The translations under genes were made by a program, and so were the position numbers. A stretch of 37,941 nt of DNA from the NCBI GenBank assembly GCA_012034615.1, contig JAAUPA010000015.1, positions 1-37,941 on the forward strand, written 5' to 3'. Position 1 is the stretch's first letter. Every line of letters starts with the position of its first letter. The DNA comes from Leptolyngbyaceae cyanobacterium CSU_1_4 (GTDB lineage Bacteria > Cyanobacteriota > Cyanobacteriia > Elainellales > Elainellaceae). The notes below the pieces were generated by a model. That model ran no database searches and was not told the origin of the DNA. It saw nothing but the letters and a program-made list of their open reading frames with translations. Of the stretch, positions 1 through 37,941 are shown piece after piece.

Positions 1-138
1 GTCTGAGAAGTCTAGATTGCGATCCGATTCGCTCCCTAAATCCTATTCTGGGGGACTTCCAAACCACTTCTCCTTCAAAGTCCCCCCAGAATGGGGGATT
101 TAGGGGGCGAGCGTAAGAATCTTTGATACTTCTCAGAC
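1..138. repeat. MITE-like palindromic element
   Basis: The ends are perfect inverted repeats: GTCTGAGAAGT at 1-11 and ACTTCTCAGAC at 128-138. Inside, a second long inverted pair (about 30-60 and 80-115) carries CTCCCTAAATCC on one arm and GGGGGATTTAGGGGG on the other, so the whole element can fold into one long hairpin. There is no room for a transposase. From memory, the CCCCCTAAATCCCCC core is a very common dispersed repeat in filamentous cyanobacteria. The element starts at base 1, so any target duplication on the left cannot be checked. Confidence 0.65.
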
Positions 139-189
139 ATCCTGTTAGATCTTTGGCAAAATCTGGGACGGGTAGCCGTGCTTCAGGTT

Positions 190-230
190 GATCCAATACT
201 TCGGTTGGCTGGATCCAATACTTCGGTTGG
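190..230. repeat. 22-bp-period tandem duplication
   Basis: A 19-base unit GATCCAATACTTCGGTTGG occurs at 190-208 and again at 212-230, a period of 22 bases. It lies in the non-coding stretch between the MITE-like element and the ABC ATPase gene. The rest of 231-335 shows a GCGATCGC site (236-243) and no clear promoter. Confidence 0.75.
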
Positions 231-335
231 TTGGGGCGATCGCGTCTATTTTTCAGCCACTCTCTTTTGAAAAGTTGCAGTTAAACTTTGGATCGATGAT
301 GGAGAATGATCAAAACCTAGGAAGTATTAATTACC

Positions 336-1575
336 GTGGCGCAAGTTGTTTTAGAAAACGTTTACAAAAGCTTTCCCAGTCGTCCGGGTGGCAGAGCGAC
401 CGAAGCAACGACTGAGACGGATGCTGTCGCCATTCTTCGACGGATCAATCTTAATGTTGAAGACGGCGAATTTATGGTGCTAGTCGGTCCTTCGGGTTGC
501 GGGAAAAGTACGTTGCTAAGGCTAATTGCAGGGCTGGAAACGCTGACAGGTGGAAATATTTGGGTGGGCGATCGCCAGGTCAATCATTTGCCTCCCAAGG
601 AGCGAGATATTGCCATGGTGTTCCAAAGCTATGCCCTGTATCCGCACATGACGGTGTACGACAATTTGGCGTTTGGGTTGCGGCGGGCAAGGGGAAATGT
701 CTCCGCAAGTCTGGGTCAGCGGGTGCTGGCTCAAGCGAGTCACACCTTGCCTCGGCGCTGGCGCTATGAAACTGAAGATGAACGATCGATCGCCCAACGA
801 GTGCAAGCGATCGCTGAAATGCTACAAATCGAAACGTTGTTAGATCGGTTGCCCAAGCAGCTATCGGGGGGGACAAAAGCAGCGGGTGGCGCTAGGTCGG
901 GCAATGGCGCGTGATCCTCAAGTTTTTTTAATGGATGAGCCGCTGTCGAATTTAGATGCTAAGTTGCGCACCGAGACACGAACTCAGATTGTCAATTTGC
1001 AGCGCAAGTTAGGCACGACGACGATTTATGTGACCCATGACCAGACCGAAGCCATGACCATGGGCGATCGCATTGCGGTGATGAACGCTGGACAGATTCA
1101 ACAAATCGCCCGACCGCTAGAGCTTTACAATCAACCCGCCAATCGCTTTGTGGCAGAATTTATTGGCTCTCCACCCATGAACTTTTTGCCCGTCCAGGTC
1201 AAAGCTCCAGCCACCTTGCAGCATCCCCAGTTTCGGATCACGCTCCCTGGCATTTGGGAAATGGACTTGAGGAATTATGTCGATCGCCCCTTGCTACTAG
1301 GCATTCGCCCAGAACATCTCCATGTCAGCGTTCCGGCTCTCAAAAACATTCCCATTCGAGTGGAGCGGGTAGAGGCGCTGGGCAGCGAAACCTATCTCAC
1401 GGCAAGCCTGACCAATGCGACTGAGGATCCTGATTTGCCCCTCATCCAAGTCCGAACGGAGCCAGATCGGGCGGTGTCCCTTGGGGAAACGCTGTGGCTA
1501 TCGGTATCACCAGAGAAAATACATTTGTTTGATGTCGAAACAGGAGAGGCGATCGCGTCACCGCTTTTGGGCTGA
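336..1575 (+). CDS. ABC transporter ATP-binding protein, MalK/UgpC type (frameshifted)
   Basis: This is the nucleotide-binding subunit of a carbohydrate/polyol-type ABC importer (COG3839-like). The GTG start at 336 gives [13 protein letters not shown]. Walker A ([11 protein letters not shown]), the Q-loop ([10 protein letters not shown]), Walker B (VFLMDEP), the D-loop (LSNLDAKLR) and the H-loop (VTHDQ) are present, followed by a MalK-like C-terminal regulatory domain. The reading frame breaks exactly in the ABC signature: the run of seven G at 866-872 must be six to give [15 protein letters not shown]. As sequenced, the first frame stops near 914 and the second continues to 1575. With one G removed the protein is about 412 residues, normal for the family. 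No permease or binding-protein gene is adjacent, so it is an orphan ATPase that may serve transporters encoded elsewhere; the substrate cannot be told. A sequence error is more likely than true inactivation, because both halves are well conserved. Confidence 0.85.
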
Positions 1576-1605
1576 ACTGCACGTTAGATAGGCGTTGGGC
1601 AAGCA

Positions 1606-4059
1606 TTAGACGATCGGTTCTTGAGCGATCGCTTCTAACAGAACAGGCACCTGTCTGCCTAATTCCTCCTCCAGTCGATAGGCTTGATGAGAATAAAGAT
1701 CTAATTCCATTGAGCCCGGAAGATTTGCCATAAAGCTTCTTGCCTGTTCTAAGGTGCAGCTCGAAAGCCTGAACAAAAGGCTGCTGCAATCAAACACATC
1801 GCCCGGTTTGAGGGCATGGGATATGGCTAGCCTCCAGCGTTGGGAGGGCAGCATGTCTCCATGTTCAATGCGGCGCAATCCATTGATAGAAGAGAGAATG
1901 ACTAGGCGATCGCCCTCTGTTAATAACCGATCGTCGGGCGGCAACAAGAACTTGTCCGGATCATAGGCAGTGGGAGGCGTCACTTGGGCGGTCTGATGGT
2001 AGACGGGCACAACGCTGTAGCCATACGCCACTTGCGCCAAAGTTTTGTTCACTAGCGTATCTGCCGCTCCTACCCGATACTCGGTGACTAAAATGGTTTG
2101 ATGATTGAGCCGGAATAGCCCCAGAATATTTTCGCCAAAGGCTGCACTGGCAAATGCTTCTGCGGAAAGGGCATAAGCTGTTAGGGTTTTGGCATCGGGG
2201 AGCAAATCGCTTAAGTTATTGCTGAAGCGCTGCTCATAGGTGCGAATGACTAAGCCAATGTTTCGGTGGATTTCCTGGGCTGCGTTGCGGGCTAACAGAG
2301 CCACTTCTAAGTTCAACATTTGGTCTTCGGTGACCACAATGACGCTTTTGGCGGTGGCGAAGTTAGTTCGAGCCAGTTCGCTCAGAGGATTGCCCACTAA
2401 AAGCGGCATTTGGGTTTGCAGGTTCGGGTCGTCTAGCTGCTCGGCGATCGCCACAAACGGCTGCTTAAACTCCTTCAGCACTGCGGCAATGCGCTGCCCC
2501 ACTCTGCCAAAGCCCACCAAAACAATATGGTTTCGCTTTGGAATCGGCGGACGTTTTCTAAGGAAACTGAAGCGAGAGCTAATTAAAGTATCGGTAATTA
2601 ACCCAAATACTCCCAAAATAAACAGGAGGCTAATGGCAGTAATCAGCAAGCAAACCAACGGCACCCAGCCGGGAATTGCCACTTCTTCGATCAACCCTCC
2701 AAATAAATCGCCATAGCCTCCTAGCAGCAAGATAGCGCCCGACGAAACTGCTCTTTCCCAACTCATCCCTGGAACATTGTTTTTGAGAATGACGGTGCCC
2801 AAGACCCACAACAGCAGCGAGGCAGACAGCCCCACCCCCACCACGACGCGAGTCTGCTTTGCCTGAATCCAGCGCCAGAGTAGGGCAAGGATGCCCCCCA
2901 AGCCGCCTGTTTCCTGAATTTTTTGCCAGACCGATCGCCAGTTATTCTCTGGCGCGATCAGTTCAATGGGCGATTTGCTTTGATCAATCACTTCGATGAA
3001 AGTCACCCTGTCGCCTGCCTTGATTTGAGCGCCCGATCGCCATTTATAAAAGGCGCGGTTTGAGGCTAAGGCGCGGTTGGTCAGCTCGGTGCGGTTGGCG
3101 GGAATATGACTGAGCAACCGATACTTGGGTTCATGTAACAATGAACTTGCCGAAAATCCATCGAAGCGGCGATCGTGCGGTTCAACTCGTTGCTCTACGA
3201 CTTGTAGCCGTCGATCGCCAATGTCAAAAAAACCCAAAATTCCTGCACCTAACCCGGCTAGCGTAAAAGCGTTGGCAGGCAGTTCGGTTGGTTCAAATGC
3301 CAAAAAATCACCCAACTGCTGTTTCAAAAGTTGGTTTAAGCTTTGCCGAGCAGAACGAACAATCAGCCGAATTTTAGGGTTCAGCCGCCGAGCCGCGATC
3401 GCCGTTTCAATGTTGACGCTCTCATCATGGGTCACTAGCAAAATTGCCCGACAGTGCTCAATGCCTGCCTGCAGCAGCACCTCGTCATTCCGACAATCGC
3501 CAATAATGGCGGGTTCATCCAGCAAACTGGGCAAATCCTGAACTTCCCACTCCTGCGTTTCGGTTTTCGCGATCGCCGTCACCCGAATCTCAAACTCCCG
3601 CAATGCAAACCGTTTGAGGCTATAGACACAGTATTGCCCCAAGCCCCCTAGTCCGCAGACCAAAAAGCGATCGATGGAAGCATTAGAGGCATCGACGCTT
3701 AGCGGCGGCGGCTCGGTCTGGATACTCTGATCCAGACCTTCCTCCTCAAAGTCTTCCTCGCTGCTCTCCTTCAGCTCCATCAAGCGCATCCAAACGGGAA
3801 CCGGGTTACTGGGTTCGTAGGCATAGACTCGCAAAGTCTCCACCGCCTCAACCTGCAAGGTTTTCATCGTGCGGCACACAAACGCCAAAAGCCCAGACTG
3901 GCTCGGTAGCGCCCCAGAGCTCAGCCGGATATTGAGTTGTTCTCCTTGCCAGTCGGCACTAGCAATGACGTTTTTACCTTGAAGCCCTCGATTGAGGAGG
4001 GTGGCGATCGCCCCAGGATCGCCATTTCGGCACAGTTCTAAAAGGTTCGTGGGAGTCAT
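1606..4059 (-). CDS. Putative K+ channel/transport protein with two RCK (TrkA-N) domains
   Basis: An 817-residue protein with one ATG start. Residues 1-100 form a small domain of the kind I recall at the N-terminus of many unrelated cyanobacterial proteins (pattern GDPGAIATLLNRGLQ, then LLAFVCRTMKTL). An acidic linker follows (about 98-125). The first Rossmann/TrkA-N domain begins near 131 (FLVCGLGGLGQYCVYSL). Two hydrophobic helices (about 404-425 and 465-490) flank a pore-like GGYGDLFGG (about 447-455), close to the TVGYGD selectivity filter. A second TrkA-N domain starts near 512 (IVLVGFGRVGQRIAAVL), with a TrkA-C-like tail (GDRLVILSS). The order RCK, two helices with pore loop, RCK suggests a ligand-gated K+ channel in the plasma or thylakoid membrane. 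It could instead be a related NAD-binding ion-transport regulator. It stands alone, between the ABC ATPase and cysS. Confidence 0.75.
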   Translation of the reverse strand: MTPTNLLELCRNGDPGAIATLLNRGLQGKNVIASADWQGEQLNIRLSSGALPSQSGLLAFVCRTMKTLQVEAVETLRVYAYEPSNPVPVWMRLMELKESSEEDFEEEGLDQSIQTEPPPLSVDASNASIDRFLVCGLGGLGQYCVYSLKRFALREFEIRVTAIAKTETQEWEVQDLPSLLDEPAIIGDCRNDEVLLQAGIEHCRAILLVTHDESVNIETAIAARRLNPKIRLIVRSARQSLNQLLKQQLGDFLAFEPTELPANAFTLAGLGAGILGFFDIGDRRLQVVEQRVEPHDRRFDGFSASSLLHEPKYRLLSHIPANRTELTNRALASNRAFYKWRSGAQIKAGDRVTFIEVIDQSKSPIELIAPENNWRSVWQKIQETGGLGGILALLWRWIQAKQTRVVVGVGLSASLLLWVLGTVILKNNVPGMSWERAVSSGAILLLGGYGDLFGGLIEEVAIPGWVPLVCLLITAISLLFILGVFGLITDTLISSRFSFLRKRPPIPKRNHIVLVGFGRVGQRIAAVLKEFKQPFVAIAEQLDDPNLQTQMPLLVGNPLSELARTNFATAKSVIVVTEDQMLNLEVALLARNAAQEIHRNIGLVIRTYEQRFSNNLSDLLPDAKTLTAYALSAEAFASAAFGENILGLFRLNHQTILVTEYRVGAADTLVNKTLAQVAYGYSVVPVYHQTAQVTPPTAYDPDKFLLPPDDRLLTEGDRLVILSSINGLRRIEHGDMLPSQRWRLAISHALKPGDVFDCSSLLFRLSSCTLEQARSFMANLPGSMELDLYSHQAYRLEEELGRQVPVLLEAIAQEPIV

Positions 4060-4071
4060 GGTGGAGCTAGC

Positions 4072-4180
4072 CTAGTAGTCTGTTAAGAACTAAAAATTCA
4101 AAATTAAAGGCTGTTCATTTTGAATTTTGAATTGATAATTTTGAATTCGATCGCCCTTACCCACATTGACAACCCACTAG
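4072..4180. repeat. CTAG-bounded palindromic element, copy 1
   Basis: The left end is CTAGTAGTCTGTTAAG. The right end, read on the minus strand, is CTAGTGGGTTGTCA. The ends resemble those of the copies at 8167-8269 and 33113-33262. The interior is AT-rich, with AATTTTGAATTTT-like inverted stretches. The right-hand CTAG contains the TAG that ends cysS (4177-4179). This is the most divergent of the three copies, so the assignment rests mainly on the left end. Confidence 0.45.
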
Positions 4181-5664
4181 CCACGATGCCAATTCGTTAC
4201 GCCGCCTGGTTTGTCGATGAGCATGATCCCATTTTCCTTGAGCTCATCCCGAAGGCGATCGGCTTCAGCAAAGTTCTTAGCCTGCTTGGCTTGATTGCGA
4301 GCTTGAATTTTTGCGTCGATTTCTGCATCCGAGAGAGTACCAGGCGATCGCCAGCCTGATCCTCTGTCTCTGGTCTAGCTTCTAACCCCAAAACCTGCGC
4401 CAAACACACCAACATTTGCCACTGTTGCCTCAGCACTTGGGGATCAGTCGCCGTTTTACCTGCATGGGTCAGAATATTGCCTTCTCGCTGCAAATCTTTT
4501 GCCAACTCAAACAGAACGGCTACGCCTCCGGGCGTGTTCAGGTCATTGTCCATTGCCGTCTGGAAACGCTGAACAAATTCGCTATCCATGGCAATTCTCA
4601 TCGCCGCCGGATCGCCCAAAGAAATATCCTCAGTATCAGCCCAGCCCAGCTTTTCGCCCTGTTGATAGCCAAAGAGCAACCCCTCTTTTAGGGTGCCCAG
4701 CTATTCTGGGCAGAAGCGATCGCCGCTTCGGTAAAGTCCAACGGCTTCCGGTACTGGGCTTGCAGAATAAAGAGTCTGAGCGCCATCGGGTCTAGCCCAG
4801 AATCTAAAAGTCGGCGAATTGTGGTGAAATTGCCCAGGGATTTGGACATTTTTTCACCGTTTACATTCACCATGCCATTGTGCATCCAATAGCGAGCTAA
4901 AGGCTTGCCTGTAACGGCTTCTGATTGAGCAATTTCGTTCTCGTGGTGAGGAAATACTAGGTCTGAGCCGCCCGCATGAATGTCGATCGTGTCACCCAGC
5001 GATCGCGCACCATTGCCGAACATTCAATATGCCATCCCGGACGACCCGCGCCCCAAGGCGACTCCCACGCAGGCTCCCCCGGCTTAGACCCTTTCCACAG
5101 GGCAAAATCAAACGGGTCACGCTTCCGAGTCACCTCTGGATCTTCTCCCTCCAAACGCCCACTCGCTCCCGCCTGCATATCATCCAGCCGCCGTCCCGAC
5201 AGCTTGCCATACTCCGCAAACGATCGCACCGAATAATAGACATCTCCTGCCGCTGGATAAGCAAATCCCTTTTGCTCCAGCTCATGGATCAACCGTTTAA
5301 TGCCGTCTAGGGTGTGGGTCGCGCGCGGGTACTCATCCGCCTCCATCACATTCAGCCGCGCCATATCCTCAAAATATGCCTGAATGTAGTGCTCTGCCAC
5401 CGCTTCCATAGAAGATCCCTCTTTTTTGGCGCGGTTCAAAATCTTGTCGTCAATATCCGTAAAATTCTGCACATACCGAACCTCGTAGCCCCGCCAGCGC
5501 AAATATCGCCGTGCCACATCCCAAATAATGCAGGCTCTAGCATGACCCAAATGGCAATAGTCATACACGGTGACTCCGCAGTAATACATCTTCACCTTGC
5601 CCGCTTCTATCGGCTCAAAGGGTTCTTTTTGGCGAGTTAACGTGTTGTAAAGCGATAGAGTCAT
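4177..5664 (-). CDS. cysS: Cysteinyl-tRNA synthetase (three frame breaks)
   Basis: Class I aminoacyl-tRNA synthetase that charges tRNA-Cys in the cytosol. The start is [16 protein letters not shown]. The HIGH motif appears as HLGHA, KMSKS is present, and the zinc ligands are expected in [17 protein letters not shown] and FPHHENE. The frame changes three times: near 4999-5008 (in GCGATCGCGC, one base missing), at 4691-4693 (GGG should be GGGG, restoring [12 protein letters not shown]), and at the GAGAGAG run 4331-4337 (two bases too many or one too few). The last correction restores the usual C-terminus ([16 protein letters not shown] to TNWHRG) and moves the stop to 4177. The rebuilt length of about 495 residues is normal for cyanobacteria. 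The gene is essential unless another copy exists, so base-calling errors are the likely cause. A hairpin GCCCAG/CTGGGC (4695-4711) sits beside the second break. Confidence 0.88.
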
Positions 5665-5760
5665 GGCAATAGGGCGAACGCAACAACTTGAAAGACTGAC
5701 TTGAAAGGCTTAGAAAAACCTAAGTGGTGATAGGAATCAATCTCAAACGCTACAATAAGC

Positions 5761-5782
5761 AATCTAGACGCGAATCTAGATT
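5761..5782. promoter_or_regulatory. Dyad in the divergent cysS/CobW-GTPase promoter region
   Basis: A perfect inverted repeat AATCTAGA-(CGCGAA)-TCTAGATT with 8-base arms lies in the 175-base gap between the divergent cysS and zinc-GTPase genes. It is 58 bases before the GTPase start, so it could be an operator. Nearby, TGATAGGAATCAATCTCA (about 5728-5745) is a weak dyad faintly like a Zur/Fur box, but too degenerate to name. Confidence 0.35.
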
Positions 5783-5839
5783 TCAATTGCTTGATTGCAA
5801 TCTTTAACTATATATCCTGAACCTTACCCACTGCGCACC

Positions 5840-7080
5840 ATGACATCAGCAGTTACCCCCAACCGTTCCACCCAGCCCCCTAGCCCCATGGACGATGCTA
5901 AAAAGGGCTGCCCGTCACTATCATTACAGGCTTCTTGGGCAGCGGTAAAACGACCTTGCTCAATCATATTCTTAGTAATCAAGAAGGCATCAAAACCGCT
6001 GTTCTAGTCAACGAGTTTGGCGAAATTGGCATTGATAACGAACTGTTGATTACGACTGAAAACAGCGATGAGAATATGGTGGAACTCAGCAACGGCTGTA
6101 TTTGCTGCACCATTAATAATGATCTAATGGAAGCCGTGTACCGAGTGCTAGAGCGATCGGACAAAATCGACTATCTGGTGGTAGAAACTACTGGTTTAGC
6201 TGATCCTCTGCCTGTTGCGCTCACTTTCTTGGGCACCGAATTACGAGATCTTACTCGTCTCGATTCCATTGTCACGCTTGTTGATGCTGAAAATTACAGC
6301 GTTGATTTGTTCAACAGTGAAGCGGCGTACAATCAAATCCTTTATGGCGATATTATTCTGCTTAACAAAACTGATTTGGTGGATGAAGCCGATTTAGATT
6401 CTCTTGAAGTTAAGATTCGGGACATTAAAGAAGGCGCGAGAATTCTTCGGACAACGCAGTCGAAGGTGCCGTTGCCGTTGGTTTTGAGTGTGGGTTTGTT
6501 TGAATCAGATAAATATTACGCTTCTGAAGAGAAGGGTCATGGCGATCACGGCTCTCATGACCATGATGCTCACGGACATGATGCTCACGGACATGACGCT
6601 CACGGACATGATGCTCACGGACATGATGCTCACGGACATGACGCTCACGATCACGACGCTCATAAGCATGACAGTCATGACCATGCAGATTGCGACCTCG
6701 ATCATGGACACTGTGAGCATGACCATGATCACGATCATCACCATCACTCCAATCACTTAGATGTAGATGGTTTCACGTCTCTGTCGTTTCAGAGCGATCG
6801 CCCTCTCTCCATCAAAAAGTTCCAGCAATTTCTCGATCACCAGCTCCCAGCTACGGTCTTCCGTGCCAAAGGCATCCTCTGGTTCGACGAAAGCCCCAAA
6901 CGCCACGTCTTTCACCTCAGCGGTAAACGATTCTCGCTGGATGACACCGAATGGACAAATGCACCCAAAAACCAGCTTGTCTTAATTGGACAGGAGCTTG
7001 ATCATGAACAACTCAAAACTCAGCTAAATGCCTGTATTTGCTTACCTTCAACCCATCGGGGGCGAGGCTTCGGCAAATAA
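5840..7080 (+). CDS. COG0523/CobW-family GTPase with His-rich metal-binding region (frameshifted)
   Basis: A G3E-family P-loop GTPase of the metallochaperone type, probably for zinc. The ATG at 5840 gives MTSAVTPNRSTQPPSP. Walker A is GFLGSGKTTLL, the family metal site is NGCICCTI, then ETTGLADP and the NKTD base-recognition motif. A His/Asp-rich segment follows, with six DAHGH-like repeats and a HDHDHDHHHH run, and then an intact CobW C-terminal domain ending ELDHEQLKTQLNACI. One base is missing near 5905-5907 (GGG for GGGG). Restoring it joins MDDAKKG to LPVTIITGFLGSGK, giving about 413 residues. The divergent neighbour cysS encodes a zinc enzyme, which fits a zinc-supply role but does not prove it. 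Nickel or cobalt delivery is the alternative. Confidence 0.85.
6562..6651 (+). repeat. 15-bp tandem repeat coding the His-rich segment
   Basis: Six adjoining copies of CATGAYGCTCACGGA encode HDAHG units of the GTPase. The third base of the Asp codon alternates between T and C, and degenerate units continue to about 6690. The near identity suggests recent expansion by slippage. The length may vary between strains without breaking the frame, since the unit is a multiple of three. Confidence 0.85.
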
Positions 7081-7114
7081 AAGCTGATTGCCTTCAATCA
7101 TCCGCACCCCCCCG

Positions 7115-7146
7115 CCTAGACTGCCCAGAACTCTGGGCAGTCTAGG
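7115..7146. terminator. Perfect 15-bp hairpin downstream of the GTPase gene
   Basis: CCTAGACTGCCCAGA and its exact reverse complement are separated by only two bases (AC), 35 bases after the GTPase stop. The stem is strong and GC-containing, but no T-run follows on either strand. It may be a factor-assisted terminator or a small palindromic repeat. It is also bounded by CTAG, like the larger elements nearby. Confidence 0.45.
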
Positions 7147-7275
7147 GCGAGTTGTTCAGTGAAATATTTACATAAGAATTACTAATTTATAAAATACTTC
7201 TGTTCTTGACGACTTATATACCTAGCTGCTAATGTTAGGAAACATTTCGTAATATATTGACGCAGCCCATTCTCT

Positions 7276-8148
7276 ATGACTCGTGTTGTCGTGTTTGACT
7301 CAGACGATTCCTCCGTGCGTGACGACTGCTCTGAGATGCCTAAAAGGAGCCGCACATCTTCTCCCTCCAAAAACTGCCGTTCTTTTGTTTCCTCATCCGT
7401 TACCCTCTTCTGCGACTTCGATGGACCCATTGTTGATGTTTCGGAACGGTACTACAGCACTTACCAACTTGGGCTTGCCGAAATTCAGAGCTTCTATCGG
7501 TCTGCTGGAGTTTCCTTGCCTGTTCGCATTTTGAGTAAGGAACAGTTTTGGCAAATGAAGCAAGAGCGTACACCCGACGTAGAAATTGCTATGCGCTCTG
7601 GGCTGCAAGGTCAGCAAATTGAGCATTTTTTGCAGCGGGTTACCCGAATTGTTAACCAACCCACTCTGTTGCATCAAGACCAATTGCAACCTGGAGTGAG
7701 ATGGGCTTTGGCACTGCTGCAAGCCCAGGGTGTTCGCTTGGTTTTGGTGACATTGCGGTGTCAGCTTCAAGCAAAACAAATGCTGCAAAGCTATGGTTTA
7801 GCCCACATTTTTAGCGAAATTTGGGGCGCGCAAGATTCAAACGCAGCTTACAGCAATCAGTCGGATCACAAAACTCAATTGCTAGGAAAGGCGATCGCCA
7901 ATCTCTCTTGGGCAAATCATTTGCCTGCTCATGCCTGGATGTTGGGCGACACCGAAGCCGATATTTTAGCTGGCAAAGCCATGAGTATTTCTACCATTGC
8001 CGTCAGTTGTGGCATTCGTAGCCACAACTATCTACAAAAACTTCAGCCCACTTGCATTCACACCGACTTACTCTCAGCCGTTCACCATTTGGTTGATGCT
8101 GATCGAACAGCCAAGGCTGGACGCTCCCTAGAAGCTAGGCAGCCGTAA
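7276..8148 (+). CDS. HAD-superfamily hydrolase
   Basis: A haloacid dehalogenase-like phosphatase. Motif I is FCDFDGPIVDV (nucleophile and acid/base aspartates), motif II is around LVLVTLRCQLQ, and motif III/IV is GDTEADILAGK. The C-terminal half reads as a standard Rossmann core, and the substrate cannot be inferred. The first 45 residues before the core (Ser/Arg-rich, MTRVVVFDSDDSSVRDD) are unlike the family. The ATG at 7276 has no visible ribosome site, and ATG 7336 is in frame, so the true start may be later. The gene is preceded by about 130 AT-rich bases after the 7115-7146 hairpin and appears to be monocistronic. Confidence 0.75.
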   Translation: MTRVVVFDSDDSSVRDDCSEMPKRSRTSSPSKNCRSFVSSSVTLFCDFDGPIVDVSERYYSTYQLGLAEIQSFYRSAGVSLPVRILSKEQFWQMKQERTPDVEIAMRSGLQGQQIEHFLQRVTRIVNQPTLLHQDQLQPGVRWALALLQAQGVRLVLVTLRCQLQAKQMLQSYGLAHIFSEIWGAQDSNAAYSNQSDHKTQLLGKAIANLSWANHLPAHAWMLGDTEADILAGKAMSISTIAVSCGIRSHNYLQKLQPTCIHTDLLSAVHHLVDADRTAKAGRSLEARQP

Positions 8149-8166
8149 AAGGGATGAACCTAGCAG

Positions 8167-8269
8167 CTAGGAGTCTGTTAAGGATGAAAGGAGTGAATGG
8201 GTAGATGAGTAGATGGGTAGGTACCCCTCCACCCCTCCACCTCTCAAACCAAAGCCAACAGCCTACTAG
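8167..8269. repeat. CTAG-bounded palindromic element, copy 2
   Basis: The left end is CTAGGAGTCTGTTAAGGATG. The right end on the minus strand is CTAGTAGGCTGTTGGCTTTG. The centre contains GTAGATG-type and CCCCTCCA-type repeats. It is the same type of element as 33113-33262, in the opposite orientation. The terminal CTAG (8266-8269) supplies the TAG stop of mreD. Confidence 0.65.
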
Positions 8270-8868
8270 AAGCTTGGGTTCTTAAGTTTATTCTGTTGAG
8301 GCTGCACAACAGTTTCAACCATTTCCCACCAGCGGTTGAGCGGATAATAAACTGCGGGTGCCCAGAGGCTGCTTAGAATTGCCGAGCTTAAAGCAATCCG
8401 TTGATGGTTCGTCCAAATTTCTCCCAATGTTCGGTTCGCCATTTCAGTTGAAGCAGCCGGGCTGTGCCAGCTAAATTGAATGGCTGTGATGGTCGCAGCC
8501 AAAATCGCCATACCGAAGACAATGAGCGAAATGGAAATGAAGTCTTCTCGGATATAGCGCTGCTTTTGTAGCCGAGCTGTCAAAAAACCCACTACTGCCA
8601 AACTAACGGCATGAGTTGGATCAGGGTAAGTCATGCCATCTTGAATTAAACCTAGAACCAGCCCTGCGATCGCTCCTTCAAACCCTGTCCGTTTAACACT
8701 CCAAGCCACCACCCAAATGAGCAGCCAATTGGGGCTCACTGACAGGAGCTCCATGCCCGGAAGCCGCATAGGCAAAATGAGCAAACAAATAAAGACCGAA
8801 CCCACCGTCACTGCCCAATTAACGGTCTGAAGCGTTCGGGGTTCTAATTTTGTAAAATTATTAATCAA
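8266..8868 (-). CDS. mreD: Rod shape-determining protein MreD
   Basis: A 200-residue integral membrane protein with about five hydrophobic segments (for example TVGSVFICLLILPMRL and AIAGLVLGLIQDGMTY), matching MreD in size and in position behind mreC. It is the membrane partner of the elongasome that links MreC/MreB to peptidoglycan synthesis. The start is a TTG that overlaps the mreC stop as TTGA, which implies translational coupling. The TAG stop lies in the terminal CTAG of an adjacent palindromic element, so the last residues may have been reset by that insertion. Confidence 0.85.
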   Translation of the reverse strand: MINNFTKLEPRTLQTVNWAVTVGSVFICLLILPMRLPGMELLSVSPNWLLIWVVAWSVKRTGFEGAIAGLVLGLIQDGMTYPDPTHAVSLAVVGFLTARLQKQRYIREDFISISLIVFGMAILAATITAIQFSWHSPAASTEMANRTLGEIWTNHQRIALSSAILSSLWAPAVYYPLNRWWEMVETVVQPQQNKLKNPSF

Positions 8869-9995
8869 GGATTGCCACTTCCTTCCTCAGGGTCTGTCGT
8901 GTCTATGGAGGGCGGTACAGCCTCAATGGGGGCAGGGAGTACGGGCGCTGTTTCGACGGGAGCCAGTTCTTCAATGGGAGGAGGTTCGGTGACAGGCGAA
9001 CTGGCTTCCGACTCAACTGGTGGAATAGCCTCAATTTCTGGATCTGGAGGAGGCTGTGGGGAGGCAGAGGGCTGAGGTGGAGCGATCGCCGGCAGTTCAG
9101 CTTCAGGTCTATTTTGAAACTGCTGAATGCTCTCCTGCGGAAGATTGTATTCTGTCAATTGATTTTGAGGTTCCGGTTGCACCTCGTCGTTTAGAAAAGG
9201 CTTCGCAGGTTCCTGAGCCGCTTCTTTTTCCTCTGCGGCTTTAGCTTCAGCCACCTTAGGATTGGGGCTGACAATCACCCACTCCAAATGACTGATCGGC
9301 GCAGACAGCTCAATGACCGCTTCGGGGGCAGGGCTTTTGTTAAAACTAATCGACTCTACAATCCCCACGGGTAATCCTGAGGGAAACAAGCGACTGAGCG
9401 CAGAAGTGGTGATTACGTCACCCTTGCGAACATCGGGCACTTTGTCCACAAAAACCATGATGACTCGGTTTGCCGATTGCCCTCGAATGTAGCCCATGTT
9501 GCGCGATCGGCTGACCGTGACCCCAACCTTGCTGCTAGGGTCGCTAATGAGCAGGACTCGGCTGGTATGAGGGGTTACTTCTACAACGCGCCCCACAATT
9601 CCCCCGATGCCTGAGACAATAAATCCTGGCTGAATGCCGTCGTCGCTCCCTCGGCTCAGAATAATCTCTTGCCACCAATGGTCAGAACTGCGCCCGATAA
9701 CCGGAGCCGTAACACCCTTGTCCGATCGCTGGTCAACATACTTCAGAAGCTTCTGCAATTCTCGGTTCTGGCTTTCTAGCTCTACCAGGCGCTGCTCTAG
9801 TTCCCTCTCCCTGGGCGTTCCTGCCTGGGTTGCGACTTCGGCTGGATCGCGAACAAACGGTTGGGTTAGCCAGCGGTAGGTTTCAAAAACCAGCGCGCCT
9901 TGGGTTTGCCGAAGGAGCAAAGCGCTACCTACCGCTAGGCTAATCAGCCCTAGCTTCACTCCATTGCGATCCCACCAACGACGTAATGCGTACAT
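8865..9995 (-). CDS. mreC: Rod shape-determining protein MreC
   Basis: The scaffold of the cell-elongation machinery, anchored in the plasma membrane with its bulk in the periplasm. The N-terminus MYALRRWWDRNGVKLG leads into one membrane helix (about 15-32). A coiled-coil region (about 58-90, ERELEQRLVELESQNRELQ) is followed by the MreC beta domain (about 95-240: VIGRSSDHWWQEIILSRG, GIGGIVGRVVEV, SDPSSKVGV). The last 130 residues are a Pro/Glu-rich, low-complexity tail that is longer than in E. coli MreC and typical of cyanobacteria. It overlaps mreD by four bases, and mreB lies upstream across 150 bases. Confidence 0.92.
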   Translation of the reverse strand: MYALRRWWDRNGVKLGLISLAVGSALLLRQTQGALVFETYRWLTQPFVRDPAEVATQAGTPRERELEQRLVELESQNRELQKLLKYVDQRSDKGVTAPVIGRSSDHWWQEIILSRGSDDGIQPGFIVSGIGGIVGRVVEVTPHTSRVLLISDPSSKVGVTVSRSRNMGYIRGQSANRVIMVFVDKVPDVRKGDVITTSALSRLFPSGLPVGIVESISFNKSPAPEAVIELSAPISHLEWVIVSPNPKVAEAKAAEEKEAAQEPAKPFLNDEVQPEPQNQLTEYNLPQESIQQFQNRPEAELPAIAPPQPSASPQPPPDPEIEAIPPVESEASSPVTEPPPIEELAPVETAPVLPAPIEAVPPSIDTTDPEEGSGNP

Positions 9996-10145
9996 CCGAA
10001 CTCTACAAAAACGAAATACAGCCCCAAGTCATGATCAATACCCTTCCCTCTCCCGACTAGCCGAACATTCGCTGTTGCCCTTCACGGCTAAACCAGGAAT
10101 GATCGGCTGTAGCCGCGTCAGCAGCCTCTTGATACGCCCGATCGC

Positions 10146-11192
10146 CTAGTGAAAGCGAGAAGAACGCCCACTAAAGACCCGTTCCAGTTGCTTGAAGTTC
10201 TCCAAGACTCGCCCTGTCCCTAACACCACACAGCTCAGGGGATCTGCCGCAACGTGCACCACAATCCCTGTCTCATGACTGATGAGCGTATCGAGTCCTT
10301 TAAGCAACGCTCCGCCCCCTGCTAGCATGATGCCCCGATCGATAATATCGGCAGCCAGTTCAGGAGGAGTTCGCTCCAAAGTTCGCTTTACGGCTTCAAT
10401 AATGACCGAAAGCGGCTCAGCCATGGCTTCCCGAATTTCGGGAGCTTTGACAGACACCGTGCGAGGCAACCCAGACAATAGGTGCAACCCTCTCACATCC
10501 ATCACTAACTCATCATCATCGTCTAGAGGATAAGCAGAACCGACAAAGATTTTGATTTCTTCAGAAGTTCGTTCGCCAATCACTAGGTTATGAACCTTTT
10601 TCATATAGTGAACGATCGCCTCGCTCAACTCATCACCCGCGACCCGTACCGACTCACTCAGCACTGTTCCCTGCAAGCTCAGCACCGCGACTTCAGTAGT
10701 ACCACCGCCAATATCAATGATCATGTTCCCAGTAGGTTCTGCAACAGGTAAGCCTGCGCCGATGGCAGCAGCAACGGGTTCATCAATCAAGAAAACGTCT
10801 CTTGCCCCAGCTTGAGAGGCTGCTTCCATCACAGCCCGACGCTCAACTCCAGTCACACCACTCGGAATTCCAATGACAATACGAGGAGATACTAGGGCAC
10901 GACCTTCGTGCACTCGCTGAATAAAATGCTTGAGCATTAATTCTGCTGTATCGAAGTCTGCGATGACTCCATCACGGAGAGGACGGAGGGCAATGACGTT
11001 CCCTGGGGTTCGTCCTAACATTTTCTTGGCATCTTCTCCAACGGCAAGGGGTTCTTTAGTTTCTTGGTCAATAGCGACCACAGAAGGTTCTTGAAGCACA
11101 ATGCCTTTGCCAGATACATAAACTAGCGTGTTTGCAGTACCGAGATCGATACCCATGTCACGCGATAATGAGAAGCGATTTAAGAAACCCAC
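10146..11192 (-). CDS. mreB: Rod shape-determining protein MreB (bacterial actin)
   Basis: An actin-like ATPase that forms membrane-associated filaments directing lateral wall growth. It has 348 residues from a GTG start (MGFLNRFSLSRDMGIDLGTANTLVYVSGK). The phosphate-1 loop (DLGTANT), connect/phosphate-2 loop (IIDIGGGTTEVAV) and adenosine motif (IMLAGGGALLKGL) are intact. The SRDMGIDLG spacing is normal. It is first in the mreB-mreC-mreD order on the minus strand. Its upstream region ends against the TnpB element, so promoter function may have been altered by that insertion. Confidence 0.96.
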   Translation of the reverse strand: MGFLNRFSLSRDMGIDLGTANTLVYVSGKGIVLQEPSVVAIDQETKEPLAVGEDAKKMLGRTPGNVIALRPLRDGVIADFDTAELMLKHFIQRVHEGRALVSPRIVIGIPSGVTGVERRAVMEAASQAGARDVFLIDEPVAAAIGAGLPVAEPTGNMIIDIGGGTTEVAVLSLQGTVLSESVRVAGDELSEAIVHYMKKVHNLVIGERTSEEIKIFVGSAYPLDDDDELVMDVRGLHLLSGLPRTVSVKAPEIREAMAEPLSVIIEAVKRTLERTPPELAADIIDRGIMLAGGGALLKGLDTLISHETGIVVHVAADPLSCVVLGTGRVLENFKQLERVFSGRSSRFH

Positions 11193-11470
11193 TAACTTTC
11201 TAAGCTCCCAGAACTAGACGCTTGATTTGAGATTGCACGATCGCCAATTACCATAAATACCATGGTGGATCTTATTACGTTTTTCACTCATAGTCTAGTC
11301 AATTCAGATAAAGCCCAACGGTTCCTGGGTCACCGAAAAACGCGAGGGAAGCCCCTGACTTCAGACATGGGGAGGAACTCGGTAGCGGCTTCAGCCGCCT
11401 TGAAACTTCCGGAATGCTAGTCAAATCTGTTGTAGAATAAAGCACAGTCATAGGTGATATTTTCTGAATC

Positions 11471-12637
11471 GTGGAACAAGTCTTAACGCTAGTTTGCAAG
11501 CTTCAACCTACTCCTGAGCAAGTCGTCAAAATTGATGCACTGCTTCAGGCGTTTGCTGATGGCTGCAACTATGCCAATCAGACCGTTAAGCCATCGATAA
11601 ACAGCAAAACCACCATTCAGGCTCAGACTTATCAGGACTTGCGTTCTCAATTCAAATTGAGCGCTAATCAGGCGGTAAGAGTCTGTGCCAGAGTAGGCGC
11701 AAATCGGAAGACAGCAAAGCTGAAAGGTAAGCCTGTTAAATCTTTTGCGCCCACTAGCGCTGATTATGATCTCCGAATCTTCTCTTTTAGGGAGAAGGAT
11801 TGGGCAGTCAGTTTGACGCTTTTGGAATGCCGTGAACACATCAAAATGGATGTAGGCAATTATCAACGCGGCAAACTGAAAGGCAAAGTTCCAACCAGCG
11901 CCCAACTGTGCAAACACAGGGACGGGCGCTACTACATTCATATTCAATTGAAGGCAGAACCACCCAACCCAATCCAATCGGACAAAGTTATCGGTGTTGA
12001 TTTTGGTCGTCGTGAGATTGCCAAAACCAGCACAGGTAAAGGGTGGGACGGCAAGCAGTTGAATCAAGTTCGGGATAGATTTTCTAGAGTTCGGGCATCT
12101 CTCCAGGCAAAAGCATCGAAGGGCACAAGATCGACTCGTCGTCGGGCGAGACAGATTTTGCAACGGCTGTCGGGCAGAGAGAGACGCTTTCAGCAATGGT
12201 TGAATCATTCCATCAGCGCCGCCATTATTCAAGAGGCGAAAGAACTTAACGCTATCATCGCCATTGAAGACTTGAGCGGTATTCGGGATAAGACAAACCA
12301 GCAACCCAGAAACAAGACGGAGCGCCGTCGTTCTAATAGCTGGGCGTTCTATCAATTGCGCCAATTCTTGACCTACAAAGGCATCAAGGAAGGCGTGGAG
12401 GTCGTAACCGTGCCACCTGCCTACACTAGCCAAACTTGCCACGCCTGCAACCATATCGGGTTGAGAAGTGACAAGCGGTTTAAGTGTGGCAACTGTGGCT
12501 GGCATGGTGACGCGGATTTGAATGGTTCGTTCAATATTGCAAATCTTGGAGCCGTTGTAAGTCGGCTTAGAGGCTCGGACACGCTTAGTTGCGATGTCCA
12601 GGGCTACCAAAAGCCCCCCGCTTCAGCGGTGGGGTAA
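11471..12637 (+). CDS. tnpB: TnpB, RNA-guided endonuclease of an IS605-type element
   Basis: A 388-residue TnpB, the ancestor-type of Cas12: a programmable DNA nuclease guided by an RNA from the element's right end. The GTG start gives MEQVLTLVCKLQPTPEQ. The RuvC triad is visible as Asp177 (GVDFG), Glu266 (AIEDLSG) and Asp349 (GDADLNGS). The zinc ribbon uses Cys323, Cys326, Cys339 and Cys342 (TCHAC, CGNC). Length and all catalytic residues are intact, so it is probably active. The stop (12635-12637) lies inside the right-end hairpin, so the coding region and guide-RNA scaffold overlap, as usual. It stands between mreB (divergent) and ssb. Confidence 0.92.
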   Translation: MEQVLTLVCKLQPTPEQVVKIDALLQAFADGCNYANQTVKPSINSKTTIQAQTYQDLRSQFKLSANQAVRVCARVGANRKTAKLKGKPVKSFAPTSADYDLRIFSFREKDWAVSLTLLECREHIKMDVGNYQRGKLKGKVPTSAQLCKHRDGRYYIHIQLKAEPPNPIQSDKVIGVDFGRREIAKTSTGKGWDGKQLNQVRDRFSRVRASLQAKASKGTRSTRRRARQILQRLSGRERRFQQWLNHSISAAIIQEAKELNAIIAIEDLSGIRDKTNQQPRNKTERRRSNSWAFYQLRQFLTYKGIKEGVEVVTVPPAYTSQTCHACNHIGLRSDKRFKCGNCGWHGDADLNGSFNIANLGAVVSRLRGSDTLSCDVQGYQKPPASAVG

Positions 12638-12642
12638 CTTAC
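12450..12642 (+). ncRNA. Predicted omega RNA (TnpB guide scaffold)
   Basis: In characterised IS605-group elements the guide RNA derives from the 3' part of tnpB and the right end, with the guide being the flanking sequence. Here that would be roughly 12450-12642, ending in the CCCCCCGCTTCAGCGGTGGGG hairpin, with the guide beginning near 12643 (GCCCCCTAACTTAAAA). The 5' limit is a guess and the RNA is inferred from the family, not seen directly. Confidence 0.35.
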
Positions 12643-12937
12643 GCCCCCTAACTTAAAAAATCCCAGGCTGGCTTTAATGCCTTTACTGAACCCACTCAGA
12701 CAGTTTTATACGGTTTTATACCCGGTTTGATTAATCTGGTGGCTTGAGCGGGTCGATGCTCTGACGCAGATGCCTACTGAAAATAACAAAACATCAGAGG
12801 TGTTTGATTCTACTCATTCTATAGATATCTGTAGACACAATTTGCGATCGCTTGCCCGACAGTTTGATTACAATGGCTAAAGGCAGAATTTTGTACTTTT
12901 GTACTATAAAATTTCATGGGTCTGCAAGAGGATAACT

Positions 12938-13388
12938 ATGAGTCTTAATTCGGTAACTTTGGTCGGACGGGTTGGAAGAGAACCTGAAGTGAAGTATTTT
13001 GAATCGGGCAGTGTGGTCTGTCGCTTCACGCTTGCTGTCAAACGACGCAAGAAAGATAGCGATGAACCAGACTGGTTTGACTTAGAAGTGTGGGGACAAC
13101 CTGCCCAAATCGCGGCTGACTATGTTCGGAAAGGCAGCTTAATTGGGGTTTCGGGGGGCACTAAAGTTTGACTACTGGCAAGACAAGAGTACGGGTGTGA
13201 GCCGCTCCAAGCCGTTGATTCGGGTCGATCGCCTGGATCTACTGGGTTCTAAGCGGGATAACGAAGCGACTGGCAACAACACTTACGGAAATGACGAGTT
13301 TTTAAGTCATCATCCAGCCCTGAGCGAGAAGGATCTTGATATCCTTCTCTGGCTTGCCTTCTTTAGGCTTGTGGTTTTAGAGCTCTAG
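12938..13388 (+). CDS. ssb: Single-stranded DNA-binding protein (frameshifted)
   Basis: An OB-fold protein that coats single-stranded DNA in replication and repair. The ATG at 12938 (MSLNSVTLVGRVGREPEVKY) follows an AGAGGAT site; the in-frame start 39 bases earlier is not needed. The OB core continues through WFDLEVWG and YVRKGSLIGV. The frame breaks at the G run 13153-13158, where six G should be five, joining GVSG to ALKFDYWQDKSTG and RVDRLDLLGS. As sequenced, the second frame runs to 13388. Its last 28 residues are odd and cross a hairpin. If the T run 13299-13303 had four T rather than five, the protein would stop at about 13305 with NDEF, an acidic tip like the partner-binding tail of other SSBs. 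The true product is thus probably about 122 residues. Confidence 0.85.
13326..13349. terminator. Hairpin between convergent ssb and DUF3531-like genes
   Basis: GAGAAGGAT and ATCCTTCTC form a perfect 9-base stem with a 6-base loop. It lies about 20 bases after the likely true stop of ssb and 42 bases before the end of the convergent gene. The downstream sequence is only moderately T-rich, so this could be a weak bidirectional terminator. Confidence 0.45.
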
Positions 13389-13390
13389 AC

Positions 13391-13858
13391 TTAGTTATTG
13401 TCATCGTCATCTCGCAAAGCTGCAAAATCTTGCCGCCTGTTTTGAGGAATGGGCCAATCTTCGTTCTCCCCACCAATGATGAGGCGATCGAGGGTGACGT
13501 AATCTTTGTTGAGCTGCTCTAGGGCATTGATTAAGACATCAAGGGCGATCGCATCAGAGGTGCCCATGTCGAACCAGCACCGCGCCCAAGTGCCGTTGTA
13601 CTCAAACTCTCCCAGATTGTGCATCAGCGCCATAAAACTATTGCTGGATGCCTCTTGGTCATAATCCATGTAGCTAATTTCCATTCCAGTATCTTGAACT
13701 TGCAAGTTTTCGGCATTAAACCCGCCCAGTTTTCCAAGTAAAAACAGTGAGCTAAACACCTCCTCAACATACTGACGCTCCATTTCTGAAGGCACAGTGC
13801 TGAATTCTAGCCAAATCCACAGGTCAAAAAAATCACATTCGCGGAATTGTACTTGCAT
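13391..13858 (-). CDS. Conserved cyanobacterial protein, DUF3531-like
   Basis: 155 residues beginning MQVQFRECDFFDLWIWLEF. The segment LGKLGGFNAENLQVQDTG and a C-terminus with WARCWFDMGTSDAIALD match what I recall of DUF3531, a family found in cyanobacteria and plant plastids. No catalytic motif is seen. The protein is soluble and acidic and ends in an Asp/Asn run (RDDDDNN). Function is unknown. It is convergent with ssb and next to the slipin gene, with about 90 bases between. Confidence 0.65.
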   Translation of the reverse strand: MQVQFRECDFFDLWIWLEFSTVPSEMERQYVEEVFSSLFLLGKLGGFNAENLQVQDTGMEISYMDYDQEASSNSFMALMHNLGEFEYNGTWARCWFDMGTSDAIALDVLINALEQLNKDYVTLDRLIIGGENEDWPIPQNRRQDFAALRDDDDNN

Positions 13859-13951
13859 GATGAAGACTTCAGGTGAGGTAGCAACGATCGTTTGTCTGCA
13901 TCATTGTATCTATACCTTAGCTTTGATGCCCGATCGCCATCTCTTAAAAGC

Positions 13952-14779
13952 TCAGTCTGGAAGCTTAAGCGGTTCAGGCTGCACCTCCGGCTTAAACTCA
14001 CGCGCTGGGTGCTGCTCAATCATTCCCTTGACGCTCTCCATGCCAATAATACTGGGCATGCCATTGCCGGTATCCGTGGTGGGCACAAAGACCATCGTTG
14101 ATTTACCCTCCATACACATTTCATAGAGCATATTCATCGATCGAAGCTGCAATGCCACGGGGTCGTGAGCATATTTGTGAGAAGCTCTGACGATCGCATC
14201 CGCCGCCAACTCTTCTGCTTGTGCCAAAAGCAATCTGGCTCTTTTTTCCCTCTCTGCCGCGGGTTCTCTGGCGATCGCATCTTCCAATTCTTTGGACACA
14301 ATCACGTCTTTAATTTCTACCGTAACAATCAACAAACCCCATAGCGTCACCAGTTCTGAGGTGTGTTCCCGCACAATGTCACCAATCTTATCCCGCTCTG
14401 ATAAAAGTTCGTCTAACTGTGATTTCCCGACCATATCCCGGATCGCAGAACGAACTGAAAGTTGAGTCGCCCGGTGATAATCATCAACGTTCAAGACCGC
14501 AGATTTGACATCGTTGACTTTGTAAAAAACGATCGCATCCACTTCAACCGGAATATTATCTTTCGTCAGCCCTTTTTGTAGCGGCACCGTATAAGTAATA
14601 ATGCGGGTATCCACTACTCGCTTAACGCTCTGCAAAAACGGCACCAGAAAATATAATCCCGGTCTAGTCACCTTTGTAAACCGACCTAGCGTAAAGATAA
14701 TATGGCGATCCCACTCATTGCAAACTTTGACGGTCATTAAAAAGAGGATTAAAGCGATCCCGACAAAAACGTAAATCAT
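13952..14779 (-). CDS. Slipin / SPFH (band 7) family membrane protein
   Basis: A 275-residue stomatin-like protein: one N-terminal membrane helix (MIYVFVGIALILFLM), then the SPFH domain (WDRHIIFTLGRFTKVTRPGL, VPLQKGLTKDNIPVEVDAIV), then a charged coiled-coil region (AREPAAEREKRARLLLAQAE) and a Pro-rich tail. Slipins assemble on the membrane and organise microdomains or protease access. No NfeD-type partner gene is adjacent. I chose ATG 14779 because GGAG precedes it by 8 bases and the protein then starts at the membrane helix. An in-frame start at 14842 would add 21 residues unlike the family. Confidence 0.82.
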   Translation of the reverse strand: MIYVFVGIALILFLMTVKVCNEWDRHIIFTLGRFTKVTRPGLYFLVPFLQSVKRVVDTRIITYTVPLQKGLTKDNIPVEVDAIVFYKVNDVKSAVLNVDDYHRATQLSVRSAIRDMVGKSQLDELLSERDKIGDIVREHTSELVTLWGLLIVTVEIKDVIVSKELEDAIAREPAAEREKRARLLLAQAEELAADAIVRASHKYAHDPVALQLRSMNMLYEMCMEGKSTMVFVPTTDTGNGMPSIIGMESVKGMIEQHPAREFKPEVQPEPLKLPD

Positions 14780-14807
14780 AGTAGTGACTCCATAGTAGTG
14801 ACTCCAT
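14777..14807. repeat. 14-bp tandem duplication at the slipin start
   Basis: On the minus strand ATGGAGTCACTACT occurs twice in a row and is followed by the real ATG at 14779. Each copy carries an ATG and a GGAG, so the duplication has copied the start-site region. The unit is not a multiple of three, so the earlier ATGs are out of frame. Confidence 0.85.
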
Positions 14808-14844
14808 AAGCTATCAGGTTTTCTTAGGGTGGCAGTGCCCACAA

Positions 14845-14872
14845 GTTATAAATGTATAGTTATAAATGTATA
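14845..14872. repeat. 14-bp tandem duplication upstream of slipin
   Basis: GTTATAAATGTATA occurs twice head to tail. It is AT-rich and may contain the promoter -10 region of the slipin gene (TATAAT-like on either strand). This is the second 14-bp duplication within 70 bases. Confidence 0.8.
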
Positions 14873-14943
14873 TAGTCGGTTCTTACCCAGATCAGAGGAG
14901 GCGAGACAAGTAATTTACATCACTTAATTACATTACTTAAAAT

Positions 14944-16107
14944 CTATTGCCCCGCCTCCACCCCGATCGCCTCACCGATATTTTGCAAGCCCTGCTCCTC
15001 TATTTTCTGTACCAGTCCCTTCAAAATTTGTGGCACCATTCCCGGTCCTTCATAAATCCAGCCGGTATAGACCTGAATGAGGCTCGCTCCTGCCGTAATT
15101 TTTTCCCAAGCATCGTCCGCCGTGAAGATGCCGCCCACTCCAATAATGGGCAAGGTGCCCCCAGTTTGCTGATAAATGAACCGAATTACCTCAGTCGATC
15201 GCGCTCGTAAGGGCGCACCACTAATGCCACCCGCTTCTTCGTTGACTGAGTTTCCAGTCGTTGCAATGACCTGGGTTTTGAGGTGATCACGGCGAATGGT
15301 GGTGTTGGTGGCAATCATACCTGCGAGCCGATGGCTTTTTGCCAGTTGAATCACAGCGGCGATCGCCTCCCATTCCAAATCAGGAGCGATTTTGACGAAC
15401 AAAGGCTTTTGATCAGAATTTTCTTGCTGAAGTGCCGACAAAATGGGTTCAAGCTGCTCAGTCGATTGCAGCGATCGCAGCCCTGGCGTATTCGGAGAAG
15501 ACACATTCACTACGAAATAATCACCCAAATTTTTGAGCAATCGAAAGCTACCCAAGTAGTCTGCCGCTGCATCTTCTAGCGCCGTTATTTTAGACTTGCC
15601 CAAATTAATGCCAATTGGAATGCCAGCCGCGAGACGACTTGGGTGAGCCGTTGCCAACCGCTTCTCCAACTGCTTCTCCAACCGCTCTGCCAAAGCCGCT
15701 GCCCCCAAATTGTTAAACCCCATCCGATTCAAAGCCGCTTCATCCAACGGCAACCGGAACATGCGAGGTTTTGGATTCCCGGACTGGGCATAAAAGGTGA
15801 CGGTGCCTAGTTCGGCAAACCCAAACCCAAAATCTTGCCAAACCGGGGCGGCAACTCCATCCTTATCAAATCCAGCGGCAATTCCCAAAGGGTTGGGAAA
15901 CTTGCTCCCCCAGTGGCATTGCTCTAGGCTGGGATGCTCGAAGCAACAGGTTCGTTTAATTTGTTGACGCAACAGGTTGAGAGGAGGGCGATCGCCGTGT
16001 CGGGCAAGCCAGTCCAAAACCTGAAGGCTTTGATGATGGGCTTGCTCAGGATCTACGTTTAAACCTTGAAACAAAAGCGGACGAATCCCAGACTTATAAA
16101 TATCCAA
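14944..16107 (-). CDS. pyrD: Dihydroorotate dehydrogenase (quinone), class 2
   Basis: A membrane-associated FMN enzyme that oxidises dihydroorotate to orotate with quinone, the fourth step of pyrimidine synthesis. Its 387 residues include the N-terminal amphipathic membrane-binding helices ([22 protein letters not shown]) that mark class 2. The core reads [26 protein letters not shown] and [10 protein letters not shown] (the catalytic Ser), and ends with the FMN phosphate site [15 protein letters not shown] and a GASLIQVYT strand. All motifs are intact and the gene appears to be monocistronic. Confidence 0.95.
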
Positions 16108-16434
16108 TGCACTGACCCCAAGGGCTTACAGCTTAAAAGATAGCACCCTCTCTTCCGAGGGCACTCTAGGGAAGACCAAGGGGCGCTACGACAGAAGTTT
16201 GAGTTTTAAGCTTGCCAAGAGCAACATCTTTTGGCGCTGGTAAATTGTGGTGGGAAGATCTGATTTTCTGGTTTTAAAAAGGTAAGAACTCAGGGTTAGG
16301 TTGATTGGGCAAACTGCTAAATCGACTTCTCCCTAATCCTTTTCTGAAGGAAAGGAGATTTGAGGAGATTCGTACTTTTATTCACCAGCGTCTATCTTTT
16401 TAGCGATGAGCACAAGAAATTTTGATAGGTTGGC
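16108..16434. other. Intergenic region between divergent pyrD and the GAF protein
   Basis: It holds a short hairpin at about 16144-16164 (CACCCTC...GAGGGCA) just upstream of pyrD. It also has a degenerate inverted segment at about 16327-16368 (TCTCCCTAATCC, then GGAGATTTGAGGAGA) that looks like a decayed relative of the MITE-like element at 1-138. No further gene is visible. Both promoters should lie here, but I cannot place them with confidence. Confidence 0.5.
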
Positions 16435-19241
16435 ATGGGTTCGCAAAGAGAATCATTAAGCTATAACAAACAACTCGTTGCCCTAGAACTTGCGCTTCAA
16501 GCTCTAGGGGCAGAGGAGACTGAAGAGGGGTTGATTCGGGTCACTTTAGAGTATCTGAAGTCAGAATTGCAATATGCCTTGACATGGCTGGGTCGGTTCG
16601 ATCGCAGCAGTCATCAGCTTTTGGGCAAAGGTGGCAATTGTTCAACCGGAGATCCAAGCTTTTTTAAGCAACGATTTACAGTAGCGCCGGGCAGCTTATT
16701 GGAGCAGGTGCTGGTGCAGCAACACCCCTTAGGAATTCCAAATTTACAAGAAGAATCTAGAGCTGGCGAGTGGAGCATTGCGGCTCGAAAGTTCAATATT
16801 CAAGGAACGGTAATTTTTCCAATTCGCTATAAAAACACCTGTCTTGGCGTAGTTTTGCTAGGTTCGGCACTGTGGGGCACTTCTCCCCACGCTGAGGAAA
16901 AACTCGGCTGTCGATGATTTTGGGCGGGTTGGCAAAGTCGCTTTATGTCTTAGAGGCAGAGCAGCAGCGGCAACAGGTGAAGCGCCTCGACGAACCCTTG
17001 TTAAATCTTTTACCCAAACTGCGATCGCTTCCCAATCTGCAAAGACAGCTTGAGGCGATCGTAGACGAAACCCATCGCTTTGTGATGCCCCATCGCACCA
17101 GCATTTATTGGTACGAACGCAAAGGGCGTTATTTCTGGAAGCGATTGGGCAATCGGGGCATCGGCTTTATGGCGAGAGAAGGGAAACAGCCATCCGAAGA
17201 GATTTCAGTTCAGGAAGTCACGAGCTTTTACTATGGGATGGGTGCAGATCAACTCATCTCGGTAGACGCGGTGGAAGCGTTGTCGCGGGCAGATCAGACC
17301 GGACGACTGATGCAAATGATTCAGGCGCGATCGCTGATTGCGGCTCCTATTCTTTATCAAGGAGAACTACTAGGCTTTTTGTCTGTAGAAAGCAATAAAG
17401 CCCAAATTTGGACAGAGGAAGAAAAAAGTTTTGTGCGCGGGGCTGCCCATTTGGTCGGGCTGACTGCCCCGTTAGAGCGCGTAGAAGAGACTCTTCAACA
17501 AGTCAAACTCGATCAACACTTAACGGCTGAGGTGTCGCGCGCACTTTACAGCGAAGAAGACTGGCAAAGTAGCCTCAAAAAATGTACCGAACAACTCTGC
17601 CAAAGATTTAAGGTGGAACGGTTTTTGGTGTTGCTTTACAACAAAGATTTGAAAAAATTTGAAATTATTTATCAACATCAAGTTCCGGGCAAACGTCGCC
17701 CCTTGCCTACTGTTTTAGACCCACTGGATTCCGTCGATTGGCAAATGTTGGAGCGAAGTTTAGAGGCGATCGCCATTGAGAACTTAGACCATGATTTAAA
17801 GCTAGTGGCATGGCGCAAAACGGTTTTAGACCTAGGAATGCGATCGTTACTCGTTTGCAGCACCTCAGTGGGCAAGCCCCCCGAAGGACTGATGATCCTT
17901 GGCGATGATACAGCACGGAGTTGGAGCCAAGTTGAGCGAGATCTATTCCGAACAGTCAGCCAGCAAATAGGCTTATTGACCCATCAAATTCAGCTTCAGC
18001 GACAAACCGACCAACTGCAAAAGAACTATCAGTCAGTTCAGTGGGGGCTCACCACCTTTCGGCAAACTCAGGATCTAGCGCGCCTAGAGCAAGTTGCGAC
18101 TCAGCAAATTGCCAAAATTCTACAAGCCCCCTTGGTTGCGCTTTTAACTTGGCAGCCCGGTCGAACGTCGGCTCGGGTTGTGGCACCGGTTGTTAATCAG
18201 CAGCAGTTTGGCTTGATTACCGATCTTTTAATTCCCACCCAAACCGATGCTTTGATTCAAGCTGCACTTCAAGCCGATGGACTGATATCGCTGGCTCAGG
18301 ACGAAATTTCACCCGAAACTCGCTATTGGCTCAGCGGTTGTGAAGGGGGTCAGGTTTTAGCCATGGCGCTTCGGACTGCGCCTGAGCATGAACCCACAGG
18401 GATCCTTTTAGTGGGCGATCGCCAAACCCGTACCTGGACAGACCATCAGCTCAATGTCCTAGGCATTTTGGCAAGTCAATTGGCATGGTGTCGGCGTAAC
18501 CTAGGTTTGACCACCAGTCTAGCCATTCAAAAAGAAACCTTAGAACAGCTCAACTGGTACAAACAACGCCGCCTAGAAGAGGTTTATCGCATTTTGGGCA
18601 TGGGCGTTCGGCGGCTGAACGAACTGCCCAACCAGCAAGATACCGCCTCAAATCTGCGCCATCCCCAAATTCTTCGCTACCTCGGTAGCACTCTTTCCGC
18701 TATGGCTCCGCTGCTAAAACATGAGCAATGGCAATTCCATGAGCTGGATGCCTCTATTTCCCTAGCTAGTTTATTAAAGCAAGCCCTAGAGAGAGTGGAC
18801 GGGGTCTTTAAACAGCGTCAGCTTTGGCTCCAAGTCCACAACGAGGTCAGTCTTAACCTCAACGGTGACATTGCCAAAATTGAATTCATCCTGCACGAAA
18901 TCTTAATTCTTGCCTGTGCCCGTTCTCCGGTGGGTGGACGCTTAGATGTTTGGTGCCGCCAGAAGGATGAAAACTTTCTAGATCTCTCTGTGACAGACCA
19001 AGGTCGATTAGACCCTCAGTTGGTGGCGGCATTACAAGCTGGGCGATCGCCCGATCTGCTGCTGCCCTCAGTGTTAAACCAACCGCCCGGACTGCACCTC
19101 GCCATCTGTCGGGATTTGATGCAGCGGATTGGCGGCGAATTCAATCTATCCACCCTGGAAGACCATCGCAGCTTGAGCAGCCTTGTGATTCCGCTCATCT
19201 CTAAAATGCCAACAGCAAAATTGACTGAGATTCAAGCTTAG
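16435..19241 (+). CDS. Multi-GAF-domain protein with degenerate histidine-kinase C-terminus (frameshifted)
   Basis: A soluble sensor-like protein of about 935 residues. The frame breaks at 16906-16907, where GG should be GGG; the fix joins HAEEKLG to LSMILGGLAKSLYVLE. At least three GAF-like regions can be read: about 20-160, about 190-360 (RFVMPHRTSIYWYER, SLIAAPILYQGELLGFLSVES) and about 370-530 (FKVERFLVLLYNKD, RSLLVCSTSVGKPPEGLMIL). A fourth degenerate one probably follows. The C-terminus resembles a HATPase: an N-box-like stretch (IEFILHEILILACA), then LSVTDQGRLDP and PGLHLAICRDLMQRIGG. The helix where the phospho-accepting His should be (NWYKQRRLEEVYRILGMG) has no His. It may therefore be a non-phosphorylating sensor or scaffold. 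Ligand unknown. Confidence 0.78.
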
Positions 19242-19257
19242 AACGCCAGATACTTTT

Positions 19258-19322
19258 ATGGCTTAGCTTTCATGGCTTAGCTTTCATGGCTTAGCTTTCA
19301 TGGCTTAGCTTTTATGGCTTAG
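19258..19322. repeat. 14-bp tandem array between convergent genes
   Basis: ATGGCTTAGCTTTY occurs four times in full and once in part (19258, 19272, 19286, 19300, 19314). It fills most of the 70-base gap between the convergent GAF-protein and mrdA genes and contains the mrdA stop codon (19312-19314). There is no hairpin-plus-T terminator here. Confidence 0.9.
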
Positions 19323-21122
19323 TAGAGGGTTTAGGTTTTGCTTGCCGGAAGAAAACCTTGTAGACTTCGTGGGCAATGGGGATCGCTGCCACACCGCCGT
19401 AGCCACCGTTTTCAACCACGACCGCGATCGCCATCTGCGGCTTGTCGTAGGGTGCATATCCCACATACATGGCGTTAGGCTCCCGACCCGGACCCACCTC
19501 AGCCGTCCCGGTTTTTCCTGCGGTTAAAGGAATAGAGCCATCATTGAGGCTTTGTCCTGTGCCTTTTTGCACCACCGCGACCAAACCTTGTTGAATGGTT
19601 CTAACGGTTTCTGGAGAAAGACCGGTGGCAACTCGCTGGGCGATCGCCGCTTGCTTATCGCTCATCAGTAAATGGGGTTGAACCTGCCAGCCTTGGTTGG
19701 CGATCGCCGCCACCATCACCGCCAATTCCAGGGGCGTTGCTTGCGCCAGTCCTTGCCCAATAGACATACTGACCGTATCGCCGCCGTACCAGGGTTCGCC
19801 GTAGAGTTTTTCCTTCGTGGCAGGCGTAGGAAGGCTGCCGCGAGTCTCTCCTTCTAACCCAGATGGGTTGAACCAATGCCCAGCTTTTTGCCCCATATTG
19901 AGATGGCTTCCGGGCCCGTTTTCAACCCAATTTGGTAAAAAAAGGTGTTACTGCTAAAGGCAAAGGCATCTAAAAAGCCAATCACACCATAGCCCGAATT
20001 ACCATGTTCCCAGAACTGGGTATCGCCCATACTAATAAACGCAGAGGTCATCAGCGTGGAATTAGGAGAAAAATGTCCCGATTCCATGCCTGCTGCTGCC
20101 GTCACAATTTTGAAGGTACTGCCGGGGGGATAGCCTTGAAGAGCCCGATTGAGAAACGGCTGATCGCCAGACTGGAGACGCTGCCAATCTTGATCGGAAA
20201 CCCGTCGAGTAAACGCACCCGGATCAAACGTGGGCGAACTCGCCATGACCAACACTTCGCCCGTGTTGACATCGATCGCCACGACGGCTCCCCGTCTGCC
20301 ATTGAGCGCCTTTTCGGCTGCCTGCTGCATGTCCATATTCAGGGTTAGCTTCACGTCGCGCCCACCCACCGCCGGTTCAATGCCCAATAGCCTAGTTTCT
20401 TTATCGCGGGCATCGACCTCCACCATGCGCTTGCCCCACTGACCTTCTAACTCGGCATTGGCTAAACGCTCCACGCCCATTTGTCCCACAATCATGCCGC
20501 TGGGGTAATTAGGATGAGCTTTGATATCGGCTTCAGAGGCTTCGCCAATGTAGCCCAACACATGGGCGGCTAGTCCGTTACTGGCGTAAGAACGGGTCGA
20601 ACCGACAAAGACCTCAACTCCGGGAAGCTGCTCTTCTTGTTCTGCCAAAGATACGATCGCCGTAGGGCTAATTTGCTGACTAATGCGAACCGGCAAAACC
20701 GAGTTGTAGCCTCCTTTCTGTTTTTGGATGTGCTCCAAAATTTCTTTTGCCGAAATGCCTAGAATCGGGCTGAGTTTAAGGGCGCTTTGCTGCCACTGTT
20801 CAGGGCTTTGTTGCCGGGGCCAGAGATAGACTCCATGGGAAATTCGGTTGCTGGCTAACAGCTTGCCGTTGCGATCGCGGATATTCCCCCGGTCGGCAGG
20901 TAACGGCATAGGGCGAATGCGATTCTGTTCAGCAAGCTGGGCATTGGTTTTGCCTTGAACAAGCTGGAGCTGACCCAGCCGCAAGACACACACGCCCATG
21001 AGAAGGGTGATGCCTCCCATAAAAAATGCCGATCGCCAGAGAATACTTTCTCGCCCCCCCGATCGTTTGACCAGAGATGCCGTGAAACGCTTGTTAGAAG
21101 AACGAGGAATACTACTAGCCAT
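19312..21122 (-). CDS. mrdA: Penicillin-binding protein 2 (elongation transpeptidase, frameshifted)
   Basis: The class B PBP transpeptidase of the rod system, which works with RodA and MreBCD in side-wall synthesis. The start is ATG 21122 (MASSIPRSSNKRFTASLVKR); an upstream in-frame start at 21239 would add 39 atypical residues. One membrane helix lies at about 30-50. The dimerisation domain (PADRGNIRDRNGKLLASNR) is followed by the transpeptidase with SxxK (PPGSTFKI, Ser335), SxN (SSNTFF, about 390) and KTG (AGKTGTAEV). The frame breaks at 19858-19860, where CCC should be CCCC; the fix joins KKLGIGSTHLG to LEGETRGSLPTP. The rebuilt length is about 603 residues, as expected. The last residues (KPKPSTKP) run into the 14-bp array. 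Confidence 0.9.
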
Positions 21123-21449
21123 GCACAATAACCCCGACACATCTCTGATGCTTGACAAATACTTGAAAGCCGCGAGCTTGAAATCCGCGATGTTGATAGG
21201 TTTCCCACAAAAACAACTGCGCCCAACGCCCCCAAGCAACCGGGTTGTGCCTCAGGGAGAGCCTTAAATCCCTGTCCTGAGAGTAGAGAGTAGCTCTAGT
21301 ATCGGGCGGGGCTGTCAATTCAGTTTGATACTCCACAATATCTTTACCAAATCTGCACGGGAGCAGATTGCGCCAATGAATTAGATCGTTAAAGTGCTGC
21401 TATAGGGGAGAATAGGACAGAAATAATCGACCGTGCTCCTCGCCCCCCT
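21123..21449. other. Divergent promoter region of mrdA and the STAS antagonist
   Basis: About 327 bases with no convincing gene. The open frame upstream of mrdA (to 21239) is judged to be leader. Before the STAS gene, CTATAGG at about 21399-21405 could be part of a -10 element about 45 bases before the ATG, but no matching -35 is clear. Confidence 0.4.
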
Positions 21450-21776
21450 ATGGATACGAATATCAAAGTGATTCAACCTGCTGGTGTACTAGATGGGAAC
21501 CAGACTCACCAACTTCGAGGAGAACTGAACGACGTGGTTGGAACTGGGGCAAGGCTAATCTTGGTAGACTTGACCCATGTCACGTTTATGGATAGTTCTG
21601 GGCTAGCAGCCCTGGTGACTGCTTTTAAAACCGTTCGTTCTACGGGCGGTAAGCTGTGTGTGTGCTCGGTCAACCAACAGGTCAGAATGTTGTTTGAACT
21701 AACTAGTATGGATCGGGTCTTTGAAATTTTTGTAGATCAGGAACATTTTATTAAAACGCTTACTCCAGAAGTATAA
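21450..21776 (+). CDS. STAS-domain anti-sigma factor antagonist (RsbV/SpoIIAA type)
   Basis: 108 residues forming a single STAS domain. The phosphorylatable serine lies in VTFMDSSGLAALV, the family hallmark, and the sequence ends in an ordinary STAS C-terminal helix (SMDRVFEIFVDQEHFIKTL). In partner switching the unphosphorylated form binds and removes an anti-sigma kinase; phosphorylation by that kinase inactivates it. A PP2C phosphatase gene lies convergently 5 bases away, and an RsbW-like ATPase gene follows at 23092, so all three roles are encoded together. Confidence 0.9.
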   Translation: MDTNIKVIQPAGVLDGNQTHQLRGELNDVVGTGARLILVDLTHVTFMDSSGLAALVTAFKTVRSTGGKLCVCSVNQQVRMLFELTSMDRVFEIFVDQEHFIKTLTPEV

Positions 21777-21781
21777 ACGGA

Positions 21782-22912
21782 TTAATTAAAGTTGACCCGC
21801 AGTAAAGATAAATCGTCGTCAAATGTCTCAATGCCACTCATTTGTTGGATGGTGGTTAGAACTTCGTCTAGGTTAACAGTGGTTTCTAGCTCCACTAATG
21901 TTTTGGCGAACTCATTTAGCCCCCACGACTGATGGTCGGGCTGGCTAATGTCATACACGCCATCGCTGAAAATATACAGTGTGCTGTTTTTTGGAATGGT
22001 TTGGCGATCGCTAACAAACGTTGCCTCAGTTAACATGCCGATTGGAAAGTTGGGTGTTTTGAGTTGATCCACTTCCATCAGCCCGTCAGCAGTTTGAGAT
22101 CTTAAAATAGCGGGCGGATGCCCTGCACTGGCGTAGGTTAGCTGACGCTTAATTTGGTTGTACACGCCATACCAAATCGTAAAATATTTATCGTTTTGTT
22201 GGCTCATTTGAAACGATTCATTTAATGCCCTTAAAACATCATGAGGTTGATAAAAATTTACATCAGGTAAAGACTGTAATCGCAAAATATTGAGAATTAA
22301 ACTAGAGGGCAACGCCGCGCCTAAACCATGTCCAGAAACATCTAGTAAATACATCACTAAGTAATCTGGATCAAGCCAAAAATAGTCAAAGCAGTCGCCG
22401 CCTAGTTGGCGAGAAGGAATGAATCGAGCGTCGATGCTCACAGAACCTTGCAACGGCTTAGGTAGTAGCGATCGCATGTAGGTAGCTGCCTCAGCGAGTT
22501 CGGCTTCTAGCAATTGCTTTTGGCTCTGTAAGTCTTGGCTTAATTGCTGTAACCGTAATCCTGCCCGAACTCGCGCCTGTAATTCTCCAATGTTAATAGG
22601 CTTGGAAAGGAAATCATCTGCGCCGGTATCTAGCCCTTGAATGCGATCGGCAACACCCCCCCGCGCTGTTAGCAAAATAAAGAAGGTAGTAGATAAGTTG
22701 GGATTAGCTCTAACTTGGCGACAGACCTCTAATCCATCCACAATGGGCATAATCCAATCACAAATAATCATGGCGGGCTGGAGCCGTTGAGCTTGCTCAA
22801 TGCCTTCTTGTCCATTCGTGGCTAGAACCACTTCATGCCCCTGATTTTGTAATGCTTTCTTAATTAAAAGTCGAATTACGGAGTCATCATCAATAACCAG
22901 AATCTTTGACAT
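21782..22912 (-). CDS. Response regulator with PP2C-type (RsbU/SpoIIE) phosphatase domain
   Basis: 376 residues. The N-terminal receiver domain (1-120) has the acidic pocket VIDDDSV, the phospho-acceptor Asp in ICDWIMPIVDG and the conserved Lys in LSKPINIGELQ. A coiled-coil linker (about 125-150) leads to a PP2C/SpoIIE phosphatase (about 165-376) with metal-binding motifs GGDCFDY, LLDVSGHGLGAAL and FSDGVYD, and DDDLSLL at the end. A histidine kinase elsewhere would control dephosphorylation of the neighbouring STAS protein through the receiver. It ends 5 bases from the convergent STAS gene. Confidence 0.93.
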   Translation of the reverse strand: MSKILVIDDDSVIRLLIKKALQNQGHEVVLATNGQEGIEQAQRLQPAMIICDWIMPIVDGLEVCRQVRANPNLSTTFFILLTARGGVADRIQGLDTGADDFLSKPINIGELQARVRAGLRLQQLSQDLQSQKQLLEAELAEAATYMRSLLPKPLQGSVSIDARFIPSRQLGGDCFDYFWLDPDYLVMYLLDVSGHGLGAALPSSLILNILRLQSLPDVNFYQPHDVLRALNESFQMSQQNDKYFTIWYGVYNQIKRQLTYASAGHPPAILRSQTADGLMEVDQLKTPNFPIGMLTEATFVSDRQTIPKNSTLYIFSDGVYDISQPDHQSWGLNEFAKTLVELETTVNLDEVLTTIQQMSGIETFDDDLSLLRVNFN

Positions 22913-23091
22913 AAAAAATGATTTACTTTAACTGGTTTTTAACGTTTATATAGATGAAATAGATAGGTTAGTATGAAAGGTAGAGCATAACAACTTTAGA
23001 TAGCTTGAGAGACGAAGAAGGAAAATGCTTCTTGCTGAATCAATTCGTTGTAAAAAATCATTCATCTCTTTAAATTATTTGGAAGCTCAAA

Positions 23092-23562
23092 ATGAAATTG
23101 CGAAACGTGATTTCGGCAGATTTCTGCCCCTTAGATCCCCCACAAAGAGTAAAAATCTTAGTTCGGACTGATCTCAGCCTCTTAGCACAAGTATTAGATT
23201 GGTTCGATCAATTCAAACACCCTACTTTACCGCACGCGGTCTGGTTACAGTGTCAATTGGCTCTGGCAGAAGGATTTACTAATGCGGTTCGGCACGCACA
23301 TCAGGGAAAACCCTTAGAGGTTCCCATCGAGATTGAAGTCAGTACCCGCAGTCAGGCGATCGAAATCCGCATTTGGGATCAGGGATCAGGTTTTGATTTG
23401 GAACGTTCTCTTAACGCAGTGCCAGCATTCATCGATTTACTGGCAGAGGGAGGGCGAGGGCTAAAGATTATCGAAAAAACTTCTGACGTGTTTAGCTACA
23501 CTCGGACTGCCGATCAGCGGAATTGTTTGCTAATTATTAGAAATTATCCGCCGCAAGCTTGA
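23092..23562 (+). CDS. Anti-sigma regulatory factor, RsbW-like serine kinase ATPase
   Basis: 156 residues of GHKL ATPase fold. The N-box is ALAEGFTNAVRHAH, the G1 box WDQGSGFD, and the G2 region LAEGGRGLKIIEKTSDVF. Such proteins bind either a sigma factor (or another output protein) or the STAS antagonist, and phosphorylate the latter. The ATG at 23092 follows a GGAAG site by about 8 bases. It is divergent from the RR-PP2C gene across 179 bases. The output target is not encoded in the window. Confidence 0.88.
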   Translation: MKLRNVISADFCPLDPPQRVKILVRTDLSLLAQVLDWFDQFKHPTLPHAVWLQCQLALAEGFTNAVRHAHQGKPLEVPIEIEVSTRSQAIEIRIWDQGSGFDLERSLNAVPAFIDLLAEGGRGLKIIEKTSDVFSYTRTADQRNCLLIIRNYPPQA

Positions 23563-23655
23563 GATTCAGCCTAGTTAGATTCAGCCCCGTTTAAGATTAG
23601 CCAAGCTGAAGATCCTTGAAAACTGGGTTCGGTCTTTACAGCAGAGCCCCCTACG

Positions 23656-23811
23656 TCATTCTCCAAACAGCCAAGAGAAGAGGATGCCGCCTAAGACCAA
23701 GCTCAACCAAACGGGTAAGTGGCAGGAGACCCAGAGATTGAGGGGAAAGGTGATCATGGCTTGGGTCAGCCAGACGCTGAGGAAGAGGCAGGCAATGAAG
23801 ATGAAGGGCAT
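23656..23811 (-). CDS. Small membrane protein of 51 residues
   Basis: A short frame starting MPFIFIACLFLSVWLTQAMI and ending GGILFSWLFGE. Two hydrophobic segments (about 2-22 and 33-49) suggest a two-helix membrane protein with a short loop. The ATG lies 8 bases after the methyltransferase stop on the same strand, so the two are probably co-transcribed. The overlapping 70-residue frame in another phase (23651-23863) lacks such a pattern. Small proteins of this style occur in cyanobacteria, but I cannot assign a function. Confidence 0.55.
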   Translation of the reverse strand: MPFIFIACLFLSVWLTQAMITFPLNLWVSCHLPVWLSLVLGGILFSWLFGE

Positions 23812-23819
23812 GGTTCAGC

Positions 23820-24485
23820 TCACGGTTTTTTGACTTGAATGGCTTGAAGACTGCCGCCTGCATAAAGGGTGCGCGCTGTTTCTAACTTCGTCTCTTCGCA
23901 GAGATGGCTAGGGTCGCCACCCACGAAACCCGCCTGATGTAACAGATCGAGGAGATTGGTGTGCAGCAACTGCCAGGACGTTTCAGTTTCAAACAGGAGC
24001 AGAAACAGATAAAGCCCTGGAACGAATAAGGGATTTGTGGGAGCGTGGAAATCTACCAAGGTAAACGTTCCACCTGGCTTGAGCACCCGATACACTTCTT
24101 GTAGAATTTGACGAAGTTGATCGGGTTTCATCTCGTGAAGGGCGGCACTGGTATGAACCAAGTCAAACTGCTCATCTGAAAAGGGCATTGCTTCAGCCCA
24201 GCCTTCTACATAAGTTGCCGTTGGAACATGGTGCTGTGCTCGTTGAAGGGATCGGGGAGAAGCATCTAAGCCAATGACCTGGGAGAAGCGATCGACCAGA
24301 TAGGCAGTTGCCTGACCACTGCCGCAGCACAGATCGAGAACCTGCATGTTGGGCAGGATAGGAATATTTTTGAGGGCAAGCTGACGAAAGTTGGCTTCAC
24401 CGCCCACGGTTAAAGCAGCAAGGCGGCTGATTCCGTCGTATAGCCATTGATAGCGGTAGCTCCAGTCTCGAAGAATCGTTGCCAT
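23820..24485 (-). CDS. Class I SAM-dependent methyltransferase
   Basis: 221 residues. The SAM-binding motif I is VLDLCCGSGQATAYLV, the acidic loop VIGLDASP, motif II FDLVHTSAALHEM, and motif III LKPGGTFTLVDFH, a standard UbiE-like arrangement. The N-terminal part (YQWLYDGISRLAALTVGGE) and the C-terminal hydrophobic stretch (PGLYLFLLLFETE) suggest membrane contact or a lipid-like substrate, but the target is not known. It is followed by the 51-residue membrane-protein gene and preceded by the recombinase gene, all on the minus strand. Confidence 0.85.
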   Translation of the reverse strand: MATILRDWSYRYQWLYDGISRLAALTVGGEANFRQLALKNIPILPNMQVLDLCCGSGQATAYLVDRFSQVIGLDASPRSLQRAQHHVPTATYVEGWAEAMPFSDEQFDLVHTSAALHEMKPDQLRQILQEVYRVLKPGGTFTLVDFHAPTNPLFVPGLYLFLLLFETETSWQLLHTNLLDLLHQAGFVGGDPSHLCEETKLETARTLYAGGSLQAIQVKKP

Positions 24486-24528
24486 GGGGGTGTTGTCGAT
24501 TTTCTGTTTGTAAGCAAGCCTTTTAGTT

Positions 24529-25749
24529 TTAGCGAATATCCCGGTTCCGTAGAGCTGCTTCTACTGCCATCTGTTGGTCGCGCCGGGTAATCCAACGGTG
24601 ATAGGTGCGAGTGTGGATGGCGACCGAGTGACCCATCATGCGGGCTGCAACGGTGTCCGGTAAGCCAAAGTGAATGGTGCGGACTGCCCAGGCATGGCGG
24701 AGATCGTAGGGAGAAAAGGGAATTTGGTAGCGGCGAAACTGGTTGGTGACCAGTTGACCGATGCGTTGCAGAGTGGTTTGGCTCAAATCGGTGGTGACTG
24801 CTGGAAGCTTGCCTTGACGAAGGTTAAATTGTTCTACCCATTCTGGAAAGAAGGGCCAGACCTCGTGGTGGCCTGTTTTGGTCGTGCTCAGGACTTCAAT
24901 CATGGCGCTAGAATCGTGCGCTAAGGCGCTGTAGTCGCAGAAGAAAACTTCGTGGTTTCTCAGTCCGTAGGTTGCCATGATGCCGTAGACGAATTGCCAA
25001 TTTGGGTTTTTGATGTGGTGGAAGGTGTCGATGATTTGGAGGTCGGTGGGGAGGCTCCGCATTTGGGTATGGTTGGGGCTGTAGTTGCCCCAAAGTTTTT
25101 TGAGGTCGGTGGGAAGTTCGAGGTGAAGAAACTTGGCGAGGGCGACGAGGGCAGTGCCACAAATTTGGCGGCTGCGAGAGTTGGCTTCTGTGGCTTGGAT
25201 GGTGGCGCAAATGGCTTCGGCGAGGCTGAGCTGGGTATGAGATTGGGCGATCGCTGCCAATTTTTTCAGGTAAGGGGCATAGGCTTTTTCCCAGGTTGTT
25301 TTTGCTGAAGCACCGCTTTTTTCTGCAAAAAAATGCTGTTCAAAGGCTGCTATTTTCTCCGCTAAATCCATTTGGCTCAGTCGTCCGCCGCCTGTCACGG
25401 GTAGATATTGCCGCCAGTCGAAGGCATTTTGAATGAGTTGAGCCGCAATGATTTTCACTTCCTGTTCGGCTTGCTTGAGCCCAGCCGGAGTTGCCGGAAC
25501 GTTGAGGCTGAGGCGCTGTTGGTGCGATCGCAGCCTAGGGCTACCCGGACGAGGCGGCAAAACTCCTCTGAGGCTGAGCTTTTGTCCGCGGCGCTCGATC
25601 TGAAACCCCATTTGAGCCATTTTTAACCGTTGATTCACCTGAACCAGGCGGTCATCCATGCCAGTATTCTGAGTATTTTGAGTATTCTGAGAAGTTCTCG
25701 GGGTTGAAGCTTTTAGCGGTTGATTGGGCATTTCATCTGGCTTTGACAA
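24529..25749 (-). CDS. Tyrosine-type site-specific recombinase/integrase-like protein
   Basis: 406 residues. The C-terminal catalytic domain shows the first Arg (TYGLRNHEV), the beta-hairpin Lys (TTKTGHHEV), the second Arg (PYDLRHAWAVR), the His (MMGHSVAIH) and the Tyr (TRTYHRW). The position usually His in the HxxR motif is Tyr here (YDLR). The N-terminal part has a low-complexity NTQNTQNT stretch coded by a 9-base tandem repeat (about 25660-25690), then a basic region (about 30-110). There are no phage genes, att repeats or tRNA beside it. It therefore looks like a resident chromosomal recombinase rather than part of a current prophage. Confidence 0.78.
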   Translation of the reverse strand: MSKPDEMPNQPLKASTPRTSQNTQNTQNTGMDDRLVQVNQRLKMAQMGFQIERRGQKLSLRGVLPPRPGSPRLRSHQQRLSLNVPATPAGLKQAEQEVKIIAAQLIQNAFDWRQYLPVTGGGRLSQMDLAEKIAAFEQHFFAEKSGASAKTTWEKAYAPYLKKLAAIAQSHTQLSLAEAICATIQATEANSRSRQICGTALVALAKFLHLELPTDLKKLWGNYSPNHTQMRSLPTDLQIIDTFHHIKNPNWQFVYGIMATYGLRNHEVFFCDYSALAHDSSAMIEVLSTTKTGHHEVWPFFPEWVEQFNLRQGKLPAVTTDLSQTTLQRIGQLVTNQFRRYQIPFSPYDLRHAWAVRTIHFGLPDTVAARMMGHSVAIHTRTYHRWITRRDQQMAVEAALRNRDIR

Positions 25750-25776
25750 CTAACGGTAGACAGGGCGGCGCTCAAT

Positions 25777-25818
25777 CTTAAATCTAGTAAAAATTGGCTT
25801 AAATCTAGTAAAAATTGG
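25777..25818. repeat. 21-bp perfect tandem duplication
   Basis: A 21-base unit beginning CTTAAATCTAG occurs at 25777-25797 and again directly at 25798-25818, in the 214-base gap between the divergent recombinase gene and hemH. It may lie in the recombinase promoter region. Confidence 0.9.
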
Positions 25819-25963
25819 GACGAGATCTACGAGAGACCTGCACGAGGTCGCGCTGAATAGACTTTCTCTAACTTTTTTCTGCGTAAGTGCTATCAGGCTA
25901 GCGAAAATAAGATTCCTTTATTGTTAAAATCAGTTACATATATTAAAGGAAACGGTGATCACA

Positions 25964-27133
25964 ATGGGGCGAGTCGGAGTCTTACTACTCAATCTGGGAG
26001 GACCGGAGCAGCTAGAGGATGTCCGTCCTTTCCTGTTCAACTTGTTTTCTGACCCAGAAATTATTCGATTACCCTTTACCTGGCTACAAAAGCCCTTAGC
26101 TTGGCTGATTTCGAGCAGTCGGGCGAAAAAGTCGCAAGAAAATTACAAGCTGATTGGGGGCGGTTCGCCCCTGCTGCGGATTACTCAAGAGCAAGGACAA
26201 GCGCTGCAAGCTTCTTTGCAACAAAAAGGACAGGATGCCCAGATCTATGTGGGGATGCGCTACTGGCACCCGTTTACAGAAGAGGCGATCGCCCGCATCA
26301 AGCGCGATCAAGTCACTCGCTTAGTCATTTTGCCCCTCTACCCCCAATTTTCCATCAGCACCAGCGGCTCTAGCTTTCGGTTATTGGCAAAGATTTGGCA
26401 AGAAGATCCTGTCTTACAACAACAGGTTGACTATACGGTGATTCCCTCGTGGTACAAGCGCTCTGGCTACTTGAGGGCCATGGCAGATTTGATTGCACAG
26501 CAGTTAGATCAGTTCTCTGAGCCGGATCAGGTGCATATTTTTTTCAGCGCTCATGGTGTTCCCCTGAGCTATGTTGAAGAAGCAGGAGATCCGTACCAAA
26601 AAGAGATTGAAGATTGCACGGATTTAATTATGCAGGCGCTCGATCGCCCCAATGCGCACACCTTGGCTTATCAAAGCCGAGTGGGTCCTGTGGAGTGGTT
26701 GAAACCTTATACCGAAGAATCTATTGAAGCCCTAGCCGAGCAAGGCGTTGATAATTTGCTGGTAGTGCCGGTCAGCTTTGTTTCCGAGCATATTGAAACG
26801 CTTCAGGAAATTGATATGGAGTATCGAGAGGTGGCAGAACACGCGGGCATTCATCACTTCAAACGAGTTCCTGCTTTGAATACGCATCCAATCTTTATTG
26901 ATGATTTAGCAGATCTGGTGGTGAGCGCCATTAATACGCCCAGCCTTAAGCTAGATGAGGTGCCGCAAATGATGAAACAGGTCAAGATGTATCCTCAAGA
27001 GCGATCGTCGGGATGGGGCATGACCACCGTTGCCGAGGTATGGAATGGACGGCTGGCAATGCTGGGCTTTATTGCTCTCATTGTGGAGTTGGTGAGTGGA
27101 CATGGGCCCCTACACTCGATCGGGCTGCTCTAG
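25964..27133 (+). CDS. hemH: Ferrochelatase with C-terminal chlorophyll-binding (CAB/HLIP-like) helix
   Basis: Inserts Fe2+ into protoporphyrin IX, the last step of heme synthesis; membrane-associated in cyanobacteria. The ATG at 25964 gives the standard start [20 protein letters not shown]. The GTG at 25955, only 4 bases after AAAGGA, is an alternative that adds three residues. Catalytic regions include [25 protein letters not shown] (the active His) and [16 protein letters not shown] (the Glu pair). After a linker (about 325-345), the C-terminus [20 protein letters not shown] is a chlorophyll a/b-binding-type helix, characteristic of cyanobacterial and plastid ferrochelatases. The complete length is 389 residues. 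Confidence 0.96.
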
Positions 27134-27231
27134 CTTTCTGTCCACGCGGCTTGAGTGAGTTAGAAACCTGAACTGTCTGACGTTTGCCGCCGTTTGCCGC
27201 CAGGGCCAAGTAGGCTTCTGCCCTAGCTTCT

Positions 27232-28099
27232 CTACTGAGGCAGGAGTGGCAGCAGCAGTGTGACAAAGTAGTAGACCAAAGGCGCAGTAAATACATAGCT
27301 GTCTGCCCGGTCTAGGATGCCGCCGTGTCCTGGAATCAGTTGCCCTGAGTCTTTGACTCCAGCATCGCGTTTCATCATGGACTCTGTGAGGTCGCCCAGT
27401 AAGCTGGCGATGCCAATGAGTAGCCCCAGCGCCATGCCGCTCAGCGGGGCACCTGCCCACCCTAAATGCCATGCCCCAATCGTAGCAACGGCAATGCTTG
27501 CCATCACGCCAAAGACAGCGCCTTCTACAGTTTTCTTGGGGCTAATGTCGGTGAGGCGGGTGCGACCAAATAATTTTCCAAAGGCATAAGCCCCAATATC
27601 GGCTGCCCAAATACAAAAGAATGCCAGCAGCGTAAGGGTTAGTCCTTGGGGTAGCTCTTGGAGAGCGGGGAGGGGGGAAGGGGGGGAAATATCCACCCAG
27701 GGGAAGATCGCCATTGCCGCCGAGCGATCGCAGCCTGACCCAGTAGCTCGGTAAATAGCCGCCATAGAACAGCCCTAAAATGGAGGCTGAGATATCAGCA
27801 ATACTGGCAAATTTTGGCTGAAATAGAAGATAGAAGCAAATAAAAGTGCCAGCAACGGGCATGACCGCATCTGCCAAGGTGGGAGAAAGGGTCGAAATGA
27901 CGAGCAAGGCTTGGCTGACGACCAGGGTTGTTTTTCCGGCGGGAATCATCCCCTTTGCCCGGACAAGCTGGAAATACTCAAGCTGCCCCAGGTACACAAT
28001 AATGGCGAAACAAAGCGTGAAATACCAGCCACCCAAGAGAATCATCCCCAGAGCAAGGGCGATCGCAATAATGGCACTGAGGATACGAGGCAAGGGCAT
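27232..28099 (-). CDS. cdsA: Phosphatidate cytidylyltransferase (CDP-diglyceride synthase, frameshifted)
   Basis: An integral membrane enzyme that makes CDP-diacylglycerol from CTP and phosphatidic acid, the branch point of phospholipid synthesis. Starting MPLPRILSAIIAIALALG, it has several membrane helices. The family signature lies near the C-terminus (SLLGDLTESMMKRDAGVKD, PGHGGILDRADS). The frame breaks at 27700-27703, where four G on the plus strand should be three; the fix joins GGNGDLP to WVDISPPSPLP. The rebuilt length is about 289 residues, normal for the family. Both halves are fully conserved, including the catalytic region, and the gene is essential in bacteria, so an error in the sequence is likely. 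Confidence 0.9.
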
Positions 28100-28253
28100 A
28101 ATGTTCAGGTATGGGCAATTTTGATCTAGGGATTGCGATGCAATTTACTTTCAAGCCCAGAGACCTTAAGCCCAGATTAAGAATAACTTTGGCACATCTT
28201 GACGACTTTATCGTAACTAGCTTCAGAAGTTTTGTCTTGCAGAAGAAACGAGC

Positions 28254-28856
28254 TTAAATTACTTTTTCTCCACTGAGCACAAAAGTTGGATCAACCGCAG
28301 CAAAAACCTGGTGATTTCCTCGCGTTTCTAGACGGTTGACGGCAGACTGCACCACTTCAATATTGCGAGCTTGCAAGGTTGCTAGCCCTTCGGAAATAGC
28401 ATAGAGATTTTCAAAGTTAATCGCCGTTGCCACAATGCGCCCACCGGGTTGCAGCCGTTGCCAAGCGGCTTGCAAAATTACTTTCAGCGATCGCCCCCCT
28501 TCAATACAAACGCAGTCGGGCGCTGCTTGTAACTGTTCCAGGCAATCAGGGGCAATGCCTTCGATGATCTCTACGTTTTTGACCTGAAAGCGATCGCAGT
28601 TTCGCCGAATCAAACTCGCCACTTCTTCATCTCGTTCAACTGCGATGATGCGCCCCTGAGGACACAGCAACCCCGCCTCTACACTAATCGTCCCGGTGCC
28701 TGCCCCAATGTCCCAGAGCACTGATTGGGGCTGAAGGCGCAAATGGGACAGGATCAGTAACCGAATTTCTCGTTTGCTGAGAGGGATGCCGGGTAATTCT
28801 TCAAAAAGATGATCGGGAATACCAGGGCTAACAGAGTTCCAAAGGGGCGATGGCAT
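28254..28856 (-). CDS. cbiT: Precorrin-6B/cobalt-precorrin C15-methyltransferase (decarboxylating), CbiT-like
   Basis: About 200 residues from ATG 28856; a TTG three codons earlier is possible. The SAM motif is LWDIGAGTGTISVEAGLL, followed by IIAVERDEEVASLIRRN, the CbiT/CobL-C pattern. CIEGGRSLKVIL and LQPGGRIVATAI complete the fold. The enzyme methylates C15 and decarboxylates the C12 acetate in cobalamin-ring synthesis. No other cobalamin gene is adjacent, as is usual for scattered cyanobacterial pathways. General class I methyltransferases are the alternative, but the N-terminal GIPDHLFEELPGIPLSKREI matches CbiT. Confidence 0.85.
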   Translation of the reverse strand: MPSPLWNSVSPGIPDHLFEELPGIPLSKREIRLLILSHLRLQPQSVLWDIGAGTGTISVEAGLLCPQGRIIAVERDEEVASLIRRNCDRFQVKNVEIIEGIAPDCLEQLQAAPDCVCIEGGRSLKVILQAAWQRLQPGGRIVATAINFENLYAISEGLATLQARNIEVVQSAVNRLETRGNHQVFAAVDPTFVLSGEKVI

Positions 28857-29212
28857 GGGTAGCAAGAGAAGAGGATAGGGGGGCGATCGGGCTCAAGCGT
28901 TTGCCATGAAGCACTCAAGGGTGGATTGAGGGAAGATGAGTCGGGAGAGTGGGTGGGTGGCTGTAATTTAGAGAAAGGGTATCAACTCTGAACCTTTCCT
29001 CAAAGCAGGCTGCCGTGTATACGCAAGTCTAAACGGGCTTCGTTGCAGTCTTTTTCGCCATGGGCTTGGCTAGATTCAATGACTGGTGTGTATACGGTCG
29101 CTCAAAGCAGGGAAACCAGATTTTTAAAGTACGATTTAGCAATGCCTAAATTTTTAGGCTCTTCCCTCTATTGTCTATGGATGAATTTTTTTTGTCTGTT
29201 AGCTTAAAGTCT
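28857..29212. other. Intergenic region between cbiT and purH with paired short repeats
   Basis: No gene is seen in 356 bases. CTCAAAGCAGG occurs at 28999-29009 and 29101-29111, and GTGTATACG at 29015-29023 and 29088-29096, giving the order A-B-B-A. A 7-base-arm palindrome GCCTAAATTTTTAGGC lies at 29144-29159, about 55 bases beyond the purH stop, without a T-run. The cbiT promoter should lie in the left part. Confidence 0.55.
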
Positions 29213-30763
29213 TTAGTGCAAAAAATGGCGTACTCCTGTTAACACCATCACCAGCCCTAGCTCATTTGCCGCCTGGATAGAATCTTGATCTCGCAGGCTG
29301 CCCCCCGGCTGAACGATCGCCTCAATTCCTGCTGCCGCTGCTGTTTTAACCGAATCATCAAACGGAAAAAAACCGTCACTGGCAAGGGTTGCACCTCTAG
29401 CTTTGTCACCAGCTTGCTCTAGGGCGATTTTGGCTGAACCGACTCGGTTCATTTGCCCAGCCCCCACACCCAGGGTAGCGCGATCGCGGGTCACCACAAT
29501 GGCGTTGGACTTAACGTGGCGACAGACTCTCCAGGCAAACAGCAATTCTTCGAGTTGCGCTGGGGTGGGCTGGCGTTCGCTGACAATCTGCCATTGCGTG
29601 GCAGCAGCAGCGATATCATCTGCCCGTTGTACCAAAAAGCCTCCAGCAATCTGCTTCACCCGTTGATGAGTGCCTGTGACCAAATCAGGAAGAACCAAAA
29701 CTCTGAGATTGGCTTTAGCACCGAGAATCGGCGTAGCTTCAGGATCACAACCCGGAGCCACGACACATTCTAGAAATGTTTGGGTCAGGGCAGTGGCAGT
29801 GGCAGCATCAATGGATCGGTTGAGGGCAACAATGCCGCCGAAGGCTGAGGTTGAGTCGGCTTTGAAGGCTTTTTCGTAAGCTTCTCCCAAGGTATTGCCC
29901 AACGCCACGCCGCAAGGATTGGTGTGTTTGATAATGACCGCAGCCGCTTGAGTATCAGGAAACTCGGTGACAATTTGCCGCGCGGCTTCTAGATCCACCA
30001 AATTGTTGTAGCTCAGTTCTTTGCCTTGCAGCTTTTGGGCGGCTGTCCAACCTGTGGCAGAAGTTCCGGTTTGGTACCAGGCGGCGGGCTGATGGGGATT
30101 TTCGCCATAGCGAAGAGTTTGAATTTGGGTGCCAGAAAGACTGAACTGGTGAGGAATATGGTTAGGATCGAGGGAGCCTACAGACTGCTGAACGAGGTAA
30201 GTGGCGATCGCCCGATCGTAGCTTGCCGTATGCTCAAACGCTAGAAGGGCGCAGGCTTGCCGAAACGCTAAGGATGCATCGCCATGGTGCCGTAGCTCAG
30301 ACAAGTATTCGTCGTACTGATGGGGGTTGCAGAGAACCGTCAGATGGGCAAAATTCTTAGCGGCTGCCCGCAGCATCGCTGGACCACCAATGTCAATTTG
30401 CTCGATCGCCTCTTCTAGGGACACATTAGGCTTGGCGATCGTTTGCTCAAAGGGATAGAGATTAACAACGACCAAGGCGATCGGGCGGATTTGATGAGCT
30501 TCTAGCTCTGCCAAATCTTCGGGCAGGCTTTGCCGCGCCAAAATGCCGCCATGAATCTTTGGGTGAAGCGTTTTGACCCGACCGCCCAAAATTTCGGGCG
30601 AACCAGTGTAATCTGAAACCTTTGTCACCGGGATTCCGGCTTGCTTCAGCGTTTGCGCCGTGCCTCCGCTGCTGACAATATCGAACTCAAATTCCACCAG
30701 AGTACGCGCTAACTCTACCAATCCGGTTTTGTCAGAGGTACTCAGTAACGCTAGACGTGCCAT
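29213..30763 (-). CDS. purH: Bifunctional AICAR transformylase / IMP cyclohydrolase
   Basis: Catalyses the last two steps of IMP synthesis. The start is ATG 30763 (MARLALLSTSDKTGLVELAR), 9 bases after GAGGG; an in-frame GTG two codons upstream is less likely. The N-terminal IMP cyclohydrolase (MGS-like fold) has SSGGTAQTL, GGRVKTLHPKIHGGIL and VVNLYPFE. The C-terminal transformylase has LRYGENPHQ, IIKHTNPCGVA, SAFGGIVALNR and SDGFFPFDDSV. At 516 residues it is full length and intact. Confidence 0.97.
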   Translation of the reverse strand: MARLALLSTSDKTGLVELARTLVEFEFDIVSSGGTAQTLKQAGIPVTKVSDYTGSPEILGGRVKTLHPKIHGGILARQSLPEDLAELEAHQIRPIALVVVNLYPFEQTIAKPNVSLEEAIEQIDIGGPAMLRAAAKNFAHLTVLCNPHQYDEYLSELRHHGDASLAFRQACALLAFEHTASYDRAIATYLVQQSVGSLDPNHIPHQFSLSGTQIQTLRYGENPHQPAAWYQTGTSATGWTAAQKLQGKELSYNNLVDLEAARQIVTEFPDTQAAAVIIKHTNPCGVALGNTLGEAYEKAFKADSTSAFGGIVALNRSIDAATATALTQTFLECVVAPGCDPEATPILGAKANLRVLVLPDLVTGTHQRVKQIAGGFLVQRADDIAAAATQWQIVSERQPTPAQLEELLFAWRVCRHVKSNAIVVTRDRATLGVGAGQMNRVGSAKIALEQAGDKARGATLASDGFFPFDDSVKTAAAAGIEAIVQPGGSLRDQDSIQAANELGLVMVLTGVRHFLH

Positions 30764-30882
30764 ACTCACAACCCTCTTTCATGCGACCTATTCAGAATAG
30801 AGTAGATTGCGCTTCAGTCAAACTCAGGTGCCCAGAGCTCGGCGATCGCTCCCCTTGCAATTCCATTTAAACAACTTTGCCG

Positions 30883-30904
30883 AAATCCTGCTTAAATCCT
30901 GCTT
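30883..30904. repeat. 11-bp tandem duplication
   Basis: AAATCCTGCTT occurs twice in direct contact (30883-30893 and 30894-30904) in the 174-base divergent region between purH and the hydrolase gene. Confidence 0.85.
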
Positions 30905-30937
30905 AAGATACAGAAGGCGAACTCAACACCCAAAAAC

Positions 30938-31579
30938 GTGCCCCTCCAATCCTTATCAATTCCCGCTCAAACCAAGCCTGCCCAAGGCTTGCTGGTTGTT
31001 CTGCATGGCTGGGGCGCAAATGCCCAAGATGTTGCATCCTTTGCTCCGTATCTAGCGCTGCCCAACTATGCCATGGCGTTTCCCAACGCGCCGTTTCCTC
31101 ACCCTTACTCTGAGGCTGGGCGGATGTGGTATGGCTTTCCTGAAACCTATCGTTTTCAAAGCAGCGCGGCTTTCGGAGAGCAGCCGCAGTTGCAGGAAAG
31201 TCGGCAGCAGTTAGGGGCGTGGTTGCGATCGCTCGAATCCATCACCGGCATTGCCCTAGAGCAAACGGTCTTGGCAGGCTTTTCCCAAGGAGGCGCAATG
31301 ACATTGGACGTGGGCTTGCATCTACCGCTGAAAGCCTTAATTGTTCTCAGCGGCTATCTTCATGCCCCGATCGCCCCTCGCCCGTCTGCCGCTCCCCCCG
31401 TTTTAATGGTGCATGGTCGGCAAGATCAGGTCGTGCCTTTGTCGGCAGCCGTACAAGCTAAAGAACAATTAACGACAATGGGAGTGGCTGTGGAATACGA
31501 AGAACTGGAAATGGGTCATGAGATTCAGCTTTCTGTCCTGAAGTTGATAAAAAGTTTTATCGCAGAAAAGCTGTTGTAA
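30938..31579 (+). CDS. Alpha/beta hydrolase, carboxylesterase/phospholipase type
   Basis: 213 residues of the Abhydrolase_2 type. The oxyanion region is VVLHGWGANAQDV and the nucleophile elbow GFSQGGAM. The acid lies in HGRQDQVVP and the His in EMGHEI. The start is a GTG at 30938 (MPLQSLSIPAQTKPAQG). There is no signal peptide, so it is cytosolic. Substrate unknown; short-chain esters or acyl-protein thioesters are typical for the family. A short inverted repeat CTGCTG...CAGCAG follows the stop. Confidence 0.85.
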   Translation: MPLQSLSIPAQTKPAQGLLVVLHGWGANAQDVASFAPYLALPNYAMAFPNAPFPHPYSEAGRMWYGFPETYRFQSSAAFGEQPQLQESRQQLGAWLRSLESITGIALEQTVLAGFSQGGAMTLDVGLHLPLKALIVLSGYLHAPIAPRPSAAPPVLMVHGRQDQVVPLSAAVQAKEQLTTMGVAVEYEELEMGHEIQLSVLKLIKSFIAEKLL

Positions 31580-31661
31580 GCTGCTGAAGGAGAAAACAGC
31601 AGTAGGATGGGTGAAGCTGAGGTTAGATCAGCATTTTTAGGTCGTCATGAAGGGGGAACGA

Positions 31662-31874
31662 ATGAAAACCTTAAATTTTACAGAACAAGACGTTGATCGG
31701 ATGACGGACGCTGAACTTGCTAATTTGGCAAAGCGGCTAGAACAGGATGATTACCCAACCGCGTTTGAGGGGCTAGAAGATTGGCACCTGCTCAGAGCGA
31801 TCGCCTTTCGTCGTCCTGAAATGGTCGAGCCCTACCTATTTCTTTTAGACATGGAAGCCTACGACGAAGCCTAA
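31662..31874 (+). CDS. Small conserved cyanobacterial protein, DUF2555-like
   Basis: 70 residues, MKTLNFTEQDVDRMTDAELA to FLLDMEAYDEA. The central FEGLEDWHLLRAIAFRRPE matches what I recall of DUF2555. Acidic, soluble, no cysteine or membrane segment. I chose ATG 31662 because AAGGGGG precedes it by five bases; an ATG five codons earlier overlaps that ribosome site. It lies 25 bases before coaBC on the same strand, probably in one operon, but no role in coenzyme A synthesis is known to me. Confidence 0.75.
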   Translation: MKTLNFTEQDVDRMTDAELANLAKRLEQDDYPTAFEGLEDWHLLRAIAFRRPEMVEPYLFLLDMEAYDEA

Positions 31875-31899
31875 ATCTAGATCCAAATAGAGCGTAACC

Positions 31900-33102
31900 A
31901 TGCTTCAAGGCAAGCGCATTCTAATTGGAATTGGCGGGGGCATAGCTGCCTACAAAGTTTGTGAAGTGGTTTCCACGCTGGCGAAAGCGGGTGCTGAGGT
32001 GCGGGTCATCTTAACCCATGGTGCCCAACAGTTTGTGGCACCGCTAACGTTTGCCACCCTAAGCCGTCATCCCGCCTATACCGACCAAAGCTTCTGGCAA
32101 GCAACCCATCCTCGCCCCTTGCACATTGAGTTGGGGGAATGGGCAGAAGTGTTTTTAATTGCGCCACTGACCGCTAATACGTTGGGGAAGCTGGCGCACG
32201 GATTGGCAGATAATTTATTGACCAACACCGTTCTGGCTTCGGTCTGCCCCATTTTACTGGCTCCGGCAATGAATACAGATATGTGGGAACAGCAGGCGGT
32301 GCAGCGCAACTGGCAACAGGTGCAGACTGATCTTCGCTATCACACCCTCTCTCCGGGGAAGGGGCTGTTGGCGTGCGATCGCGTGGGCGCTGGGCGAATG
32401 GCAGAACCTCCGGAGATCTTGGCGCATCTAGAATCTTTGCTGCACAGCCCTCAACGAGATTTGGTGGGTCTGCACGTTTTGATCAGCGCTGGTGGGACTC
32501 GGGAGTATCTTGATCCGGTTCGATTTATTGGGAATCCATCAACGGGCAAAATGGGTGTTGCTTTGGCACGAGCCGCCGTGCATCGAGGAGCCGCGGTGAC
32601 GCTGGTTCATGCACCGATCGCTAGTCTGCCTCAGGGTGTGCGTTTGGTGCCCGTAGAAAATGCCGCAGCCATGCAGCAAGCCCTAGAAACTTATTTCTTG
32701 GAAGCTGATTGGACTGTTATGGCAGCAGCGGTGGCAGATGTGCGTCCGGCAACCTATAGCGCCGAGAAACTGCCGAAGCGATCGCTCCCTCCGCAGCTCG
32801 ATCTGGCACCCGTGCCGGATATTGTGGCAGGTCTCAGGGGCTTAAAGCAGCCCCATCAAAAGCTAATTGGGTTCGCGGCGCAAACGGGCGATATTTTAGA
32901 GCCAGCCTTAGACAAACTCCGGCGCAAGGGATTAGATGCGATCGTCGCTAACCCGATCGATCAACCAGACAGCGGGTTTGGGGGCGATCGCAATCAGGCG
33001 ATTTTCCTTAGCCATGACGGTCAGCAGCGGGCGATCGCGCCTTGCAGCAAATTAGAAATGGCGCATCATTTGTATAACTTTATTCGCCTGCTTAAAAGCT
33101 GA
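31900..33102 (+). CDS. coaBC: Bifunctional phosphopantothenoylcysteine decarboxylase / synthetase
   Basis: Makes 4'-phosphopantetheine from phosphopantothenate, cysteine and CTP in coenzyme A synthesis. The N-terminal CoaC flavoprotein has [17 protein letters not shown], the active His in [13 protein letters not shown], the PAMNTDMW motif and the substrate-flap Cys in [13 protein letters not shown]. The C-terminal CoaB domain has [25 protein letters not shown] and the AAAVADVRP strand. It is complete at 400 residues. Its stop lies 10 bases before a CTAG-bounded palindromic element. Confidence 0.95.
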
Positions 33103-33112
33103 TACCCAGAAT

Positions 33113-33262
33113 CTAGTAGGCTGACAGCTTTGAAATGGGGGGTGGAGGGGTGGAATGGGTGGAGGGGTGGAAGTAGGTGGTGATGAGTGCCACCCACTCT
33201 ACTCCTCCACCCCTCCACCCATTCACTCCCAACCCCTCATTTCATCCTTGGCAGACTACTAG
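33113..33262. repeat. CTAG-bounded palindromic element, copy 3 (longest)
   Basis: The left end is CTAGTAGGCTGACAGCTTTG. The right end on the minus strand is CTAGTAGTCTGCCAAGGATG. Both arms continue into GAAATG and then into GGGGTGGA-rich (left) and CCCCTCCA-rich (right) sequence, so the 150 bases can fold into one hairpin. One end type matches the left end of 8167-8269 and the other matches its right end, so the two copies are in opposite orientation. It fills the gap between convergent coaBC and pspA. Confidence 0.7.
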
Positions 33263-33276
33263 CCCTATGTCTTTTC

Positions 33277-34010
33277 TTACCGTCCTTCTAACTTGGCTCG
33301 CAATTGTTCAAGCTCGGGATCGGCGCTGGGTAGGCTGGGAGAACTGCCTGCGGCGAACTGCGCTTTCATAGCCGCTAACTCATCGTCAATGCCACGATCG
33401 CCACTTTCCAATTCTTTAAACTGTTGCTCAATTGCGTCGCCCCTGTTAAGTTCTGCGATCGCCTCTGACCTTGCCTCCAGTTGCAGCACCTTTTCTTCCA
33501 TCTTTTCAAACGCCGATAAAGCGCTGCCCGTGCCAATTCGTCCCATCATTCATTCAGCTTCTCAGAAGCTTTTGCCGATCGGGCACGGGCAATATACATA
33601 TCCTTCTTCGTTCTGGCATCCGACAGCTTGCTTTCTAGCTTCGTCAAGTTTTGCTTAAGCTGCGACACAATGCCGCTTTGCTGTTGAATTTGGTCAGCCA
33701 ATGCCGCCGCCGTATCTTGATAAGACTTGCGCCGAGTTAACGCTTCTCGCGCCAGAGTATCTTCTCCTTTTTGCAAAGCTAACTGTGCCCGCCGATACCA
33801 TTCTTCGGCAGTGGCTTGAGATTGTCCGGCTTGGCGCTCAGTGCGCTTTTGAGTGGCGATCGCCTGTGCCACCGCTTGCCTCAGTTGGGTTAAATCATGC
33901 TGCATTTCAACGACCGTTTGTTCCAGAATTCTTTCTGGGTCTTCGGCAGCGCTAATCAAACTGTTAACGTTCGCTCGAACCACTCGCCCAATACGGTCAA
34001 AAAGTCCCAT
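33277..34010 (-). CDS. pspA: PspA/IM30 family membrane-stress protein (split by a frame break)
   Basis: A peripheral membrane-binding, coiled-coil ESCRT-III-like protein that protects or builds membranes (PspA/Vipp1). The start is ATG 34010 (MGLFDRIGRVVRANVNSLIS); the upstream extension to 34070 is not family-like. Long helices follow (EMQHDLTQLRQAVAQAIATQ, ALQKGEDTLAREALTRRKSY). The first frame stops at 33546 after EKLNE, and a second begins at the overlapping ATG 33549 (MMGRIGTGSALSAFEKMEEK) and ends LEQLRAKLEGR. Adding one T at 33549-33550 on the plus strand fuses them into about 244 residues, the normal size. The overlap (ATGA) could also allow coupled translation of two pieces, but a sequence error is more likely. 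Whether it is PspA or Vipp1 is unclear. Confidence 0.8.
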
Positions 34011-34150
34011 GACAAAATCCCAGCTACGCTTGAATGGAGATATTTTCAGTTCCCTCTCATGGTATCGCACCGCTTAGGAATGAAGGGGATGAGCCTCACG
34101 AATTTGAAACCGAACAAATTTCAAGAACAAACTTTTCAGCTAGGGGAAAT

Positions 34151-34223
34151 TTAGAGGATGTTTTAAAAGTATAGATTGTGCCCCGAATCGCCCTCAGTCT
34201 ATACTTTGTAAAACATCTTCTAA
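34151..34223. repeat. MITE-like hairpin with about 25-bp arms
   Basis: The left arm 34151-34175 (TTAGAGGATGTTTTAAAAGT, then ATAGA) and the right arm 34198-34223 are inverted copies differing at about three positions, with a 22-base loop. It lies 65 bases before the small gene at 34288. Such AGGATGTTTTAAAAG ends recall insertion-sequence termini, so this may be a minimal non-autonomous element. Confidence 0.6.
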
Positions 34224-34287
34224 GAGGGTTCACCGCCTAAGATGATAAGGTGAAAACTTCTTCCAAAAAACCATTTTTCAAAAAACT

Positions 34288-34542
34288 ATGGCTCGCTTCA
34301 ACCCCTACAGCATTCAACTTCAGCTAACTCGAATGTTTCAAGACGGACAATCTTTTTTTGCCCTCACCAAGGTGCAGGATTGGCTGAAAGAAAAGCAGCA
34401 AGACCCCAACGATTACGAGATTCTGTTCCATCAGCACATGGCACCCCCCGGATCAGATTGGGTGATGAAGATTGAGGTGGAACTGAAGCGGCGGGATGGG
34501 CAGCCGGTCGATGAGTGGTTGCAAAAGGAAGTGAATACTTAA
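34288..34542 (+). CDS. Small conserved hypothetical protein
   Basis: 84 residues, MARFNPYSIQLQLTRMFQDG to DEWLQKEVNT. Mixed helix and strand, no membrane segment, one Met/Pro-rich loop (HQHMAPPGSDW). I do not recognise a family. The start has an AT-rich upstream region and weak AAAACT spacing. Composition is similar to its neighbours. It converges with the MBOAT gene across 32 bases that contain a 16-base palindrome (34557-34572). Confidence 0.65.
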   Translation: MARFNPYSIQLQLTRMFQDGQSFFALTKVQDWLKEKQQDPNDYEILFHQHMAPPGSDWVMKIEVELKRRDGQPVDEWLQKEVNT

Positions 34543-34574
34543 GTTTTTAAGGCAAGGTTTTAAGCTTAAAACGG

Positions 34575-36062
34575 CTAGAAGTCGAAGTAAATATAGGGTG
34601 CGCTTTCGTTGGGTGCTAGCAGCCATGCCAGGTAGAAGCAGAGAGGAACCAGCAGCAGTTTGGCTGCCCAACTGAGCTGAAGTTTTAAGCTACGGGTGAG
34701 GGCATAAGCCATGCCCATGCCTGCAACTAACAGCAAAAGCATGAGGGTGATGTGCAAGCGATCGCTTTGTAACGTTTCGACATAAACCTTGGGCGCAAAC
34801 TGAATATCGGCAGGATGACCCCAGAGGCGAGTGATTGCTAACCCCGAATCTTTTAAGTTGGGCAAGCGAAAGAACAGCCAGGTTGTGAACACCATCGTTT
34901 GCGTCATGATCCAACCTGCGATCGCGCCTGGAATCGTTTTCCACCACCGCTGGAGCCAGGGCAAATCTTTAGAAATGGAGTCTGTGAGGCGATGCATGAT
35001 CAGCGCTAAGCCATGCAGCCCGCCCCAAACGATAAACCCCCAATTGTCGCCGTGCCAAATCCCTGCCAACAGCATCACAACCAGCAAATTTAAGCAGGTG
35101 CGAAAGAGCCCATGGCGCGAGCCGCCCAACGGAAAATAGAGATAGTTGCGCAGCCAGTCGCCCAGTGTCATGTGCCAACGTCGCCAAAAATCGGCAATGC
35201 TGGTGCAAAAGTAAGGAAAATCAAAGTTGGGCGGTAGCTCAAACCCTAGCAAAATTGCGGTTCCTCTTGCCACATCCACATATCCACTAAAGTCTAAATA
35301 AAGCTGAAGTCCGTAGGCGAAGGTTCCTAGCCAAATATCACCGCTACCCGCTCGTTCTAAATTGCTAAAGGTCAGATTTACCAACGTTGCCAAATGATCG
35401 GCAAGCAGAAGCTTTTTAACGGCTCCGCAGGCAATGAGCCACAGCCCTTCTGATATTTGGCTGGGCACTGGAAAATGAACAGTTTGCAACTGGGCAATGA
35501 AGGGATGAAAGCGGGTTATGGGTCCTGAAATGAGTTTTGGAAAAAACAGTTTGTAAGCCGCAAATTCTAAAAAACTTTGGCTAGCGATCGCCCCTCTATA
35601 AACGTCTACTAGATAGGCAATGCATTCAAAGCTAAAAAAGCTGATGCCCAGAACTGAAAAATATTGCCGAAACCAATTAGCATTCACGGCTGCCCTAGGC
35701 GCAATCGCCCCCCAGCTTTCTAACAAAAACGGTATGTACTTAAACCCCAACAGCAGCAATAAATTTAGCCCAATTCCCACCCACAGCAATCTCAAGCGCC
35801 GACGGTTCCAATCTTGCTGGGCAAATTCCCACTCTTTATTCTCAATTCGCCAGTCTAGGGGCGCACCGAGCGCTTTGCCCATCAAAAAAGTAATTAAGGT
35901 AATGCCCAACAACAGCACTACAAACTCAATTTGCAGCGAGCAATAAAACACCAAACTCGCTATTAAAAGCACAACAAGGCGCAGCGATCGCCCTTCAACC
36001 GCCCAGTAAATTCCTAGGGTGCTGAGGAGAAAGATCGCATAGGTAATAGAAAGGAATGTCAT
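34575..36062 (-). CDS. MBOAT-family membrane-bound O-acyltransferase (AlgI-like)
   Basis: 495 residues with about ten membrane helices, beginning MTFLSITYAIFLLSTLGIYW. The MBOAT signature is seen in FFSFECIAYLVDVYRG, FFPKLISGPITRF, DFWRRWHMTLGDWLRNYLY and the catalytic-His region MLLAGIWHGDNWGFIVWGG. AlgI-like proteins move acyl (often acetyl) groups across the membrane to extracellular polysaccharide. The usual SGNH/AlgJ-like partner gene is not adjacent: the neighbours are a small unknown and a DUF721 gene. The substrate is therefore unknown. Confidence 0.92.
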   Translation of the reverse strand: MTFLSITYAIFLLSTLGIYWAVEGRSLRLVVLLIASLVFYCSLQIEFVVLLLGITLITFLMGKALGAPLDWRIENKEWEFAQQDWNRRRLRLLWVGIGLNLLLLLGFKYIPFLLESWGAIAPRAAVNANWFRQYFSVLGISFFSFECIAYLVDVYRGAIASQSFLEFAAYKLFFPKLISGPITRFHPFIAQLQTVHFPVPSQISEGLWLIACGAVKKLLLADHLATLVNLTFSNLERAGSGDIWLGTFAYGLQLYLDFSGYVDVARGTAILLGFELPPNFDFPYFCTSIADFWRRWHMTLGDWLRNYLYFPLGGSRHGLFRTCLNLLVVMLLAGIWHGDNWGFIVWGGLHGLALIMHRLTDSISKDLPWLQRWWKTIPGAIAGWIMTQTMVFTTWLFFRLPNLKDSGLAITRLWGHPADIQFAPKVYVETLQSDRLHITLMLLLLVAGMGMAYALTRSLKLQLSWAAKLLLVPLCFYLAWLLAPNESAPYIYFDF

Positions 36063-36112
36063 GGATCAGGAGGGGATAAAAGGAGGTAGCTGCACATTAC
36101 TCTCGCCGCAGA

Positions 36113-36682
36113 TTACTCTCGCCCGAACTGCTGCGCCGCACACACCGAACAGACCTGCCAGCGGCTCAATTCTCCTGGCGGTGTTGGACATTGGCAAGCC
36201 GGACACAAAGGCAAATGCTGCGCCCGCGATCGCATCACTCTGGCCCAATTCCGAAAAGCAGACTGAGAATCAGGAGCAACCGGAGCCGCACTGACAGGAG
36301 GCACGAGATGGGCTAACCGACTTGGATGGTCTCGCCAAAGGATAGCGGATTCTGAAATATTTGCAGCAATCAAACTGTATTCCGATCGCCATTGCGCCGT
36401 AGAAAACCGAATGTCGGTCAGATTAAAAGTCATTAGGGCATTTAACTTCTCCAAAATTCGGACGCGCTCAAAGCCCAAATTCTGCGCCCAAGCCGAGCTA
36501 GAAGTCGCAACTAGTAGCACCCGTCGTTGAATACCCGTCGGGCGGGTTTGGGATGCCACCGCCTCTCCTACGACAGATGACCACCGAGACAAAATCTGCT
36601 GAAGTTGCTGTCTGCCTTTCCAGCTATCCTGACTTTCTAAATCTCCTAAAATTTGACTGAGAGATGGAATGGGCTTGACCAT
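36113..36682 (-). CDS. DUF721 (DciA-like) protein with C-terminal zinc ribbon
   Basis: 189 residues. The N-terminal 95 residues match DUF721: LSQILGDLESQDSWKGRQQL, WSSVVGEAVASQTRPTGIQ and SAWAQNLGFERVRILEKLN. DciA proteins of this family are involved in loading the replicative helicase DnaB in bacteria lacking DnaC. The C-terminus adds a likely zinc ribbon, CPAC and CSVCAAQQ, with two CxxC pairs 17 residues apart. Between them lies a Pro/Ala-rich linker. The function in cyanobacteria is inferred. It lies 50 bases upstream of the MBOAT gene on the same strand. Confidence 0.78.
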   Translation of the reverse strand: MVKPIPSLSQILGDLESQDSWKGRQQLQQILSRWSSVVGEAVASQTRPTGIQRRVLLVATSSSAWAQNLGFERVRILEKLNALMTFNLTDIRFSTAQWRSEYSLIAANISESAILWRDHPSRLAHLVPPVSAAPVAPDSQSAFRNWARVMRSRAQHLPLCPACQCPTPPGELSRWQVCSVCAAQQFGRE

Positions 36683-36941
36683 GGTGCAGACTACCTATGT
36701 CTCGAAAGCATTTCTCAAAAAATTAGATATCATTAGCCATTGAGATCGCAGAATATCTTTAAATTGTGTCGATCGCCTGTTCAACTGATCTCGATCGGGG
36801 TCTGACCCTAGGTTTAGCACTTTTATCCCAAGCTTCCTCCCTCTTGTATTGAGTGCGTTCAACTCCCCTCCCTTTGCCCCAATTATTTACAAAACTTACA
36901 AATGTTTACCCAGTTACCATCCGGCAGGAGTAAATCCCAGA

Positions 36942-37941
36942 ATGCGCCCTTCCTCCGTTGAGCCCTTTAGCCCCGATCCTTCCGCCTTGCATCCCATGCT
37001 GCAAAAAGCTTTGGATAACTTGGATGTGCAGTTAGAAGACGAGCTGACTCGTTACCGTCAGCAGCGTTATCGGCAGTTGGGAAGAACGCGTCAGCCGGAT
37101 TTAGCCCCACCGCGCAAAAGTCCTTCAGTCGCTCCGGCTCCCCTCACGCCGCCTCTGCCGTCTTTAACCGATTATGCGCCAGATGACACGCTGCCTCAGC
37201 CCATAAACTTGGATATTTGGGAAACAGACGCTTCTGACGCTCCCTCTTCGTCTCATCTCTCTAACTTCGATGCCCGGCGAGTCGTGCGGGAAATGCGCGC
37301 TGCGCCGATCGCCCCTCAGCCGCCCAAGTTCACCCAGGATTATTTTGCCTCTTCAGAAGAGTTACTCAAAAGTGGCTCCTCACCCGCAGCCCAACCTAGC
37401 GATCGCCCGTCCACTCTGTTAGATACGCTCCTAACGCCTTTGGGGGTTGGCTCTATGCTGCTGCTGCTACTCTCCAGCATTAGTTTAGGATATGTCATTC
37501 TGTATCCCTCTAGTCTTGGCTTTCTGGCAGCTCTAGGGCGGGAGAGCGATCAGAAATCGATCGCTGCCCCCACCTCACCCCACGAAAATCAATCGCTCTC
37601 TCCCAACCTAGCCTCTGACGAATTTATCGATGTTAACCTCAACACCCTGAGCCAGCTTCCCAAGAACGATCGCCCCTCAACCGTTGTCACTGTCCCACAA
37701 ACGGCTAAACCCGCGCTTTCACCCACAGAACGCCCCACAGAACGCCCCACAGAGCCGAACAGCCCTCTGACGGATGCACCTAGGCTTTCTGCTGCGGTGA
37801 TTGAGCCGCCCCTTGAAACAATTACTCTTCCCTCTCGACCTGTCATTCGTCAGCCTGCTGCTCCTGCTGCTGTGCCGTCCGCTCCACAGACCGCCGCCGT
37901 TGCACCCGCGCCATCCCCTGCGCCCCCTGCCCTTGCCGAGG
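36942..37941 (+). CDS. Proline-rich single-pass membrane protein, 3' end outside the window
   Basis: An open frame of 333 codons runs off the right edge without a stop. The ATG at 36942 (MRPSSVEPFSPDPSALHPML) has AGGAG 11 bases upstream. Residues 20-45 form a charged helix (LDNLDVQLEDELTRYRQQRY). One membrane helix lies at about 170-190 (LGVGSMLLLLLSSISLGYVI). Before and after it the chain is Pro/Ser/Ala-rich with acidic stretches, including three TERP repeats coded by a 12-base tandem repeat (about 37727-37756). A folded periplasmic domain may follow beyond the edge (I recall a SPOR domain in similar cyanobacterial proteins, but none is visible here). Topology: cytoplasmic N-terminus, periplasmic C-terminus. 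Confidence 0.8.
   Translation, partial: MRPSSVEPFSPDPSALHPMLQKALDNLDVQLEDELTRYRQQRYRQLGRTRQPDLAPPRKSPSVAPAPLTPPLPSLTDYAPDDTLPQPINLDIWETDASDAPSSSHLSNFDARRVVREMRAAPIAPQPPKFTQDYFASSEELLKSGSSPAAQPSDRPSTLLDTLLTPLGVGSMLLLLLSSISLGYVILYPSSLGFLAALGRESDQKSIAAPTSPHENQSLSPNLASDEFIDVNLNTLSQLPKNDRPSTVVTVPQTAKPALSPTERPTERPTEPNSPLTDAPRLSAAVIEPPLETITLPSRPVIRQPAAPAAVPSAPQTAAVAPAPSPAPPALAE

Follow-up and report, generated by a model that had tools for sequence, protein, structure and literature searches.

Comparative genomic analysis of a 37,941-nucleotide stretch of Leptolyngbyaceae cyanobacterium CSU_1_4 (hereafter the window) indicated three adjacent genes, designated V, U, and W, that probably form a three-protein partner switch distinct from HmpUVW, with a phosphatase, U, gated by its receiver and an ancestral input through an Hpt protein. 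V (21450..21776, plus strand) codes for a 108 amino acid single-domain STAS protein of the anti-sigma-antagonist type. Its 3' end converges with that of U (21782..22912, minus strand), leaving 5 bases between them (21777..21781), and U codes for 376 amino acids comprising a receiver, a 41-residue helix, and a SpoIIE/RsbU-type PP2C phosphatase. W (23092..23562, plus strand) codes for an RsbW/SpoIIAB-like serine kinase of 156 amino acids and starts divergently from U across 179 bases (22913..23091) that are predicted to hold both promoters. Coordinates and Pfam matches thus agreed with the preliminary description, which had placed STAS, receiver-PP2C, and RsbW-like open reading frames side by side on the plus, minus, and plus strands with 5 bases between the first two. 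As V and U converge and U and W diverge, a single transcript of all three genes is impossible.

The three genes are real and intact. Comparison with the sister genome (G033) gave no indels in any of them and dN/dS pairs of 0.016/0.54 (V), 0.013/0.61 (U), and 0.011/0.65 (W), a ratio of 0.02-0.03 that denotes strong purifying selection. Several window genes neighboring V, U, and W were split, which makes the intactness of these three informative. The lack of indels, the low dN relative to dS, and the recurrence of the arrangement in relatives indicated that the set is more than a chance association.

V gave a Pfam STAS match (E 2e-20) and its closest solved structures by sequence were SpoIIAA-type antagonists (SpoIIAA 3e-19). 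It carries the DSSG phosphoserine motif of partner-switch STAS proteins within the presumed phosphoacceptor motif FMDSSGL, where D48, S49, S50, and G51 were invariant in 30/30 aligned V proteins. The score against the superfamily model TIGR00377 (75.5 bits) was above the cut-off of 53.45, and that against the NCBIfam SpoIIAA equivalog TIGR02886 (63.7) was below its cut-off of 114.75.

U matched Pfam Response_reg (1.1e-26) and SpoIIE-type PP2C (5.7e-37) and consisted of these two domains only, unlike an HsbR-like receiver protein that is a kinase as well as a phosphatase. The receiver residues D8, D9, D52, T82, and K104 were invariant in all 32 aligned relatives, as were D173, D191, G194, H195, G196, D317, D366, and D367 of the PP2C domain, in which the Asp residues of this partner-switch phosphatase type are present and taken by us to be metal-binding. 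The functional roles of the invariant residues in V, U, and W are likewise presumed from their families. In the AlphaFold model of U (mean pLDDT 88.5), a helix of 41 residues (108-148) joins the receiver to the PP2C domain, and the predicted fold resembled that of RssB, a receiver-PP2C protein of Pseudomonas aeruginosa (3f7a; E 4.6e-29, 27% identity, whole-length TM 0.54). Of 386 genomes from the phylum, 112 carried a member of the U family (E <= 1e-80), solitary U included.

W matched HATPase_c_2 (E 2.2e-22) and displayed the N box Glu/Asn and the G boxes expected of a GHKL serine kinase in a partner switch (N box LAEGFTNAVRHAH; G2 box GGRGLKI), with E60, N64, G98, G121, and G123 invariant in 32/32 aligned W proteins. 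RsbW (2e-9) and SpoIIAB (4e-5) were the closest solved structures by sequence. The AlphaFold model (mean pLDDT 82.7, with residues 1-14 and 113-118 below 50) matched SpoIIAB 1til (TM 0.70/0.77) and also 1l0o, a SpoIIAB chain crystallized with sigma F. Against the NCBIfam RsbW equivalog NF003144, W scored 37.6, below the cut-off of 145. By these sequence and fold matches the three proteins resemble Bacillus RsbUVW and SpoIIAA/SpoIIAB in folds and sequence families, but unlike the Bacillus systems the cluster includes no sigma gene, its orientation precludes a shared transcript, and the scores were far below the equivalog cut-offs. The domains, invariant catalytic residues, fold matches, and conserved linkage upheld the earlier designation of a partner-switching set, of which the partner interactions and the phosphorylation are predicted features.

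The arrangement of V, U, and W recurred in several cyanobacterial families. W loci were sorted into types by their neighborhoods across the order and phylum. T1 is the type of the window (V> <U W>), and in T2 W lies behind petB and petD. In T3 a gene for a REC-GAF-PP2C protein precedes a co-directional W, and in a sister type, T4, a gene for STAS fused to a bacterial sugar transferase lies beside W. The names petB, petD, ctpA, hemH, cdsA, and PBP2 were read from sequence, with Pfam concordant for the examples tried, and open reading frames of at least 75 amino acids were called for the locus counts. The 55 T1 loci, from which W beside STAS-sugar transferase and W without a PP2C gene (<450 amino acids) within three genes were omitted, are not independent, as 31 derived from a single family of the window's order and 24 from elsewhere, and 15 belonged to Nostoc and relatives (family f6, labeled Nostocales from matching named records). 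U and W were divergent in 54 of the 55 and V was the convergent neighbor of U in 44. Convergent V/U pairs, of which 54 were counted whether or not W was nearby, had a median gap of 37.5 bases, with 10 bases or fewer in 19 pairs and an overlap in eight. W at T1-like strength was found in nine of 12 named Nostocales genomes, and V, U, and W were all present in 7/7 of those loci fetched. One Nostocales locus (L129, G195), in which a 486 amino acid open reading frame interrupts U, was kept in the counts.

When 103 W proteins were placed in a tree, one change each sufficed for T2 (21 rows), T3 (seven rows), and T4 (10 rows), with supports of 96/95, 100/100, and 92/87, respectively. The T1 label required five changes and was not a single clade; 52 of the 55 T1 rows grouped apart together with eight untyped rows at moderate support (82/74), and L078, L156, and L158 fell outside this main group.

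The genes beside W pointed to the input of the switch. A convergent Hpt gene lay within two genes after W in 26 of the 55 T1 loci (14/31 in the order and 12/24 in the others), or 27 with one (G029/L051) added from tblastn; a further locus (L143) had an Hpt gene beside the module in the same orientation as W, and in 28 of the 55 no such convergent gene was seen. These genes coded for Hpt alone, receiver-Hpt, or a full sensor-HisKA-HATPase-receiver-Hpt kinase, and Hpt was the commonest Pfam family near 32 T1 loci (11 of 108 open reading frames of 100 to 1300 amino acids). An Hpt-bearing hybrid kinase was also encoded directly upstream of U on its strand in G061 (L322) and at the T4 loci L136 and L142, the last of these with a 76 amino acid open reading frame in between, so the link persists in other gene orders. 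The ancestral input of the module was therefore probably a phosphorelay, as in the HptB-HsbR-HsbA system of Pseudomonas.

The preliminary description had called the module complete, which held for the kinase, substrate, and phosphatase but not for the sensor or Hpt gene that accompanies about half of the relatives and is missing beside the module here. With a single Hpt query, the module Hpt was recovered from neither of the two genomes of the window's genus, the best E values being 0.08 in the window's genome (G000, 95% complete) and 0.006 in the sister genome (100% complete); the same query recovered the module Hpt of five other genomes of the order at 2e-13 or better. No remnant of an Hpt gene was seen between W and the following methyltransferase gene. 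We infer a loss of Hpt in this genus, where the receiver of U would need another donor. The search for a histidine kinase acting on the receiver, as earlier proposed, was in this way carried out by comparative genomics and yielded an Hpt phosphorelay in relatives, with that Hpt not found in the genus itself. The GAF protein encoded upstream of V (16435-19241) was rejected as a histidine kinase; Pfam recognized GAF only, with no HisKA or HATPase_c, in the 936 amino acid sister protein and in L054, and NCBIfam histidine kinase matches at the C-terminus were weak (best 3.9e-9) and far below cut-off.

The module most likely works in the manner of an Rsb/Hsb partner switch. W would phosphorylate V at Ser49 or Ser50 and thereby inactivate it, and the PP2C domain of U, gated by the receiver, would dephosphorylate V when the receiver is phosphorylated, so that unphosphorylated V would build up and bind its partner; these reaction directions and the identity of the phosphoserine are what we infer. 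In the ancestral system, a hybrid histidine kinase would have fed the receiver of U through an Hpt domain, and in the window's genus another donor would act on U. In P. aeruginosa, phosphorylated HptB is reported to activate the HsbR phosphatase, leading to dephosphorylated HsbA (PMC5085249). The likeness extends to the chain from hybrid sensor kinases via Hpt to a receiver-phosphatase and to a STAS protein that is described as selecting its partner by phosphorylation state (PMC5085249; PMC6482189). The differences are that the kinase of the module is the separate protein W, unlike HsbR as described, in which kinase and phosphatase share one protein; that the window's genus yielded no such Hpt; and that FlgM and the cyclase HsbD, reported as partners of HsbA, had no counterpart among the scanned window open reading frames. 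A second parallel is the Synechocystis Slr1861/Ssr1600/SigC system, reported as an RsbW-like kinase and a STAS substrate forming a phosphorylation switch (PMC12329169); there, icfG and slr1861 are described in one operon with other genes, whereas U and W of the window diverge. Neither a V-U-W-Hpt module nor a STAS-sugar-transferase fusion in cyanobacteria was named in the titles or abstract openings among the literature matches listed. These findings would set a switch that recurs in cyanobacteria apart from HmpUVW and Slr1861/Ssr1600, the two for which descriptions were found, and supply a testable input, the hybrid kinase with Hpt of relatives, together with concrete output candidates.

The preliminary description had left the target of the switch open, correctly so, and no window gene names it. 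It had also noted no adjacent sigma factor or cyclase, and neither was present among the Pfam-scanned window open reading frames (those of at least 110 amino acids, apart from several overlapping ones). Its suggestion that such modules can control non-sigma outputs in cyanobacteria is plausible in that HmpV has been put forward as the output in the case of HmpUVW (PMC6495340; PMC8256260), but is countered by Slr1861, a cyanobacterial RsbW-like kinase reported to control the sigma factor SigC together with Ssr1600 (PMC12329169), so these two precedents, by analogy, pull in opposite directions.

A classical anti-sigma switch, in which W would sequester a sigma factor encoded at a distance and V would free it in the way of Slr1861/Ssr1600 on SigC, is quite possible, if short of probable. 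The modeled fold of W is like SpoIIAB, including the chain bound to sigma F, and the window's genome has 11 sigma-70 region 2 matches. Slr1861 is also reported to control SigC although no sigma factor is among the genes named for the icfG cluster (PMC12329169). However, besides the lack of a sigma gene among the scanned window open reading frames, none lay within 8 kb of the module in 24 genomes among the listed part of 273 matches, which ran to about E 2e-19. The nearest was 11 kb away (G010), with distances undefined for genes that broken assemblies leave on separate contigs. Nor did sigma domains rank in the top 25 of the 137 families represented among the 108 neighbor open reading frames (32 loci; 100-1300 amino acids).

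The neighborhoods of relatives offered another candidate. In 13 of 15 Nostocales loci, V is preceded on its own strand by a gene for a cellulose-synthase-like glycosyltransferase (GT2) that matches Cellulose_synt; the product has 657-689 amino acids in 12, and in one, the locus with the interrupted U, the open reading frame is only 292 amino acids long. A PIG-L deacetylase gene was present in seven of these 13 loci, and GT2 preceded V at one locus of another family (L165). STAS-sugar-transferase fusions kept DSSG in 12/12 among those listed and had the W kinase gene as their immediate neighbor at 10 loci, and in one member of the window's own family (G018, L052) a STAS-sugar-transferase gene precedes V. 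The GT2 genes beside V and the fusions beside W make surface polysaccharide a reasonable candidate, and we slightly favor a cell-envelope or extracellular-polysaccharide output over a sigma factor. The broader proposal of a cyanobacterial family of phosphorelay-driven STAS switches with a surface-polysaccharide enzyme, rather than a sigma factor, as direct output is speculative and on balance unlikely. If it were true, phosphorylation by W of the STAS domain, either V behind GT2 in Nostocales or the fused domain in T4, would let that domain activate or inactivate the enzyme, and the window module would be a member of this family with its partner gene elsewhere. With the fusion lying beside a kinase gene, the question of non-sigma outputs is open to a direct test using two purified proteins.

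Neither link was seen in the window. Across the 31 order-level loci, GT2 was beside V in none and a STAS-sugar-transferase fusion in one, and the ten genomes of the order that were tried had only partial matches to the Nostocales GT2 of 29-40% identity. The recurrent neighbor of V in the order was a divergent PBP2 gene (eight loci) or a GAF protein (10 of 31), and the PBP2-V neighborhood may represent old gene order rather than partnership.

The three proteins might also be part of a network rather than a closed module, with V and U using another kinase or W serving several STAS proteins, a reading that we regard as possible but rather doubtful. Consistent with it, the window's genome and the sister genome each have two RsbW-like kinases at the sensitivity used (one T1 and one T3), and the former has four proteins above the PF13581 cut-off and eight PF01740 STAS matches. 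Several STAS proteins are reported as substrates of Slr1861 (PMC12329169). Nostocales have a second V-U pair without W, while a W sits behind petBD, and nine of 18 fetched solitary U loci had V nearby with no W within five genes among the loci listed, so V and U need not pair exclusively with this W. Opposed to the network are the equal constraint on V, U, and W and the linkage of W to this type of U, within three genes in 55 loci versus a PP2C gene within three genes in 0/21 petBD-type (T2) kinases, where only the contrast counts because T1 loci are defined by U within three genes of W.

The U phylogeny bears on the age of these links. In a tree of 73 U proteins, T1 U was not one clade; the U of the window's order grouped with three T4 U, 14 Nostocales T1-locus U formed one clade, and most solitary Nostocales U formed another. 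The window U was 58-59% identical to Nostocales T1 U and 57-61% to solitary U of family f6 (55-61% over full-length matches in that family), and the window V was 45-53% identical to Nostocales T1 V and 41-51% to V beside solitary U. These identities do not tell which Nostocales V-U pair is orthologous. With the U tree not one clade and the identities alike, the link of V and U to W may be more recent than the V-U pair itself, and in some lineages W could be supplied from another locus.

Orthology with HmpUVW, and hence control of hormogonium-type motility, was the first reading of the module and is very improbable, having been dropped in view of the gene order, the domain architecture, and the levels of sequence identity. 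The two systems share a kinase, a PP2C phosphatase, and a STAS protein in a filamentous cyanobacterium, and HmpUVW is also suggested to act via its STAS protein (PMC8256260). HmpU, HmpW, and HmpV are given as Npun_R5135, Npun_R5134, and Npun_F5169, with identities to Leptolyngbya boryana of 63.5% (U), 67.6% (W), and 72.3% (V) (PMC10581220). From this numbering, HmpU and HmpW are adjacent on one strand and HmpV is apart, which is the T3 layout, found in named records at no fewer than 11 loci, including that of Nostoc punctiforme NIES-2108. In contrast, the window has V, U, and W together with U and W divergent. The T3 kinase of the window's own genome is on contig C365, paired on one strand with a U that is a REC-GAF-PP2C phosphatase. 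The U of this pair was 62-66% identical to six Nostocales T3 loci and the W 68-71% to five of the six (L210 gave only a 7-residue match), compared with 58-59% (U) and 40-50% (W) between the window and seven Nostocales T1 loci; with N. punctiforme PCC 73102 itself outside the set compared, the case is strong but indirect. The C365 pair fits the published layout and the identities to L. boryana and the window pair does not. With C365 taken as HmpUW, the window U also differs in sequence and in its lack of GAF, and the module is probably separate from HmpUVW. HmpV was not identified through a STAS gene about 35 genes from an hmpUW-type locus, distances in the 12 named Nostocales genomes being not decisive. 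A STAS gene of the window's genome on contig C229 (L042), 79% identical to Nostoc L280, is a candidate for its counterpart.

Phylogenetic analysis of the RsbW-like kinase proteins placed the 21 kinases encoded with petB/petD in a single clade. At these loci, distributed over three families of relatives (f1, f6, and f7), the kinase gene followed the cytochrome b6f genes petB/petD and ctpA was often divergent (L072, L074, L075, L076, L080, L081, L083, L085, L090, L091, L094, L096, L098, L130, L133, L135, L140, L141, L145, L146, and L163).

A bacterial sugar transferase fused with a STAS domain was identified at 12 loci (L052, L060, L079, L097, L136, L142, L144, L150, L160, L162, L166, and L168), all 12 fusions containing the DSSG motif and 10 of the 12 loci having an adjoining RsbW-like kinase gene. 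Pfam assigned Bac_transf (1.6e-65) and STAS (7e-14) domains to the L060 fusion, with a similar result for L142. The L060 locus carried the window-type module and the fusion-kinase pair back to back, with both kinase genes convergent.

A second pair of STAS and receiver-PP2C phosphatase genes lacking the kinase gene was observed at L315, L316, L317, L318, L322, L324, L325, L330, and L332, where the ends of the two genes touched or overlapped in most cases and a DUF1350 gene adjoined the phosphatase gene in both scanned examples. In the window-type locus L129 (genome G195), an oppositely oriented ORF of 486 aa, perhaps an insertion element, breaks up the phosphatase gene; the ORF of the cellulose-synthase-like glycosyltransferase was short at this locus.

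Split or apparently split genes were present in the window at 16435-19241, 19312-21239, 27232-28099, 4197-5664, and 336-1575. The GAF protein, PBP2, and cdsA-like genes each form one uninterrupted ORF in the sister genome G033 but are split in the window, with one-base gaps within an A or C run for the GAF protein and PBP2 genes. A cysteinyl-tRNA-synthetase-like gene and an ABC transporter gene of the window also appeared split. These splits are probably assembly or sequencing indels. The window also carried an IS605 OrfB/TnpB-like gene (11471-12637) adjoining mreB-mreC-mreD and an integrase-like ORF (24529-25749; Phage_integrase 2.2e-4, below the cut-off) with relatives in seven loci. The latter ORF lies between a methyltransferase gene and hemH.
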